Below, in pieces: positions 1 through 64,000 of a stretch of DNA of 64,000 nt. The stretch comes from Luteimonas mephitis DSM 12574 (GTDB lineage Bacteria; Pseudomonadota; Gammaproteobacteria; Xanthomonadales; Xanthomonadaceae). The stretch spans positions 670,566-734,565 of the forward strand of contig NZ_KE383816.1 of NCBI RefSeq assembly GCF_000422305.1, in the 5' to 3' direction. The notes beneath the pieces are model-generated. The model had not been told where the DNA came from and did not search any database. It saw nothing but the letters and a program-made list of their open reading frames with translations. A program made the translations under genes and the position numbers. Positions within the stretch are counted from its first letter, which is position 1, and every line of letters begins with the position of its first letter.

Positions 1-381
1 GAAGGCGTCGAACCACACGATCGACGAGGCGAGCAGCGCATCGGGCTGCTCGACCAGCGGATCGAAGTTGATCGCACCGGGCAGGTAGTCGAGGCCGACG
101 TTGAGCCCGCCGCTGGCGCGGATCAGGTCCTGGATCTCGGGGTCGGGCTCGGTGCGGGCGAGGTCGGGGTCGAGATCGAGCAGCACGATTTCCGGGATCG
201 GCAGGCCGAGCAGGCGCGCGAGTTCCCCGGCGATCACTTCCGCGACCAGCGCCTTCGCGCCCTGCCCGGCACCACGGAACTTCATCACGTACATGCCGTC
301 GTCGTCGGCCTCCACCACCGCCGGCAGCGAGCCGCCCTCGCGCAGCGGGGTGACGTAGCGGGTGGCAGCGACCGTCCTCAT
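1..381 (-). CDS. HipA-like kinase family protein, N-terminal fragment
   Basis: This frame is open from an ATG at 381 to the window edge, giving 127 residues with no stop, so only the N-terminus is present. The start [13 protein letters not shown] and the segments [14 protein letters not shown] (about residues 35-48) and [12 protein letters not shown] (about 99-110) resemble the HipA-like kinase family (HipA_2). These are stand-alone proteins related to the HipA kinase fold but are not proven toxins. The ATG overlaps the TGA of ung in an ATGA arrangement (378-381), so the two genes are probably co-transcribed and translationally coupled. The family call comes from remembered sequence similarity; the catalytic half lies outside the window. 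Confidence 0.6.
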
Positions 382-1085
382 GCGGCATCCAGCTGCGCGC
401 GCGGCGGCAGCGACCAGTCGATCGGCGTCTTGCCGTTGCGCGACAGGTAGTCGTTGGCGGCGGAAAAATGCCCGCTGCCGAGGAAGCCGCGATGCGCCGA
501 CAGCGGCGAGGGATGCGTGGTCCTGAGCACACGATGGCGACGCGTGTCGATCACCTTGCCCTTGGCCTGAGCGTAGGCGCCCCAGAGCAGGAACACCAGG
601 CCTTCGCGTTCGCGGTTGAGGCTGTCGACGACGTGGTCGGTGAATCCTTCCCAGCCCTTGCCCTGGTGCGAACCGGCGCGGCCTTCCTCGACCGTGAGCA
701 CCGAGTTGAGCAGCAGCACGCCGCGCCGCGCCCAGGGCACCAGGTAGCCGTGGTCGGGGCGGGCAATGCCAAGGTCGCGCTGGATTTCCTTGAACATGTT
801 GTCCAGCGACGGCGGCACCGGCACGCCGGGCAGCACCGAGAAGCACAGCCCGTGCGCCTGGCCGGCGCCGTGGTAAGGGTCCTGGCCGAGGATCACGACA
901 TCCACTGCGTCGAACGGCGTGGCATCGAACGCGGCGAAGATCTGCCGCGCCGGCGGGAAGATCCGCGCGCCGGCGGCATGCCGCTCGCGCAGGAACCGCG
1001 ACAGCGCCTGCATGTCGTCGCGCTGCAGGTACTCGCCGACGCGCGCCTTCCAGGAGGCTTCGAGCTTGATGTGGTCGTCGGGCAT
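378..1085 (-). CDS. ung: Uracil-DNA glycosylase
   Basis: This 235-residue protein removes uracil from DNA as the first step of base excision repair. It carries the family-1 water-activating motif GQDPYHG at about residues 68-74 with catalytic Asp69, and the C-terminal [10 protein letters not shown] motif with the catalytic His. The length is normal for Ung. The reading frame stays open further upstream, but that extension is only a translated (GGGAATC) repeat plus unrelated sequence, so the start is placed at the ATG at 1085 ([17 protein letters not shown]), which matches where Xanthomonas Ung proteins begin. The gene is followed immediately, with an ATGA overlap, by a HipA-like kinase gene. 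Confidence 0.96.
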
Positions 1086-1130
1086 GGGAATCGGGAATCG
1101 GGAATCGGGAATCGGGAATCGGGAATCGGG
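1086..1130. repeat. Tandem heptamer repeat (GGGAATC)x6
   Basis: Six perfect copies of the 7-bp unit GGGAATC run from 1086 to 1127, followed by a partial unit. The array abuts the ung start codon and occupies the place where a ribosome binding site would be expected. The same or a one-base-different unit (GGGATTC) recurs at 16187-16340, 33487-33588 and 47823-47860, so this is a dispersed genomic repeat. Confidence 0.9.
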
Positions 1131-1345
1131 AAGAGCATGCGGCCCCTGCTCTTTCATGTCATCCCCGGCGCGGCGCGGAACGCTTGCGGTTCTTCTCCCG
1201 ACTGTGGGGAGGCAGGCCCACGGCAATGCGCCTGCCACCTTTTGCACGGCGACTGCGGCGACCCGTTGGCTCCCGCCTCCGCTTCGCGTGGTCGAAGGCC
1301 CGGTGGAAGCGGCCGGCCGCGTGGCGGCAACGAAGTCGCGGCGCC

Positions 1346-2236
1346 CTAGCGGCTCCCGCTTCCCGCTTCCCGATTTCCGTCATGCAGTCCCGCCAACCGC
1401 AGCTGGAACAGCGTCTTGGTCACCAGCAGCCGCTCTTCGATCGGCTTGAGCACCAGGTCGTTGGCGCCCTCGCGCAGCAGGGTGGACTGGTTGACGCGGT
1501 TGAAGTCGCCGGTCATCACCAGCACCGGCAAACGGCGCTTGCCGTACCCGAATTCATTGCGGATCGCGGCCAGCAGGTCATGCCCGCTCAGCTCGCCCTT
1601 CAGGTAGACGTCGGTCAGCACCAGGTCGGCACCCGGCGCATCGTCCGTGGCGGCGTGCGCATGCAGGAACTCCAGCGCGTCCTCCACGCTGGGCACGTGC
1701 GTCACCCGCAGCTGCTGGGCCTGCAGCATGCGCGTGGTGGCGATCGCCACGGTGCGGCTGTCCTCGACGTACAGGACGTGCGCTCCGGGAATGGATTCGG
1801 GCTGCACGTATCCACGGATGAACGCGGCCAGCGCCTGGTGGCCGTGTGCCTTGTCGAAATAATCGGTGACGTCCTCGGTGAAGCGGCGCGCTTCCAGGTG
1901 CGCCTGCGCGTCGCCCGACACCACGATCACCGGCACGTAGCGCTGGCCGGTGGCCTGGCGCACCGATTGCGCCAGCTGCAGGCCATCGCCGTCTGGCAGC
2001 ACCAGTGCAGTGGTCACCAGGTCCACCGGCGCGGCATCCAGCGCGGCGCGCGCCTCTTCGAGCCCGCTGCAGCCGACGACCTCGACGTCGGCCAGTTCCT
2101 TGTGCAGCACGTCGCCGATCAGCCTGCGCACCAGCTTCGAACCGTCGACCACCATCACCCGCGGCGCGGCGCTGGCGACATGGCGCAGGTCGTGGCTCTT
2201 TTTCTCCCGCGGCACGTTGTCGCCGGGTCCGCTCAT
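1346..2236 (-). CDS. Response regulator with two receiver domains (first degenerate)
   Basis: This 296-residue protein contains two receiver (REC) domains and no obvious DNA-binding or enzymatic output domain. The second domain (about 150-285) is intact: acidic pair E158-D159, phosphoacceptor D209 in the LVLTDVYL strand, T242 and K264 in LKPIEE. The first (about 25-140) has only one acidic pocket residue (VVDGS) and an alanine at 77 where the phosphoacceptor aspartate should be, so it probably cannot be phosphorylated. The start at 2236 overlaps the ftsX TGA (ATGA), making this the third gene of an ftsE-ftsX operon. A link to cell division or envelope remodelling is inference from position; no kinase partner is in the window. 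Confidence 0.85.
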
Positions 2237-3195
2237 GTCTCGGTCGGCCGCGTCTGCCGCAGGTAGTGGCCGGTGACGACGCCGGCGCCGAGCCAGCCGA
2301 GCACCGTGGCGCCGGCCAGGACCGCCAGCGCGAGCGGCGGCGTGAAACCGCTGAGTTCGAAGTGGCTGCCGTAGCTGGCGGCCAGTTCCGCGAGCGGTGC
2401 GCGCAGCGCATGTGCTGCGGCGGCCAGCAGCCCCAGCGCGATCGCACCGGCGGCGATGCCGTACCACGCGCCGAGATACAGGAATGGCCGGCGGATGAAG
2501 CCGTCGGTGGCACCGAGCAGCTGCAGCACGCCGATCTCCTCGCGCCGCGACTGGATGTCGAGCCGCACCGTGTTGCCCACCACCAGCAGTGCGCCGAGGC
2601 CGAGCAGGAACGCGAGCACCCAGGCCACGCGGCCGCCGAAGCGCAGCCAGCCGTCGAGGCGCTCGCGCCACTGGTTGTCGTGCTGCACCAGTTCGGCCTC
2701 CGGCAACTGCTCCAGGCCCGCGACGAGCAGGGCTTCGTCGCCCGCGGGAGTCACCACCAGCACGTAGGGCAGCGGATTGCCGCCGGCGGCGTCGAGCGCG
2801 GCTGCCGGCACGCCCTTGTCGCGCAGCGACTGCAGGCCCTGCTCCGGCGTGCGCAGTTCCACCTTGCCGACATTGCGACGCGCGCGCAGCAATTCGACCA
2901 GCGCATTGGCGCGCGCGGCGTCGACATCCTGCTCCAGGAATACGCTGATCTCGCGCGACTGCTGCACGCTGCCGGAGAAGCGCTCGACGTTGCCCAGCAC
3001 CAGCCACAGGCCCAGCGGCAGCGCCAGCGCCACCGCCATCACCCCGACGGTGAGCGCGGTCGCCCACGGCTTGCGCAGCACCCGGCCGAGGCTGGCGACG
3101 AAGCTGTAGACGTGGTGGTCGAACCACGTGCCCAGCCCGGACCGACGCGACTGCGGCTGCGGCCGCGCGCTGGCGATTTCGGCGCGCTCATTCAT
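2233..3195 (-). CDS. ftsX: Cell division protein FtsX
   Basis: This 320-residue protein is the membrane subunit of the FtsEX complex, which couples cytoplasmic ATP hydrolysis to activation of periplasmic peptidoglycan hydrolases at the division septum. It has a cytoplasmic N-terminus, a first membrane helix around 43-67, a periplasmic domain to about 205 (containing SREISVFLEQDVD), and three further hydrophobic segments up to about 310. The motif QSRREEIGVLQLLGA after the second helix is typical of FtsX. Its start overlaps the end of ftsE by 8 bp and its stop overlaps the next start, showing a tight operon. Confidence 0.95.
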   Translation of the reverse strand: MNERAEIASARPQPQSRRSGLGTWFDHHVYSFVASLGRVLRKPWATALTVGVMAVALALPLGLWLVLGNVERFSGSVQQSREISVFLEQDVDAARANALVELLRARRNVGKVELRTPEQGLQSLRDKGVPAAALDAAGGNPLPYVLVVTPAGDEALLVAGLEQLPEAELVQHDNQWRERLDGWLRFGGRVAWVLAFLLGLGALLVVGNTVRLDIQSRREEIGVLQLLGATDGFIRRPFLYLGAWYGIAAGAIALGLLAAAAHALRAPLAELAASYGSHFELSGFTPPLALAVLAGATVLGWLGAGVVTGHYLRQTRPTET

Positions 3196-3877
3196 CGGCC
3201 AGGTCCTCCGGCGGGATGTCGTCGGCGAGCACGCCGTGGTCGAGCACCAACACGCGCTTCTTCATGCGCTTGACCAGGCCAAGGTCGTGGCTGGCGACCA
3301 GCACGCTGGTGCCGCGCTCGGGCAGCGAGGCGAACAGCGCCATGATCTCCGCCGACAGCGTCGGGTCGAGGTTGCCGGTCGGCTCGTCGGCCACCAGCAG
3401 GCGCGGCTCCGACACCACCGCGCGGGCGATGCCGACGCGCTGCTGTTCGCCGGCGGACAGCTGCGTGGGCAGCGCGCGCTCGCGTTCGCCCAGGCCGAGC
3501 CGCTCGAGCATCGAGCGCACGCGCCGGCCGATCTCGCCGCGCTTCATCCCGCGCAGGATCAGCGGCAGCGCGATGTTGTCGAACACGCTGCGGTCGGTGA
3601 GCAGGCGATGGTCCTGGAACACCACGCCGACATCGCGCCGGTGCAGCGCGACACGACGGCCGCGCACCTTCGCCAGGTTGCGCTCGGCGAGCAGCACCGC
3701 GCCGCGGCTGGGCCGCTCGGACAGGTGGATCAGCTTGAGCAGCGTGCTCTTGCCGGCGCCCGAATGGCCGGTGACGAACAGCATCTCGCCGTCGGCAACC
3801 TCGAAACTCACGTCCGAAAGCGCGGCGTGGCCGCCCGGATACTGCTTGCTGACGTTGTCGAAGCGCAGGACGCTCAT
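3188..3877 (-). CDS. ftsE: Cell division ATP-binding protein FtsE
   Basis: This 229-residue ABC ATPase forms the FtsEX complex with FtsX. It has Walker A GHSGAGKST (37-45), Q-loop VVFQDH (about 85-90), signature LSAGEQQ (140-146), Walker B LLVADEP (160-166) and switch histidine ASHD (about 195-198). Length is standard for FtsE. It is the first gene of the ftsE-ftsX-response regulator operon. Upstream, 3878-4029 separates it from the rhlB stop; that gap holds only short GGGAATC-like repeats and no gene. Confidence 0.96.
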   Translation of the reverse strand: MSVLRFDNVSKQYPGGHAALSDVSFEVADGEMLFVTGHSGAGKSTLLKLIHLSERPSRGAVLLAERNLAKVRGRRVALHRRDVGVVFQDHRLLTDRSVFDNIALPLILRGMKRGEIGRRVRSMLERLGLGERERALPTQLSAGEQQRVGIARAVVSEPRLLVADEPTGNLDPTLSAEIMALFASLPERGTSVLVASHDLGLVKRMKKRVLVLDHGVLADDIPPEDLADE

Positions 3878-4029
3878 GGGAAGCCGGGAATGGGGGTCGG
3901 GGAACGGGGATTCGGAAGTGCAGTGACTCCCCGGCCGATTATGACCCGGCCAACATGCACTATCACCCTATCCGGCAAGGAACGCCGGCATGCGCGCCCC
4001 GTGCTCTCGAATCCCCGGATCCCGGCGCT

Positions 4030-5772
4030 TCACTGCTGCGTGTGCGGCGTCCGCGTGACCAGCTTGCGCAGGCCGCGGCCAATGCGCGAGATCAGCGACG
4101 ACGGTTGCGCATCCCTTGCGTCGGGCGACGGCTGCGCGGGTTTGCCCGGCGTACGCGCAGGCGTGGCCTTGACCTGGCGCGGGCCGGCCGGCGCTGCGGG
4201 CGTGGAGGCCTGGTTGCCGTTGCTCGCAGGCTGGGTCGCCTCGCCACCCTCGACACGGCGGCCGCCGCGACGGCGACGACGCTTGCGCGGCGCCTGCGCG
4301 GGATCGGCAGCGCTATTGGACGCAGCCGGCGCGCTGCCGCTCCGCACAACCGCTGGCGCGTCGGCTGCCGGTTCGCTCGCGGCACCCTGGCCGGCCTCGG
4401 CGCGGCGCGGCGGCCGCGGACCGCGTTCGCGCTGGCCTTCGCCGGCGCCGCTGCGGCCACTGCTGCGGCCGCGCGGCTTGATCCCGCGGCGCGCGTCCTC
4501 GGCCGCGCGCTGCTCGCGCGCCTCGCGGAAGATCTCGCCGACGCTCTCGCCCTCGGCGGCCTGGGCCTCGACGCCTTCGCGCGGCTTGCGCGGCAGCGCG
4601 ACCAGCAGGTCTTCGGTGACCGGCTCGGACGGGATCTTCTGCTCGATGTAGGCCTCGATGTCCGGCAGCCCCATCGCGTAGCGCTCGCAGGCGAAGCTGA
4701 TCGCGTCGCCCTCGGCGCCCAGCCGCGCGGTGCGGCCGATGCGGTGCACGTAGTCCTCGGCGTCGAACGGCAGGTCATAGTTGTAGACGTACGCCACGCC
4801 GTCGATGTGCAGGCCGCGCGCGGCCACGTCGGTGGCGACCAGGATCTCGAGCTGCCCGGCCTGGAACTTCTTCAGCAGCGACTCGCGCTTCTTCTGCGGC
4901 ACGTCACCGCTGAGCACGCCGACGCGGTAGCCGGCCCGCTCCAGCGCGCGCGCAACGCGCTCGACGAAGACCTTGGTGTTGACGAAGATCATCGTCCGCG
5001 CGCCTTCGCTGCGCGACAGCAGGCCGAGCAGCAGCGGCAGCTTCTCCTCGTCGGACGGGTAGTAGAGCTTCTGTCGCACGCGCGCGGCGGTGATCGTCTC
5101 GGACTCGACGACGATCTTCTCCGGTTCGTTCATGTGCTCGTAGGCCAGTTCCAGCACGCGGTGGCTGAGGGTGGCCGAGAACAGCATCGTCTGGCGCGCG
5201 GTGCGCGCGGGCATGCGCCGCAGCAGGAAGCGGATGTCCTTGATGAAGCCCAGGTCGAACATGCGGTCGGCCTCGTCCAGAACGCACACCTCGCAGGCGT
5301 GCAGCGACACGACCTTGTGCTGCTTGACGTAGTCGATCAGGCGACCGGGCGTTGCGATGATGACGTCGGCGCCTTCCTGCAGGATCTGGCGCTGTTTGTC
5401 GTAGTCGACGCCGCCGTAGACCAGGGCGAACTTCAGGCCCAGCTCGGAGCCGAGCTTCACCGCGTCCTTGTGGATCTGGATCGCGAGCTCCCGGGTCGGC
5501 GCCAGGATCAGCGCGCGCGGGTCCTCGGGCTTGCGGTCGGCCAGCGCCGGGCTGGTCAGCAGCCGGTTGACCACCGTGACCAGGAACGCCAGCGTCTTGC
5601 CGGTGCCGGTCTGCGCCTGGCCGGCGACGTCGCGCCCGGCCAGGGTGATCGGCAGGGTCAGCGCCTGGATCGGCGTGCAGCGGGTGAATCCTGCGGATTC
5701 GAGGCCGGCCTGCAGCGCCGGATGCAGCTCGAACGAGGAGAAGGTGATGTCGGTAAGGGGCTTGTCGCTCAT
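4030..5772 (-). CDS. rhlB: ATP-dependent RNA helicase RhlB
   Basis: This 580-residue DEAD-box helicase unwinds structured RNA, in many gammaproteobacteria as part of the RNA degradosome. It has a Q motif near 35, Walker A AQTGTGKT (53-60), PTREL, TPGR, DEAD (166-169), SAT, and the C-terminal helicase motifs including ARGLHIDGV and HRIGRTAR. After about residue 420 comes a long basic tail rich in Arg, Ala, Pro and Gly, which is longer than in E. coli RhlB but usual in Xanthomonas. It is divergent from trxA and rho, the arrangement seen in Xanthomonas, which supports RhlB over other DEAD-box paralogues. Confidence 0.93.
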
Positions 5773-5998
5773 GCGTCAGATAGGGTCCGCGCGGCAATGC
5801 GCGCTTGCGTGGGATGCGGTGGCCGAGCAGACTGCCGGCACCGGAAGGGAGTGCGGTCGCGGCCCCGAACGGTCCCCGTGCGGGCCATGGGCGTGTCCTT
5901 GAATCGACCGCGAATCGCCCCAGTTTATCAGCTAACCGGCGCCATCACGGCGCCGCCGGGCATTCAGGCCCGCATATCAGGTCCATCAGGAGATTCCC

Positions 5999-6325
5999 GT
6001 GAGCGAAAAGGTCATCCATGCCACCGACGCCGATTTCGACAGCACCGTCCTGCAGTCGTCCGAACCCGTGCTGGTCGATTTCTGGGCCGAATGGTGCGGC
6101 CCCTGCAAGATGATCGCCCCTGCGCTGGACGAGTTGGCCGAGACCTACGACGGCAAGGTCAAGATCGCGAAGGTGAACGTCGACCACAACCGCAGCACGG
6201 CGATGAAGTACCACGTGCGCTCGATCCCGATGCTGCTGCTGTTCAAGGACGGCCAGGTCCAGGCGACCCAGATCGGCGCCGTGGGCAAGGCGCAGCTGGC
6301 CCAGATGATCGACAAGGCACTCTGA
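5999..6325 (+). CDS. trxA: Thioredoxin
   Basis: This 108-residue thioredoxin is a general cytoplasmic disulfide reductase. The active site WCGPC is at residues 32-36, followed by the conserved cis-proline segment SIPMLLLF. The length matches TrxA of other gammaproteobacteria. It starts with GTG at 5999, preceded by an AGGAGA ribosome binding site. It lies head-to-head with rhlB and directly upstream of rho, the same order as in Xanthomonas and Pseudomonas relatives. Confidence 0.96.
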
Positions 6326-6602
6326 TTTCCCTGCCTCCCCGCGGGGAGGCCTCGAGGCTCGCGGCCCGGAACCGGGCGCCATGCCCCGGCACCGCTCCCG
6401 ACTCCCCGGCGCTCCGCCGAAGCTGACCGGCAAGCCACGGCACGAACGCCCCGCTTGCCGTGACCGGCTCCACAGTGCTAGCTTTCCCTCCACCCGGCGT
6501 GTTTGTTTGCCTGCTTCAGGCCCGCCGCACCCTTCTGAAGACTCCCTCTTACCCATCCCGCCCGCAGTCCGTGGGCGCTCGCAGCTAGCGAGGAATTCGC
6601 AC

Positions 6603-8318
6603 TTGTCCGACAACACCCCCGATTCCGGCGACGTCGCCGAGAAGCGCGTGCGCAAGCCGCGCGCCACCAAGGCCGCCAAGGCCGCCGATGCACCGGCTGC
6701 GCCTGCCGCGCCGACTCCGCCGCCTTCCAGCCCGCCACCGCCTCCCGCGCCTGCGCCCGCCGCCGAACGCACGCCGCCGCCGGCATCCACGCCTGCCGCA
6801 GCTGCGTCGCCTTCCGCATCCGCCGAAACCGGCGGCCACCAGTCGCACGACGGCGGCGAGCCGCGCCAGCAGCAGGGCCAGCCGCACAACCAGGGCGGCG
6901 GCCAGAACAACAACCGCCGCGACCGCTTCCGCAACCGCCGCGACCGCGAGCGCGGCGGCGGCGGTGGCCGCCACCGCGACGACGGCCTGCCGCGCGACGA
7001 CAACGGCGACCAGGGCCAGCGCCTGCCGCCGCCCAACATCCCCGAGGGCTTCCCGCAGTACTCGCTCGGCGACCTGAAGCGGATGCCGGCGCAGAAGCTG
7101 CTCGACATCGCCGAACAGCTCAACATTTCCGACGGCGTCGCCCGCGCCCGCAAGCAGGACGTGATCTTCGCCCTGCTCAAGGTGCTTACCCGCACCGGCG
7201 AAGGCGTGCAGGCCGACGGCGTGCTGGAAATCCTGCCCGACGGCTTCGGCTTCCTGCGCGCGGCCGAAGCCAGCTACCTCGCCGGCCCGGACGACACCTA
7301 CATCTCGCCCAGCCAGATCCGTCGCTTCAACCTGCGCACCGGCGACCATCTCAGTGGCCGCATCCGCTGGCCCAAGGACGGCGAGCGCTACTTCGCGCTG
7401 AACGTGGTCGACACCATCAACGGCGAGCCGCTGGAAGCGTCGAAGAACAAGGTACTGTTCGAGAACCTGACGCCGCTGTTCCCGCGCAAGCGCTTCAAGC
7501 TCGAGCGCGGCGACGGCTCGTCCGAGGACATCGCCGGCCGCATCCTTGATTTGATGGCGCCGCAGGGCAAGGGCCAGCGCGCGCTGATCGTGTCGCCGCC
7601 CAAGGCCGGCAAGACGATCATGATGCAGCAGATCGCGACCGCCATCACCACCAACCATCCCGACGTGCACATGATCGTGCTGCTCATCGACGAGCGGCCC
7701 GAGGAAGTCACCGAGATGCAGCGCACCGTGCGCGGCGAGGTGATCTCGTCCACGTTCGACGAGCCGGCCGCGCGCCACGTGCAGGTCGCCGAAATGGTGA
7801 TCGAGCGCGCCAAGCGCCTGGTCGAGCACAAGCGCGACGTGGTCATCCTGCTCGACTCGATCACCCGCCTCGCCCGCGCCTACAACAACGTCGTCCCCAG
7901 CTCCGGCAAGGTACTGACCGGCGGCGTCGACGCCAACGCGATGCACCGCCCGAAGCGCTTCTTCGGCGCGGCGCGCAACGTCGAGGAAGGCGGCTCGCTG
8001 ACCATCATCGCCACTGCGCTGGTCGACACCGGCAGTGCGATGGACAAGGTGATCTACGAGGAGTTCAAGGGCACCGGCAACTCGGAAATCCACCTCGACC
8101 GCCGGATCACCGAGAAGCGCGTCTACCCGGCGATCAACGTCAACCAGTCCGGCACCCGCCGCGAGGATTTGCTGATCGAGCCGGAGCTGCTGCAGAAGAT
8201 CTGGATCCTGCGCAAGCTGCTGCACCCGATGGACGAGATCGCGGCGATGGAGTTCCTGCTCGACAAGATGAAGAGCACGAAATCCAACGACGAATTCTTC
8301 GCTTCGATGAAACGCTGA
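6603..8318 (+). CDS. rho: Transcription termination factor Rho
   Basis: This 571-residue RNA-dependent ATPase terminates transcription at Rho-dependent sites. The start is taken as TTG at 6603, because a GAGGAA ribosome binding site sits about 9 bp upstream and the protein then begins SDNTPDSGD. The frame stays open further upstream but without such a site. The conserved core has the RNA-binding domain (from about 150), Walker A PPKAGKT, and the [14 protein letters not shown] segment. Before it lies an insertion of about 150 residues rich in Pro/Ala and then in Asn/Arg/Gly/Gln, absent from E. coli Rho. The 277 bp between trxA and rho hold a GC palindrome right after trxA and probably a leader, but no gene. 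Confidence 0.95.
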
Positions 8319-8349
8319 CGCCGCGTCCGCCGCAACGATCCGCCAGAAA

Positions 8350-8377
8350 GAGCCCCGCGATCGCGGGGCTTTTTTTT
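8350..8377 (+). terminator. Rho-independent terminator after rho
   Basis: A perfect GC-rich hairpin (arms AGCCCCGCGA and TCGCGGGGCT, 8351-8370) is followed by an unbroken T run (8370-8377). It lies 32 bp past the rho stop codon and just before the convergent gene ending at 8387. Confidence 0.93.
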
Positions 8378-8386
8378 CGCGCCGGC

Positions 8387-9265
8387 TCAACCCTCCTGCA
8401 GCGGCGTCAGCAGCCTCGGGCCGGTCCCGACCATGTGCACGGCGCCGCTCACGAGTGCGTCGCTGTTCTTGTCGGCGGCCTCATCGGCCAGCCACGGGGC
8501 GCGCGTGTGCGGCCCCGGCAGATAACCCTCCCACTGGCCGTAGGCGACGGACCTGTCGCCGACATACGCGAAATCGACCGGCACCCGGACCGACCAGAAC
8601 TCCTCGCCGGCCAGCACGCCCGTACTCGGGGCGCTGAACGTCCATTCCCAGGCCCGCTGGACCGAGGCCGCGGCCAGGCGGCGACGGATGCGCTTCATTT
8701 CCTGCTCGCTTGAATAGACGGTGAGGTTGACCTGTTCGACGGCCACGTCCTCGACCGTCCCCTGCCGGCCGACTTTCAGCACCAGGTAGACCGTGCCCTT
8801 GCCGCCCATGTTGATGACGTCGCGCGGAAACACCGGCGGCTTCAGTTTCCGGCTGGCGACCGAATCGGTCGATCCCGACTCGCTGTCATCGCCGAAGTTC
8901 GCGCCGGCGATGTAGATCGCGAACTTGTCGTCGCCGGTGGGCTCGGCCGCCATGCGCAGGCTCATCTTCGCCCGCGCAGGCGTCGCCTTGCCGTCCACCA
9001 GCACCGGGCTGAAGCGCCACGTCGGCACCCATTTGTCGATGTTCGCCAGCACGTAGTCCGGGACCTTGTCCTTGTGGTCGATGCCGTAGCCACTGACCGT
9101 GCCGTCGGCCTCGATCTCGATCGAGCCGGTCAGCAGCATGCTGGCCTCGGTCTGCTGGCGCACCTGCTTGGGCGTGGCGGCGACGGCGAGCCCGGCCACC
9201 AGCAGCGCCAGGCCGAGGCCGGCCAACGCTGCGCGGGTCGAAGCGCGGAAACAATGTCGGTTCAT
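8387..9265 (-). CDS. Exported protein with TonB C-terminal-like domain
   Basis: This 292-residue protein begins with a clear signal peptide (basic MNRHCFRASTR, then a hydrophobic stretch ending near ALAVAAT-type residues around 30). The start at 9265 is chosen because GGAGAGGGG precedes it; the upstream extension lacks such a site and disrupts the signal peptide. The mid-to-C-terminal part, from KPPVFPRDVIN through GTVYLVLKVGRQGTVEDV to AWEWTFS, matches the pattern of TonB/TolA C-terminal domains, and an earlier segment (about 35-110) looks like a second, weaker copy. There is no proline-rich spacer or ExbBD gene nearby, so a role as a true TonB energy transducer is unproven. Confidence 0.65.
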   Translation of the reverse strand: MNRHCFRASTRAALAGLGLALLVAGLAVAATPKQVRQQTEASMLLTGSIEIEADGTVSGYGIDHKDKVPDYVLANIDKWVPTWRFSPVLVDGKATPARAKMSLRMAAEPTGDDKFAIYIAGANFGDDSESGSTDSVASRKLKPPVFPRDVINMGGKGTVYLVLKVGRQGTVEDVAVEQVNLTVYSSEQEMKRIRRRLAAASVQRAWEWTFSAPSTGVLAGEEFWSVRVPVDFAYVGDRSVAYGQWEGYLPGPHTRAPWLADEAADKNSDALVSGAVHMVGTGPRLLTPLQEG

Positions 9266-9397
9266 CGGTCCCCTCTCCCTGCCGGCTTGCCCGGCACAAT
9301 GTTCCTGGTCATTCGCGGCGGCATCCCGCGCCATCTCGCGGGCGCGACGCCGCCGGCCCGCACTCTAGCAAAGCGCGTGGGGCAATCGCCGCGGGCG

Positions 9398-10609
9398 TCA
9401 CGCGATCCGGTCGAACGAGAACAGTTCCGCCAGCGGATGCCGGCGGCGCTCGACCAGCGCCCGCAGCAGCCCCGCACCGAGCATGCTGTAGGTGATGCCG
9501 TTACCACCGTAGGCCATCGCGAACTGCACCCGCGGGCCGTGCTGCGGGTGCGGGCCAAAGAACGGCAGGCCGTCCGCGGTTTCGGCGAAGGTGCCGGCCC
9601 AGGCGAACGTCGGCTGCAGCGGCAGCTCCGGAAACATCTTCTGCACTTTCTTCATCAGCGCGTGGGCCTTGCGGTCCACCCGCGCATCACGGCGCGCCGG
9701 GATGTCGATCGCGTCGTCCTCGCCGCCGACCAGCAGACGGCCGTCATCGGTGGCGCGCATGTAGAGATAGGGACGCGCGGTTTCCCAGAGCATCGTCTCG
9801 CGCAGCGGCCCGAGCACGCCCGCGTCGATCGGATCGGTGACGAACGCGTAGCTGCTGCGGTTGCGCGCCACCGGCTTGCGCAGCCATTGCTGGTTGGCAT
9901 AGCCGGCAGCGAGCACCAGGTGCTTCGCGCGCAGGACATGGCCTTCGGTGGTCCGCAGCCGCACGCCGCGCGGCGCGGCTTCGATGGCTTCGACGCGGGT
10001 GCGGTCGAACACGCCCGCGCCCTGCTTCACCAATCGCGCGAACAGGCCATGGGCCATCCGGTAGGGATCGACGGTGGCCGCCAGGCGGCTGAGGATGGCC
10101 GCAGGCGCTTCGAAGCCGTAGCGCGCCTGCACCGCGTCGGCCGGCAGCCATTCGACGTCCAGCCCGTGGCGCAGGCGCAGCGCGAACTCCTCCTGCAGGT
10201 CACCGACATCGCGGCGTCGACTGGCGAAGTACAGGCTGCCCATCCGTGCGAATCCCGTGCCGCGCAGCTGGCCTGCCAATTGCCCGAGCATCGGGATCGC
10301 CTCGGCGCACGCACGATAGGCCAGCACGGCCGCCGCCTCGCCATGACGTTTCGCCAGCTCGACCATCGGCGTGTCGATCTCGTATTGCAGCAGCGCCGTG
10401 CTCGCCGCGGTGCTGCCCCAGGCGATGTCGCGCTGTTCGAGCACTGCCACATCGTGGCCGTGGCGCGCGAACTCGTCGGCGACCAGCGCGCCGGTGATGC
10501 CGCCGCCAAGGATCGCGACGTCGCAGCGCAGGTCACGCTGCAGCGGCGGGAACGCGCGCAGCAGCCCGTTGCGGATCGCCCACCACGGATAGCCGCTCTT
10601 GAGATCCAT
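9398..10609 (-). CDS. FAD-dependent oxidoreductase (DAO family)
   Basis: This 403-residue protein belongs to the D-amino-acid oxidase/glycine oxidase-like flavoenzymes. The dinucleotide-binding motif GGGITGALVADEF sits at 35-47, ending with the acidic residue of VLEQRD that binds the ribose. The C-terminal part contains YGGNGITYSMLGAGLL, the usual FAD contact near the end of the fold. The substrate cannot be deduced; members oxidise amino acids or other amines. It is divergent from the kef-like gene with an 86-bp gap containing CATAAT at 10672-10677, a plausible -10 element for the rightward gene. Confidence 0.85.
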   Translation of the reverse strand: MDLKSGYPWWAIRNGLLRAFPPLQRDLRCDVAILGGGITGALVADEFARHGHDVAVLEQRDIAWGSTAASTALLQYEIDTPMVELAKRHGEAAAVLAYRACAEAIPMLGQLAGQLRGTGFARMGSLYFASRRRDVGDLQEEFALRLRHGLDVEWLPADAVQARYGFEAPAAILSRLAATVDPYRMAHGLFARLVKQGAGVFDRTRVEAIEAAPRGVRLRTTEGHVLRAKHLVLAAGYANQQWLRKPVARNRSSYAFVTDPIDAGVLGPLRETMLWETARPYLYMRATDDGRLLVGGEDDAIDIPARRDARVDRKAHALMKKVQKMFPELPLQPTFAWAGTFAETADGLPFFGPHPQHGPRVQFAMAYGGNGITYSMLGAGLLRALVERRRHPLAELFSFDRIA

Positions 10610-10695
10610 GTCTCTTCACCAACCGGGTAAATCGACATGGCGCCATCTCACGCGTCGCGACAACGTGAGCGGGCATAATCGGCGGGGAGGTGCGC

Positions 10696-12525
10696 ATGCA
10701 CGGAAGTGGTCTCGAACTGGCGCTGGTGTTCCTGCTGGCCGCGGTGATCGCGGTGCCGGTGTTCAAGAAGCTCGGCCTCGGCGCGGTGCTGGCGTACCTG
10801 GCGGCGGGCGTGGTGCTGGGGCCGGACGGGTTCGGGCTGGTCCGCGACACCGACCGGATCCTCAACGCCGCCGAGATCGGCGTGGTGATGCTGCTGTTCG
10901 TGATCGGGCTGGAACTGTCGCCGGCGCGGCTGCGGGTGATGCGCCGGCCGGTGTTCGTGTCCGGCGGGCTGCAGGTGCTGCTCAGCGCGCTGGCGCTGGG
11001 CGCGATCGCGTACGCCGCGCACCTGCACTGGAAGAGCGCGATCGTGGTCGGCCTGGGCCTGGCGCTGTCCTCCACCGCGGTCGGCCTGCAGCTGCTGGGC
11101 GAGCGCAAGGAACTCAACACCGACTACGGCCGCATGGCGTTCGCGATCCTGCTGTTCCAGGACCTGGTCGCGATCCCGCTGCTGGCCGCGATCCCGCTGC
11201 TCGGGGGCGCCAAGGAGCAGACCCTGACCTGGACGGTCGCGATGCAGGCGGTGGGCGCGGTGGCGCTGGTCGTGATTGGCGGTCGCTACCTGCTGCGCTA
11301 CGTGTTCCGGGTGGTGGCGCGCACCAAGATGCCGGAGGTGTTCACCGCCACCGCGCTGTTCGCGGTGCTGGGGTCGGCGTGGTTCATGCAGGAGGCGGGC
11401 CTGAGCGCGGGCCTTGGCGCATTCATCGCCGGCGTGCTGCTGGCCGATTCGGAATTCCGCCACGAGCTCGAATCGCAGATCCAGCCGTTCGAGGGCCTGC
11501 TGCTGGGCCTGTTCTTCATCGCCGTGGGCATGGGCATCGACCTGGACCGCGTGGCCGCCGAGCCGCTGCTGATCGCCGGCGGGGTGCTGGCGCTGCTGCT
11601 GGTGAAGTTCTCGATCCTGTTCGCGGTCGGGCGGATGTGGCCCGGGCGGCTGCCGCCGCGCGAGGCGCTGGCGCTGGGCGGCGTGCTGTGGCTGGGCGGC
11701 GAGTTCGCCTTCGTGGTGTTCAACGAAGCCACGCGCGTGCGCCTGATCGACTCCGTGGTGCACGACCGGCTGGTGGCGATGGTCGGCATCTCGATGGCGC
11801 TGACGCCGCTGCTGCTGATCGGCATCAGCCGGCTGCTGCGGCAGATCCCGGTCGCCCCCGGCGCCGGGCCCGGTCCCGACTTCGACGACATCGAGGACCA
11901 TCGTCCCAAGGTGCTGGTCGCGGGCATGGGCCGCTTCGGCCAGATCGTCGCGCGCCTGCTGGTGGCGCAGCGCATCCCCTTCGTCGCGCTGGAGAGCAAC
12001 CTCGATACCGTCGAAGGCCTGCGCCGGCTCGGCAACGAGCTGTACTACGGAGATCCGACCCGCCCCGACCTGTTGCGCGCCGCCGGCGGCGAGCGGATCA
12101 AGGTGTTCGTGATGGCGATGGACAACCCCGACACCAACACCAGGGCGGTGCGGCTGGTACGGCGCATGTACCCGGATGCCAAGGTGTTCGTGCGCGCACG
12201 CGACCGCCAGCACGCCTGGCGGCTGATGGACATGGGCGCGAAGGTGTTCCGGGAGTTGTTCGGCTCCAGCCTGACGATGGGCGAGGAGGTGCTGGTGGCG
12301 CTGGGGATGTCCCCGGACATGGCCGCCGACCACGCCAGGCGCTTCCGCGAGCACGACAACAAGCTGCTGGCCGCGCAGCACCTGGTGTACGACGACGACG
12401 TGGCACTGCGACAGACCTCGCGCGAATCGCGCGCGGAGTTGATGCAGCTGTTCGCGGCCGATTCCAGCGGCTCGGACGACCCGGCGCAGGTGCCGCTGCC
12501 GGAGCCGCCGAAGCCGGTCGGCTGA
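10696..12525 (+). CDS. Kef-type monovalent cation:proton antiporter
   Basis: This 609-residue inner-membrane protein combines a CPA2 antiporter domain (about 12 hydrophobic segments to about residue 380) with a cytoplasmic TrkA-N/RCK domain (VLVAGMGRFGQIVARLL, about 400-520). KefB/KefC proteins with this architecture export K+ in exchange for H+ and are gated by glutathione adducts. The start is the ATG at 10696, not the in-frame GTG at 10690, because GTG lies inside the GGGGAGG ribosome binding site. A KefB/KefC/YbaL distinction cannot be made safely; no KefF/KefG-type ancillary gene is adjacent. Confidence 0.88.
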   Translation: MHGSGLELALVFLLAAVIAVPVFKKLGLGAVLAYLAAGVVLGPDGFGLVRDTDRILNAAEIGVVMLLFVIGLELSPARLRVMRRPVFVSGGLQVLLSALALGAIAYAAHLHWKSAIVVGLGLALSSTAVGLQLLGERKELNTDYGRMAFAILLFQDLVAIPLLAAIPLLGGAKEQTLTWTVAMQAVGAVALVVIGGRYLLRYVFRVVARTKMPEVFTATALFAVLGSAWFMQEAGLSAGLGAFIAGVLLADSEFRHELESQIQPFEGLLLGLFFIAVGMGIDLDRVAAEPLLIAGGVLALLLVKFSILFAVGRMWPGRLPPREALALGGVLWLGGEFAFVVFNEATRVRLIDSVVHDRLVAMVGISMALTPLLLIGISRLLRQIPVAPGAGPGPDFDDIEDHRPKVLVAGMGRFGQIVARLLVAQRIPFVALESNLDTVEGLRRLGNELYYGDPTRPDLLRAAGGERIKVFVMAMDNPDTNTRAVRLVRRMYPDAKVFVRARDRQHAWRLMDMGAKVFRELFGSSLTMGEEVLVALGMSPDMAADHARRFREHDNKLLAAQHLVYDDDVALRQTSRESRAELMQLFAADSSGSDDPAQVPLPEPPKPVG

Positions 12526-12542
12526 CACGCCGACGGCATGTC

Positions 12543-12626
12543 GTACCTGCAGGAGCGGTTTCAGCCGCGAGCTTACCCCGCGAGCACCCGCAAGATCAGG
12601 GGCCCGCGGCTTCCGCCGCTCCTACA
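12543..12626. repeat. REP family A inverted pair
   Basis: A palindromic unit close to GTAGGAGCGGCTTCAGCCGC is present at 12543-12573 and, inverted and degenerate, at 12605-12626, in the convergent gap between the kef-like and ankyrin genes. Related pairs occur at 35837-35916 and 49334-49509 and a single degenerate copy at 24022-24050. Confidence 0.8.
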
Positions 12627-12636
12627 AGGACATGTG

Positions 12637-15600
12637 CTAGCCGCGGTCGCGCAGGAACCTTGCCATCGACACGCCCGACTGCAGCGGCGCGAATTCGGCG
12701 GCGACGTCGACGAAGCCGCGCATCACCGCGATCTCGCGCGGGGTGCGGTTGAGGGCGTCGCGCAGGTCCGGGTCGCAGCCGGCGCGCAGCAGGCGCTGGG
12801 TCATGCGCAGCTGGCCGTGCAGTGCGGTCAGGTGCAGCGGACCGAAGCCGCGCGGGTCCTGGGCGTCGAGGCCGACGTCTTCGTCGAGCAGGTGGTCGAG
12901 CCCGGCCATCACCACGTCCTCGTCGCAGGCGGTGCCCGGCTCGGCGCGCGCACCGAGCAGCAGCAGCAGCGGGGTCACGCCGCTGGCCGCCTGGGTGTCG
13001 GCGTCGGCGCCGGCCAGCAGCAGGGTGTCGAACAGGGCCAGCAGGCGCGCGCGGTCGCGGCTGGTGAAGCCGTAGAGCGCGGCGCAATGCAGCGGCGTCA
13101 GGCCCTGCGCGTCGGCAGCCTGCACGTTGGCACCGGCGGTGAGCAGGCGCGCGCACAAATCGGGCAGGCCGAGCGCGGCGGCCAGCATCAGCACGGTGAC
13201 GTCGCCGGGCAGCCGCTGTTCGAGCGTGGCGCCAGCGGCGAGCAGTCGCTCGACGATCTCGCCCTGATGCATGCTCACCGCCGCCGACAGCGGCGTGGCG
13301 CCGGTGTGCGCGGCGCACTGCGGGTCGGCGCCGTGTTCGAGCAGCCATTCGACCGTGTCGCGATGGCCGCCGCCGGCCGCGCGCAGCAGCGCGGTGCAGC
13401 CCTGCACGTCGACCGCATCCACCGGCAGGCCAAGGCCGAGCAGGCGACGCACCGCGTCGGTGTCGCCGACGATCGCGGCCGCCGGCAGGTCGGTGTCGCG
13501 CAGCGCGCGCCCGGGCAACGGCCAGCCGCGCCAGTCGAACCAGTCGGCGAGGTCGCGACGGCCGCCGGACAGCGCCACGCCCAGCGGCGTCTGGCCGTCG
13601 GCGGCGCGCACCGCCGGCGAGGCGCCGCGGCTGACCAGCAGCTTCAGCGCCGCCTCGCGCGACAGCGCCGCGCACAGGTGCAGCGCGGTCATGCCGTGGG
13701 CGTCGCGCGCGTTCAGGTCGACGCCGCAGTCGACCAGCCGTTCCAGCAGTCGCATCCAGCCCAGCCGCACCGCCAGGGCCAGCGGCGGATCGCCGGCCGG
13801 CGACGATGCGAACGGATCGGCGCCGGCTTCGAGCAGGTCCAGCGCGCACTGCTCCAGCGCGCGCCCGGCCTGGTCGCCGCCGGCGCAGGCATCCAGGAAG
13901 CGCGCCAGCCCGCCCGCGCCGGCCGGGGACGCGCCGCGGCGCAGCAGCAGCTGCAGCGCGGGCAACGCTTCGTGGCCGCGCGCGAGCAGGGTGAAGACCG
14001 GCGTGTCGCCTTCGCCCGCGCGCACTTCCGGGTCGGCGCCGTGGTCCAGCAGCCACTCGATCCGCGCCGGCGAGAGCGGCGCTTCGTCGTCGAGCAGCAG
14101 GCTGCCCAGTTCCCGCGGCGAGAGCAGCGACAGCAGCCGCTCATGGCCGTCGAAGCGGTCTTCGCGCAGCGCGTCGCGCAGCAGCGCCAGCGGCGCGCGG
14201 TCCGGCGGCGGGGTGTCGCCGGCGTCCGCGGCGACCGTCGACGGCAGCGGGTAATCCGGATCGAGCACCGCGACCAGCGACCAGCGCCCGGCGGCGGCGG
14301 CGTGGTCGATCGCGCGCTTGCCGTCGGCGTCGCCGCGACCGGGATCGGCGCCGAGTTCGAGCAGCCGCCGCACCAGCGCCGACGAGACCAGTTCGGCGCG
14401 GCTGGCCAGCAGCAGCGCATCGCGGCCTTCGCCGTCGACGGCGCCGGCGTCGGCGCGCGCGCCGACCAGCGCTTCAAGCGTGGCCAGGTGGCCGCCGCGT
14501 GCAGCCTCCAGCAGCGGCGTGCGGCCGGCGGCGTCGCGGGCGTTCACGTCCGCGCCGGCATCGGCCAGCGCGACCACGATTTCGGCGTGGCCCGCGAACG
14601 CGGCCTGGTGCAGCGCACTGCGGCCGTCGCGATCGCGCGCGTCGGCCCTGGCCTTGTGCTTGAGCAGCAGGGCGACGCCGGCCGGATCGTCTTCGTCGCC
14701 GCCGGCCGCGGCCAGCAGCGCGGGCGTGGCGTCGGCGGGTTCGGGATAGGCGCCGCGTTCGAGCAGGAAGCGCGCCAGCCGCCAGTTGCCGGCGGCGCAG
14801 GCGACGCCCAGCGGAGTCAGGCCATCGTGGTTGAGCGCGGTCATCTCCGCCGCCGCATCGCGCAGCAGCGCGGCCACGCCCGGGTCGGAGCTGCGCGCGG
14901 CGTGGTGCAGCGGGGTATTGCCTTCGGCATCGGCGGCGCGCGGATCGGCACCGTTGGCCAGCAGCGTCATCACCGCTTCCGGGCGGCCGTGCCAGCTGTC
15001 GCGGGTGGCGGCCAGCAGCGGGGTCATGCCGTGGTGCGCGGCATTGACGTCCACGCCGCTGGCGATCAGCGCGCGCAGCAGGCGCAGGTCCGGCAGCACC
15101 GCGGCCAGCACCGGCAGGGCACGCTGGTCGCGCTCGTCGGGCGCCGGCAGCGCGCGTGGATCGGCGCCGGCGTCGAGCAGTTCCAGCGCGCGGTCGACGC
15201 GGCCGCGACGCGCGGCGTCGTAGAGCATCGCCTGCAGGTCGCCTTCGAATTCGAGCGGCTGCGCCGGATCCGTGCCGGCCATCTCCACGATCGGCATCGA
15301 CGCCGGCAGTTGCTCGGGCGCCGGCATCCGCTGCAGGGCCGCGTGCAGCAGCGGCCACGACGCCACCGACAGCGCGGCCAGCATCCAGTGCATCGCCGGC
15401 GACAGCAGCCCCGGCCACGCCTGCAGCAGCACCATCGCCAGCAGCGCGGCCACGCACGCGGCCGCGGCCACGCCGCGCCAGCCGCTGGTGTCGGCATCGC
15501 CCAGCGCCTGCCAGTGCCCGGGCAGCGCGCCGCCCTCGCGTTCGACTGCCCGCCACAGCGGCCAGGTCCGCCACAGCCCGATCACGCAGATGCCGGCCAC

Positions 15601-15912
15601 CGTGCTCAGCGCCAGCGCCGCGCCCAGCGCGCCGCTTTCGAGCAGCGCCGACAGCGGCCAGGCGACCAGCAGCGCCGCGACCACCAGTGCGCCGCCCCAC
15701 AGGCCGGCCAGCGCCAGTGCGTCGCCTCGCAGCACCGCCCGGCCGGGCGCCTGCGCGCCACCGCGCCAACGCAGCGCGAGCGCGAGCGCCGGCTGCGCCA
15801 GCCAGCCGGCCAGCGCCGCGAGCACGCTGCCGAAGCCGCCGACCGCCGCCAGCACGATGCCGATCGCCAGCGCGACCATCCAGCGTCGCCGCTGCAGCCA
15901 GGACTCAGGCAT
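12637..15912 (-). CDS. Large ankyrin-repeat membrane protein
   Basis: This 1091-residue protein has an N-terminal membrane region of about 200 residues with several hydrophobic helices (for example [20 protein letters not shown]), followed by over twenty ankyrin-type repeats spread from about 220 to the C-terminus. Repeats show the G-TPLH-A--G----LL--GAD pattern, for example [16 protein letters not shown] and [13 protein letters not shown]. Ankyrin repeats are protein-binding scaffolds; no enzymatic domain is visible, so its partner and function are unknown. It overlaps the end of the upstream YcgL-family gene by 8 bp. An opposing open frame of similar length covers the same DNA but encodes no recognisable protein and is a GC-driven shadow. 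Confidence 0.85.
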
Positions 15913-16177
15913 CGGTGCCCCAGTCCTGGGTCATCGGGTCGAGATCCAGCTTCGGTGGCAGCTGCAGGTGGAACCCGCGCACGACCAAGCTTTCGCGCAC
16001 GGCCGCCGCGTCCTCCCGCGCCAGCTTGCGCTGCGGCGTCAGCGCCACGTCGAGCACGAACTCCAGCGGGCCCAGCTGCTCGCGCAGCTGCCCGGGGATG
16101 CGTTCGAAATCATCGCGTGCGGCCAGGTAGACATAGGTGTCGGCCTTGCGCAGGCTCTTGTAGACGTAGGCGTGCAT
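15905..16177 (-). CDS. YcgL domain-containing protein
   Basis: This 90-residue protein begins [18 protein letters not shown] and matches the YcgL (DUF709) family of small cytoplasmic proteins conserved in gammaproteobacteria, of unknown function. The start at 16177 gives the usual family N-terminus; the upstream frame is translated GGGATTC repeat. Its stop overlaps the ankyrin gene start by 8 bp, so the two are probably co-transcribed. Confidence 0.85.
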
Positions 16178-16186
16178 GGGTTGGGC

Positions 16187-16340
16187 GGGGATTCGGGATT
16201 CGGGATTCGGATTGGGGATGACCAGCCGTTCGGCTGTTGAACACCGGAACGGCGAAAGCACGGTTTCCGCATTCCCGTGAAGCATAAGGCACCGCGCCCC
16301 GGGATTTTCCCAATCCCGAATCCCCAATCCCGAATCCCGG
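16187..16340. repeat. Inverted pair of GGGATTC heptamer arrays
   Basis: GGGATTC-type units run forward at about 16187-16219 and as the reverse complement (GAATCCC) at about 16308-16340, enclosing about 90 bp. The pair occupies the whole gap between the cydB stop (16345) and the YcgL start (16177). The arms could base-pair in single-stranded DNA or RNA. Confidence 0.8.
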
Positions 16341-16344
16341 CTAT

Positions 16345-17358
16345 TCAGTGATATCCCGAATCCGCCGCGACCTTGCCGCGGAATACCGAGTACGACCAGT
16401 ACGTGTAGCCCAGGATCGCCGGCAGCAGGACCGCGATGCCGACCAGCAGGAACACCTGCGACGACGGCGGCGAGGCGGCATCCCAGATCGACAGCGACGG
16501 CGGCACGATGTTGGGCCAGATGCCCAGCACCAGCCCGGCGAAGCCGAGCACGAAGAAGCACAGCGTCAGCACGAACGGCGATGCGTCGCGGCCCTCGCGC
16601 ATCGCCGCGCGCCACAGCGCGAATGCGTTGGCCAGCGCCAGCAGGGGCACCGGCGCCAGCCACCAGAAATTCCCGCTCTCGAACCAGCGCGCCATGATGT
16701 GCGAATCCAGGAACGGCAGCCACGCACTGACCAGGCCCATGAACGCGACCACCACCAGCACCAGCGGCCGGGTCAGCGTGCGCGCGGTGCGCTGCGTCGG
16801 CCCTTCCGTCTTCAGGATCAGCCAGCACGAGCCCAGCAGCGCGTAGCCGAACACCACCGCCACGCCGGTCAGCATCGAGAAGGGGCTGAACCAGGCGAAC
16901 GCGCCGCCCAGGTACTTGCCTTCGGTCAACGGCATGCCCTCGACCAGCGCACCGAGAATCAGGCCCTGCGCGAACGCGGCCAGGATCGAGCCCAGCGCGA
17001 ACGCCGCGCCCCAGAACCGCTTCGCGCGCGTGGCCTTGAAGCGGAACTCGAACGCCACGCCGCGGAAGATCAGCGCGATCAGCATCAGCAGCACCGGCAG
17101 GTACAGCGCCGACAGCACCAGCGCGTAGGCCTTGGGGAAGGCGGCCAGCAGGCCGGCACCGCCGAGCACCAGCCAGGTCTCGTTGCCGTCCCAGATCGGC
17201 GCCGCCGTGTTCATCATGTGGTCGAGCTGGGCCTCGTCCTCGGCGAACGGGGCCAAGATCCCCAGTCCGAGCACGAAGCCGTCGAGCAGCACGTACATCA
17301 GCACGCCGAAGCCGATCACGCCGAACCAGATGACCGGCAGCACGAACTCGAGCGTCAT
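16345..17358 (-). CDS. cydB: Cytochrome bd-type quinol oxidase subunit II
   Basis: This 337-residue integral membrane protein is subunit II of a cytochrome bd/CIO-type quinol:O2 oxidoreductase. It begins [18 protein letters not shown] and contains the conserved [21 protein letters not shown] and [14 protein letters not shown] segments, with about eight to nine hydrophobic helices. Its ATG overlaps the cydA TGA (ATGA at 17355-17358). No small cydX-like frame is visible downstream; that space holds repeats. Confidence 0.93.
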
Positions 17359-18809
17359 GGCGCACCTCCCTGCGACGCAGGCGCCGCGCCGTCGGCCTGG
17401 TCGTCGCCCACCGACAGCGGCCGCGCCGGGGTCTTCTCGCCGCCGTCGTGCTCCGGCGGCGTCTCGTCCGGATGCGGGCCGCGGCGGATCATCTTCAGCA
17501 GGTACCAGATGCCTGCGCCGAAGATCACCGCGTAGGCACAGGCGTAGGTGATCAGCGAGGACATCACCGCCGCGGCGGTGATGTTGGGGCTGACCGCTTC
17601 GCTGGTGCGCAGCAGGCCATAGACCACGTACGGCTGGCGGCCGATCTCGACCACGTACCAGCCGGCCAGCAGGGCCACGAAGCCGGCCGGACTGAGCAGC
17701 CGCCAACCCTGCCACAGCCAGCGCGCGCGCCCGGATTGGTCGAACATCCAGCCACGCCACCACGCCCACAGCGAGGCGAGCACCAGCAGCAGCATCAGCA
17801 CGCCCAGGCCCACCATCACCCGGAACGACCAGAACACCGGCGCCACCGGCGGGCGTTCGTCGGCGGGCACCGCGCTCAGCGGCTGGATCGTGCCGTCCCA
17901 GCTGTGGGTCAGGATCACGCTGCCCAGCCGCGGCACCGCGACCTCGTAGCGGTTGCGCTCGCCGGCCTGGTCGGGCAGCGCGAACAGCACCAGCGGCACG
18001 CCTTCGCCCGGCGCGCCCTCGTGCCAGTGCCCTTCCATCGCTGCCAGCTTCACCGGCTGGTGCTCGCCCACGTTCAGGCCGTGCAGGTCGCCGACGAAAA
18101 TCTGCAGCGGCACCGCGATCGCCGCGAACGCCACCGCCAGCTTCAGGCCGCGCCTGCCGGCCGCGAAATGGTCGCCGCGCACCAGATACCACGCGCTCAC
18201 GCCACCGATCACGAAGCAGGTGGTGATGAACGCCGCCAGCACCATGTGCGCGAGCCGGTACGGGAACGACGGATTGAAGATCACCGCCCACCAGCTGGTC
18301 GGTTCGAACATGCCGTCGACGATCGCGTAGCCCTGCGGCGTCTGCATCCAGCTGTTGGCCGAGATGATCCAGAACGTGGAGAGCAGCGTGCCCAGCGCGA
18401 CCATGCAGGTGGCGAGGAAATGCACCCCGTGCGAGACGCGCTTCCAGCCGAACAGCATCACGCCCAGGAAAGTGGCCTCGAGGAAGAACGCGGTCAGCAC
18501 CTCGTAGCTCAGCAGCGGCCCGAGGATGTTGCCGGCGCGCTCGCTGAGCACCGCCCAGTTGGTGCCGAACTGGAAGCTCATCACGATGCCCGACACCACG
18601 CCCATGCCGAAGGACACCGCAAAGATCTTCAGCCAGAAGAAGTACAGGTCGCGCCACAGCGACTCGCGGGTGCGCAGCCAGCGCCATTCGAGGAAGGCCA
18701 GCCAGTGCGCCAGGCCGATGGTGAAGGCGGGGAACAGGATGTGGAACGAGATGACGAAGCCGAACTGGACGCGCGAAAGGAACAGCGGTGTCAGCAGGTC
18801 GGGATCCAC
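17355..18809 (-). CDS. cydA: Cytochrome bd-type quinol oxidase subunit I (short Q-loop)
   Basis: This 484-residue protein is the haem-carrying subunit I. Near the N-terminus [17 protein letters not shown] contains the haem b595 histidine, and later [15 protein letters not shown] is the conserved GRQP segment. The length fits the short-Q-loop, cyanide-insensitive (CioA) subgroup rather than E. coli CydA of about 520 residues. The start is GTG at 18809 ([13 protein letters not shown]), with GGAG about 9 bp upstream; the longer frame upstream has no support. CydA and CydB form the terminal oxidase that consumes O2 with high affinity or resists inhibitors, and no cydDC assembly genes are in the window. 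Confidence 0.93.
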
Positions 18810-19396
18810 GTGGCAAGACTCCGCGGCGCAGGGGGCTCGCCGCCGCGCAACATTGTGCGCCTGCGTGCGTGAAGTTCGCAAAACGCAGGCTGTCCTTCCG
18901 CAGTCAGCGGAAGGATGAAGCTCGTGCAGGCTCGGGCCCGTTGCCATGTCCTGGTGGCCGGAAGCCGCGATTCCCTCGGTCAGGGCATCCTGTCCTGGTT
19001 CGGGCGCACGCCATCCATGGCGCGCTTGTCGCGACGCCCGGCCGCCAGGACACGGCTCACCTTGGTCTCGCCTTCGTCGCTTCGGCTGCGAAAGCGCCGC
19101 GCCAATGAATCGCCGGCGCGGCATCTCGACCGGGGTATGCGGACAGCAGGCCATGGATGACCTGCGGCGGCTCGGTCAGGCAGCGATGCCTGACCGAGCC
19201 GGGGAGCATGCGCCGGTCGGGACGCCGCTGCCTCCGAAGTCCGCGCACAAACCGTTCGCATCTCGAACAGATGGATAGAGGCCGGAAAATAGCCCCGCAA
19301 ATGCGACTTTGTCGGCGCACCAATGACCAGCGGCCCATGCACAACCGGCGCCGCCTGCTACCCTTCGCGGGATTTTTCCCGCGGAAACCGCCCACG
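18810..19396. other. 587-bp gap with nested inverted repeats
   Basis: No gene is recognised between the divergent cydA and S9 peptidase genes. The cydA-proximal part holds a possible promoter. Two inverted-repeat structures follow: arms at 18947-18961 and 19038-19052 (14 of 15 matching), and a hairpin with perfect 14-bp arms at 19169-19182 and 19187-19200 around the loop GCGA. A looser outer stem surrounds the second hairpin (about 19122-19142 with 19206-19226). The decamer CTCGGTCAGG is shared by both structures, so they are probably related repeat units. Confidence 0.7.
18852..18881 (-). promoter_or_regulatory. Possible promoter for cydAB
   Basis: On the minus strand TTGCGA (18881-18876) and CACAAT (18857-18852) are separated by 18 bp and lie about 45 bp upstream of the cydA GTG. 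This fits a sigma70-type promoter but no operator (such as an Fnr or Anr box) was recognised. Confidence 0.35.
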
Positions 19397-21778
19397 ATGC
19401 GCCGTCTACTGCCCTGCCTTGCCCTGCTCCCGTTCACCGCCGCATTCGCCGGCAACGTCCACGCGCAATCGCCGCAGCCGCTAACGCTGGCGCAGGTCAT
19501 GGCCGATCCCGACTGGATTGGCGCCGGCGTCGAGAACGCATGGTGGTCGTGGGACGGCAAGCACGCCTACTACACGCTCAAGCGCGACGGCGGCAACATC
19601 CGCGACACCTTTTCGCAGGCCGTGGATGCGGGCGCGGCGACGCGCCTGGACGGTGCCGCGCTGGCCGGCATCGACGGCGCGCGACAGGTGCTCGATCCGC
19701 AGCGCGCGCGCATGGCGTTCGTGCGCAACGGCGACATCTTCGTGCGTGACCTGTCGACCGGCGCGCTGCAGCAGCTCACCCGCACCGACGCGGCCGAATC
19801 GCGCCCGCAGTGGAGCAGCGAAGGCGCGCTGGTGTGGCGCGCCGGCAACGACTGGTTCCGCTGGACCGCTGCCGGCGGCGCCGCGCAGGCCTCGCTGCTC
19901 AAGGCCGAGGACAGTCCCGACAAGAAGCCGAAGGCCGACGACCTGCGCGACCGCCAGTTCGACATGCTGCGCACGCTGCGCGACGACCGCGCGCGCCGCG
20001 ACGCGGTGCGCGAGCAGGACGAGCAGTGGCGCCGCGCCGATCCCACGCGCGCACCGGCGCCGGCCTACCTGGGCAAGGACGTCGAGATCGTCGACAGCGC
20101 GCTCTCGCCCGACGGCCGCTGGCTCGTCGCGGTGACGCAGGCCAAGGACGCCGACGGCGGCCAGGCCGGCAAGATGCCGAAGTACGTCACCGACTCGGGC
20201 TACGAGGAGTTCGAGGAAGTGCGCACCCGCGTCGGCCACGACGCGCCGCTGCCACAGAAGGTGTGGCTGGTCGACGTCGCCAACGCCGGCGTGCGCGAGC
20301 TGAAGTACGACACGCTGCCCGGCATCGCCGACGATCCGCTCGCGGCGCTGCGCAAGGCCGCCGGCAAGGACGCGCTGAAAGGCAACCGCGACGTGCGCAT
20401 CGAAACCGACGGCGACGGCAGCGGGCCGGCGATCCACTGGAGCAGCGATGGCCGCAACGTCGCGCTGCTGGTGCGCGCGGTCGACAACAAGGACCGCTGG
20501 ATCGCCACCGTCGACCTGGCGAGCGCGGAGCTGCAGTCGCGCCACCGCCTGCATGACGACGCCTGGATCAACTGGAACTACAACGACTTCGGCTGGATGC
20601 CCGACAACCGCACGCTGTGGCTGCTGTCGGAGCAGAGCGGCTACTCGCACCTGTACCTGGCCGGCGACGGCGGCAAGGCGAGCGCGCTGACGTCGGGCAA
20701 GTGGGAAGTCTCGCAGCCGGCGCTGTCGCCGGACGGGCGCACGTTCTACTTCACCTGCAACCGCAACTGGCCGGGCGACTACGAGGTCTGCGCGGTGCCG
20801 GCAACGGGCGGCGAGGTACGCGAGGTCACTGCGCTCGACGGCGTCGAAGGTTTCCAGCTCTCGCCGCGCGGCGACCGCCTGCTGGTCGCGCATTCGACCA
20901 GCTACGTGCCGATCCAGCTCGCCGTTGCCAACGCCGACGGCAGCGGCCTGCGCGAACTCACCGACACCCGCAAGCCCGGGTTCAAGGCGATCGACTGGAT
21001 CGAGCCCGAGTACGTGCAGGTGCCGTCGAAGCACGGCGCCGGCACCATCTGGGGCAAGTACTACGGGCCGAAGCAGCTCGAGCCCGGCCGCGAGTACCCG
21101 GTCGTGATGTTCGTGCACGGCGCCGGCTACCTGCAGAACGTCAGTGCGCGCTACCCGAACTACTTCCGCGAGCAGATGTTCCACAACCTGCTGGTGCAGC
21201 AGGGCTATCTCGTGCTCGACCTCGACTACCGCGCCAGCGAAGGCTACGGCCGCGGCTGGCGCACCGCGATCTACCGCAACATGGGCACGCCGGAACTGGA
21301 GGACTACCTCGACGGCCTCGACTGGATCGTCGCCAACAGGCAGGGCGACCGCGACCGCGCCGGCATCTACGGCGGCAGCTACGGCGGCTTCATGGCGTTC
21401 ATGGCGCTGTTCAAGCAGCCCGGCGTGTTCAAGGCCGGCGCCGCGCTGCGCCCGGTCAGCGACTGGTCGCAGTACAACCACGAGTACACATCCAACATCC
21501 TCAACACGCCCGACATCGACCCCGAGGCCTACAAGCGCTCGTCGCCGATCGGGTACGCCGACGGCCTGCAGGACAGCCTGCTGATCGCGCACGGCATGAT
21601 CGACGACAACGTGTTCTTCAAGGACTCGGTGATGATGACGCAGCGGCTGATCGAACTGCGCAAGGACAAGTGGGAAATCGCACCGTACCCGATGGAGCGC
21701 CACGGCTTCGTCCACCCGGACGCTTGGTATGACGAGTACCGGCGTATCCACGAGCTGTTCGAGCACACCCTGAAGTAG
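19397..21778 (+). CDS. Exported S9-family (prolyl oligopeptidase-like) serine peptidase
   Basis: This 793-residue protein has a signal peptide (MRRLLPCLALLPFTAAFAGNVHA) and so acts in the periplasm or outside the cell. The N-terminal two thirds form the beta-propeller region of the S9 family (WD40-like segments such as PQWSSEGALVWR and QPALSPDGRTFYF). The C-terminal alpha/beta-hydrolase domain carries the nucleophile Ser in GGSYGGFMAF, the Asp in HGMIDDNV and the His in ERHGF. Members cleave proline-containing or other short peptides; the specificity here is unknown. The start at 19397 puts the signal peptide at the very N-terminus; an in-frame ATG at 19337 is less likely. Confidence 0.88.
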   Translation: MRRLLPCLALLPFTAAFAGNVHAQSPQPLTLAQVMADPDWIGAGVENAWWSWDGKHAYYTLKRDGGNIRDTFSQAVDAGAATRLDGAALAGIDGARQVLDPQRARMAFVRNGDIFVRDLSTGALQQLTRTDAAESRPQWSSEGALVWRAGNDWFRWTAAGGAAQASLLKAEDSPDKKPKADDLRDRQFDMLRTLRDDRARRDAVREQDEQWRRADPTRAPAPAYLGKDVEIVDSALSPDGRWLVAVTQAKDADGGQAGKMPKYVTDSGYEEFEEVRTRVGHDAPLPQKVWLVDVANAGVRELKYDTLPGIADDPLAALRKAAGKDALKGNRDVRIETDGDGSGPAIHWSSDGRNVALLVRAVDNKDRWIATVDLASAELQSRHRLHDDAWINWNYNDFGWMPDNRTLWLLSEQSGYSHLYLAGDGGKASALTSGKWEVSQPALSPDGRTFYFTCNRNWPGDYEVCAVPATGGEVREVTALDGVEGFQLSPRGDRLLVAHSTSYVPIQLAVANADGSGLRELTDTRKPGFKAIDWIEPEYVQVPSKHGAGTIWGKYYGPKQLEPGREYPVVMFVHGAGYLQNVSARYPNYFREQMFHNLLVQQGYLVLDLDYRASEGYGRGWRTAIYRNMGTPELEDYLDGLDWIVANRQGDRDRAGIYGGSYGGFMAFMALFKQPGVFKAGAALRPVSDWSQYNHEYTSNILNTPDIDPEAYKRSSPIGYADGLQDSLLIAHGMIDDNVFFKDSVMMTQRLIELRKDKWEIAPYPMERHGFVHPDAWYDEYRRIHELFEHTLK

Positions 21779-21790
21779 GGCGATGCGACC

Positions 21791-21899
21791 GCAGGATGGG
21801 TGGAACCGACGGCGAAACCCATCGTTCCCGGGGCGCACCGGTGACGGGTTCGCAGCGTTCGACCGGTGACGGGTTTCGCTGCGCTCCACCCATCCTACG
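21791..21899. repeat. Palindromic repeat cluster (GGATGGGTGGA family)
   Basis: GGATGGGTGGAACC near 21794 faces its reverse complement GCTCCACCCATCC near 21896, with GCGAAACCCATC-like and GGGTTTCGC-like arms between them and an internal direct repeat (ACCGGTGACGGGTT, twice between about 21837 and 21875). This is a common REP type in gammaproteobacteria. It lies in the convergent gap after the S9 peptidase gene. Confidence 0.75.
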
Positions 21900-21940
21900 G
21901 CGACGGCGAAGCCGTGGGACAGCTCACCCGCGTCCGCAGC

Positions 21941-22492
21941 TCAATCCACGAAGCTGATGCCGGCCACCCGATAGACGGGCGCCGGCCGATCCGCGATGTC
22001 TACGGAAACCTCGGCACCTTCCACCTTCTCGAGCTCGACAAGCGTGGTCCGCTCCGCCGTGTTGTCGCCGATGGCTTCAATGGAAAGCGTCATCCGCCCG
22101 TCTTGCGCGCTTGCATCGTCGATCGTGCGGAAGATCGCACGCAGCCGCTCGCCATCGACGAGCGGGTCGGCGAGCCGCATGCCGTCCTCGTCGCCGCCGA
22201 GCAGCGCCCGCACGGAGCGCGCATTCGGTTTCGCGGAGAAGTAGCTGACGTTCTGGCGCATGTCCACGGGATCCATCTTCGGTTGAGCGCGGAAAGCCAG
22301 CAGCGTCGAGGCCGCGACCGGCGCGGACTCGGCAAGCTGGGCGACCACCGCGTCGCTCACCTCGATGCCGTAGAACATCGGCCCGACGGGCTCACGCTCA
22401 AGTTCGCCGCCGGAGCCGCTGCACGACGCCTGGGCCTGGCCAAACGCGACCACGAGAGCCAGCACCATCGGCGCGAATCGGCGAAAGGACAT
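21941..22492 (-). CDS. Exported hypothetical protein
   Basis: This 183-residue protein has a signal peptide (MSFRRFAPMVLALVVAFGQAQA) probably cut after AQA. The next residues, SCSGSGG, do not form a good lipobox because a leucine is missing at -3. The remaining 160 residues show no domain I recognise. The start at 22492 is supported by GGGAG about 8 bp upstream. It converges on the S9 peptidase gene across a REP cluster. Function unknown. Confidence 0.7.
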   Translation of the reverse strand: MSFRRFAPMVLALVVAFGQAQASCSGSGGELEREPVGPMFYGIEVSDAVVAQLAESAPVAASTLLAFRAQPKMDPVDMRQNVSYFSAKPNARSVRALLGGDEDGMRLADPLVDGERLRAIFRTIDDASAQDGRMTLSIEAIGDNTAERTTLVELEKVEGAEVSVDIADRPAPVYRVAGISFVD

Positions 22493-23052
22493 GGCGATCT
22501 CCCGTTGCAGCTGCGTCCTCCGTCGAATCTGGCGGACCACATGTAAACGACGCGTCGATTTGCCGTTACGGCTCGCTGCCTCAACGTCCTCGCAGGCCGC
22601 ATCGTGACCCAAGAATGCGCGGCTGCCTTTGCCTTTGACCTTGATCTTGACGTCGGGGCCCCTCCATAGCGGCTGAGCCGGCGGACGAGACCCCGCAGGG
22701 GCGCCGCACAAGGATGTGCGGCGTTTTCCGCGCGGGCAGGATGCACGCTCGGAAAATCCCGCCGGCTCCGCGGACCCGGTGCAACGCACCGGGCGCGCAG
22801 GCGGGGTGTGTTTCTTTGCGCCAGGTTTCTTTGCACAAGCAAAGAAAGGTGGCTCGCGCCGTCACGGCGCGAAAGCTTTTGTCTTTGACCTCCACCGAAC
22901 AGCAGGCGAGTCAAGACCCGCCCTACGATGGCCCGCAGCGGCAAAGCGAAAAGCGCGCCGGGGGCGTGGCCCCGACCTGCGGCGCCTCCTTCCCGGCGGG
23001 CGCCTGACCCGGATCAACCGGCACCACGCTGCGCCCGCCTACAATGCGCCGC
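22493..23052. other. 560-bp gap holding a four-hairpin repeat block
   Basis: No gene is recognised. Four strong stem-loops lie in a row: 22702-22723 (9-bp arms CGCCGCACA/TGTGCGGCG, then TTTT), 22775-22793 (8-bp arms CCCGGTGC/GCACCGGG), 22826-22847 (9-bp arms TTTCTTTGC/GCAAAGAAA) and 22854-22872 (8-bp arms TCGCGCCG/CGGCGCGA). The first unit, with core CACAAGGATGTG, recurs in a partial form at about 44983-45003 upstream of argS, which suggests a dispersed element. Confidence 0.75.
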
Positions 23053-23964
23053 ATGGGAGACATCGACCGCGTCCGAGACTACCTCACCGGCCTGCAGGAC
23101 CGCATCTGCGCCGCCATAGAAACCGCCGACGGCAGCGCCCGCTTCGCCGATGACAGCTGGGCTCGTGAAGAGGGCGGCGGCGGCCGCACGCGCATCCTGC
23201 GCGAGGGCCACGTGTTCGAGCAGGCCGGAATCGGCTTCTCCGACGTCTCCGGCACGAAGCTGCCGCCCTCGGCCACCGCGGCGCGGCCGGAGCTGGCCGG
23301 CGCCTCGTGGCGCGCGGTGGGCGTGTCGCTGGTGTTCCATCCGCGCAACCCGCACGTACCGACCACCCACGCCAACGTGCGCCACTTCCGCGCGGTGCGC
23401 GATGGCGAAACGGTGGCCTGGTGGTTCGGCGGCGGCTTCGACCTCACGCCCTTCTATCCGGTCGACGCCGACGTGCTGCACTGGCACCGCACCGCGCGCG
23501 ACCTGTGCGCGCCGTTCGGCGACGACCGCTATGCCGCGCACAAGCGCTGGTGCGACGAGTACTTCTTCCTGAAGCACCGCGGCGAGACGCGCGGCGTGGG
23601 TGGGCTGTTCTTCGACGACCTGCATACGGATTTCGAACGCGACTTCGACTACCTGCGCGCGGTCGGCGACTGTTTCCTCGATGCCTACCTGCCGATCGTC
23701 GCGCGCCGCCGCGACGACGCGTACGGGGAGCAAGAGCGCGCGTTCCAGCTGTACCGGCGCGGCCGCTACGTCGAATTCAACCTGCTCTGGGATCGTGGCA
23801 CCCTGTTCGGCATCCAGTCGGGCGGGCGCAGCGAGTCGATCCTGATGAGCCTGCCGCCGCTGGTGCGCTGGGAGTACGGGTTCGCGCCGGATGCCGACAG
23901 CCCGGAAGCCCGCCTGCAGGACTATCTGCGTCCGCGGGACTGGCTGGGCGAGCTTTCCGACTGA
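23053..23964 (+). CDS. hemF: Oxygen-dependent coproporphyrinogen-III oxidase
   Basis: This 303-residue enzyme converts coproporphyrinogen III to protoporphyrinogen IX in haem synthesis, using O2. Conserved features include the GGGGRTRIL region near residues 45-53, [36 protein letters not shown]-type core (split here: [10 protein letters not shown] and [10 protein letters not shown]) and [11 protein letters not shown]. The ATG at 23053 ([13 protein letters not shown]) is preferred over the ATG three codons upstream because it matches the Xanthomonas HemF N-terminus. Haem supply suits the nearby bd-type oxidase, but the genes are not linked in an operon. Confidence 0.96.
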
Positions 23965-24021
23965 TGTCGCTTCCGTGCGTTACGGCGCCCGGGAAAAAGC
24001 GGTCGCACTGCAGTCATGCGT

Positions 24022-24050
24022 AAAAGCTCGCGGCTGAAGCCTCCCCCACA
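24022..24050. repeat. Solo degenerate REP family A unit
   Basis: AGCTCGCGGCTGAAGC is followed by a diverged CTCCCCCACA in place of the usual CGCTCCTACA. It lies between the convergent hemF and DUF421 genes, and no partner copy is visible. Confidence 0.6.
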
Positions 24051-24106
24051 AGAGCTGGTCATTCGCGTGGCCCGGCAGTCGCGCTTCGACAAGCGCACGC
24101 CACCGC

Positions 24107-24583
24107 TCACGCCGACTTCGTCACCACGCTGATCTTGCCGTCCTTCTCCAGCATCGCCATGCGGATGAGGGAGATCGAGCCGCAGTCGGCATTGCGCATC
24201 GCTTCCTGCAGGTCGTCGATGCTGAGGTTGCAGCGTTCGAGCGCCTCGCCGTAGACGTGGCCGTTGCGAGCGATCACGACCGGCCTGCCCTCCACCACCC
24301 GCTCCAGCGTGCGGCTACGCGAGGTGAGCCAGCCAACGATCTTGTTCCAGGCCAGCAGCGTGACGACGAGGATGACGCCGCCGGGCAGCGACCCGTCGCC
24401 GGCGATCATCGAGCCCTGCATGGCGTCGCCCAGCAGCACCAGCACCAGCAGGTCGAACGGTGTGAACTGGCCGACGGTGCGCTTGCCCGACAGGCGCAGC
24501 AGCAACAGCAGCACGAAGTACACGACCGTGCCGCGCAGCACGATCTCCCACCACGGAATCGAAAGTTCGAGCAGGTCCGACAT
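24107..24583 (-). CDS. DUF421/YetF-family membrane protein
   Basis: This 158-residue protein has three hydrophobic helices in its first 85 residues (including IVLRGTVVYFVLLLLLRL) and a cytoplasmic domain with GRPVVIARNGHVY, the hallmark of the YetF/DUF421 family. The conserved RLSGKRTVGQ motif follows the first helix. The biochemical role of the family is unknown. The start at 24583 is supported by GGAGGGA about 7 bp upstream. It is a single gene with no evident operon partner. Confidence 0.85.
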   Translation of the reverse strand: MSDLLELSIPWWEIVLRGTVVYFVLLLLLRLSGKRTVGQFTPFDLLVLVLLGDAMQGSMIAGDGSLPGGVILVVTLLAWNKIVGWLTSRSRTLERVVEGRPVVIARNGHVYGEALERCNLSIDDLQEAMRNADCGSISLIRMAMLEKDGKISVVTKSA

Positions 24584-25087
24584 GGCATTCCCTCCGGTAG
24601 ATGCCGCAACGTACTCGCGGCGGCCGGAAGGGCGCGTCACGCCCCGGGAATTGGCATGTCGCGCCCTTCTTGCGACGAGGGAAAAGCGCGTCTGCGAACG
24701 AGTGGTGCCGGGTGCGGGCGCCCTTGGTGTGATTGTCCGCCGGCGCCGGCCTTTGGCCGGCACCCCTTCCCTGATTTCGCGCCAACGGCACTCGCACGCG
24801 GCGTGCCGACTTGCGCCGCAACCTCATCGAAGTGCAGGGACCAGAATCTCGGCAAGCCCGCGATCCGCAGCCCGGCGCGGCCGGCAGGCCCCGCGGCCAA
24901 ATCAGGGAGGAGGCGTCCGCCGCAGGCGGATGCCGGGGGACATTCGGCGGAGGCCTGTCGGCCGTACCGGGCCCCGTCAGTTCGCGACAAAGCGTGCGAT
25001 CAGTTAATTGCCTTCCCGGATCGGACGAAGACGCCGGATTCAAGCCCCAAGTGCATCAGCCGGTGCAGGCCCATCGCACGTCTTGAT
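24584..25087. other. 504-bp gap without recognisable gene
   Basis: No coding frame here resembles a known protein. Two short hairpins are visible: 24745-24761 (GCCGGCC/GGCCGGC around TTT) and 24916-24930 (TCCGCC/GGCGGA around GCA). The stretch ends at the IS30 remnant. Confidence 0.6.
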
Positions 25088-25463
25088 CTAATGCTCGAAG
25101 AACACTTCAGCCGGTGAGCGCCGCCCCAGCGTCTTGCGCGGTCGGGTGTTCATCTCCGAGGCAATGGCGTCAAGTGGGCGTTGGGAGTGCACGGAGAGGT
25201 CCGTGCCCTCGGGGAGTACTGGCGCAGCAATCCTTTGGTGTTCTCGCAGACCCCACGCAGCCACGGGCTGTGCGGATCGGCAAAGCAGATCGCCAGGCCA
25301 GTCAGTTTGCTGAGCTGGCGGTGCATTGCGGCATAGATCGCGGGTAATGGTGCTGTTGGCCACCCAGCACTCGCGCGATCTCACGGCCACTGCTGCCGCC
25401 AGCCCGCATCGCCATGATCGTGCCGCTCTCTTCGGTGCTCAAATGCGCGTACTGCTGTCCCAT
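25088..25463 (-). pseudogene. IS30-family transposase remnant, internally deleted and frameshifted
   Basis: The 5' end (ATG at 25463) encodes MGQQYAHLSTEESGTIMAM, the N-terminal helix-turn-helix region of IS30 transposases. Around 25352-25357 the frame shifts and continues as STITRDLCRN. The sequence then jumps to the C-terminal end of the transposase, where FADPHSPW-like and GTDLSVHSQRPLDAI segments appear in two different frames, ending NTRPRKTLGRRSPAEVFFEH. Nearly all of the DDE catalytic domain (over 200 residues) is missing, so the element is dead. Clear terminal inverted repeats were not identified. It lies directly downstream of an sX13-like sRNA. Confidence 0.85.
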
Positions 25464-25529
25464 CGCTAGTCTCCCGCTCCAGTGATGCACTTGAGCTTGG
25501 AGACCGCCAACCCATGAAAACGAAAACGC

Positions 25530-25566
25530 AAAAAAAGCCCCGCAGGCAGGGGGGGCCGGCGGGGCT
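25530..25566 (-). terminator. Rho-independent terminator of the sRNA
   Basis: Perfect 8-bp arms AGCCCCGC/GCGGGGCT enclose a C-rich 15-nt loop (as RNA) and are followed by seven uridines in the minus-strand transcript. It may also stop read-through from polA. Confidence 0.85.
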
Positions 25567-25660
25567 CGTGGGAACGGGACCTGGGGAGTGGCCTTCGTTC
25601 CCGGGATCACTCCAGGGGAGGGAGAGATCAGTGACAGACGTTGCATCTGTCACGGGCTAT
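25530..25660 (-). ncRNA. sX13: sX13-like small RNA downstream of polA
   Basis: On the minus strand, after the polA stop, three stem-loops occur in series. The first has perfect 8-bp arms at 25653-25646 and 25638-25631. The second pairs CCTGGAGTG with CACTCCCCAGG across about 25614-25580. The third is a Rho-independent terminator with 8-bp arms (25566-25559 and 25543-25536) and a T run of seven (25536-25530). Unpaired pyrimidine stretches CUCUCCCUCCCC (between stems 1 and 2) and CCCCCCC (terminator loop) are exposed. Location after polA, size, three stems and C-rich loops match my recollection of sX13, a virulence regulator in Xanthomonas. The 5' end is approximate; no strong promoter was assigned. 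Confidence 0.72.
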
Positions 25661-25781
25661 ATGACCACCCGCCGCATGGATAGTTCGTGAAGCACGGGGT
25701 TAAGTTTTTGTTGGATTCAGCCGGCGTTTACCCGGTTCAGGAAACCACCGCATTCATCGAATTTCCTGCGGTTTTCAGGGC

Positions 25782-28547
25782 TCAATGGGCCTCGTCCCAA
25801 TTGTTTCCGACGCCGCTGTCGACCACCAGTGGAACACGCAGTTCCGCCGCTGCCGACATCAGCCGCGGCGCCTGCGCCAGCAGGGCGTCGATGAAGTCCT
25901 CGTCTGCCTCGAAGACCAGCTCGTCGTGCACCTGCAGGATCATCTTCGCCCGCTCGGCGTGCGGCGCCAGCCAGGCGTCGATGGCCACCATCGCGCGCTT
26001 GATGATGTCGGCCGCGGTGCCCTGCATCGGCGCGTTGATCGCGGCGCGCTCGGCCCCGGCGCGCTGGCCCTGGGTGCCCTTCTGGATGTACTCGAGGTAC
26101 AGGCGGCGGCCGAACACGGTTTCGACGTAGCCGCGCTCGCGCGCTTCATTGCGGGTGCGCTCCATGAAGTCGCGAACACCCGGGTAGCGCGAGAAATAAA
26201 GCGCGATGTAGTCCTGCGCCTCGCCGCGGCCGATGCCCAGATTGCGGGCCAGGCCGAATGCACTCATGCCGTACATCAGGCCGAAGTTGATCGCCTTGGC
26301 GGCGCGGCGCTCGTTGGGAGTCACCTCGTCGAGCTTGCGGCCGAACACTTCCGCCGCGGTGGCGCGGTGGATGTCGGCGCCGGAGGCGAACGCCGACAGC
26401 AGCCCGGGATCTTCCGACAGGTGGGCCATGATCCGCAGCTCGATCTGCGAGTAGTCGCAGGCCAGCAGCTTGCGCCCGGGCGGGGCGACGAAGGCCTTGC
26501 GGATGCGGCGACCGTCGTCGCTGCGGATCGGGATGTTCTGCAGGTTCGGATCGCTGGACGCCAGTCGCCCGGTCGCGGCGCCGGCCTGGTGGTAGCTGGT
26601 GTGCACGCGGCCGGTGTCCGGATTGATCATCTCCGGCAGCTTGTCGGTGTAGGTGCTGCGCAGCTTGGCCAGGCCGCGGTAGTCGAGGATCACCCGCGGC
26701 AGCTCGTGCTGGTCGGCGATCGCCTCCAGCGCTTCCTCGTTCGTCGACGGCTGGCCCTTGGGCGTTTTCAGCACGGCGGGCAGTTTCAGTTCGTCGAACA
26801 GCAGCCCCTGCAGCTGCTTGGGCGAATCGAGGTTGAACGTGCGCCCGGCCAGCTCGGTGGCGCGCTGCTGCGCGGCCAGCATGCGCCTGGACAAATCGGC
26901 GCTCTGGCGGCGCAGTTCGTCGGCATCGACCATCACGCCGTTGGCTTCGACCCGCGCCAGCACCGGCACCAGCGGCATCTCGATGTCGCGGTACACCGAC
27001 TCCAGCGCAGGTTCAGCCGCCAGCTTCGGCGCCAGCACGCGGTGCAGGCGCATCGTCACGTCGGCGTCCTCGCCGGCGTAACGCGCGGCATCGTCGATCG
27101 CGACCTGCGAAAACAGGATCTGCTTGCTGCCCTTGCCCGCCACGTCCGCGTACTTGGTGGTGGTGTAGCCGAGGTAGCGCGTGGCCAGCGAGTCCATGTC
27201 GTGGCGGGTGCGCCCGGAATCGAGCACGAAGCTCTCGAGCAGGGTGTCGTCGGCGTAGCCGGCCACTTCCACGCCATGCCGGCGCAGCACGTGCAGGTCG
27301 TACTTGCCGTGCTGGCCGAGCTTTTTCCTGGATGCGTCCGCGAGCAGCGGCGCGAGCGCGGCCAGCACCTGCGCGCGATCGAGCTGCGCCGGCATGCCGG
27401 GATAGTCGTGCGCCAGCGGGATGTAGCAGGCGGCGCCGGGTTCGATGCAGAAACTCATGCCGACCAGATTGGCGCGCATCGCGTCGAGCGAATCGGTTTC
27501 GGTGTCGAAGGCGAACTCGTCGGCCGCGCGCAGGCGTTCGATCCAGGCATCGAGCTGCGCCTGCTCCAGCACCACGTCGTACTCGCCCGGCGCCGACAGG
27601 GCCGGATCAGGCGCCGCCTCCGGCTGCGGCGCGGTGACGAACGAGGGGCCGCGTCCCGGCTTGCCCGCCCGCGCCGAGGGCGCCGGCGCGGGCGCAGCTG
27701 CATCGCCGTCAAGCTCGCGCAGCGCCTGGTTCATGCCGTAGCGGGTGAACAGCCCACGCAGCGCTTCGGCGTCGCGTTCGCGCAGCGACAGCGTCGCCGG
27801 GCCGCCATCGAGCGCGACGTCGGTCTTGATCGTCACCAGGTCGCGGTTCAGCGGCAGGCGATCGAGCGCGCCCCGCAGGTTGTCGCCGATCTTGCCCTTG
27901 ATGCCGGGCGCGGCCGCGATCACGCCGTCGAGGCTGTCATGCTCGGCCAGCCACTTGGCCGCGGTCTTCGGCCCGCACTTGTCCACTCCGGGCACGTTGT
28001 CGATCGCATCGCCCATGAGCGCCAGCAGGTCGACGATCTGGTCGGCGCGCACGCCGAACTTGGCCATCACCGCGTCGTCCGAATCCATGCGGCTGCCGCT
28101 CATGGTGTTGACCAGCGCCACGCGCGGACGCACCAGCTGGGCGAAATCCTTGTCGCCGGTGGAGATGGTGACGTCGATCCCGGCATCGGCGCCCTGCAGT
28201 GCCAGCGTGCCGATCACGTCGTCCGCCTCCACGCCCGGCACGCGCAGGATCGGGATGCCCAGCGCCTCGACGATTTCCATCATCGGTTCGACCTGCGCGC
28301 GCAGGTCGTCGGGCATCGGCGCACGATTGGCCTTGTACTCGGGGTACATGGCGTCGCGGAAGGTCTTGCCCGGCGCATCGACCACGAAGGCGATGTACTC
28401 GGGCTGCTCCTTCAGGTGCGCGCGCAGCATGTTGACCACGCCGAACAGCGCTCCGGTCGGCTCGCCGGCCGCGTTGCTCAGGGGCGGCAGCGCGTGGAAG
28501 GCGCGGTACAGGTAGGAAGAGCCGTCGATCAGGACCAGTCGTGTCAT
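25782..28547 (-). CDS. polA: DNA polymerase I
   Basis: This 921-residue enzyme fills gaps and removes RNA primers in replication and repair. It has the N-terminal 5'-3' exonuclease domain (LIDGSSYLYRAFHALPPL), a 3'-5' exonuclease domain with an intact DTETDSLDAM motif (about residue 345), and the family A polymerase with motif A DYSQIELR, the O-helix region AKAINFGLMYG, and motif C HDELVFE. All three activities therefore look preserved. The length is normal. It is divergent from the DUF2782 lipoprotein gene and is followed by the sX13-like sRNA. Confidence 0.97.
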   Translation of the reverse strand: MTRLVLIDGSSYLYRAFHALPPLSNAAGEPTGALFGVVNMLRAHLKEQPEYIAFVVDAPGKTFRDAMYPEYKANRAPMPDDLRAQVEPMMEIVEALGIPILRVPGVEADDVIGTLALQGADAGIDVTISTGDKDFAQLVRPRVALVNTMSGSRMDSDDAVMAKFGVRADQIVDLLALMGDAIDNVPGVDKCGPKTAAKWLAEHDSLDGVIAAAPGIKGKIGDNLRGALDRLPLNRDLVTIKTDVALDGGPATLSLRERDAEALRGLFTRYGMNQALRELDGDAAAPAPAPSARAGKPGRGPSFVTAPQPEAAPDPALSAPGEYDVVLEQAQLDAWIERLRAADEFAFDTETDSLDAMRANLVGMSFCIEPGAACYIPLAHDYPGMPAQLDRAQVLAALAPLLADASRKKLGQHGKYDLHVLRRHGVEVAGYADDTLLESFVLDSGRTRHDMDSLATRYLGYTTTKYADVAGKGSKQILFSQVAIDDAARYAGEDADVTMRLHRVLAPKLAAEPALESVYRDIEMPLVPVLARVEANGVMVDADELRRQSADLSRRMLAAQQRATELAGRTFNLDSPKQLQGLLFDELKLPAVLKTPKGQPSTNEEALEAIADQHELPRVILDYRGLAKLRSTYTDKLPEMINPDTGRVHTSYHQAGAATGRLASSDPNLQNIPIRSDDGRRIRKAFVAPPGRKLLACDYSQIELRIMAHLSEDPGLLSAFASGADIHRATAAEVFGRKLDEVTPNERRAAKAINFGLMYGMSAFGLARNLGIGRGEAQDYIALYFSRYPGVRDFMERTRNEARERGYVETVFGRRLYLEYIQKGTQGQRAGAERAAINAPMQGTAADIIKRAMVAIDAWLAPHAERAKMILQVHDELVFEADEDFIDALLAQAPRLMSAAAELRVPLVVDSGVGNNWDEAH

Positions 28548-28760
28548 GCGCCGATTCTACGGCGTGCCCCGGCAGGCGTGCCTTGGCGATGCACCGGCCG
28601 GCGCGCCTTGACGGCAGGCCTGCTCCATCGAGGCCTGCGGATTCGCCAGCCTGGCATGCACGCCACTGGCACAACGCACCGGCAGTGGGCTTGATCGCGC
28701 TCATCGTGTGCCTTCCCGCCACGGTGCATACTTCCCCGCAGTCCCCCGAGGAGTCGCGCC

Positions 28761-29072
28761 ATGGCCCCGATCCGCTCCGTTCCGCTGCGCATCGCACTCT
28801 CATCCGCCCTCCTGGCCCTGGCTGCCTGCGCGACGATGCCCGCCAGCGACCCTGCCACCGACATTCCGCCCGATGCCGTGCCGACCACGCGCACCGAAGC
28901 CAACGGCGACGTCGTCACCGAGTACCGCGTCGCCGGCCAGCTGCGGGTGGTGAAGGTCGAGCCGTCGCGCGGCCCGGTCTATTACCTCTACGACCGCAAC
29001 GGCGACGGCCTGCCGGACAAGGCAGGCGACAACCCGCCGCAGACGTATTTCAAGCTGTTCGACTGGAACTAG
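28761..29072 (+). CDS. DUF2782-type lipoprotein
   Basis: This 103-residue protein has a lipoprotein signal with lipobox LAAC (Cys23) and therefore is probably anchored in a membrane. The mature part (EYRVAGQLRVVKVEPSRG, YYLYDRNGDGLPD) matches the DUF2782 family, which commonly neighbours polA in Xanthomonas. The function is unknown. It is divergent from polA. Confidence 0.8.
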   Translation: MAPIRSVPLRIALSSALLALAACATMPASDPATDIPPDAVPTTRTEANGDVVTEYRVAGQLRVVKVEPSRGPVYYLYDRNGDGLPDKAGDNPPQTYFKLFDWN

Positions 29073-29186
29073 CGGAAGCGCTCCGCGGAACGGGTCGAGC
29101 GCCGCGGCTCCGCGCCGGTGTGCGCTGGCGCGGCCAGTCGCGCACCGGCCCACGCAGCACTCGCGGACGACGGGCCCCCGGGCGAT

Positions 29187-31682
29187 TCATTCCGTGATAT
29201 CCGGCAGCGCCTGCCCGAGCCCGTCGAACCCGGCCCACGGATCCTTGCGCAGCCGCGCGGCGCGCTGCTTCGCGCTGGCCAGGTCGAACGCATCCGGGCG
29301 CTTGATGCTGCCCAGCTCTTCCCATCGCAATGGCACCGCCACCGGCGCGCCCCTGCGCGCGCGCAGCGACCATGACGCCACGCTGGTGGCGCCGCGCGTG
29401 TTGCGCAACCAGTCGATGAAGATCTTCCCCGGGCGCTTCGCCTTCGACATCGTGGCCACGTAGCGCTCCGGCGCGTGTGCGGCCATCGCGCTCGAAAACG
29501 CCTCGCAGAACCCGTGCACGACATCCCACGACGGTCCGCGCGCGATCGGCACGACGACGTGCAGTCCCTTGCCGCCGGACAGGCGCACGAAGCTTTGCAG
29601 ACCGGCCTGCTCCAGCTTGCCGCGCAAGTCGCGCGCAGCGGCGACCACCGCCGGCCAGCGCACGCCTTCGCCGGGATCGAGGTCGAACACCAGCCGGTCG
29701 GGCTGCTCCGGATCGTCGATGCGCGCACCCCACGGGTGGAACTCCAGCGTGTTCATCTGCACCAGGTCGATCACGCCCTCGATCGAATCCACGTACAGGT
29801 ACTGCTCGCTGCCGCTCTTCTGCTTCAGCGCGATGGCATGCACGTGGTCGCCGAGGCTGCCGGCATGGTGCTTCTGGAAGAAGCATTCGCCCTGGCTGCC
29901 GTCGGGACAGCGCAGCAGCGAAAGCGGCCGGTCGACCAGCTCCGGCAGCAGCCACCGCGCTACGCCGCGGTAGTAGTCGGCGACATCGCCCTTGGTGTAG
30001 TCCGCACCCTCGAACACGACGCGTTCGGGGTGGGTGATCCGCGCATTGTCCTTCGCTGGCTTGCGTGTCATCGGCGTTTTCCCGGCCTGGCTTTTCGATC
30101 CCGCGACCTGCGGCCCGACGTCGCGCGGCCGCTTGTCGGCTCGCAGGCGCTTGAAGCTGGATTGGCGCAGCAACCCTTCCTTGGCCCATCCGCGGAACGC
30201 GACCTCGGCCACCAGTTTCGGCGCCACCCAGTGCACGCCGCGTGTCGGGAACGACACGTGGCCCGGCAGTTCGACCGTCGCGGTCTTGCGTTCGATCGCC
30301 TGCAGGCGCTGGTGGATCGTGCGCAGGGCCGCGGCATCGAACCCGGTGCCGACCCGGCCGACGTAACGCAGCCCGGCGCGCTCGCGCGTCGCCAGCAGCA
30401 ACGACCCGAATCCGCTGCGCGAACCCTTCGGCGCGGTATAGCCAACGATGATGAACTCGTCGCTTTCCTCGTGCTTGGCCTTGATCCAGTCGCCGCTGCG
30501 ACCGGACCGGTAACCGCTGTCGATGCGCTTGCTGACCACGCCTTCGATGCGCTGCTGCCCGGTCTGTGCAAACACGTCCGCACCGTGGCCGACGACGTGG
30601 TCGCTGAACGCCAGCACGCCGGTGCTGCGGCCGAGCAACTGCTTGAGCAGCGCCTTGCGTGCCTGCAACGGCGCCTTGCGCAGGTCGACGCCGGCGAGCC
30701 CGGGCAGGTCGAACACCAGGTATCGCAGCGGCGCTTTCGAGGTTCCGTCGATCACGCGCTGCAGTTCGGAGAAATCGCTGCGGCCATCCTCGGCCAGCAC
30801 CACCAGTTCGCCGTCGAGGCAGGCGTCGGCAACAGGCAGCGCCGCGACCGCCTTGGCCACGTCCGGAAAGGTTTCGTCCCAATCCAGGCCGCCGCGCGAA
30901 CGCAGTTTCGCAACGCCGTCGACGACGTCGGTCATCAGCCGGTAGCCGTCCCACTTGATCTCGTGCAGCCAGTCGTCGCCGGCAGGAGGCGTGGCGCGCA
31001 GCAAGGTGAGCTCGGGGGCGAAGCCCACCGGCATGTGGCCGTCGCGTGCGCCATCGAGCGCCAGCGCACGCTTGCGCCAGACCGCGTCCTTCTTTGCGGC
31101 CTTCCTGGCGACTGCGGCATTCTTCGCGCCCGCCGTCCCGCGCTTTCCCGCCTTCGTCGACTGGGCCGGGGTTGCGACCAGGTCATCGGCCTCGCGGTCG
31201 GCGGCGTGCGCGTCGTCGCGCTTTATCAGCAACCACTGCCTCTGCTTGCCGCGCATGTTCGTGCGCACCAGTTTCCAGCCGCCCTGCAACCTGCCGCCGC
31301 TGAGGGTGAAATCGAGCTTGCCGGCCGCGAGTGCCTCGAGCGGATCGCCGTCGCAGGCCCAGTGGCCGTGGTCGAATACATCGACGTGGCCGGCGCCGTA
31401 GTTGCCCGCGGGGATGTCGCCCTCGAAGGTGGCGTAGTCAAGCGGATGGTCCTCGACTTCCACCGCGAGCCGCTTCTCGCCCACCCGCAGCGAGGGGCCC
31501 TTCGGCACGGCCCAGCTCTTCAACACGCCGTCCATTTCAAGGCGGAAATCGTAATGGCGCGATCGCGCATCGTGCAGTTGCACCACGAAGACCGGGCGAT
31601 GACCCGGGGTGCGGCCGGCATTGGCAGCCGGTTCCGGGGTCTGGTCGAAGCGACGCTTGCGCGCGTAGTCGCGCAGGCTCAT
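29187..31682 (-). CDS. ligD: ATP-dependent DNA ligase LigD (non-homologous end joining)
   Basis: This 831-residue protein joins double-strand breaks with Ku. The domain order is phosphoesterase (about 30-155, with H36 and H42 in QLHDARSRHYDFRLEM), ATP-dependent ligase (about 215-520, adenylated Lys243 in EIKWDGYR), then a polymerase/primase domain (from about 550, metal-binding DLDPGEG). This is the Pseudomonas-type order, unlike mycobacterial LigD. Between PE and ligase lies a linker rich in Lys and Ala. It starts 36 bp after the ku stop and so forms a ku-ligD operon. Confidence 0.96.
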   Translation of the reverse strand: MSLRDYARKRRFDQTPEPAANAGRTPGHRPVFVVQLHDARSRHYDFRLEMDGVLKSWAVPKGPSLRVGEKRLAVEVEDHPLDYATFEGDIPAGNYGAGHVDVFDHGHWACDGDPLEALAAGKLDFTLSGGRLQGGWKLVRTNMRGKQRQWLLIKRDDAHAADREADDLVATPAQSTKAGKRGTAGAKNAAVARKAAKKDAVWRKRALALDGARDGHMPVGFAPELTLLRATPPAGDDWLHEIKWDGYRLMTDVVDGVAKLRSRGGLDWDETFPDVAKAVAALPVADACLDGELVVLAEDGRSDFSELQRVIDGTSKAPLRYLVFDLPGLAGVDLRKAPLQARKALLKQLLGRSTGVLAFSDHVVGHGADVFAQTGQQRIEGVVSKRIDSGYRSGRSGDWIKAKHEESDEFIIVGYTAPKGSRSGFGSLLLATRERAGLRYVGRVGTGFDAAALRTIHQRLQAIERKTATVELPGHVSFPTRGVHWVAPKLVAEVAFRGWAKEGLLRQSSFKRLRADKRPRDVGPQVAGSKSQAGKTPMTRKPAKDNARITHPERVVFEGADYTKGDVADYYRGVARWLLPELVDRPLSLLRCPDGSQGECFFQKHHAGSLGDHVHAIALKQKSGSEQYLYVDSIEGVIDLVQMNTLEFHPWGARIDDPEQPDRLVFDLDPGEGVRWPAVVAAARDLRGKLEQAGLQSFVRLSGGKGLHVVVPIARGPSWDVVHGFCEAFSSAMAAHAPERYVATMSKAKRPGKIFIDWLRNTRGATSVASWSLRARRGAPVAVPLRWEELGSIKRPDAFDLASAKQRAARLRKDPWAGFDGLGQALPDITE

Positions 31683-31718
31683 GACCGGTGACCCATGGCC
31701 GGCACGGCGTCGACCGCC

Positions 31719-32657
31719 CTAGCCGGTCCTGCGCTTCGCGGATTTCCCGGCCGCGGTGGCAGTCTTCTTCTTAACCGGGGCCTTCTTCACCGGCGCCTTC
31801 TTCTTCGCGGTCTTCCGGGCGGTCTTCTTCGCCGCGCCCTTTTTCGCCGGCGTGCGCTTGTTGCTGGCGATGGACTTCTGCAGCAGCGACATGAAGTCGA
31901 CCACGTTGGTGGCGGTGTCCTCTGCGGCCTCCGGCTCGTTGTCCTCGGCCTTGGCGAGCGCACCCTTCGATTTCATCTTCTTCTTGATCACCGCTTCCAG
32001 GCGCGCGCGGAATTCATCATGGTAGTCGTCCGGCACCCACTTCCCCGACATGGAGCCGATCAGTTGTTTGGCCATGTCCATTTCCTTCGCGGTGATGCGA
32101 TAAGTCGAAGGCTTGCCTTCCGGCAGCTTGTAATCGGCCGGGTCGACCAGTTCCTGGGGATAGCGCAGCAGCATCAGCAGCAACGCATCGTCCTGCGGCA
32201 TCACTGCGGCAAGGTACTCGCGGGTTCGGATCACCACCCGCGCGATGCCAACCTGTTTCGTCGCCTTCAGCGTCTCGCGCAGCAGCACGTAGCCCTTTTC
32301 GGCCTTCTTCGCCGGCACCAGCACATAGGGCTTCTCGAAGAACTGCGGCGGGATCATGCCGGCATCGACGAAGGTCTCGACTTCGACGGTTTCATGACTC
32401 TCCGGAGCGGCCGACTTGATGTCCTGCTCCTCGATCACGACATAGCTGCCCTTGTCGTACTCGAACGCCTTGACGACGTCCTTCCACGGCACTTCCTCTC
32501 CGGTCTCGGCATTGACGCGTTCATAGCGGATCGGCTTCCGGTCGCGCGAATCGAGCATCCGGAAGCTCAGGTCGACCTTGCGCTCGCCGGACATCAACGA
32601 CACCGGCACGTTGAGCAGGCCGAACGACAGGGTACCGGTCCAGATCGGGCGTGCCAC
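31719..32657 (-). CDS. ku: Ku-type DNA end-binding protein
   Basis: This 312-residue protein forms the homodimeric ring that binds DNA ends and recruits LigD. It begins MARPIWTGTLSFGLLNVPVSL, the standard bacterial Ku start, and contains the core beta-barrel segments (VVIEEQDI, GYVLLRETL, EMDMAKQLI). From about 265 the tail is extremely rich in Lys and Ala (repeated KKAPVKK-like units), typical of longer Ku proteins with extra DNA binding. It is the first gene of the ku-ligD pair. Confidence 0.96.
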   Translation of the reverse strand: MARPIWTGTLSFGLLNVPVSLMSGERKVDLSFRMLDSRDRKPIRYERVNAETGEEVPWKDVVKAFEYDKGSYVVIEEQDIKSAAPESHETVEVETFVDAGMIPPQFFEKPYVLVPAKKAEKGYVLLRETLKATKQVGIARVVIRTREYLAAVMPQDDALLLMLLRYPQELVDPADYKLPEGKPSTYRITAKEMDMAKQLIGSMSGKWVPDDYHDEFRARLEAVIKKKMKSKGALAKAEDNEPEAAEDTATNVVDFMSLLQKSIASNKRTPAKKGAAKKTARKTAKKKAPVKKAPVKKKTATAAGKSAKRRTG

Positions 32658-32854
32658 GTCAGCGATCCTGCCGCGACGATCGCCGCCCTGCGGCCCTTGC
32701 GATAGCGTGGAATTTGGCCACTGGCGACTCTCGCTTGCGACGGGCCCCAGACCCTACGGCGGCCGCGGTGAGATCCCGGTGAAGCGCTGCAGTTCACATC
32801 GCATGCAAAGCCCATGCACGAGAATCCGCGCTGCGACCACCGACAGGACACGAC

Positions 32855-33100
32855 ATGTACGGCCGCGAACGACGCCAATCCGGGGATCTGGACGACGAGA
32901 CGCTGCGTGCGGGACTGAGCCCCGCACAACTGAATGCGCTGGAGACACTGGAACACTTCGGCTGGACGCTGCGCTTCGTGCGCAGGCCGATGTTCCGCGA
33001 TCCGGTCCCGGTGCTGTTCGCCCGCGACGGCAAGCGCTTCGTGGTGCTGCAGGCCGATGGCACGCTGGATGAAGCCCCGGACCTGGTGATCCGCAACTAG
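32855..33100 (+). CDS. Small conserved hypothetical protein
   Basis: This 81-residue protein (MYGRERRQSGDLDDETLRAG...) has no signal peptide or membrane segment. Its second half (GWTLRFVRRPMFRDPVPVLFARDGKRFVVL) has a regular beta pattern and resembles small uncharacterised proteins I associate with Xanthomonas. It is divergent from ku with a 197-bp gap in which I see no further gene. Function unknown. Confidence 0.6.
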   Translation: MYGRERRQSGDLDDETLRAGLSPAQLNALETLEHFGWTLRFVRRPMFRDPVPVLFARDGKRFVVLQADGTLDEAPDLVIRN

Positions 33101-33250
33101 GTGGCCTGCCTGCGGGAACGGCCGCGGCCGCCATTTCCCCGGCGCGCGGAAGCCGGCTTGCCCTGCGCCATCACGCGGGCTTGCCTTCGACTTAACCCCG
33201 CCGGCGGCATCTTCGCCGCAGCATCGAAGCGATTGAAGCAGGAGGCCGCC

Positions 33251-33478
33251 ATGCCATACGACCGCATCAGCGAACTGCCCGGATCGGTGCGCGACCACGT
33301 GCCGAAGCATGCGCAGGAGATCTACAAGGAAGCGTTCAACAACGCCTGGAACGAATACAAGGATCCGGATGACCGCCGCGGCGACGCCTCGCGCGAGGAA
33401 ACCGCGCACAAGGTGGCGTGGTCAGCGGTGAAGGAGAAGTACGAGAAAGGCGACGACGGCGACTGGCACGCAAAATAG
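33251..33478 (+). CDS. ChaB-family protein
   Basis: This 75-residue protein starts MPYDRISELPGSVRDHVPKHAQEIYKEAFNNAW and continues with AHKVAWSAVKEKYEKG, closely following the ChaB fold. In E. coli ChaB is encoded beside the cation antiporter ChaA, but many genomes have stand-alone ChaB genes of unknown role. No chaA is present here. The start is supported by GGAGG 6 bp upstream. It sits between the ku-ligD pair and uvrD. Confidence 0.85.
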   Translation: MPYDRISELPGSVRDHVPKHAQEIYKEAFNNAWNEYKDPDDRRGDASREETAHKVAWSAVKEKYEKGDDGDWHAK

Positions 33479-33486
33479 CTGGAGGC

Positions 33487-33588
33487 CGGGATTGGGGATT
33501 CGGGATTCGGGATTGGAGAAGCGGCTCCCGCGTCGTGTCTCGGCTTCCAGCCGAATTCCTGATCCCCATTCCGCAATCCCGTATCCCT
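33487..33588. repeat. Inverted pair of GGGATTC heptamer arrays
   Basis: GGGATT(C/G)G units run forward at about 33487-33517 and in the reverse sense (AATCCCxxATCCC) at about 33561-33588, between the convergent ChaB-like and uvrD genes. It is the same family as at 16187-16340. Confidence 0.75.
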
Positions 33589-33597
33589 CTGCGCGCC

Positions 33598-35781
33598 TCA
33601 GCGCGCGGGCTGCAGGTTCGCGTACGCCAGCACCAGCCACTTGCTGCCGGCGTCGTCGAAGTTCACCTGCACGCGCGCGTGCGCGCCGGCGCCTTCGATG
33701 TCGGTGATGATGCCGCTGCCGAACTTGGCGTGGGTGACGTTCTGGCCGAGCCGGATGCCCGGGTTCTCGTCGACCACCGCGTGGCCGAAGTCGCGTCGCG
33801 GCGCATTGGCATACATCGGCCGCGACACCTGCACCTTCGGCCGCACCTCGTTGAGCAGCGGTGCCGGGATCTCGCGCAGGAAGCGCGACGGGATGCCGTA
33901 CATGTCCTGGCCGTGCAGGCGCCGTGATTCGGCGTAGCTGAGCACCAGCTTCTGCCGCGCACGGGTAATGCCGACGTAGGCCAGCCGGCGTTCCTCCTCC
34001 AGCCGCCCGCTCTCTTCCACCGAACGCGCATTCGGGAACAGGCCTTCCTCCATGCCGCCCAGGAACACCAGCGGGAACTCCAGTCCCTTGGCACTGTGCA
34101 GGGTCATCAGCTGCACGCCGTCCTCGCCCGCCTGCGCCTGGCCTTCGCCGGCCTCCAGCGCGGCGTAGGCGAGGAACGCGACCAGCTCGCTCAGGCCCGC
34201 GCTCTCGTCCTCGTCGCCGCGGACGAAGCGCGACGCCACAGACACCAGTTCGTCGAGGTTGTCGACGCGTGAATCGGCGGCGCCCTTGGATTCGTTGGTG
34301 TAGTGCTCGCGCAGGCCGGAGCGCACCAGTACGTGGTCGATCTTGTCCTTGAGCGGCAGCTCGGAGACCTCGCCGTCGAGCGCGTCGACCAGCCCGTGGA
34401 AGCCGGCCAGCGCGTTGCGCGCGCGTGCGGCCAGTCCGTTCCCGTGCGACACGCGGATCGACGCCTCCCACAGCGACACGCTGTCGGCGCGCGCGCGCTG
34501 GCGCACCTCGTCGAGCGTGCGCTCGCCGATCCCGCGCGTGGGCGTGTTGACCGCGCGCTCGAACGCCGCATCGTCGCTGCGATTGCTGACCAGCCGCAGG
34601 TAGGCCAGCGTGTCCTTGATCTCGGCGCGCTCGAAGAAGCGCACGCCACCGTAGACCCGGTACGGGATCTGCTCGGCCAGCAGCGTCTCTTCGAACGCGC
34701 GCGACTGCGCGTTGCTGCGATACAGGATCGCGCAGTCGCCGTGGCTGCCCCCGTCGCGCACCCACTGGCCGATGCGCTCGACCACGAAGCGCGCCTCGTC
34801 GATCTCGTTGTAGGCCGCGTATAGGTCGACCGGCTCGCCCTCGCCGCTGTCGGTCCACAGCTGCTTGCCCATGCGCGCCGGGTTGTGCGCGATCACCGCA
34901 TTGGCGGCATTGAGGATGTTGGCGCTCGAGCGGTAGTTCTGCTCCAGCCGGATTGTCTGCGCGCCCGGGAAGTCGTGCAGGAAGCGCTGCACGTTCTCGA
35001 CTTTCGCCCCACGCCAGCCATAGATCGCCTGGTCGTCGTCGCCGACCACGAACACCTGGCCCGTATCTCCGGCGAGCAGGCGCACGAAGCCGTACTGGAT
35101 GGCGTTGGTGTCCTGGAACTCGTCCACCAGCAGCTGGCCGAAGCGCTGGCGGTAGTGCGCCAGCAGCGCCGGAGTGTCGCGCAGCAGCTCGTGCGCGCGC
35201 AGCAGGATCTCGGCGAAATCGACCAGCCCGGCGCGGTCGCAGCGCTCCTGGTACAGCGCGTAACTTTTCAGCATCACGTCGGACCATTCGTCGCGATCCG
35301 CTTGGATGTGCTGCGGGCGCCGGCCCTCGTCCTTCTGCCCGTTGATCCACCACGCGATCTGCCTGGGCGGGAAGCGCGCCTCGTCGAGTTCCAGCTGTCG
35401 CACCACGCGCTTGACCAGGCGCAGCTGGTCGTCGCTGTCGAGGATCTGGAAGCCTTCGGGCAGCCTCGCATCTTGCCAGTGCAGGCGCAGCAGCCGGTGC
35501 GCGAGGCCGTGGAAGGTGCCGATCCACAGCCCGCGCGAACCGTTGCGCAGCAGCGCATCGGCGCGATGGCGCATCTCGCCGGCGGCCTTGTTGGTGAAGG
35601 TGACGGCGAAAATGCCGTGCACCGGCACGCCGAACACTTCGTTCAACCAGGCGATGCGATGGGTGAGCACGCGCGTCTTGCCGGACCCGGCGCCGGCAAG
35701 CACGAGATAGTGGCCCGGCGGCGCGGAAATGGCCTCGCGCTGGGCGTCGTTGAGCCCGTCGAGCAGGTGGGAAACATCCAT
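33598..35781 (-). CDS. uvrD: DNA helicase II
   Basis: This 727-residue superfamily-1 helicase acts in nucleotide-excision and mismatch repair. It shows Walker A AGAGSGKT (29-36), VDEFQDTN, GDDDQAIYGWRGA, the EQNYRSS segment, TLHSAKGLEF and VGITRARQKL, all in order. The C-terminal HAKFGSGIITDIEG region is the small Tudor-like domain typical of UvrD. The length matches UvrD (about 720 in E. coli) better than Rep (about 670). Confidence 0.95.
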   Translation of the reverse strand: MDVSHLLDGLNDAQREAISAPPGHYLVLAGAGSGKTRVLTHRIAWLNEVFGVPVHGIFAVTFTNKAAGEMRHRADALLRNGSRGLWIGTFHGLAHRLLRLHWQDARLPEGFQILDSDDQLRLVKRVVRQLELDEARFPPRQIAWWINGQKDEGRRPQHIQADRDEWSDVMLKSYALYQERCDRAGLVDFAEILLRAHELLRDTPALLAHYRQRFGQLLVDEFQDTNAIQYGFVRLLAGDTGQVFVVGDDDQAIYGWRGAKVENVQRFLHDFPGAQTIRLEQNYRSSANILNAANAVIAHNPARMGKQLWTDSGEGEPVDLYAAYNEIDEARFVVERIGQWVRDGGSHGDCAILYRSNAQSRAFEETLLAEQIPYRVYGGVRFFERAEIKDTLAYLRLVSNRSDDAAFERAVNTPTRGIGERTLDEVRQRARADSVSLWEASIRVSHGNGLAARARNALAGFHGLVDALDGEVSELPLKDKIDHVLVRSGLREHYTNESKGAADSRVDNLDELVSVASRFVRGDEDESAGLSELVAFLAYAALEAGEGQAQAGEDGVQLMTLHSAKGLEFPLVFLGGMEEGLFPNARSVEESGRLEEERRLAYVGITRARQKLVLSYAESRRLHGQDMYGIPSRFLREIPAPLLNEVRPKVQVSRPMYANAPRRDFGHAVVDENPGIRLGQNVTHAKFGSGIITDIEGAGAHARVQVNFDDAGSKWLVLAYANLQPAR

Positions 35782-35836
35782 CGCGGCATTCTACGCGAGG
35801 GTGCGTCGCAGTCCCGGCGACGCCACCCGCGCAACC

Positions 35837-35916
35837 TGTAGGAGCGGCTTCAGCCGCGAGCTTTGCGGCCGTCGTTTCGCCATCGGGACAAGCTCGCGGC
35901 TGAAGCCGCTCCTACG
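35837..35916. repeat. REP family A inverted pair
   Basis: A unit GTAGGAGCGGCTTCAGCCGC at 35837 faces its near-exact reverse complement ending at 35916 with about 25 bp between them. It lies in the 158-bp gap between uvrD and the UPF0114 gene. Confidence 0.9.
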
Positions 35917-35939
35917 AGAAGCCCGCCAGCCGCGCCGCG

Positions 35940-36542
35940 TCAGTGCGCCGCGATCTGTTCGCGCTTGCTCGACGTGCCGGTCATCAGCTTGTCGGTCCAG
36001 GCGATGCCGATCGCCGAGAGGATGAACACGCAGTGGATGATCGTCTGCCACATCACCCCGGCCTCGGTGAAGCGGCTGCCCGGCGTGCCGAGCGTGCCGA
36101 TCTCGATGAAGGTCTTGAGCAGGTGGATCGAGCTGATGCCGATGATCGCCATCGCCAGCTTCACCTTCAGCACGCTGGCGTTGACGTGGGAGAGCCACTC
36201 AGGCTGGTCGGGATGGCCCTGCAGGCCCAGCCGCGAGACGAAGGTTTCGTAGCCGCCGACGATCACCATCACCAGCAGGTTGGAGATCATCACCACGTCG
36301 ATCAGGCCGAGCACGATCAGCATGATCGCCACTTCCGCGGTCTGTTCGGCGCCGACGGCGCCGGGCTGCGCGTGGCCGTCGAAGAACACCTGGTCGACCA
36401 GGTGCACCAGTTCGACACCGAACTGCCAGACATAGATCGCCTGGGCGACGATCAGGCCCAGGTACAGCGGCAGCTGCAGCCAGCGCGAGCTGAAGATCAG
36501 GGCGGACAGGGGGCTGAGGCGGGTCGAGCGGACCTGGGACAT
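35940..36542 (-). CDS. UPF0114/TIGR00645 family membrane protein
   Basis: This 200-residue protein has four hydrophobic helices (about 30-50, 72-98, 127-147 and 163-182). It matches the UPF0114 family through LPLYLGLIVAQAIYVW, LLVMVIVGGYETFVSRL and KLAMAIIGISSIHLLKTFIE. The family is conserved in proteobacteria; its biochemical function is unknown. It is probably a single gene. The 118 bp upstream contain no further gene. Confidence 0.85.
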   Translation of the reverse strand: MSQVRSTRLSPLSALIFSSRWLQLPLYLGLIVAQAIYVWQFGVELVHLVDQVFFDGHAQPGAVGAEQTAEVAIMLIVLGLIDVVMISNLLVMVIVGGYETFVSRLGLQGHPDQPEWLSHVNASVLKVKLAMAIIGISSIHLLKTFIEIGTLGTPGSRFTEAGVMWQTIIHCVFILSAIGIAWTDKLMTGTSSKREQIAAH

Positions 36543-36660
36543 GCGGGGCTTGGGATCGGGGAAAGGGGGCGAAGGTTACCATCGCCATCGACGCACACCG
36601 GCAAACCAATGGCATTCCCTGACGCTAAGGGTTCAGCAGGGTTCTCGCCGGCCCCGAAGC

Positions 36661-37350
36661 CTATTGGCCAGCTTGGCGCGCACTGTCCAAACGATCTATA
36701 GACCGTGCCAGCTCGAGTAGTTTCTCCGTCGATGGTGCTGTATTTGAAGCCTCTGCGACCATCTCCGCGATCAGGCCGCCTGGCCCCGCCCCCCGCGGCG
36801 TCCATGCGAAAGCGCAACTGTCTTCTCCACTCCCGAAATACAGGTTAACGCCGTCGTATCCATACTCTCTGGCTGTCATCGCGTAGCGGGTATGACGAAC
36901 AATCGGATTAACAATCTCGAATTGCTCGAATCTCGTAAGCGACACAGCTGAGATTCTTTGTTGGGTTGCCGACAACAAGCTGCTTTCCGGGGACCGGAAA
37001 TCGATCTGCCCAAAAATTCGATAAGTTCTTATGTAGTCAGCACCAAAGACCACAAGCTCGGGCTCGGAGAAAGCAGCTTCGACCAGCACCCAGAGATCCG
37101 CGTTTGACTCACCTATCGCGATGAGCTTGCTTTGCGCCGCCCAGAAAAATTTCCTTTCATGGGCGTCGCAAGGCGAAAGCCCTCTGTCATTCTCGAATCG
37201 GAAACTGGCAATCTTGTCCAGCTCCGCGGCGCTGTCCAGATATTCCTGATCTTGCTGTTTCTTGGAGCCGATAATGTGGCCAATGAACGCAAGGACTGCC
37301 AACATCGCAATCGATATCGCCAGAATGACGATGGGACGAGGACGCTCCAT
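36661..37350 (-). CDS. Hypothetical membrane-anchored protein of atypical base composition
   Basis: This 229-residue protein has one N-terminal membrane helix (about 6-25, PIVILAISIAMLAVLAFIG) and a soluble domain probably outside the cytoplasm. I recognise no domain; segments such as SESxxD acidic patches are not diagnostic. The DNA is visibly richer in A and T than all neighbours, particularly 36880-37300, and codon use differs accordingly, which suggests recent acquisition. The start at 37350 places the helix at the N-terminus; the open frame upstream overlaps the next gene. It begins 10 bp after the stop of the DPP-IV-like peptidase gene. Confidence 0.6.
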   Translation of the reverse strand: MERPRPIVILAISIAMLAVLAFIGHIIGSKKQQDQEYLDSAAELDKIASFRFENDRGLSPCDAHERKFFWAAQSKLIAIGESNADLWVLVEAAFSEPELVVFGADYIRTYRIFGQIDFRSPESSLLSATQQRISAVSLTRFEQFEIVNPIVRHTRYAMTAREYGYDGVNLYFGSGEDSCAFAWTPRGAGPGGLIAEMVAEASNTAPSTEKLLELARSIDRLDSARQAGQ

Positions 37351-37360
37351 CGAGGGCCAG

Positions 37361-39700
37361 CTACTCCCTAGCCGGTGAGATTCGGTACCCCGCCGGCGGC
37401 TGCGCACCCAGCAGGTGGCGCACGAAGTAGTCCCAGCGCTTGCGGGTGACGTACATGCCCACCTCACCGCTGCCGTAGCCGTGGCGCGCTTCTGGCAGCA
37501 GCAGCAGGTCGAAGTCCTTGTTGGCTTCGACCAGCGCCTGCACCACCAGCAGGGTGTTGGCGGGCGGCACGTTGTCGTCGAGCATGCCGTGGATCAGCAG
37601 CAGGTGGCCCGCGAGCTTGCCGGCATGGTTCTGGTTGGCCTGGTCGTCGTAGTTGCTGCTGCCGTCCTTCGCGATGACCGGAAGACCCTGCCACTTCTCG
37701 GCCCAGTCGTCCTCGTAGCTGCGGTTGTCGTGGTTGCCGCTTTCGGCGATGCCGACCTTGAAGAAATCCGGGTAGCGGAACATCGCGCCGGCGGTGGCGT
37801 TGCCGCCTCCCGAATGGCCCCAAATGCCGGCGCGGTCGAGGTCGATCCACGGGAAACGCCTGGCCAGCTGCCGCATCCCCGTAACCTGGTCGGGCAGCGT
37901 GTTGTCGCCGATGTTGCCGAAATATGCGTCGTGGAAGGCCTTCGAGCGCCACGGCGTGCCCATGCCGTCGATGGCGACGACGACGAAGCCAAGTTCGGCC
38001 AGCGCCTGGTTGTCGCCGTGCGAGGCAAGGAAGCTGCGGCTGCGCACCGAGCCCGTCTGCGGGCCGGGATAGATGTAGTTGACGATCGGATACTTCTTCG
38101 CCGGGTCGAAGTCCGTCGGCTTGAACATCAGTCCGTAGAGATCGGTCTTGCCGTCGCGCGCCTTGACCGTGAACGGCTCCGGCGCCACCCAGCCGGCCGC
38201 CTGCAGGCGCGAGATGTCGCCGCGCGCGACTTCGCGCACCAGCGCGCCGTCGGCGGCGCTGCGCAGCACCGTGACCGGTGCGGTGTCGGTGGTCGAGTAC
38301 GTGTCGACGAAGTACGTGCCGCCCGGCGAGAGTTCGACCTTGTGATCGGCGTCCTCGGGCGTGAGCAGCGCCGGCGCGCCGCCGTCGAGCGAGACCTTGT
38401 AGAAGTGCTGGTAGTACGGATTGCGACCGGCCTCGCGGCCGACGCCGCGGAACCACGCGGTGCGCGTTTCCGGATCCACGCGCAGCACCTCGGTGACGTT
38501 GCCCTCGCCGGTCGTGACTGCATGCTTGAGCTTGCCGCTGCCGGCGTCGTACAGGTACAGGTTGCCCCAGTTGTTGCGCTCGCTGAACCACAGGATTTCG
38601 TTCGACGCCGGCAGGTAGCGCCAGTTGACCGCGCCATTGCCGCTCTCGAAGTACGTCTTCACCTTCTCGTCGAACACGGTGCGTACCGCACCGTTTTCCG
38701 CGTCGGCGATGCGCAGCCAGGCCTGCCGGTGGTTGCGCGACGTGGAGGCGAACGCCAGCGTGCGGCCGTCCGGTGCCCACTGCACGTCCTCCCAGCCTCC
38801 GTTGCAACTGACGTCGTCGCACAGCGTGGAGCGATGCTGGTCCGGCGGCATCTGCAGGCGCACGACCTTGCGCGCGGGCACGTCGATGACCACCCGCTCG
38901 ATCATGGTGACGTGCTCGTCGCCGACGAACGGATACTTCCAGCGCTCCACCTTCGGCGCGCCGACGTTGGTGTGCACCAGCACCATCTCGCTGGTCCTGC
39001 GCTGGTCCTGGCGGAACGTCGCGAGCTTCAGCGAGTCGGGCGACCACACCACGATTGCGTTGTCGGTGTGCTTCCAGCCGGCGTTGTCGGTGGCATAGCC
39101 GTAGTCGGTGGCGCCGTCGGTGGTCAGCTGCGTCTCCGCGCCGCTGGCCACATCGCGGACCCACAGGTTCCAGTCGCGGACGAAGGCCTCGCGCTTGCCG
39201 TCCGGCGAACGCACGCCCGGTTCCTTGCCTGCCTTCGCGACGCATTCACCCTTGCCCGACAGGTCGCAGCGCCAATCCTTGCCGGAGACCGACGCAGTGA
39301 TGCGACCGCCGTCGTCGATCGACCAGCGCTGCAGCGGCAGTTGTTCTGCCTTGACCGGCTTGCCGGTGGCCTTGGACAGCGCGCGCGCGAGCTTGACGTG
39401 GTCGAACGCCGGCACCACGCCGCCGCTGGCCGCATCGACGCGCAGGAAGCGGTCGCCTTCGGCGTCATGATCGCGATAGACGAACTGGCCGTCATCGAGC
39501 CAAGCGAGTTGCGACGGCACGTGGTCCACCAGCGGCGCGGTGTTGTGCGGCAGGAACTTTTCCGCGCGCGCGTAATCGGCGGCATCCACCACCGGCGCCT
39601 GCGCGAACGCGGCGGTCGCCGCCATCAGCCCGACGGCCGTCCAGGCCACCGCCACCATCGTCCGCGCGCCGCGCGCGCCGCTTCCGGCCATCGAATGCAT
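37361..39700 (-). CDS. Exported dipeptidyl-peptidase IV-like serine peptidase (S9B)
   Basis: This 779-residue peptidase has a signal peptide (ending near AATAAFAQA, about residue 34), an N-terminal DPP-IV beta-propeller domain and a C-terminal alpha/beta-hydrolase. The nucleophile Ser lies in GHSGGGNAT, where classical DPP-IV has GWSYGG; the Asp follows in DDNVPP and the His in EARHGYG. DPP-IV enzymes release X-Pro dipeptides. The start at 39700 is the first ATG giving a signal peptide; the ATG at 39691 is an alternative. It is probably transcribed ahead of the atypical small gene at 36661-37350. Confidence 0.88.
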   Translation of the reverse strand: MHSMAGSGARGARTMVAVAWTAVGLMAATAAFAQAPVVDAADYARAEKFLPHNTAPLVDHVPSQLAWLDDGQFVYRDHDAEGDRFLRVDAASGGVVPAFDHVKLARALSKATGKPVKAEQLPLQRWSIDDGGRITASVSGKDWRCDLSGKGECVAKAGKEPGVRSPDGKREAFVRDWNLWVRDVASGAETQLTTDGATDYGYATDNAGWKHTDNAIVVWSPDSLKLATFRQDQRRTSEMVLVHTNVGAPKVERWKYPFVGDEHVTMIERVVIDVPARKVVRLQMPPDQHRSTLCDDVSCNGGWEDVQWAPDGRTLAFASTSRNHRQAWLRIADAENGAVRTVFDEKVKTYFESGNGAVNWRYLPASNEILWFSERNNWGNLYLYDAGSGKLKHAVTTGEGNVTEVLRVDPETRTAWFRGVGREAGRNPYYQHFYKVSLDGGAPALLTPEDADHKVELSPGGTYFVDTYSTTDTAPVTVLRSAADGALVREVARGDISRLQAAGWVAPEPFTVKARDGKTDLYGLMFKPTDFDPAKKYPIVNYIYPGPQTGSVRSRSFLASHGDNQALAELGFVVVAIDGMGTPWRSKAFHDAYFGNIGDNTLPDQVTGMRQLARRFPWIDLDRAGIWGHSGGGNATAGAMFRYPDFFKVGIAESGNHDNRSYEDDWAEKWQGLPVIAKDGSSNYDDQANQNHAGKLAGHLLLIHGMLDDNVPPANTLLVVQALVEANKDFDLLLLPEARHGYGSGEVGMYVTRKRWDYFVRHLLGAQPPAGYRISPARE

Positions 39701-39928
39701 GCAATCCCGTCCCCGTATCGACTGTGGCGCATCCCGCGTATGGCGCGCCTTTGCGGGCAATGCTACCCCGGCGCGACCGGGCTTGCGGTCGATGGTGACG
39801 GTCCTTGCCCGGCATGGACGCCGCGCGCGCACGAAGGACGGCGCGACCACGCCCCCGCGGCACTACACGCCGGTCGAGCGCAGCGGCGCGCCAGTGAGGC
39901 CGCCTCCAAAGTGGAGCCGTGCGCGGCG

Positions 39929-42244
39929 TCAGAACGGCAGCCGCAGCTCCGGATCCAGCGCCAGCAGCTGCTCGCGGAAGGCCTGCTGGATGCGTTCGAG
40001 CGCCTCGGCCGAATCACCGTCGAAACGCAGCACCAGCACCGGCGTGGTGTTGGAGGCGCGCACCAGGCCCCAGCCGTCGGGCCAGTCGACGCGCAGGCCG
40101 TCGATGGTCGACAGCCGTGCGCCGTCGAAGTGCGACTGGGCGACGAAGCGCTCGACGAAATGGTGCGGATCGCCGTTGGGCGCGTCGACCTTGATCTCCG
40201 GCGTCGACACACCGTTGGGCAGCGCATTGAGCACCTCGCCGGGCGCCTGCGGATCGGTGGCGAGGATCTCCAGCAGCCGCGCGGCGGCGTAGATGCCGTC
40301 GTCGAAGCCGTACCAGCGCTCGCCGAAGAAGAAGTGGCCGCTCATCTCGCCGGCCAGCTCGGCTTCGGTTTCGCGCATCTTGGCCTTGATCAGCGAATGC
40401 CCGGTCTTCCACATCAGCGGGCTGCCGCCGTGGCGCAGGATGTGGCCGGGCAGGCGCCCGGTGCACTTGACGTCGAACAGGATCACCGCGCCCGGGTTGC
40501 GCTCCAGCACGTCGGCTGCGAACAGCATCAGCAGGCGGTCGGCGAAGATGTTCTGGCCGTCGCGCGTCACCACGCCGAGGCGGTCGCCGTCGCCGTCGAA
40601 GGCGATGCCCAAGTCGGCGTCGAAGCGCGCGACCGTGTCAATCAGGTCCTTGAGGTTCTGCTGCTCGCTGGGATCGGGATGGTGGTTGGGGAAGCTGCCG
40701 TCGATCTCGCAGAACAGCGGAATGACTTCCGCGCCGATCGCCTCCAGCACGCGCGGGCCCACCTCTCCGGCCACGCCGTTGCCGGCGTCGACGACGACCT
40801 TGAGCGGGCGCGCGACCTGCACGTCCTCGGCGATCCGCCGCACGTAGTCCTCGGAGATGTCGCGCTCGCTGTGGCCGCCCGGCGACAGCGCCTCGTGCAG
40901 GCGGTTGTCGGCGATGCGCGCGTGCAGGTCGGCGATGGCGTCGCCATGCAGGGTTTCGCCGCCGACCACGACCTTGAAGCCGTTGTAGTCGGGCGGATTG
41001 TGGCTGCCGGTCACCGAGATGCAGCAGCCGGTATTGAGGTGGTAGGCACCGAAGTACACCACCGGCGTCGGCGCCATGCCGATGTCGATGACGTTGCGGC
41101 CGGCCTTGCGCAGGCCGCGCGCGAGGCCCTCGACCAGGTCCGGCCCGGACAGCCGGCCATCGCGGCCGACGACGATGTCCTCCAGGCCCTTCTCCTGCAT
41201 CAGCGAACCGATCGACTGCCCGATCAGCTCCGCCACGCCCTTGTCGAGCGTCTGCCCGACCACGCCGCGGATGTCGTAGGCGCGGAAGATGCCGCGGTCG
41301 ATGCGCACCGGCGCGGGCCGGGGAGCGTCGCGCACGGCAACGGGCGCCTGCACCTGGTCTTCCGGCGGACCGTCGACCAGCACCTGCGACAGGGTCGGCG
41401 CGCTGCCGTCATCGGCGTGCTGCAGGCCGCCGATCCGGCTGGGCAGGCGCCAACATACGTAGGCCAGCAGCGCCAGCACCAGGGCGGCGATGAAGGACCC
41501 GAGCACGCCCAGCCCGAACGGGCTGATCACCGCCGTCGGCACCGCCGCGGCGATGCGCAGGCTGGTGCCGATGATCGGGATCGCGCGACGTTCGGCGCCC
41601 TGCGACAGGGCCGCATCGCCGCGCTCGAACAGGGTGAAGCTGCCCTGGCGCAGGGCCAGGTAGCTGTCATCGGACAGGCTGGCGTTCTGCAGCCCGAGCG
41701 TGGCGCGCGCCAGCGGCATGCGGACGACGGCGATGCCGACCACCTTGCCGTCCACTTGCGCCGGCGCCGCCAGCGCGATCGCCGGCTTGCCGCCGTGGCG
41801 GACCGCCCACAGCACCGGCTTGCCTTCGGTGATCGCCGCCTCGGCGGCCGCGATGCGGCCGAAGCCGGTTTTCGGCAGGCCGGCATACGCGTCCTGCAGG
41901 TCGGGCTGCAGCACTGCCGCATCCTCGATGCCATTCCAGCCCTCGCCGAGCGCGGTCCCGGCGGCGGCCAGGTCGCCGGCCTTGAGTGCCGACAGCACTT
42001 CGGTCGACGCCAGCCGCTGCGCGAGCTTGTCGAGATCGCCCTGGAGCACCCGCTGGGTGGATTGCGCGGCCATGTCCCGGCCTTGCTCCAGCGCCGCGCG
42101 CCGGCTGTCGTCCTGGATCTGGCGCCAGCCGCTCCAGGCCAGCCACAGCGCCAGCAGCGCAAGGATCGCGGCAATGATCGGCAGGTACGGCCGCGCGTGG
42201 GCCAGTGCCACGTGCAGCTTTCCCGGTTCGTGTTCGTCATGCAT
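39929..42244 (-). CDS. Membrane-anchored phosphomannomutase/phosphoglucomutase
   Basis: This 771-residue protein couples an N-terminal sensor-like module to an AlgC-type mutase. Two membrane helices (about 20-40 and 241-266) enclose a periplasmic domain of about 200 residues. The catalytic part from about 317 has phosphoserine motif TGSHNP (Ser414), metal-binding DGDGDR (550-555), the sugar-binding loop GEMSGHFFF and the phosphate-binding SNTTPVL. It interconverts mannose/glucose 6- and 1-phosphates for LPS and exopolysaccharide. The ATG at 42244 follows a G-rich stretch; an ATG at 42265 three bases after the dut stop is an alternative. The dut and coaBC neighbours are conserved in relatives. 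Confidence 0.9.
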   Translation of the reverse strand: MHDEHEPGKLHVALAHARPYLPIIAAILALLALWLAWSGWRQIQDDSRRAALEQGRDMAAQSTQRVLQGDLDKLAQRLASTEVLSALKAGDLAAAGTALGEGWNGIEDAAVLQPDLQDAYAGLPKTGFGRIAAAEAAITEGKPVLWAVRHGGKPAIALAAPAQVDGKVVGIAVVRMPLARATLGLQNASLSDDSYLALRQGSFTLFERGDAALSQGAERRAIPIIGTSLRIAAAVPTAVISPFGLGVLGSFIAALVLALLAYVCWRLPSRIGGLQHADDGSAPTLSQVLVDGPPEDQVQAPVAVRDAPRPAPVRIDRGIFRAYDIRGVVGQTLDKGVAELIGQSIGSLMQEKGLEDIVVGRDGRLSGPDLVEGLARGLRKAGRNVIDIGMAPTPVVYFGAYHLNTGCCISVTGSHNPPDYNGFKVVVGGETLHGDAIADLHARIADNRLHEALSPGGHSERDISEDYVRRIAEDVQVARPLKVVVDAGNGVAGEVGPRVLEAIGAEVIPLFCEIDGSFPNHHPDPSEQQNLKDLIDTVARFDADLGIAFDGDGDRLGVVTRDGQNIFADRLLMLFAADVLERNPGAVILFDVKCTGRLPGHILRHGGSPLMWKTGHSLIKAKMRETEAELAGEMSGHFFFGERWYGFDDGIYAAARLLEILATDPQAPGEVLNALPNGVSTPEIKVDAPNGDPHHFVERFVAQSHFDGARLSTIDGLRVDWPDGWGLVRASNTTPVLVLRFDGDSAEALERIQQAFREQLLALDPELRLPF

Positions 42245-42267
42245 GGCCTGCCCCCCGACTGCCATTT

Positions 42268-42726
42268 TCAACGCACGCCGGTATGGCCGAAGCCACCCGC
42301 CCCACGCGCGCTGTGCTCGAAAGTATCCACTACTTGCAGCGTTGCCCGCACGATCGGCGTCACAACCAGCTGCGCGATGCGGTCGCCGGGTTCGATCGTG
42401 TAGGCCTGGCGGCCGCGGTTGAAGACGCTGATCATCAGCGGCCCCTGGTAATCCGCATCGATCAGGCCGGTGCCGTTGCCCAGCACGATGCCGTGCTTGT
42501 GGCCCAGCCCGGAGCGCGGCAGCACCACCGCGCACAGGCCCGGATCGTCGATGTGGATCGCCAGTCCCGACGGCACCAGCGCGGCGTCGCCGGGCTGCAG
42601 CACCAGCGCGGCGTCGAGCGCGGCGCGCAGGTCGAGCCCGGCGCTGGCCTGCGTGGCGTAGTCCGGCAGCGGCCAGTCGCGGCCCATGCGTGGATCGAGG
42701 ATCTTCAGTTGCAGGGTGTGGTGCAT
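42268..42726 (-). CDS. dut: Deoxyuridine 5'-triphosphate nucleotidohydrolase
   Basis: This 152-residue trimeric dUTPase hydrolyses dUTP to dUMP and diphosphate, keeping uracil out of DNA and feeding dTMP synthesis. Conserved motifs are ASAGLDLRA (motif 1), [10 protein letters not shown] (motif 2), GLIDADYQG (motif 3), GDRIAQLVV (motif 4) and the C-terminal GAGGFGHTG (motif 5). It lies between coaB and the mutase gene on the same strand, as in relatives. Confidence 0.97.
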
Positions 42727-42788
42727 GGAAGGCCTGTTGCGCGGTGGATCGTGGCCCGCGAGCGTAACGCAAGTCGCGTCGACGCCCG

Positions 42789-42857
42789 CAGGAGCGCCCC
42801 ATGGGCGCAATCGCGTCGCGCCGGGAACGCCATCGCGCCCGTGGGGCGCTCCTACAG
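42789..42857. repeat. REP family B inverted pair, overlapping the coaB stop
   Basis: A unit AGGAGCGCCCCATGGGCGC at 42789 faces the inverse unit GCGCCCGTGGGGCGCTCCTA ending at 42855. The TAG in the conserved GTAGGAGC end of the right-hand unit (42854-42852) is the stop codon of coaB. A second pair is at 57241-57312. Confidence 0.88.
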
Positions 42858-43511
42858 CCGTTCGGCGACCAGGTCCAGCAGGCGATCGGCCAGCTCGGTC
42901 TTCGGCGCCGGGCCGAGCGCCTGCTCGCCACCGTTCCAGTACACGACCAGCGCGTTGTCGTCGCTCTCGAAGCCGCTGCCTTCCACCCCGACCCGGTTGG
43001 CGGCGATCAGGTCCACCTTCTTCTTCACCAGCTTGGCGCGCGCATTGCTGTCGACGCTGTCGGTCTCGGCCGCGAAGCCGACCACCAGCCGCGGCCGCCG
43101 CGCGTGGCCGGCGACGTCGGCGAGGATGTCGCGCGTGCGCACCAGTTCAAGCGTCAGCCCGTCTTCACCGTCGCGCTTCTTGATCTTGCCGGCGGCCACC
43201 TGGCGCGGGGTGAAGTCGGCGACCGCGGCGGCGCCGACGTAGACGTCGGCCGGAAGCCCGGCAAGCACGGCGTCGTGCATCTGCGCCGCCGAACGCACGT
43301 CGACGCGCTGCACGCCTGCGGGCGTGGCCAGCGCCACCGGACCGGCCACCAGCAGCACCTGCGCGCCGCGGCGCGCGGCGGCGGCGGCGATCGCGAATCC
43401 CATCTTGCCGCTGCTGCGGTTGCCGATGAAGCGGACCGGATCGAGGTCCTCGTACGTCGGCCCGGCGCTGACCACGATGCGCAGCCCCGCGAGCGCATCG
43501 GCGGCGGCCAT
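42852..43511 (-). CDS. coaB: Phosphopantothenate-cysteine ligase (CoaB part of split CoaBC)
   Basis: This 219-residue protein corresponds to the C-terminal half of the usual CoaBC, which joins cysteine to 4'-phosphopantothenate in coenzyme A synthesis. It begins [25 protein letters not shown] and has [19 protein letters not shown] and the Lys-rich [15 protein letters not shown] near the end. In relatives it is fused to CoaC; here it is a separate frame whose ATG shares one base with the coaC stop (TGATG). Either it is translated by re-initiation or an indel has split the gene. Its stop codon is supplied by a REP unit. Confidence 0.9.
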
Positions 43512-44071
43512 CAGCGCAGCGCCTGGATCAGTTCGGCCACGATCGCGTCGGGTTCGCGCAGGCGGCCGGGGCCGGACTCGCCCTCGGCCAGCGGGCCGTC
43601 GTCGGGGCCGATCACCTGCACCCCGCGTTCGCGCAGGGTCGCGATGTTGGCCTGGGTGGCCGGATGCAGCCACATGCGGTGGTTCATCGCCGGGGCGACC
43701 GAAACCGGCGCGGTGGTGGCCAGGCACAACGTGGTGACCAGGTCGTCGGCGAAGCCGTGTGCCAGCTTCGCCAGGGTGTCGGCCGTGGCCGGCGCGATGA
43801 CGATGCGGTCGGCCCAGCGCGCGAGTTCGATGTGGCCCATCGCGGCCTCGGCCGCGGCGTCCCACAGGCTGGTGCGCACCGGCAGGCCGGACACGGCCTG
43901 GAAGGTCGCGGTGCCGACGAAATGCTGCGCGCCGTCGGTCATCGCCACCTGCACCGTGGCGCCGGCGTCGCGCAGGCGCCGCACCAGCTCGGCCGCCTTG
44001 TAGGCGGCGATGCCGCCGCACACGCACAGCAGGATGCGGCGTCCCTGGAGCTTGTCGCTGGCCTCGGCCAT
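43511..44071 (-). CDS. coaC: Phosphopantothenoylcysteine decarboxylase (CoaC part of split CoaBC)
   Basis: This 186-residue flavoprotein decarboxylates phosphopantothenoylcysteine to 4'-phosphopantetheine. It shows VCGGIAAYKAAEL near the N-terminus, the catalytic His region at about residue 80 (AMGHIELARWAD), APATADTLAKLAHG and the substrate-clamp motif PAMNHRMW. It ends ELIQALR then TGA, precisely at the linker to the CoaB domain. Both domains look intact, so activity is expected even if the polypeptides are separate. The 192 bp to the divergent radC gene hold no further gene. Confidence 0.92.
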   Translation of the reverse strand: MAEASDKLQGRRILLCVCGGIAAYKAAELVRRLRDAGATVQVAMTDGAQHFVGTATFQAVSGLPVRTSLWDAAAEAAMGHIELARWADRIVIAPATADTLAKLAHGFADDLVTTLCLATTAPVSVAPAMNHRMWLHPATQANIATLRERGVQVIGPDDGPLAEGESGPGRLREPDAIVAELIQALR

Positions 44072-44263
44072 GTCAGGAAATCCCTACCTGCAGACAGGGC
44101 GCCAGCTTACCCGAACCGCCCACGCGGCCCGACTGCGCCGGGCCGCGCGACGCGCTCCAATGTCCCCATCGCCGGCGGCTGCTTTTGAAAGGCATGTGGC
44201 CATTCCTTCTGCATCGCCCCGGGTGGGCAGCCGTCGGCGAACCTCCTTCCCACTGGACCTTCC

Positions 44264-44938
44264 ATGCACATCCGCGACTGGCCCGCCGGCGAACGCCCCC
44301 GCGAGAAGCTGCTCAAGCGCGGCGCGGTGGTGCTGTCGGACGCCGAACTGCTGGCGATCTTCCTCGGCTCCGGCCTGCGGGGGCTGGATGCGGTGGCCAC
44401 CGCCCGCCAGCTGCTGGCCGAACACGGCCCGCTGCGCCGGCTGCTCGAATGCAGCCCACCGGAACTGGCGAAGCTGCCCGGCCTGGGCCCGGCGCGCGCC
44501 TGCCAGCTGTCGGCGGCGCTGGAACTGTGCAACCGCTTCCTCGCTGCCGGGTTGGAGCGCGGCGACGCGCTGACCGACCCGGCCGCCGCCGGCCGCTACT
44601 TCGCCCAGCGCCTGCGCGGCCATCCCAGCGAGATCTTCGCGGCGCTGTTCCTCGATACCCGGCATCGCGCGCTGGCGTTCGAGGAGCTGTTCCGCGGCAC
44701 CGTCGACGGCGCCGAGGTACATCCGCGCGAGGTCGTGCGCCGGGCGCTGGCGCACAACGCCGCGGCGATCATCGTCGGCCACAACCATCCCAGCGGTAGC
44801 GCCGAACCCAGCGCCGCCGATCGCGCCGTCACCGCCCGGCTCAAGCAGTCGCTGGCGCTGGTGGACGTGCGGCTGCTGGACCACTTCGTGATCGGCGACG
44901 GCGCGCCGGTCTCGCTGGCGGCGCGCGGCTGGGTCTGA
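44264..44938 (+). CDS. radC: RadC-family JAB domain protein
   Basis: This 224-residue protein has an N-terminal helix-hairpin-helix region ([12 protein letters not shown], about 71-82) and a C-terminal JAB1/MPN metalloprotease-like domain with the JAMM zinc motif [14 protein letters not shown] (173-186, with H173, H175 and D186). RadC was once linked to recombination repair, but its real role is unsettled. The gene faces away from coaC. Confidence 0.95.
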
Positions 44939-45085
44939 ACGGCGCGCGGCGCAACCGACTGGTTCATGGATGGAGCACGGAAACGTGCGGCACAAGGATG
45001 TGCCACCCTCTGTTTCTACCGGGTTCGCACCACGGGTCCGTTGCATGGGCCCGGCGGCGCCACGCGGGCTGGTGCCGCGCTCACG

Positions 45086-45091
45086 TACAAT
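45086..45091 (+). promoter_or_regulatory. Possible -10 element of argS
   Basis: TACAAT lies 33 bp upstream of the argS GTG. No convincing -35 box is present at the expected spacing. The sequence just upstream (about 44983-45003) carries a partial copy of the CACAAGGATGTG repeat. Confidence 0.35.
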
Positions 45092-45123
45092 GCGGGGCCG
45101 TTGATCCGCGACACCCCGTCCCC

Positions 45124-46812
45124 GTGAAATCCCAGCTCCGCGCCCTGATTGCACAGGGCATCGATGCCCTCCGCGCCGCCGGAACCCTGCCCGCCGACCT
45201 CGCCGTGCCCGACTTCGTGGTCGAGCGCCCGAAGGACCGCAGCCACGGCGACTTCTCGACCAACGCCGCGATGCTGCTGGCCAGGCCGGCCCGCAGCAAT
45301 CCGCGCGCGCTGGCGCAGGCGCTGGTCGACGCGCTGCCGGCCAGCGGCGACATCGCAGCGGTCGAGATCGCCGGTCCGGGCTTCCTCAACTTCCGCCTCG
45401 CCGCCGACGCCTGGCAGCGCCAGCTGCGCGCGGTGCATGCGCAGGGCGCGACCTACGGGCGCAACGACAGCGGCGACGGCCGCACCGCGGGCGTCGAATA
45501 CGTCTCGGCCAACCCGACCGGCCCGCTGCACGTCGGCCACGGCCGCGCCGCGGTGATCGGCGACTGCATCGCGCGCGTGCTCGACGCCAACGGCTGGGCG
45601 GTGAAGCGCGAGTTCTACTACAACGACGCCGGCGTGCAGATCGAGAACCTCGCCCGCTCGGTGCAGGCGCGGGCGAAGGGCCTGACGCCCGACGACGCCG
45701 GCTGGCCGGAAGACGGCTACCGCGGCGACTACATCGCCGACGTCGCCCGCGCCTTCCTCGACCGCGCCAGCGTCGAGGTCGAGGGCCAGGTCGTGTCCGG
45801 CAACGGCGATGCCGACGACCTTGACGCGATCCGGCGCTTCGCCGTGGCCTGGCTGCGCAACGAGCAGAACGGCGACCTCGCCGCGTTCGGCGTGTCGTTC
45901 GACGTGTACTTCCTCGAGTCGTCGCTGTATGCGGACGGCAAGGTCGAGGAAACCGTGCGCGAGCTCGTTGCCCACGGCCACACCTACGAGGACGGCGGCG
46001 CGCTGTGGCTGCGCACCACCGATTTCGGCGACGACAAGGACCGCGTGATGCGCAAGTCCGACGGCACCTACACCTACTTCGTGCCGGACGTCGCCTATCA
46101 CCTGTCCAAGTGGCAGCGCGGCTACCAGCGCGCGATCACCGAACTTGGCGCCGACCACCACGGTTCGCTGGCGCGGGTGAAGGCCGGCCTGCAGGCGCTC
46201 GACGCGGGCATCCCGCACGGCTGGCCGGAATACGTGCTGCACCAGATGGTCACGGTGATGCGCGGCGGCGAGGAAGTGAAGCTCTCCAAGCGCGCCGGCA
46301 GCTACCTGACCCTGCGCGACCTGATCGACGAAGCCGGGCGCGACGCGACGCGCTGGTTCCTGCTGGCCCGCAAGCCGGATTCGCAGCTGGTGTTCGACAT
46401 CGACCTGGCGCGCTCGCAGTCGCTCGACAACCCGGTCTACTACGTGCAGCTGTCGCATGCGCGCATCTGCGGGCTGCTGCGGCAGGTGGAGGAGCGCGGG
46501 CTGGCGTTCGACCTCGACAACGGCCTGGCGCAGCCGCTCGATCCGGGTGACGCCGCGTGCCACGGCCTGCTCACCGACCTGGCGCGCTGGCCGGAAGTGG
46601 TGGCCGCCGCGGGCGAACAGCTCGAACCGCACCTGGTGACGACCTACCTGCTCGAACTGGCGCAGGCGTTCCAGACGTACTACAACGACCACCAGTTCCT
46701 GGTCGATGACGCCAGCGTGCGCGACGCGCGCCTGGCACTGGCCCTGGCGGTACGCCAGGTGCTGGCCAACGGACTGGACCTCGTCGGCGTACACGCACCG
46801 GAGAAAATGTGA
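45124..46812 (+). CDS. argS: Arginyl-tRNA synthetase
   Basis: This 562-residue class I synthetase charges tRNA-Arg. It has the N-terminal Add-1 domain ([13 protein letters not shown]), the HIGH-type signature in [14 protein letters not shown], and VKLSKRAG in place of KMSKS, then the all-alpha anticodon-binding domain ending VHAPEKM. The start is GTG at 45124, chosen because it gives [17 protein letters not shown], matching the N-terminus of Xanthomonas ArgS; the frame upstream has no similarity. Its TGA is directly adjacent to a large inverted-repeat element, and the next gene encodes a SPOR protein. Confidence 0.96.
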
Positions 46813-47078
46813 GAGCCTGTTCCGAGCCGTTATCCGGGCCGCGTTGCCCTGCCGTGGCCGCCATGCGGTCGCGCGCGGCGCAGTGCCTGACTGGCCGTCA
46901 GGTCAAGCCGCGGGCGACCGCATGGCGGCCACGGCAGGGCAACCCTTCGGGCTGGGGCCAAGTGCCCGCAGCGCTGTGTCATCGTTCGGTTGCGCATCGA
47001 CATGCGCGCCCTCTCTCTTCCTTGCGCTGCGGGCACTTGGCCCCAGCGCGACCCAGATAACGGCTCGGAACAGGCTCT
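46812..47078. repeat. 267-bp composite inverted-repeat element (three-way-junction fold)
   Basis: The outer arms (46812-46843 and 47047-47078) are 32-bp inverted repeats, perfect over the outer 23 bp and with two mismatches further in. Inside lie two independent hairpins. One has perfect 30-bp arms at 46843-46872 and 46914-46943, with smaller stems in its loop (46874-46879/46907-46912 and 46886-46891/46897-46902). The other has perfect 22-bp arms at 46952-46973 and 47025-47046, with a 6-bp stem in its loop (46992-46997/47002-47007). The element begins on the last base of the argS stop codon and ends on the base before the next ATG, so it fills the gap exactly. No coding frame in it is recognisable. 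Confidence 0.93.
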
Positions 47079-47819
47079 ATGGCAGCAAGACGCGGCAAGT
47101 CGCAGGCGCGACGCAACTCGGGCAACAGCGGCGGCCTGCCGGGCTGGGCCTGGCTGGTCCTCGGCATCGTGATCGCGCTGTTGGCGGTGCTGACGCTGCC
47201 GCGGCTGCTGAAGTCCGACGGCAACGACGGCTTCATCCTGCCGCGCGCGAACCCGGACGCGCAGCCGTCGTCGTCCAGCGACGACGATGCCGACCTGCCG
47301 GCGCCGGTCGCCGCCGCGCCGAAGCCCGGCGCGAAGGGCGCGGACGACCAGGAGCGGCAGTACGACTTCTACACCGTGCTGCCCGGCCAGGAAGTGGCGA
47401 TGTCCGACGCCGAGCTCGCCGCCAGCGCCCGCGCCGAGGCGGCGCGCAAGCAGCAGCTCGCGCAGCAACAGCAGGCGGCCGCCGCCGCGTCCGATGACGC
47501 GGCCATGCCGGCACCGATCGCGACGACGCCGGCAGCACCCGCGCCTTCGGCCCCGGCGGCGCCGGTGGCCACGAACACGGACACGCAGGCGCCCTACATC
47601 CTGCAGGCCGGCGCCTTCGGTGCATCCGGCGACGCCGAAGCGGTCAAGGCCCGGATCGCCCTGCTCGGCCTGAATGCCCGCGTCGAGTCGGCGTCGATCG
47701 ACGGCAAGACCATCTACCGCGTGCGCATGGGCCCCTACGGCACCGCTACCGAGCTGGCCGCGGCCAAGGGCAAGCTGGCCAACGGCGGCCTGCCGGCGAT
47801 GGCGATCAAGGTGAAGTAG
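47079..47819 (+). CDS. SPOR domain cell-division-type protein (FtsN-like)
   Basis: This 246-residue bitopic membrane protein has a basic N-terminus (MAARRGKSQARR), one membrane helix at about 22-42 (GWAWLVLGIVIALLAVL), a long Ala/Pro/Gln-rich periplasmic linker and a C-terminal SPOR domain (about 168-245, APYILQAGAFGASGDAEA, YRVRMGPYG). SPOR domains bind denuded peptidoglycan at the septum, so an FtsN-like division role is likely but inferred. Its ATG directly abuts the inverted-repeat element, and no strong ribosome binding site is visible in the 18 bp upstream. The argS-SPOR order is conserved in relatives. Confidence 0.85.
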   Translation: MAARRGKSQARRNSGNSGGLPGWAWLVLGIVIALLAVLTLPRLLKSDGNDGFILPRANPDAQPSSSSDDDADLPAPVAAAPKPGAKGADDQERQYDFYTVLPGQEVAMSDAELAASARAEAARKQQLAQQQQAAAAASDDAAMPAPIATTPAAPAPSAPAAPVATNTDTQAPYILQAGAFGASGDAEAVKARIALLGLNARVESASIDGKTIYRVRMGPYGTATELAAAKGKLANGGLPAMAIKVK

Positions 47820-47822
47820 TCC

Positions 47823-47860
47823 GGGATTCGGGATTCGGATTCGGGATTCGGGATTCGGGG
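47823..47860. repeat. GGGATTC heptamer array
   Basis: Four GGGATTC units plus a shortened GGATTC unit follow the SPOR gene stop by 3 bp. It belongs to the family at 1086, 16187 and 33487, here in a single orientation. The rest of the gap to 48075 shows no gene. Confidence 0.85.
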
Positions 47861-48075
47861 GCAAAGCCGCCTGCCGCGTTCGCGCAAGGCCTTTGCTTGC
47901 CGGGAATGCAGGCCGGGGCGCAGCCGCCCTGGCAGGAACGCGGGTCGCGATCAAGGATGACGTTGTCCAGCGCCCGAGGGCGCCTTCCGGGCGATCCGCG
48001 ACCGCCGTCAGGACCCGGTCGCGACCGCTGAGAAGCCGCTGCGGCATGATGCGTGCCCATAGGGAGAGCGCCGCC

Positions 48076-48486
48076 ATGCCAATTGAAGCCGCACTGATCA
48101 AGCCCGTCGTCGACGCCCTGATGGGGCTGTTCAGGCAGGGCGACAACCTGCGCCTGAAGCACAACGCCGAGGCCGCGCTGCGCGAGGCGATCCGCGAGCT
48201 GCTGCTCGCCAGCCCGGACGACAACAAGGCCGAGGCGCGCATCGCCATCGCCAAGGCCGCCGGCATCCTGTCCGAGGACGTGGTGCTGGCCGAGGACATG
48301 CTGAAGAAGCACCGCGCCACCAAGGCGCGCACCAGCGGCAAGGCGGCGACCGGGCGCAAGCGCAAGCCCGCGGCCGCGAAGACCGAGCAGTCCGCGCCTG
48401 CGAAGAAGGCCGCGAAGACCGCACCGAAGCCCGCTGCGAAGAAGGCCGCGAAGACCGCCGCGAAGAAGGCGCCCGGCAAGTCCTGA
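48076..48486 (+). CDS. Small protein with lysine/alanine-rich histone-like tail
   Basis: This 136-residue protein has an N-terminal helical region of about 85 residues (MPIEAALIKPVVDALMGLFRQ) of unknown family and a C-terminal tail of about 50 residues made of Lys, Ala, Pro and Thr (repeated AAKK and KTA units), like histone H1 tails and the Ku tail at 31719-32657. DNA or RNA binding by the tail is plausible but inferred. The start is supported by AGGGAGAG upstream. No operon partner is clear. Confidence 0.65.
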   Translation: MPIEAALIKPVVDALMGLFRQGDNLRLKHNAEAALREAIRELLLASPDDNKAEARIAIAKAAGILSEDVVLAEDMLKKHRATKARTSGKAATGRKRKPAAAKTEQSAPAKKAAKTAPKPAAKKAAKTAAKKAPGKS

Positions 48487-48554
48487 CCCCCGCGCGCCGA
48501 CACCCCGCGCGCGGCGCGGATGCCGCCGGCATGCAACGCGCCTAGAATTGCCGC

Positions 48555-49307
48555 ATGACCAAGACCCTCCTCGTCACCGGCGCCACCGCCGGCTTCGGCG
48601 CCGCCATCGTCGAACGTTTCGCGAGCGCCGGCTGGCGCATCGTCGCCACCGGCCGCCGTGCCGAGCGCCTGCAAGGGGTGGTCGAACGCTTCGGCGCCGA
48701 CGTCGTGCATCCGGCCGCGTTCGACATCCGCGACGCCGACGCGATGCAGGCCGCGCTCGACGCGATCCCCGCGCCGTTCCGCGACATCGACGTGCTGGTC
48801 AACAACGCCGGACTCGCGCTGGGCACCGCGCCGGCGCAGCGCGCGGACCTGGCGCAGTGGCGGCAGATGATCGACACCAACGTCACCGCGCTGGCGACGA
48901 TGACCCACGCCCTGCTGCCGACGCTGGTCGCGCGCCGCGGCGCGATCTTCAACATCAGCTCGATCGCCGGCTCGTACCCGTATCCGGGCGGCAACGTCTA
49001 CGGCGCGACCAAGGCCTTCGTCACCCAGTTCTCGCTCAACCTGCGCTCGGACCTGCACGGCACCGGCGTGCGCGTGACCTCGATCGAACCGGGCTTGGCC
49101 GAAACCGAGTTCACCCTAGTGCGCACCGGCGGCGACCAGTCGGCCTCCGACGCGCTGTATGCGGGCACGCAGCCGATCACCGCCGGCGACATCGCCGAAT
49201 CGGTGTGGTGGATCGCCAACCTGCCGCCGCACCTGAACATCAACCGCTTCGAGGTGATGCCGGTGAGCCAGTCGCTGGCGGGGCTGCAGATCCACCGCGG
49301 CGCGTAA
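48555..49307 (+). CDS. ydfG: Short-chain dehydrogenase (YdfG-like)
   Basis: This 250-residue NADP-dependent SDR closely follows E. coli YdfG, which oxidises L-allo-threonine/serine and reduces 3-hydroxypropionate precursors such as malonic semialdehyde. It has the cofactor motif TGATAGFGAA (8-17), the NNAG motif (83-86), the catalytic Ser in NISSIAGS (about 135-136), Tyr149 and Lys153 (YGATK), and the family C-terminus NINRFEVMPVSQSLAGLQIHR. The symbol is given by strong similarity along the whole length. Confidence 0.9.
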   Translation: MTKTLLVTGATAGFGAAIVERFASAGWRIVATGRRAERLQGVVERFGADVVHPAAFDIRDADAMQAALDAIPAPFRDIDVLVNNAGLALGTAPAQRADLAQWRQMIDTNVTALATMTHALLPTLVARRGAIFNISSIAGSYPYPGGNVYGATKAFVTQFSLNLRSDLHGTGVRVTSIEPGLAETEFTLVRTGGDQSASDALYAGTQPITAGDIAESVWWIANLPPHLNINRFEVMPVSQSLAGLQIHRGA

Positions 49308-49333
49308 GCCAGGCGCGAAGAATCCACCACCTC

Positions 49334-49509
49334 CTGTAGGAGCGGCTTCAGCCGCGAGCTTTGGCTCTTGCCCCCTCTCCCTGCGAAGGCAGGGGAGGTT
49401 GAGAGGGGGTGGCCATGGTTCGCGGTTCTACTGAAAGCACCCCTCCCCAGCCCTCCCCTGCCTTCGCACGAAAGGGAGCAGGAGCTCGCGGCTGAAGCCG
49501 CTCCTACAT
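49334..49509. repeat. REP family A pair with a second inverted repeat nested inside
   Basis: The outer units are GTAGGAGCGGCTTCAGCCGC near 49336 and its reverse complement ending at 49507. Nested inside is a different inverted repeat with perfect 17-bp arms at 49382-49398 and 49452-49468 (TGCGAAGGCAGGGGAGG and its complement). The structure fills the gap between the ydfG-like and speA genes, which converge. Confidence 0.9.
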
Positions 49510-49520
49510 GCGCAAGGCGG

Positions 49521-51416
49521 CTACGCCAGCGGCGTGTCGTCCAGGTAGGTGTAACCGGTCAGCCCGGCTTCCAGCGCATCGTCCAGGCGCTGCGCCTCGT
49601 CGGCCGGCAGGTTCGCGGCTGCGACCTTCTCGCGATACGTGCGGCGCAGGTCGTCGACCTGGTAGCCGACGTAGTCGAGCATCACGTCGGTGGTGTCGCC
49701 GCGACGCTGCTGGGCGATCGTGTAGCCGTCGCCGTCGCCGTCGACCTTGACCTCGATCGCGTCGGTGTCGCCGAACAGGTTGTGGATGTCGCCGAGGATC
49801 TCCTGGTAGGCGCCGACCAGGAAGAAACCGAGGCGATAGCTCTCACCGTGGCGCAGTTCGTGCAGCGGCAGCGAGGTGTCGAGGTCCTCGTTCTCGACAT
49901 AGGTGTCGATCTTGCCGTCCGAATCGCAGGTCAGGTCGGCGATGATGCCGCGGCGCGTCGGCGCCTCGTCGAGGCGCTCGATCGGCACGATCGGGAACAC
50001 CTGGTCGATCGCCCACACGTCCGGCATCGATTCGAACACGCTGAAGTTGACGAAGTACTTGTCGACCAGCCGTTCGCTGAGCTCGTCGAGCAGCGGCCGG
50101 TGGCTTTTCTCGCGGTAGGTCAGGCGCGCATTCACCGCGTGGGCGATGGCGTAGAACAGGTCGTCGATGCGCGCGCGATGGACCAGGTCGAGCTGGCCGA
50201 GCGCGTACAGCGACAGGCCCTCGGCGTGGAAGTGCTGCGCTTCCTGGTACAGCTCCACGGCAGGCCGTTCATCGAGCTCGGCGTGGATTCCGCGCAGATG
50301 GCGGATCACCATCGGCTCGTCGTCGTGCTCGTCGGGCACGCGGCCTTCCGGCGCGGCCTCGACTTCCGAGACGTTGGCCACCAGCACCGCGTGGTGCGCG
50401 GTCATCGCGCGCCCGCATTCGGTGACGATGCGCGGCGCCGGCAGGTCGTTGGCGGCGCAGGCGTCGGCCAGCGGCTGGACGATGTTGGAAGCGTACTGGG
50501 CGATGCCGTAGTTGACCGAGTTGTAGCTGCGCGAGCGCGTGCCCTCGTAGTCGATCCCGAGGCCGCCGCCGACGTCGACGTAGTCGATCACCGCGCCCAG
50601 CTGCGACAGCTCGACGAAATAGCGCGTGGCCTCGCGCATGCCGCGGGCGATGTCGCGCACGTTGGAGATCTGCGAGCCCATGTGGAAATGCAGCAGCTTG
50701 AGCGCGCCGCCCATGCCGGCATCGCGCAGCGACTTCCACAGGTCCAGCAGCTGGCGCGGGCTGAGCCCGAACTTGGCCTTGTCGCCGCCGGAGTTCTGCC
50801 ACTTGCCCGCGCCCAGCGAGGCCAGCCGCATGCGCACGCCCAGCACCGGCTCCACGCCCAGCGCCTCGGCTTCTTCCATCACCAGCCGCAGCTCGGACGG
50901 TTTCTCGACCACGATGAAGGTGTTCATCCCCAGCTTGCGGCCGATCAGCGCCAGTCGGATGTACTCGCGGTCCTTGTAGCCGTTGCAGATGATCAGCCCG
51001 CCCGGGCGCGACAGCGCCAGCACCGCCATCAATTCAGGCTTGCTCCCGGCCTCCAGGCCGAAGCCCTCGCCGGCGTGCGAGGCCAGCGTGCCGGCCACGC
51101 CGCGATGCTGGTTGACCTTGATCGGGTACACCGCGGTGTAGCCGCCGGCGTAGTCCCAGTCGGCCTTCGCCTGCGCAAACGCCTCCTGCAGCATCCGCAG
51201 GCGGTCGCCGAGCACGTCCGGGAAGCGCACCAGCAGCGGCAGGTTGGCGCCCTGCGCCAGGGCGGCGTCGATCACTTCGGGCAGGACGATCGTCGGGCCG
51301 TCCGCGCCGCGCGGCCGCACGACGACCCGGCCGCCGCTGCCGACGTCGAAGTAGCCTGCGGCCCAGTGCGGGATCGAATAGGTCTTGCGGGCCTGGTCGG
51401 GTGACCACGCGGTCAT
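49521..51416 (-). CDS. speA: Biosynthetic arginine decarboxylase
   Basis: This 631-residue PLP enzyme converts arginine to agmatine, the first step of one route to putrescine. The PLP-binding lysine is Lys100 in AVYPIKVNQ. Other conserved parts are EAGSKPEL, LHFHMGSQI, the glycine-rich phosphate site VGGGLGIDYEG and TECGRAMTAHHAV. The length is typical of SpeA. The start at 51416 gives MTAWSPDQARKTYSI, similar to relatives. It is divergent from speE, with 114 bp between them, so both polyamine genes may share regulation. Confidence 0.96.
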   Translation of the reverse strand: MTAWSPDQARKTYSIPHWAAGYFDVGSGGRVVVRPRGADGPTIVLPEVIDAALAQGANLPLLVRFPDVLGDRLRMLQEAFAQAKADWDYAGGYTAVYPIKVNQHRGVAGTLASHAGEGFGLEAGSKPELMAVLALSRPGGLIICNGYKDREYIRLALIGRKLGMNTFIVVEKPSELRLVMEEAEALGVEPVLGVRMRLASLGAGKWQNSGGDKAKFGLSPRQLLDLWKSLRDAGMGGALKLLHFHMGSQISNVRDIARGMREATRYFVELSQLGAVIDYVDVGGGLGIDYEGTRSRSYNSVNYGIAQYASNIVQPLADACAANDLPAPRIVTECGRAMTAHHAVLVANVSEVEAAPEGRVPDEHDDEPMVIRHLRGIHAELDERPAVELYQEAQHFHAEGLSLYALGQLDLVHRARIDDLFYAIAHAVNARLTYREKSHRPLLDELSERLVDKYFVNFSVFESMPDVWAIDQVFPIVPIERLDEAPTRRGIIADLTCDSDGKIDTYVENEDLDTSLPLHELRHGESYRLGFFLVGAYQEILGDIHNLFGDTDAIEVKVDGDGDGYTIAQQRRGDTTDVMLDYVGYQVDDLRRTYREKVAAANLPADEAQRLDDALEAGLTGYTYLDDTPLA

Positions 51417-51490
51417 GGCAGCAATCCGGGAAATCCAGCGGGACGCGCATTCTAGCGTCCGCCGGCCGAAGGGCCGTGATCGGTCTTCGC

Positions 51491-51496
51491 TACAAT
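51491..51496 (+). promoter_or_regulatory. Possible -10 element of speE
   Basis: TACAAT sits 34 bp upstream of the chosen speE ATG. No strong -35 box is visible at 16-18 bp spacing, so this is tentative. It helps decide between the two candidate speE starts. Confidence 0.35.
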
Positions 51497-51530
51497 CCAC
51501 GCCCCCACGATGTCGAGCGAGCGATCCGCC

Positions 51531-52394
51531 ATGGCCGAGCCCACCTGGATGTACGAGAACTTCGAGCCCGCCGGCTCGGCGATCGGTTACCGCGTGACCC
51601 ACAAGCTCGACGAGGTGCAGTCGCCGTTCCAGAAGATCGAGATCTACGAGTCGACCGACTGGGGCAACCTGATGCTGATCGACGGCGCGATGATGCTGAC
51701 CACGCGCGACAACTTCCTGTACCACGAGATGATGTCGCACCCGGCGCTGTTCACCCACGCCGACCCGAAGCAGGTGGTGATCATCGGCGGCGGCGACTGC
51801 GGCACCCTGCGCGAGGTGCTGCGCCACCCGGGCGTGGAACGCGCGGTGCAGTGCGACATCGACGAGCAGGTCACGCGCATGTCGGAGAAGTATTTCCCCG
51901 AGCTGTGCGAGTCCAACGCCGACCCGCGCGCGCAGTTGCTGTTCGACGACGGCATCGCCTACATGGCCAACTGCGCGCCGGGCAGCGTCGACATCGTGAT
52001 CGTCGATTCCACCGACCCGGTCGGCCCGGCCGAGGGCCTGTTCAACAGGGCCTTCTACGAAAGCTGCTTCCGCGCGCTGCGCGACGACGGCATCCTGGTG
52101 CAGCAGTCCGAATCGCCGCTGGTGCTGCTGGAACTGATCCAGGAAATGCGCGGCGAGATGCGCAAGGCCGGGTTCGGCGCGTTCCAGACCCTGCCGTTCC
52201 CGCAGCCGTGCTACCCGACCGGCTGGTGGAGTTGCACGCTGGCGCGCAAGCATGCCGGCCCGGAGAACGGCGGCTTCGGCTTCCGCGAGGCCGACGCCCG
52301 CGGCAAGGCGTTCGCGACGAAGTACTACAGCGCCGACATCCACAAGGGCGCGGCGACGCTGCCGCCGTTCGTCGCCGAAGCCCTCGGCGAATAG
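51531..52394 (+). CDS. speE: Polyamine aminopropyltransferase (spermidine synthase)
   Basis: This 287-residue enzyme transfers an aminopropyl group from decarboxylated S-adenosylmethionine to putrescine. The cofactor-binding motif IIGGGDCGTLRE lies at about 83-94, the catalytic Asp in VDSTDPVGPA, and PCYPTGWWS near the C-terminus. The ATG at 51531 (MAEPTWMYENFEP) is preferred to an in-frame ATG at 51510, because TACAAT at 51491-51496 looks like the -10 box and would leave no leader for the earlier start. It is divergent from speA. Confidence 0.96.
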   Translation: MAEPTWMYENFEPAGSAIGYRVTHKLDEVQSPFQKIEIYESTDWGNLMLIDGAMMLTTRDNFLYHEMMSHPALFTHADPKQVVIIGGGDCGTLREVLRHPGVERAVQCDIDEQVTRMSEKYFPELCESNADPRAQLLFDDGIAYMANCAPGSVDIVIVDSTDPVGPAEGLFNRAFYESCFRALRDDGILVQQSESPLVLLELIQEMRGEMRKAGFGAFQTLPFPQPCYPTGWWSCTLARKHAGPENGGFGFREADARGKAFATKYYSADIHKGAATLPPFVAEALGE

Positions 52395-52874
52395 TCCGCG
52401 TTCGCGGCCCGGGCGCGAGCTAGCCCCGGTCGCCAGGTGACATGACCACCCCGGTACGCAACGCGTGCCTGGGCGGCGCTTGCCGCCGCAATTTCAGGGA
52501 ACGGCTCGCCGGACAAGCCCACCAGCGCTGGCGGATCCCGGAACCGCTCCGGGCCCCCGTCGGCCGCCCGGATCGGCGATCCCCCGCTGATCGAAAAATG
52601 CACCGGACCCGCCCGGCCGGTTCTGCGCGGCCGCGCGCTTCGCGCCGGATCCCCCCCGCCGAGACCGCGGCGGCGTGCGGCCGCCGGCGCGATTGGTGCG
52701 CCCAGCTGAACGCTGTGTCTCCGCACGGGGACCCGAAGACTGTCGGAAACATGTCGGAATGGCGTTATTATTACTGAACCGTCTGGTGCAGTATGTCCGG
52801 ACGGGGCCCCTTCACTCCTGCCCGCGACGTGCAGCGCGCCCTCCCCCCGACGACGGCGTTGCACGGATCCCTCC
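52395..52874. other. 480-bp gap, no recognised gene
   Basis: No known coding sequence is seen. The right part is AT-rich around 52757-52780 and probably contains the promoter region of the kinase gene. It also holds an 8-codon frame (52751-52777) encoding MSEWRYYY, preceded by a direct repeat TGTCGGAA. Whether it is translated is unknown. Confidence 0.5.
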
Positions 52875-53534
52875 ATGACGACCTGCTCCCTGTGCACTGC
52901 GTCCGAGCCCGGCGCCGGCGCGCGCATCCTCAAACGCGGTACCCGCTTCCTGGAACCCGACGTCTACGTCGCCCGGCTGGGCGCGCAGCAGGCCGTGTTC
53001 AAGGACTACCGGCGCTACCGCCGCACCCCGCTGTCGCCGCTGGCGCGCCTGCTGGTCCGGCGCGAGGCCAGGATCCTGGAGCGCCTGTCCGGCTGGGGCT
53101 ACGCGCCCGCGTTGCTCGGCACGATCGGCGGCCTGGTGCTGGGCATGGAATTCATCGACGGCAAGGTGCTCGGCCGCGACGTGGCGATGGTGTCGGACGA
53201 AGTGTTCCGGCGCCTCAAGGGCGCGGTCGCGGCGCTGCACGCCGCCGGCATCGCCCACAACGACCTGCACGGTTCGAACATCCTGGTCAGCGGCGGCATG
53301 CCGCGCGTGGTGGACTTCGCCTCGGCGCTGCCGATGCCGGCCTGGCTCGCGCGCAGCACGTTCGGGCGCCAGCTGCGCCGCAGCGACCTGGCCAACGTCG
53401 TGAAGCTGCAGTCGCGCCTGACCGGCACGCCGCCTTCGCCGGCCGAAGCCGAGGTGCTGGCCGAACCGCGCTGGGTGCGTGCGATCCGCGGCGCGTGGAA
53501 GCGCCTGTATCGCCGCTCGCCGGCCAGCACCTGA
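52875..53534 (+). CDS. RIO/lipopolysaccharide-kinase-like protein
   Basis: This 219-residue protein shows a compact kinase-like fold. The catalytic loop is HAAGIAHNDLHGSNILV (about 129-145, with the HxD-like HND and Asn) and the metal-binding DFG equivalent is VVDFASAL (about 152-159). An invariant lysine candidate is in AVFKDYRRYRR (about 37-47). The order resembles RIO1 and bacterial lipopolysaccharide-type kinases, and the glycine-rich loop is not evident. The substrate is unknown. It converges on the P-II gene. Confidence 0.7.
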   Translation: MTTCSLCTASEPGAGARILKRGTRFLEPDVYVARLGAQQAVFKDYRRYRRTPLSPLARLLVRREARILERLSGWGYAPALLGTIGGLVLGMEFIDGKVLGRDVAMVSDEVFRRLKGAVAALHAAGIAHNDLHGSNILVSGGMPRVVDFASALPMPAWLARSTFGRQLRRSDLANVVKLQSRLTGTPPSPAEAEVLAEPRWVRAIRGAWKRLYRRSPAST

Positions 53535-53556
53535 CAGCGCCTGGCCGGGCGCCGCG

Positions 53557-54000
<444 letters not shown>

Positions 54001-54098
54001 CTATGTCAGGCTTTTCCTACCCCACGTCGCGCCCCGCACCGATGGCGCCGGCACGGTTCCCGCGACAAGCTGGGCCGACACCAAGAGGAACCATTCCC

Positions 54099-54371
54099 AT
54101 GATCGACCTGACCCACATCGACGACCTCGCCCGCCGCCTCAGCAGCCTGGTGCCGCCGTCCATGCGCGAGGGCCGCGAGGAGCTGCAGCAGAACTTCAAG
54201 GCGGTGCTGCAGTCCGGCCTGGCGCGGCTGGATCTGGTGACGCGCGAGGAGTTCGACGTGCAGCGCGCGGTGCTGCTGCGCACGCGCGAGAAGCTCGACG
54301 CGCTGGAAGGCCAGGTCGCGCAGCTCGAAGGCGAGCTGGCGGGCGCGCGCGTCCCGCCGCAGGCCAACTAG
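54099..54371 (+). CDS. ubiK: Ubiquinone biosynthesis accessory factor UbiK
   Basis: This 90-residue protein belongs to the BMFP/YqiC family, known as UbiK, an accessory factor for aerobic ubiquinone synthesis. The pattern MIDLTHIDDLARRLSSLVPP, then REELQQNFKAVLQSGLARLDLVTREEFDVQ and a C-terminal coiled coil (LRTREKLDALEGQVAQLEGEL), is characteristic. An AGAGGA site precedes the ATG. It is 9 bp upstream of comM and probably in one operon with it. Confidence 0.9.
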   Translation: MIDLTHIDDLARRLSSLVPPSMREGREELQQNFKAVLQSGLARLDLVTREEFDVQRAVLLRTREKLDALEGQVAQLEGELAGARVPPQAN

Positions 54372-54380
54372 GCCGCCGCC

Positions 54381-55895
54381 GTGTCGCTTGCGCTCGTGCA
54401 CGGACGTGCGCGCGCAGGAGTCCATGCGCCGGAAGTCCGGATCGAGGTCTACCTCGCCGGCGGACTGCCGCGCATGAACATGGTCGGCCTGCCGGAAGCG
54501 GCGGTGCGCGAATCGCGCGACCGCGTGCGCGCAGCGATCCGCTGCGCCCAGTTCGAGTTCCCGCAGCGCGCGATCACCATCAACCTGGCACCGGCCGACC
54601 TGCCCAAGGACGGCGGCCGCTTCGACCTGCCGATCGCGCTGGGCATCCTCGCCGCCAGCGGGCAGGTGCCGCTGCAGGCGCTGGCGCAGTGGGAGTTTCT
54701 CGGCGAACTCGCCCTGACCGGCGAGCTGCGCGCGGTGGACGGCGTGCTGCCCGCGGCGCTGGCCGCGGCGCGCGCCGGTCGCCGGCTGGTGGTGCCGGTG
54801 GCCAACGGCGCCGAGGCGGCGCTGGTGCAGGATCTCGAGGTCCGCACCGCGCGCACCCTGCTGGAAGTCTGCGCGATGCTCGGCGGCACCCGCGAACTGC
54901 CGCTGGCGATCGCACCGGCGCCGGTGTGCAGCCAGGGCCCGGACATGAAGGACGTGCGCGGCCAGCTGCACGCGCGGCGCGCTCTGGAGATCGCCGCGGC
55001 GGGCGGCCACCATCTGCTGCTCGTCGGCCCTCCCGGCTGCGGCAAGACCCTGCTGGCCTCGCGCCTGCCGGGCCTGCTGCCGGAGGCCGGCGAAGACGAG
55101 GCGCTGGAAACCGCCGCGATCGCCTCGGTCAGCGGCCGCGGCCTGGATCCGGCGCGCTGGCGCGAGCGCCCGTATCGCTCGCCGCACCACACCGCCAGCG
55201 CGGTGGCCCTGGTGGGCGGCGGCGCGGAGCCGCGGCCGGGCGAAATCTCGCTCGCGCACCACGGCATCCTGTTCCTGGACGAACTCCCCGAGTGGGACCG
55301 GCGCGCGCTGGAAGTGCTGCGCGAGCCGCTGGAGTCGGGCGTGGTGACGATCTCGCGAGCGGCGCGGCAGAGCGAGTTCCCGGCGCGCTTCCAGCTGGTC
55401 GCGGCGATGAACCCCTGCCCGTGCGGCTGGGCCGGCGACGTCTCCGGGCGCTGTCGCTGCAACCCGGACGCGATCCGCCGCTACCGCGGGCGCATTTCCG
55501 GGCCGCTGCTGGACCGCATCGACCTGCACGTCGAGGTGCCGCGCCTGCCGCCGGCGCAGCTGCGCCCCGACGCGCCGGAAGGCGAATCCAGCGCCGACAT
55601 CCGCGCCCGGGTCGAGGCCGCGCGCGCGCTGCAGGAGCAGCGCGCCGGCAAGCCCAATGCGCGCCTGGGCCAGGCCGAGACCATGGCCGCGTGCCGGCTG
55701 CGCGACGGCGACCAGCAGCTGCTGGAACGCGCGGTCGATGCGCTGCAGCTGTCGGCGCGCGCCATGCACCGGATCCTGCGCGTGGCGCGCACCATCGCCG
55801 ACCTGGCCGGCAGCGAACGCATCGCCACCGCGCACCTGACCGAGGCGCTGGGCTATCGCGGCATGGAAGGCACGCCGCGCAGCCAGGCCGCCTGA
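54381..55895 (+). CDS. comM: ComM/YifB family AAA ATPase (Mg-chelatase-like)
   Basis: This 504-residue protein belongs to the ComM/YifB family. ComM is a hexameric helicase that extends branch migration during natural transformation in several gammaproteobacteria. It has an N-terminal Lon-like domain (LPRMNMVGLPEAAVRESRDRV), Walker A GPPGCGKT, Walker B ILFLDELPEW, and the Mg-chelatase C-terminal domain with a CPCG...CRC zinc-like cluster (about residues 338-352). The start is GTG at 54381, 9 bp after ubiK. Confidence 0.9.
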   Translation: MSLALVHGRARAGVHAPEVRIEVYLAGGLPRMNMVGLPEAAVRESRDRVRAAIRCAQFEFPQRAITINLAPADLPKDGGRFDLPIALGILAASGQVPLQALAQWEFLGELALTGELRAVDGVLPAALAAARAGRRLVVPVANGAEAALVQDLEVRTARTLLEVCAMLGGTRELPLAIAPAPVCSQGPDMKDVRGQLHARRALEIAAAGGHHLLLVGPPGCGKTLLASRLPGLLPEAGEDEALETAAIASVSGRGLDPARWRERPYRSPHHTASAVALVGGGAEPRPGEISLAHHGILFLDELPEWDRRALEVLREPLESGVVTISRAARQSEFPARFQLVAAMNPCPCGWAGDVSGRCRCNPDAIRRYRGRISGPLLDRIDLHVEVPRLPPAQLRPDAPEGESSADIRARVEAARALQEQRAGKPNARLGQAETMAACRLRDGDQQLLERAVDALQLSARAMHRILRVARTIADLAGSERIATAHLTEALGYRGMEGTPRSQAA

Positions 55896-55905
55896 GCGCC
55901 GCGCC

Positions 55906-57201
55906 TCACGCCGCGCGCGTCTCGAACTGCGCTTCCTCGGTCGAACCCTTCAGCGCCACCGTCGACGACTGCGCGCCCTGGATGGCCTGGGTGACGGCGT
56001 CGAAGTAGCCGGTGCCGACTTCGCGCTGGTGCTTGACCGCGGTGAAGCCCTTGTCGGCGGCGGCGAACTCGGCTTCCTGCAGCTCCACGAACGCGCTCAT
56101 CTGCCGCCGCGCATAGCCGTGGGCGAGGTTGAACATCGAGTAATTGAGCGCGTGGAAGCCGGCCAGGGTGATGAACTGGAACTTGTAGCCGTAGGACGCG
56201 ATTTCCTTCTGGAACTTCGCGATCGTGGCGTCGTCGAGGTTGGCCTTCCAGTTGAAGCTCGGCGAGCAGTTGTAGGCCAGCAGCTTGCCCGGATACTTCG
56301 CGTGGATCGCCTCGGCGAACTTCTTCGCGAACGCCAGGTCCGGCTTGCCGGTCTCGCACCACACCAGGTCGGCGTAGGGCGCGTACGCCAGGCCACGGCT
56401 GATTGCCTGGTCCAGGCCGTTGCGGGTCTTGAAGAAGCCTTCGGGCGTGCGCTCGCCGGTGCAGAACGGCTTGTCGTTGTCGTCGACGTCCGAAGTCAGC
56501 AGGTCGGCGGCCTCGGCGTCGGTGCGGGCGACGATCAGCGTCGGCACGCCCATCACGTCGGCCGCCAGGCGCGCGGCGGTGAGCTTCTCGACCGCCTCGC
56601 GGGTGGGCACCAGCACCTTGCCGCCCATGTGCCCGCACTTCTTCACGCTCGCCAGCTGGTCCTCGAAGTGCACGCCGGCCGCGCCGGCCTCGATCATCGC
56701 CTTCATCAGCTCGAACGCATTGAGCACGCCGCCGAATCCGGCCTCGGCGTCGGCGACGATCGGCTGCAGGAAATCGATGCCATTGTCCTTGCCCTCCGCA
56801 TGCTGCAGCTGGTCGGCGCGCAGCAGGGTGTTGTTGATGCGCTTGACCACCGCCGGCACCGAGTCGGCCGGGTACAGCGACTGGTCGGGATACATCTGCC
56901 CGGCGAGGTTGGCGTCGGCGGCCACCTGCCAGCCGGACAGGTAGATCGCCTTCAGCCCGGCCTTCACCTGCTGCATCGCCTGGTTGCCGGTGAGCGCGCC
57001 CAGCGCATTGACGAAATCCTCGGTGTGCAGCGACTTCCACAGCTTCTCGGCACCGAGCTTGGCCAGCGAATGCTCGATGTGCACGGTGCCACGCAGGCGC
57101 GCCACGTCCTGCGCGGAGTAGCTGCGGGTGATGCCGTTCCAGCGCGGGTTGTTGCTCCAGTCGAGGTTGAGCTGTTCGGCGGTTTGCAGGGTGGATTTCA
57201 T
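55906..57201 (-). CDS. aceA: Isocitrate lyase
   Basis: This 431-residue enzyme cleaves isocitrate to glyoxylate and succinate, the first step of the glyoxylate shunt that allows growth on acetate or fatty acids. The active-site motif KKCGHMGGK contains Cys189. [12 protein letters not shown] near the N-terminus and the length agree with the E. coli-type enzyme. GAGGAAA about 7 bp upstream supports the ATG at 57201. It follows aceB on the same strand, with a REP pair between them. Confidence 0.97.
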
Positions 57202-57240
57202 GGCAGTTTCCTCGGGTGTGGTCGCGATGTTGATCAGGTT

Positions 57241-57312
57241 CTGTAGGAGCGCCCCATGGGCGCGATAAGGCCGTCCCGACAAGGCCAATCGCGCCCATGG
57301 GGCGCTCCTACG
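57241..57312. repeat. REP family B inverted pair
   Basis: GTAGGAGCGCCCCATGGGCG at 57243 faces its near-exact reverse complement ending at 57311. It lies between the aceB stop (57315) and the aceA start (57201), inside a likely operon, where it could affect mRNA processing. Confidence 0.9.
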
Positions 57313-57314
57313 GG

Positions 57315-58922
<1,608 letters not shown>

Positions 58923-58967
58923 GGCGGGTTCCTGGGAATCGTGGGGAACCCGACCATCCGCTTGGGT

Positions 58968-58987
58968 ACTGTATTTGACAACACAGT
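58968..58987. promoter_or_regulatory. Palindromic LysR-type operator candidate
   Basis: ACTGT and ACAGT are arranged as an inverted repeat with a 10-bp centre. The site overlaps the -35/-10 region of a candidate aceB promoter (TTGAAA and TACAGT, minus strand) and TTGACA (58975-58980) of a rightward promoter, so binding here could control both genes. Confidence 0.55.
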
Positions 58988-59004
58988 TTTTTCAATGCTA
59001 ACTA
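58975..59004 (+). promoter_or_regulatory. Candidate promoter of the LysR gene
   Basis: A perfect TTGACA (58975-58980) is followed after 17-18 bp by TGCTAACTA, a weak extended -10 box. It is the most AT-rich piece of this region and lies 28 bp upstream of the ATG at 59032. Confidence 0.45.
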
Positions 59005-59031
59005 TTAGTTTTGCTGATACTTGGTGTGGAA

Positions 59032-59997
59032 ATGGCGGAACCACGCGCGCCGGCACCGCGTTTTGCCTACAAGGGCGACCGCCTCAAACCGCTGCGCGCC
59101 TTCTGCCAGACCGCCCGGCTGGGCTCGGTTTCACGCGCGGCCGAGGCGCTGTTCGTCAGCCAGCCGGCGGTGACCCAGCAGCTGCAGGCGCTGGAACGCG
59201 AACTGGGGGTGCGCCTGTTCGAGCGCAGCGGCCGGCGCCTGGTGCCGACCCGCGAGGGCGAGACCCTGTACGAGCTGGCGCGGCCGCTGGTGGAGGGCAT
59301 CGATGGCCTCGGCGGTGCGTTCCGCGAGCAGCTGCGCGGCCTCGACGCCGGCGAGCTGCACGTCGCCGCCGGCAGCTCCACGATCCTGTACCTGCTGCCG
59401 AAGATCGTCGAAGCCTTCCGCGCCGCGCAGCCCGAGGTGCGCCTGATCCTGCACAACGTCACCGGCGCCGGCGGTCTGGACCTGCTGCGCTCCGATGAAG
59501 TGGACCTGGCCGTGGGCTCGATGCTCGACGTGCCGGCCGACCTCGACTACGCGCCGGTCTACCGCTTCGACCCGATGCTGATCGCCCCGCCCGACCATCC
59601 GCTGGCGAAGCGGCGCGAACTGGCGCTGGAGGACCTCTCGCCCTACGGCCTGATCCTGCCGCCGCGGCGCCTGACCACCTATCGCCTGGTCGACCTGGTG
59701 TTCCAGCGCAACCGGGTGCCGTACACGGTGGCGCTGGAAGTGGGCGGCTGGGAGGTGATCAAGCAGTACGTGGCGATGGGGCTGGGGATCAGCATCGTCA
59801 CCGCGATCTGCCTGACCGACGCCGACCGCGAGCGCCTCGCCGCGCGCTCGCTGGCGCGCTGGTTCCCGATGCGCAGCTACGGCGTGGTGATGCGCAAGGG
59901 CAAGTACCTGTCACCCCAGGCGCGCGCGTTCGTCGACCTGATCAAGCCGGACCTGTTCACCCGCGAGCACGACGCGAGCGGGCATTCGGCGCGGTAG
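59032..59997 (+). CDS. LysR-type regulator (CysB-like), divergent from aceBA
   Basis: This 321-residue regulator has an N-terminal winged helix (about 20-80, AFCQTARLGSVSRAAEALFVSQPAVTQ split as LGSVSRAAEALF and SQPAVTQQLQALE) and a C-terminal effector-binding domain. The effector domain resembles the CysB/Cbl subgroup in its overall pattern (AAGSSTILYLLPKIVEAF, GWEVIKQYVAMGLGISIV). The start is ATG at 59032, since the frame upstream has only a TTG without a site. Position and the palindrome suggest it controls aceBA; this is inference. Confidence 0.88.
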   Translation: MAEPRAPAPRFAYKGDRLKPLRAFCQTARLGSVSRAAEALFVSQPAVTQQLQALERELGVRLFERSGRRLVPTREGETLYELARPLVEGIDGLGGAFREQLRGLDAGELHVAAGSSTILYLLPKIVEAFRAAQPEVRLILHNVTGAGGLDLLRSDEVDLAVGSMLDVPADLDYAPVYRFDPMLIAPPDHPLAKRRELALEDLSPYGLILPPRRLTTYRLVDLVFQRNRVPYTVALEVGGWEVIKQYVAMGLGISIVTAICLTDADRERLAARSLARWFPMRSYGVVMRKGKYLSPQARAFVDLIKPDLFTREHDASGHSAR

Positions 59998-60064
59998 CGC
60001 GCCGGATCATGCGGGTAGCCTCGTCCTCCACGCTCGCCGGGGCGTGGCCCCGGCCTGCGGCGAA

Positions 60065-61123
60065 TCACGCCAGCTCGACGTCCTCGTCGTCGCGCGCTTC
60101 CTCGGCCTTTGCGCTGCGCTGCGCCGCGCGGGCCAGCTCGGCGTTGACCGTGCTCGCGCTGTCGGCGGCGTGCTTGGCCGCCATGCAGCGTGCACGCGCG
60201 TCGGGGCACAGCACCTGCATGTAGTCCGAATCGAAGCTCAGCCGCTCGACCAGGAAATCGACGAAGGCGCGGATCTTGGGCGAGGTCACCTGGCCACGCG
60301 GGAACAGCGCGTTGAGCTCGTACTCCGGCCCGGTCCAGCCGGCCAGCACGCGGCGGATGTAGCCCTGCTCGGCGTAGGCCTTGACCATGATGTCGCTGGC
60401 CAGCATCAGGCCTTCGCCGCACAGCAGCGCGCCGCGCACCGCGGCCGGGTCGTTGGCGACCATGATCGGCTCGATCGGGTACTCCACCGTGTTCTCGCCG
60501 TCGCTCAGCGGCCAGAAGTAGTGGTTGTTGCGATGCATCTTCTGCATGCCCAGGGTGCGGTGGTGCTGCAGGTCGTCGGGATGCAGCGGTTCGCCGAAGC
60601 GTTCGAGGTACGCCGGGCTGGCGTAGACCTGGGTGCGCAGCACGGTGAGCTTGCGCGCGATCAGGTTGGAATCGGGCAGGTCGCCGATGCGCAGCGCGAC
60701 ATCGAGCTCCTTGTCGATCAGGTCCAGCGACTCGTTGGACAACAGCATCTCCACGCGCACCTCGGGATGGCGCGCGTGGAACTCGCCCAGCAGCGGGGCG
60801 ATGCGCTCGATGCCCAGCGAGTACGGCGCGGTGATGCGCAGCCAGCCGCGCGGGCCGCCCTGCAGCTGGCTGACCGCGCTCTCGGCTTCGTCGAGTTCGC
60901 GCGCGATGCGCTGGCTGTGCTCGTAATAGACGTTGCCCGCTTCGGTCAGGCCGAGCTTGCGCGTGGTCCGGTGCAGCAGCTGCGCGCCCAGGCGCGTTTC
61001 GAGTTCCTGCACCTTGCGGCTGACCGTGGTCTTGGGCAGGCGCAGGGTGCGGGCGGCGGCGATGAAACTGCCCTGCTCCACCACCTTGACGAAGACGAGG
61101 GTGTCGTTGAGATCACGAGCCAT
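60065..61123 (-). CDS. LysR-type regulator, divergent from the efflux gene chain
   Basis: This 352-residue regulator has a winged helix (FVKVVEQGSFIAAARTLRLPK, KTTVSRKVQELE) and an effector domain of the AaeR/DmlR subgroup (GWLRITAPYSLGIERI). After about residue 305 a tail of some 45 residues rich in Ala, Glu and Asp extends beyond the usual length. It is divergent from a chain of three genes ending in an RND efflux adaptor and so may control it, as MexT does for mexEF; this is inference. The 196 bp between hold no other gene. Confidence 0.87.
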   Translation of the reverse strand: MARDLNDTLVFVKVVEQGSFIAAARTLRLPKTTVSRKVQELETRLGAQLLHRTTRKLGLTEAGNVYYEHSQRIARELDEAESAVSQLQGGPRGWLRITAPYSLGIERIAPLLGEFHARHPEVRVEMLLSNESLDLIDKELDVALRIGDLPDSNLIARKLTVLRTQVYASPAYLERFGEPLHPDDLQHHRTLGMQKMHRNNHYFWPLSDGENTVEYPIEPIMVANDPAAVRGALLCGEGLMLASDIMVKAYAEQGYIRRVLAGWTGPEYELNALFPRGQVTSPKIRAFVDFLVERLSFDSDYMQVLCPDARARCMAAKHAADSASTVNAELARAAQRSAKAEEARDDEDVELA

Positions 61124-61319
61124 GGCGATGCTCCGTTCTGGATGCGGCGCTCGACGGGGCGAGTGCCTGCTGACTTCCCTCCTTGAACCGCGGGGAGGGC
61201 AAGAATGGGATGGGATGGGAATTGGCCCAAGCGAGGGACAATTATTCCCCGATTCACCCGCTAATCAAGTGCCGGCCCGGGGCATATCTTGTGCCGCATC
61301 CCGACAAGCGAGCCCCGTC

Positions 61320-61577
61320 ATGCGTGCCCCCATTCGCCGCCGCCTGCTGCAGTCCAGCCTGATCAGCCTGGCCCTGATCGACGCGCTGTTGCTGGCTTCT
61401 TTTGTTTTGAATCAATGGTTTGATGCCTCGTTCTGGCAAGCCCTGGGGCTTGCCGCACTGCTGGCGACGCCGCTGGCCATGCTGCTCCTGCCGCTGGTTG
61501 ACACCCTGCTCGCAGGCCCGGATGACGGCAGGAACACGGCGTTTTCGGGAGACAAAATCCCGGGGGCGGGACAATGA
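61320..61577 (+). CDS. Small inner-membrane protein
   Basis: This 85-residue protein has two hydrophobic helices (about 14-32 and 38-63) with a basic N-terminus, MRAPIRRRLLQ. No family is recognised; it resembles small DUF2798-like or linker membrane proteins only in general layout. The start at 61320 gives the basic N-terminus; longer frames start inside the LysR region. Its stop overlaps the next ATG (ATGA at 61574-61577). Confidence 0.6.
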   Translation: MRAPIRRRLLQSSLISLALIDALLLASFVLNQWFDASFWQALGLAALLATPLAMLLLPLVDTLLAGPDDGRNTAFSGDKIPGAGQ

Positions 61578-62527
61578 ACATTGTTCCGCATCACAGCCTG
61601 ATCGTGCTGGGCGCCACGGGCGCCATCGGTGGCGCGGTGGTGGACGCCGCGCTGAAGCGCGGGCAGCCGGTGGTCGCCATCGCCCGTGACGGCGATGCGC
61701 TGTCGACGCTTCGCGAGCGCCACCCCGCCGCCGACCTCACCGTCCTCGCCGCGTCGGTCGGCAGCGATGGCGAGGCCGAGGCGCTGGCGCTGCGGCTGCG
61801 CGCTCTGGCCCGCCCGCTGTCCGGCGTGGTCGCCGCGATCTGCGGCGACTGCGGGCGCGGACGCGTGCTCGACGAGCCGGCGGAGTTCCTGCGCAAGCGC
61901 CTGGACGAGGACCTGCTGCCGCACCTGTTCGCGGCCCGCCACCTGCTGCCGCTGCTGGCCGCACAGGGTGACGGCCACGTGCCCGGCTACGTGCTGATCG
62001 GCGGTCCGGGAGCGCAGCAGCCGTGGGCCGGGTACGGCCACCGTTCGATCGGCGCCGCGGCACTGCGGATGCTTGCGCGGGTGCTGCACGACGAGGCGCG
62101 CGCCTTCCCGGTGCAAGTGCAACTGCTGGCGGTCGACTCGCCGGCACGCACCGACGCCAACGCCCGCCATGCCTGCAGCCGCTGGCCGAGCGCGGATTCG
62201 ATCGCGCGGCGCGCGCTGGAGATGCTCGATCCGCGCGAACGCCAGCCGGCGCGTGCGGTGGTCGACTACGCCGCCGCGCAGCCGCTGGGCTTCGATCCGT
62301 GGAGCGACGACCTCGACCTCCGGGCGCCCGCGGCGTCGCATCGCTCACCACCCACGCCAGCCACGCATGCAACGGCGCGGCAGGACCGTCCCCCGCCAGT
62401 GCCACCGCAAGAACCGGAACGCCAGCGCAGCCTGCTGCCAGCACGCTGTCTGCAGGACGCGCGCACGCTGCTCGACCGGCTCGGCACGCCCCACCCGAAT
62501 CCAAACCAGGAAACCTCCCCCCGATGA
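61574..62527 (+). CDS. Short-chain dehydrogenase/reductase-like protein
   Basis: This 317-residue protein has the N-terminal Rossmann motif VLGATGAIGGAVV (about 11-23) followed by ARDGDALSTLRER. The typical SDR catalytic Tyr-x-x-x-Lys is not intact: the corresponding segment is YGHRSIGAAAL, with Tyr but no Lys at +4. It may thus be inactive or use other residues. The C-terminal 80 residues are rich in Pro, Arg and His and look disordered. Both ends overlap neighbours by ATGA, so it is a member of the efflux chain; its role there is unclear. Confidence 0.7.
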   Translation: MNIVPHHSLIVLGATGAIGGAVVDAALKRGQPVVAIARDGDALSTLRERHPAADLTVLAASVGSDGEAEALALRLRALARPLSGVVAAICGDCGRGRVLDEPAEFLRKRLDEDLLPHLFAARHLLPLLAAQGDGHVPGYVLIGGPGAQQPWAGYGHRSIGAAALRMLARVLHDEARAFPVQVQLLAVDSPARTDANARHACSRWPSADSIARRALEMLDPRERQPARAVVDYAAAQPLGFDPWSDDLDLRAPAASHRSPPTPATHATARQDRPPPVPPQEPERQRSLLPARCLQDARTLLDRLGTPHPNPNQETSPR

Positions 62528-63771
62528 ACGCACGCCCCTCCCCCTCGTTCCCCGTCGCGATCCGTTCGGGTGCCCCGAGCGAACGCATCCATCGCGCACC
62601 CGTGCGCACTTCGCTGGCGGTGCTCGCGCTCGCCTCGATGATCGCCGTCGCCGTCTCCGCCTGCGGCAGCAGCGAGGCCGCACCCGGTGCCGGCATGCCG
62701 CCTCCACCGGAAGTCAGCGTCGCCACCGTGCTGAGCAAGCCCGTGCACCAGTGGGACACCTTCAACGGCCGCGTGACCGCGGTGGAAAGCGTTGAACTGC
62801 GCCCGCGCGTGAGCGGCTACGTGCAGCGCGTCGCCTTCAAGGAAGGCCAGGAAGTGGAGAAGGGCGATCTGCTGTTCGTGATCGACCCGCGCCCCTACCG
62901 CGCCGCGCTCGACCAGGCCAGCGCACAGCTGCAGCGCGCCCGCGCCGAGGCCAAGCTGGCGCAGGCGCAGGACAGGCGCGCGCAGACCCTGATCGAAGCC
63001 AAGGCGATTTCGCGCGAGGAGTTCGAGACCCGCAAGGCCGCGACCGCGCAGGGCGATGCAGGCGTGCGCGCGGCCGAGGCCGCGGTTGCAGCCGCCTCGC
63101 TCGACCTGCAGTTCACCCAGGTCCGCGCACCGATCAGCGGCCGCATTGGCCGGGCCATGGTCACCGAGGGCAACCTCGCCCAGGCCGACGCGACGCTGCT
63201 GACCACGCTGGTCTCGCAGGATCCGATGTACGTGTACTTCGAGAGCGACGAGCAGACCTATCTGCGCTACGCCGACCTGGCGCGCAAGGGCGAGCGCACG
63301 CGTTCGAGCAATCCGGTGCGCGTCGGCCTGGCCGACGAGCCCGGCTTCCCGCACGAGGGCACGGTCGACTTCGTCGACAACCAGGTCGACCCGGCCACCG
63401 GCACCATCCGCGCGCGCGCGGTGCTGCCCAACCCCGACCGCGTGCTGACGCCCGGCCTGTTCGCGCGCGTGCAGGTGCAGGGCAGCGGCGAGTTCGAGGC
63501 GATGCTGATCGACGACAAGGCCGTGCTCACCGACCAGGACCGCAAGTATGTCTACGTGCTCGGCGCGGACAACAAGGCGGTGCGCAAGGACGTGCAGCTG
63601 GGCCGGATGATCGATGGCCTGCGCGTGGTCGAATCCGGACTCGGCGCGAAGGACAAGGTGATCGTGCACGGCGTGCAGAAGGTGTTCATGCCGGGCATGC
63701 CGGTGGCGCCGAAGACCATCGCCATGGGTGCCGACGCGCCGGCACCCGAGCAACAGGTCGCAATGAAGTAG
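62524..63771 (+). CDS. RND efflux periplasmic adaptor lipoprotein
   Basis: This 415-residue membrane-fusion protein links an inner-membrane RND pump to an outer-membrane channel. It has a lipobox VSAC (Cys47) after a hydrophobic stretch, a barrel-sandwich/lipoyl domain (RPRVSGYVQRVAFKEGQEV), a coiled-coil hairpin (about 125-190), the second lipoyl half (VRAPISGRIGRAMVTEG) and beta-barrel parts (VDPATGTIRARAVLPNPD). It resembles MexE/AcrA-type adaptors. The pump gene is expected next but does not begin within the 229 bp left; that space holds a 13-bp-arm hairpin. Confidence 0.92.
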   Translation: MNARPSPSFPVAIRSGAPSERIHRAPVRTSLAVLALASMIAVAVSACGSSEAAPGAGMPPPPEVSVATVLSKPVHQWDTFNGRVTAVESVELRPRVSGYVQRVAFKEGQEVEKGDLLFVIDPRPYRAALDQASAQLQRARAEAKLAQAQDRRAQTLIEAKAISREEFETRKAATAQGDAGVRAAEAAVAAASLDLQFTQVRAPISGRIGRAMVTEGNLAQADATLLTTLVSQDPMYVYFESDEQTYLRYADLARKGERTRSSNPVRVGLADEPGFPHEGTVDFVDNQVDPATGTIRARAVLPNPDRVLTPGLFARVQVQGSGEFEAMLIDDKAVLTDQDRKYVYVLGADNKAVRKDVQLGRMIDGLRVVESGLGAKDKVIVHGVQKVFMPGMPVAPKTIAMGADAPAPEQQVAMK

Positions 63772-63868
63772 TCGCGACTTCACGCCGCGGACGCGCAGGC
63801 GCGAAGGCGCGCCTGCGCCGGTGACGCCCCCTCCCCCTCGTCGGGCAACGCCGGCCGCGGCACTGGCC

Positions 63869-63912
63869 GCCGATCCTCCCCGTCTCTCTCCCCCTCCCCG
63901 GGGAGGATCGGC
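63869..63912. repeat. 13-bp inverted repeat after the RND adaptor
   Basis: Arms GCCGATCCTCCCC (63869-63881) and GGGGAGGATCGGC (63900-63912) are perfectly complementary around an 18-bp pyrimidine-rich loop. No T run follows, so it is not a classical terminator. The rest of 63772-64000 shows no gene. Confidence 0.8.
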
Positions 63913-64000
63913 CAAGGCCGTTGATGCAACTCATGCCTGCCTCGCCACGTGCGGGGACGGCGCTCCATTCCCATCGCCGCGCGCCGGACGGCGCGCGCAA

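Follow-up and report, generated by a model that had tools for sequence, protein, structure and literature searches.

A folded palindrome between argS and a SPOR-domain gene is probably an IS5-type MITE with copies in two families of the Lysobacterales

MITEs are already known as a class in bacteria. Within the IS5 family, duplication of TNA is the habit of the IS1031 group and duplication of TA that of the IS427 group. The passages of PMC2516522 that concern the IS1031 group give the insertion site as three nucleotides. Among the elements in the relevant portions of one review (PMC2229807), the repeat unit of pneumococcus (RUP) is 107 bp long and highly conserved, its proposed mover is IS630-Spn1, and it is the only one there for which a partner IS is named. 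Compared by description in these portions, the element that we describe here resembles RUP in being short and apparently gene-less, with IS-like terminal repeats and a TA-containing target. In contrast to RUP, it is 267 nt long and has three arms, IS5-type ends and arms that change in pairs.

The window, a stretch of 64 kb from Luteimonas mephitis DSM 12574, contains argS (Pfam arginyl-tRNA synthetase domains) and, next to it, a gene with a Pfam SPOR domain. The original prediction that a palindrome fills the gap between them was borne out: three inverted repeats and a near-complete fold were found over 46812-47078, with the argS open reading frame (44998-46812) ending in TGA and the next ATG at 47079. 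The features are as follows.

44998-46812, plus strand: argS; the element is inserted at its TGA stop codon and supplies, with its own terminal A, the last letter of TG|A.
46812-46842, plus strand: left terminal inverted repeat (AGAGCCTGTTC..., a GAG-type end), which is the 5' strand of the outer stem P1.
46843-46943, plus strand: hairpin A; its outer arms vary among copies, and its inner U-G and G-A positions, present in most copies, are Watson-Crick in the window copy.
46885-46903, plus strand: apical stem-loop of hairpin A (GCCTGAC TGGCC GTCAGGT).
46944-46950, plus strand: small junction hairpin within CCC TTC GGG; 46944-46945 pair with 46949-46950.
46951-47047, minus strand: hairpin B; its outer arms vary, and it folds better on the minus strand family-wide, with nearly equal strands in the window copy.
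46978-47024, plus strand: conserved interior of hairpin B (GTCATC..TC, a small stem, TC...CTTCCTTG), by which the family was found.
47048-47078, plus strand: right terminal inverted repeat (...GGAACAGGCTCT), which is the 3' strand of P1.
47079-47819, plus strand: SPOR-domain gene, its ATG directly after the element.

An inverted-repeat search delimited the outer arms at 46812-46846 and 47044-47078 (35 nt, 91%), the arms of hairpin A at 46843-46879 and 46907-46943 (37 nt, 97%) and those of hairpin B at 46947-46974 and 47024-47051 (28 nt, 96%). The minimum free energy of the 267 nt is -230.1 kcal/mol, compared with -129.2 +/- 5.1 for 200 dinucleotide shuffles, none of which was as low (z -20). 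The predicted cloverleaf-like fold holds; the small hairpin (CCC TTC GGG) sits between the two large ones and makes the junction three- or four-way. Both modelled pairs of this small hairpin are unchanged in all 16 aligned copies. The loop motif of the element occurs once in the window, and open reading frames cross the window copy on both strands (46706-47497, plus; 46830-49058, minus). In Rfam, the region 46500-47500 gave 18 matches up to E 5, nearly all to miRNA families; none was above gathering, which places the element in no known Rfam family. Hairpin A (46843-46943) matches eukaryotic miRNA families at low E-values, again below gathering, and these matches are probably a by-product of long hairpins. 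The right end (CAGGCTCT; window 47050-47081) adjoins the SPOR ATG. In most of the relatives read, this gene overlaps argS or lies very close to it; here it might now use the AGG of the terminal repeat as its ribosome-binding site.

The palindrome is not a unique intergenic structure, a reading ruled out by further copies. BLAST with the 267 bp as query detected two more places in the same genome, one a second copy (L003) and the other a weaker one (L004), and matches in 20 of 61 genomes, this one included, the two richest having 12 and 10 places. Once oriented by the interior of hairpin B, many copies have equal end-to-end length. The loop pattern occurs in 73 of 398 sampled genomes of the order, all within two of its 12 families (that of the window and f12), with a maximum of 44 matches in one genome (G256) and three in the window's own, and the reversed pattern, used as a control, occurs in 0 of the 398. 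A GTDB scan gave at least 119 stretches; among the 80 listed are Luteimonas, Lysobacter, Xanthomonas and Stenotrophomonas, and also Pseudoxanthomonas, Dyella, Rhodanobacter, Fulvimonas and others. The loop pattern can match by chance, as at one place in G224 that has no inner stem of the motif. Three loci (L073, L074 and L112, all from Clostridia-type MAGs) match the pattern without a covariance-model match. The same is true of all three loop-pattern matches in the IMG/VR viral sequences, and a distant blastn search of PLSDB plasmids at E 1e-5 found no relatives.

A covariance model run over 100 of the 119 loci gave 185 matches, the best 150 of which reduce to 92 non-overlapping copies. With 56 further loci scanned, the final set holds 148 copies, exact duplicates removed and kinship of copies ignored. 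Because most copies were retrieved through letters inside hairpin B, the conservation of these letters partly reflects the choice of sample; the arms, hairpin A and the ends are independent of it. The anatomy of the family is P1 (the terminal repeats), hairpin A, a small CCC-NNN-GGG hairpin and hairpin B, and 111 of the 148 copies are 260-270 nt long. Short copies (160-208 nt) have a simple hairpin A or none, with the usual ends. Rhodanobacter copies in L071, L066, L121 and L099 are 283-304 nt long, the first two with a longer loop in place of the small hairpin. Palindromes of other kinds were also seen: two Dyella loci (L120 5578-5715; L133 6217-6354) hold 138-nt palindromes with weak model matches. 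Near-perfect hairpins of 66-81 nt occur at L086 1209-1276, L140 7836-7901, L119 3103-3183 and L088 4002-4078; two of these have TAGGAGCG...CGCTCCTA ends, and they look like separate repeat families.

Comparison of the argS-SPOR junction among relatives reveals empty sites. The end of argS was matched in 51 of 52 genomes of the genus, and in the loci read from 29 relatives the gap to the SPOR gene is -1 to 20 bp in 25 and 133-160 bp in the other four. Three (L049, L054 and L064) read ATGTGATGG, which is the window flanks minus 267 bp; all of the empty-site evidence is from this one locus.

Target duplications come from the wider family. TNA is duplicated at 25 of 78 GAG-type copies (5000 shuffled pairings: mean 11.0, maximum 21), with no such duplication at the other 53; at 3 of the 17 copies with mixed ends (1.2 expected); and at no GGG-type copy. 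GGG-type copies lie within CT|AG in 15 of 49 cases, where duplication and target preference are inseparable, and T|A flanks, found at 24 of the 49, are no more frequent than under shuffled pairing (22.2). The window copy has TGA on its left and TAT on its right, so its duplication is damaged at best. Clean insertion without duplication, which this copy had suggested, was dropped given the TNA duplications of many copies. An element end lies on a stop codon in 12 of 40 GAG-type copies, compared with 159 of 2176 intergenic TNA sites (p 1.9e-5). Orientation relative to genes is unbiased in 69 copies flanked by two called genes (++ 23, -- 20, +- 13, -+ 13); for this count and that of stop codons, genes were called by a simple GC-frame script. 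Three of the copies examined lie within a called ORF.

The ends of the element point to the IS5 family. The consensus ends are AGAGCCTGTTCAcGATCTCC and AGGGCCTGTTAACGCTAT, and by a hand count 16-19 of 18-20 positions agree with the ends of IS5-family elements; the end of the window copy follows the consensus over its first 11 bases only. In the same genus, an IS5-family element at L190 and L195 has the ends AGRGCCTGTTAACACTAT and lies in CTAG, and another, at L196, has AGAGCCTGTTCACGATCTTC at one end and is flanked by TAA and TCA, thus without a duplication. In the genome with 44 matches, the IS5-family ends at L233 are AGAGCCTGTTCAAAGTCTC, with TGA flanking the outer unit on both sides, and G402 carries two IS5-family insertions with the ends GGGCGTGTTAACACTA and TA on both sides. 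The IS proteins of L190 and L196 match NF033580 and PF13340, and that of L190 also PF01609. At L233, the IS5-family element appears to sit inside a shortened version of the same element (1363-2599). Some copies, at L014, L015, L018, L100 and L152, end in AGGGCGTG, and the same variant is found on an IS5-family element of G402; it is as if the ends of the element followed the type of transposase.

The interior of the element has no match (R1, E 0.001) in four IS loci (L188, L190, L196 and L233), and thus none of these shows the parent-like interior that would mark an IS5-family internal-deletion derivative. An end-pair search for an autonomous element in the copy loci collected early found none. 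Transposase genes do not track the copies well. The window's own genome, a draft of 18 contigs, has no PF13340 and no PF01609 match; PF13340 is above cut-off in 3 of the 23 genomes that have copies by loop pattern and in 4 of the 16 that lack them, NF033580 in 3 of 20 with copies, and the single-contig G366, with 17 pattern matches, has no NF033580 match above cut-off. Presence of a transposase as a predictor of copy number is unsupported by these counts, and from this poor tracking we suspect that many copies may be relics, or may have been moved by other transposases.

Based on these comparisons, we conclude with a probability of about 0.8 that the palindrome in the window is a copy of a MITE, a non-autonomous transposable element, of the Lysobacteraceae and Rhodanobacteraceae, and that DDE transposases of the IS5 family with the same terminal repeats move this element in trans. 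A MITE-like element was one of three options in the original prediction, and it is the one favored by dispersed copies, empty sites (at one locus), target duplications (imperfect at the window copy) and terminal repeats in common with IS5-family elements. The mobile-element part of this conclusion is well supported; the role of the fold we infer. An NF033580-type transposase would cut at the AGAGCC or AGGGCC ends, and insertion would duplicate TNA (or TA), rebuilding stop codons such as the TGA of argS, so that the insertion would be tolerated. Selection would maintain the fold during proliferation of the element, after which one-sided mutations would erode individual copies. Our best guess is that the fold could act as a shield for the element and its neighbors during transcription of either strand or while either is single-stranded, since on each strand the hairpin encountered first is the one that folds best there.

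The arms differ in sequence among copies, and their pairing is kept. Across 16 aligned copies, 93.4% of cells are paired, and at 70 of 107 pairs both partners have changed; the 303 double-changed cells compare with a mean of 88.3 in shuffles (none of 500 as high) and with at most 57 when the structure is slid. These counts come from a plain MAFFT alignment of related copies, with the structure taken from the window copy. Perfect arms had been read as a sign of recent origin. For the family this fails, given paired changes across two bacterial families; for the window copy it has some point, because the usual wobble and G-A positions of hairpin A are Watson-Crick there.

Selection is one way to keep arms paired, and slow arm-to-arm correction may be another. 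Template-switch (quasi-palindrome) correction in place of selection is a possible explanation, though in our judgment an unlikely one. Double changes accumulate at higher divergence, at first mostly as transitions and unclustered; at 10-15% divergence they are clustered (60 adjacent, 30.6 expected), as template switching could produce, but at lower divergence they are not (0 compared with 0.3 expected, and 3 with 3.8). Below 3% arm divergence there are 19 one-sided changes and 1 two-sided change (10 overlapping, non-independent copy pairs), which argues against such correction. Few two-sided changes at low divergence and their later build-up fit selection in a proliferating lineage and decay of single copies. 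The Watson-Crick pairs of the window copy, where most copies have hairpin A wobbles, are consistent with template switching, as is the lack of a clear strand bias among outer-arm mismatches (P1: 39 G-T, 32 A-C; outer A: 24, 13; outer B: 13, 10; one odd column each of P1, 6 and 27, and of B, 2 and 1, set apart; 70 full copies counted). Interior mismatches, however, persist across two families.

The interiors of the hairpins are biased in opposite directions. In 70 copies of 255-305 nt, drawn from the 92, the interior of hairpin A has 278 G-T, 17 A-C, 75 purine-purine and 13 pyrimidine-pyrimidine mismatches, and that of hairpin B the reverse, with 6 G-T, 55 A-C, 1 purine-purine and 99 pyrimidine-pyrimidine. 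The tips have 45 G-T and 4 A-C (A), and 31 G-T, 34 A-C and 64 pyrimidine-pyrimidine (B). When each hairpin is folded separately, the plus strand gives the more stable hairpin A in 101 of 103 copies and the minus strand the more stable hairpin B in 99, with opposite preferences of the two in 97 (the 103 are the 111 copies less eight without the small hairpin, which serves as a landmark). The window copy is atypical, and its strands differ little (-98.4 and -94.8; -71.9 and -72.1) because the usual wobbles of hairpin A are Watson-Crick there.

These preferences invite the speculation, which we hold as doubtful, that the element needs, in order to spread, two hairpins that are read on opposite strands, either as ssDNA or as transcripts from either side, and that shape rather than sequence is selected. 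The arms would then drift by compensatory change, and only the tips would be bound by a borrowed IS5 transposase. A related and distinctly doubtful proposal is that a folded single strand or cruciform is itself read in mobilization or replication, each of the two hairpins on a different strand, with the letters of the arms free because it is shape that is read. The opposite strand preferences, the near-constant length and the unbiased outer arms are what it would lead one to see, but the ends and target duplications are in keeping with an ordinary DDE transposase, and the copies of 160-208 nt keep their usual ends with hairpin A simple or absent. The element could also be a protein-binding DNA structure, the third option of the original prediction.

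The remaining option, an attenuating or processed RNA, is without support so far. A structured RNA, transcribed with the upstream gene and controlling processing, attenuation or stability of the mRNA, with mobility secondary, seems improbable to us. The paired evolution of the arms and the excess of G-T over A-C within hairpin A suit an RNA, and ERIC RNA, which affects transcript stability according to the portions of PMC2229807 concerned, is a precedent. The reversed interior of hairpin B, the lack of a clear wobble excess in the outer arms and the sub-threshold Rfam matches do not suit it, and the orientation counts and opposite strand preferences disfavor one structured RNA as the unit.

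A REP/BIME-type element moved by a REP-associated tyrosine transposase is very improbable. REP palindromes, including those of Stenotrophomonas in the relevant passages of PMC3733652, are likewise dispersed, extragenic and known in the same order, and intergenic palindromes with two inverted units recall them. They are, however, units of 20-40 bp with GTAG or CGTC tags, whereas the unit here is 267 nt long, has IS5-type ends and shows duplications of TNA or TA. That the palindrome arose by chance or is an assembly artefact can be set aside almost with certainty, since copies occur in many assemblies, including single-contig G366 and G339, and nothing was found in its favor.

With near-fixed length, arms that vary and yet stay paired, and opposite strand preferences, the family is a natural experiment on palindrome upkeep, and the question that it poses, selection on the fold or arm-to-arm copying, is testable thanks to the number of copies, the IS elements with matching ends and the covariance model. 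Stop-codon targeting suggests a benign mode of insertion, in which the target is often rebuilt by the insertion itself.

In searches of the PMC library we recognized no description of this family. Several described repeats share some of its traits. As described in the relevant portions of PMC2229807, ERIC/IRU and Correia/NEMIS elements are also small repeats with stable stem-loops, terminal repeats and duplications, but their stem-loop forms by pairing of the 5' and 3' ends, with no side arms. The CIR repeats of Caulobacter and Brucella, compared by the same descriptions, similarly have two long hairpin arms and a linker, but no terminal inverted repeats appear for them in the table of that review, whereas the arms here are closed by an outer stem whose sequence matches IS5-type ends. 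Lastly, IS5-family elements with NF033580-type transposases have the same kind of terminal repeats and the same TNA or TA duplications; the element here differs in that it apparently has no transposase gene and that its interior is matched in none of the four IS loci. Judged by sequence, these copies appear to form a family of IS5-type MITEs, spread over two families of the Lysobacterales and unusual in their conserved fold.
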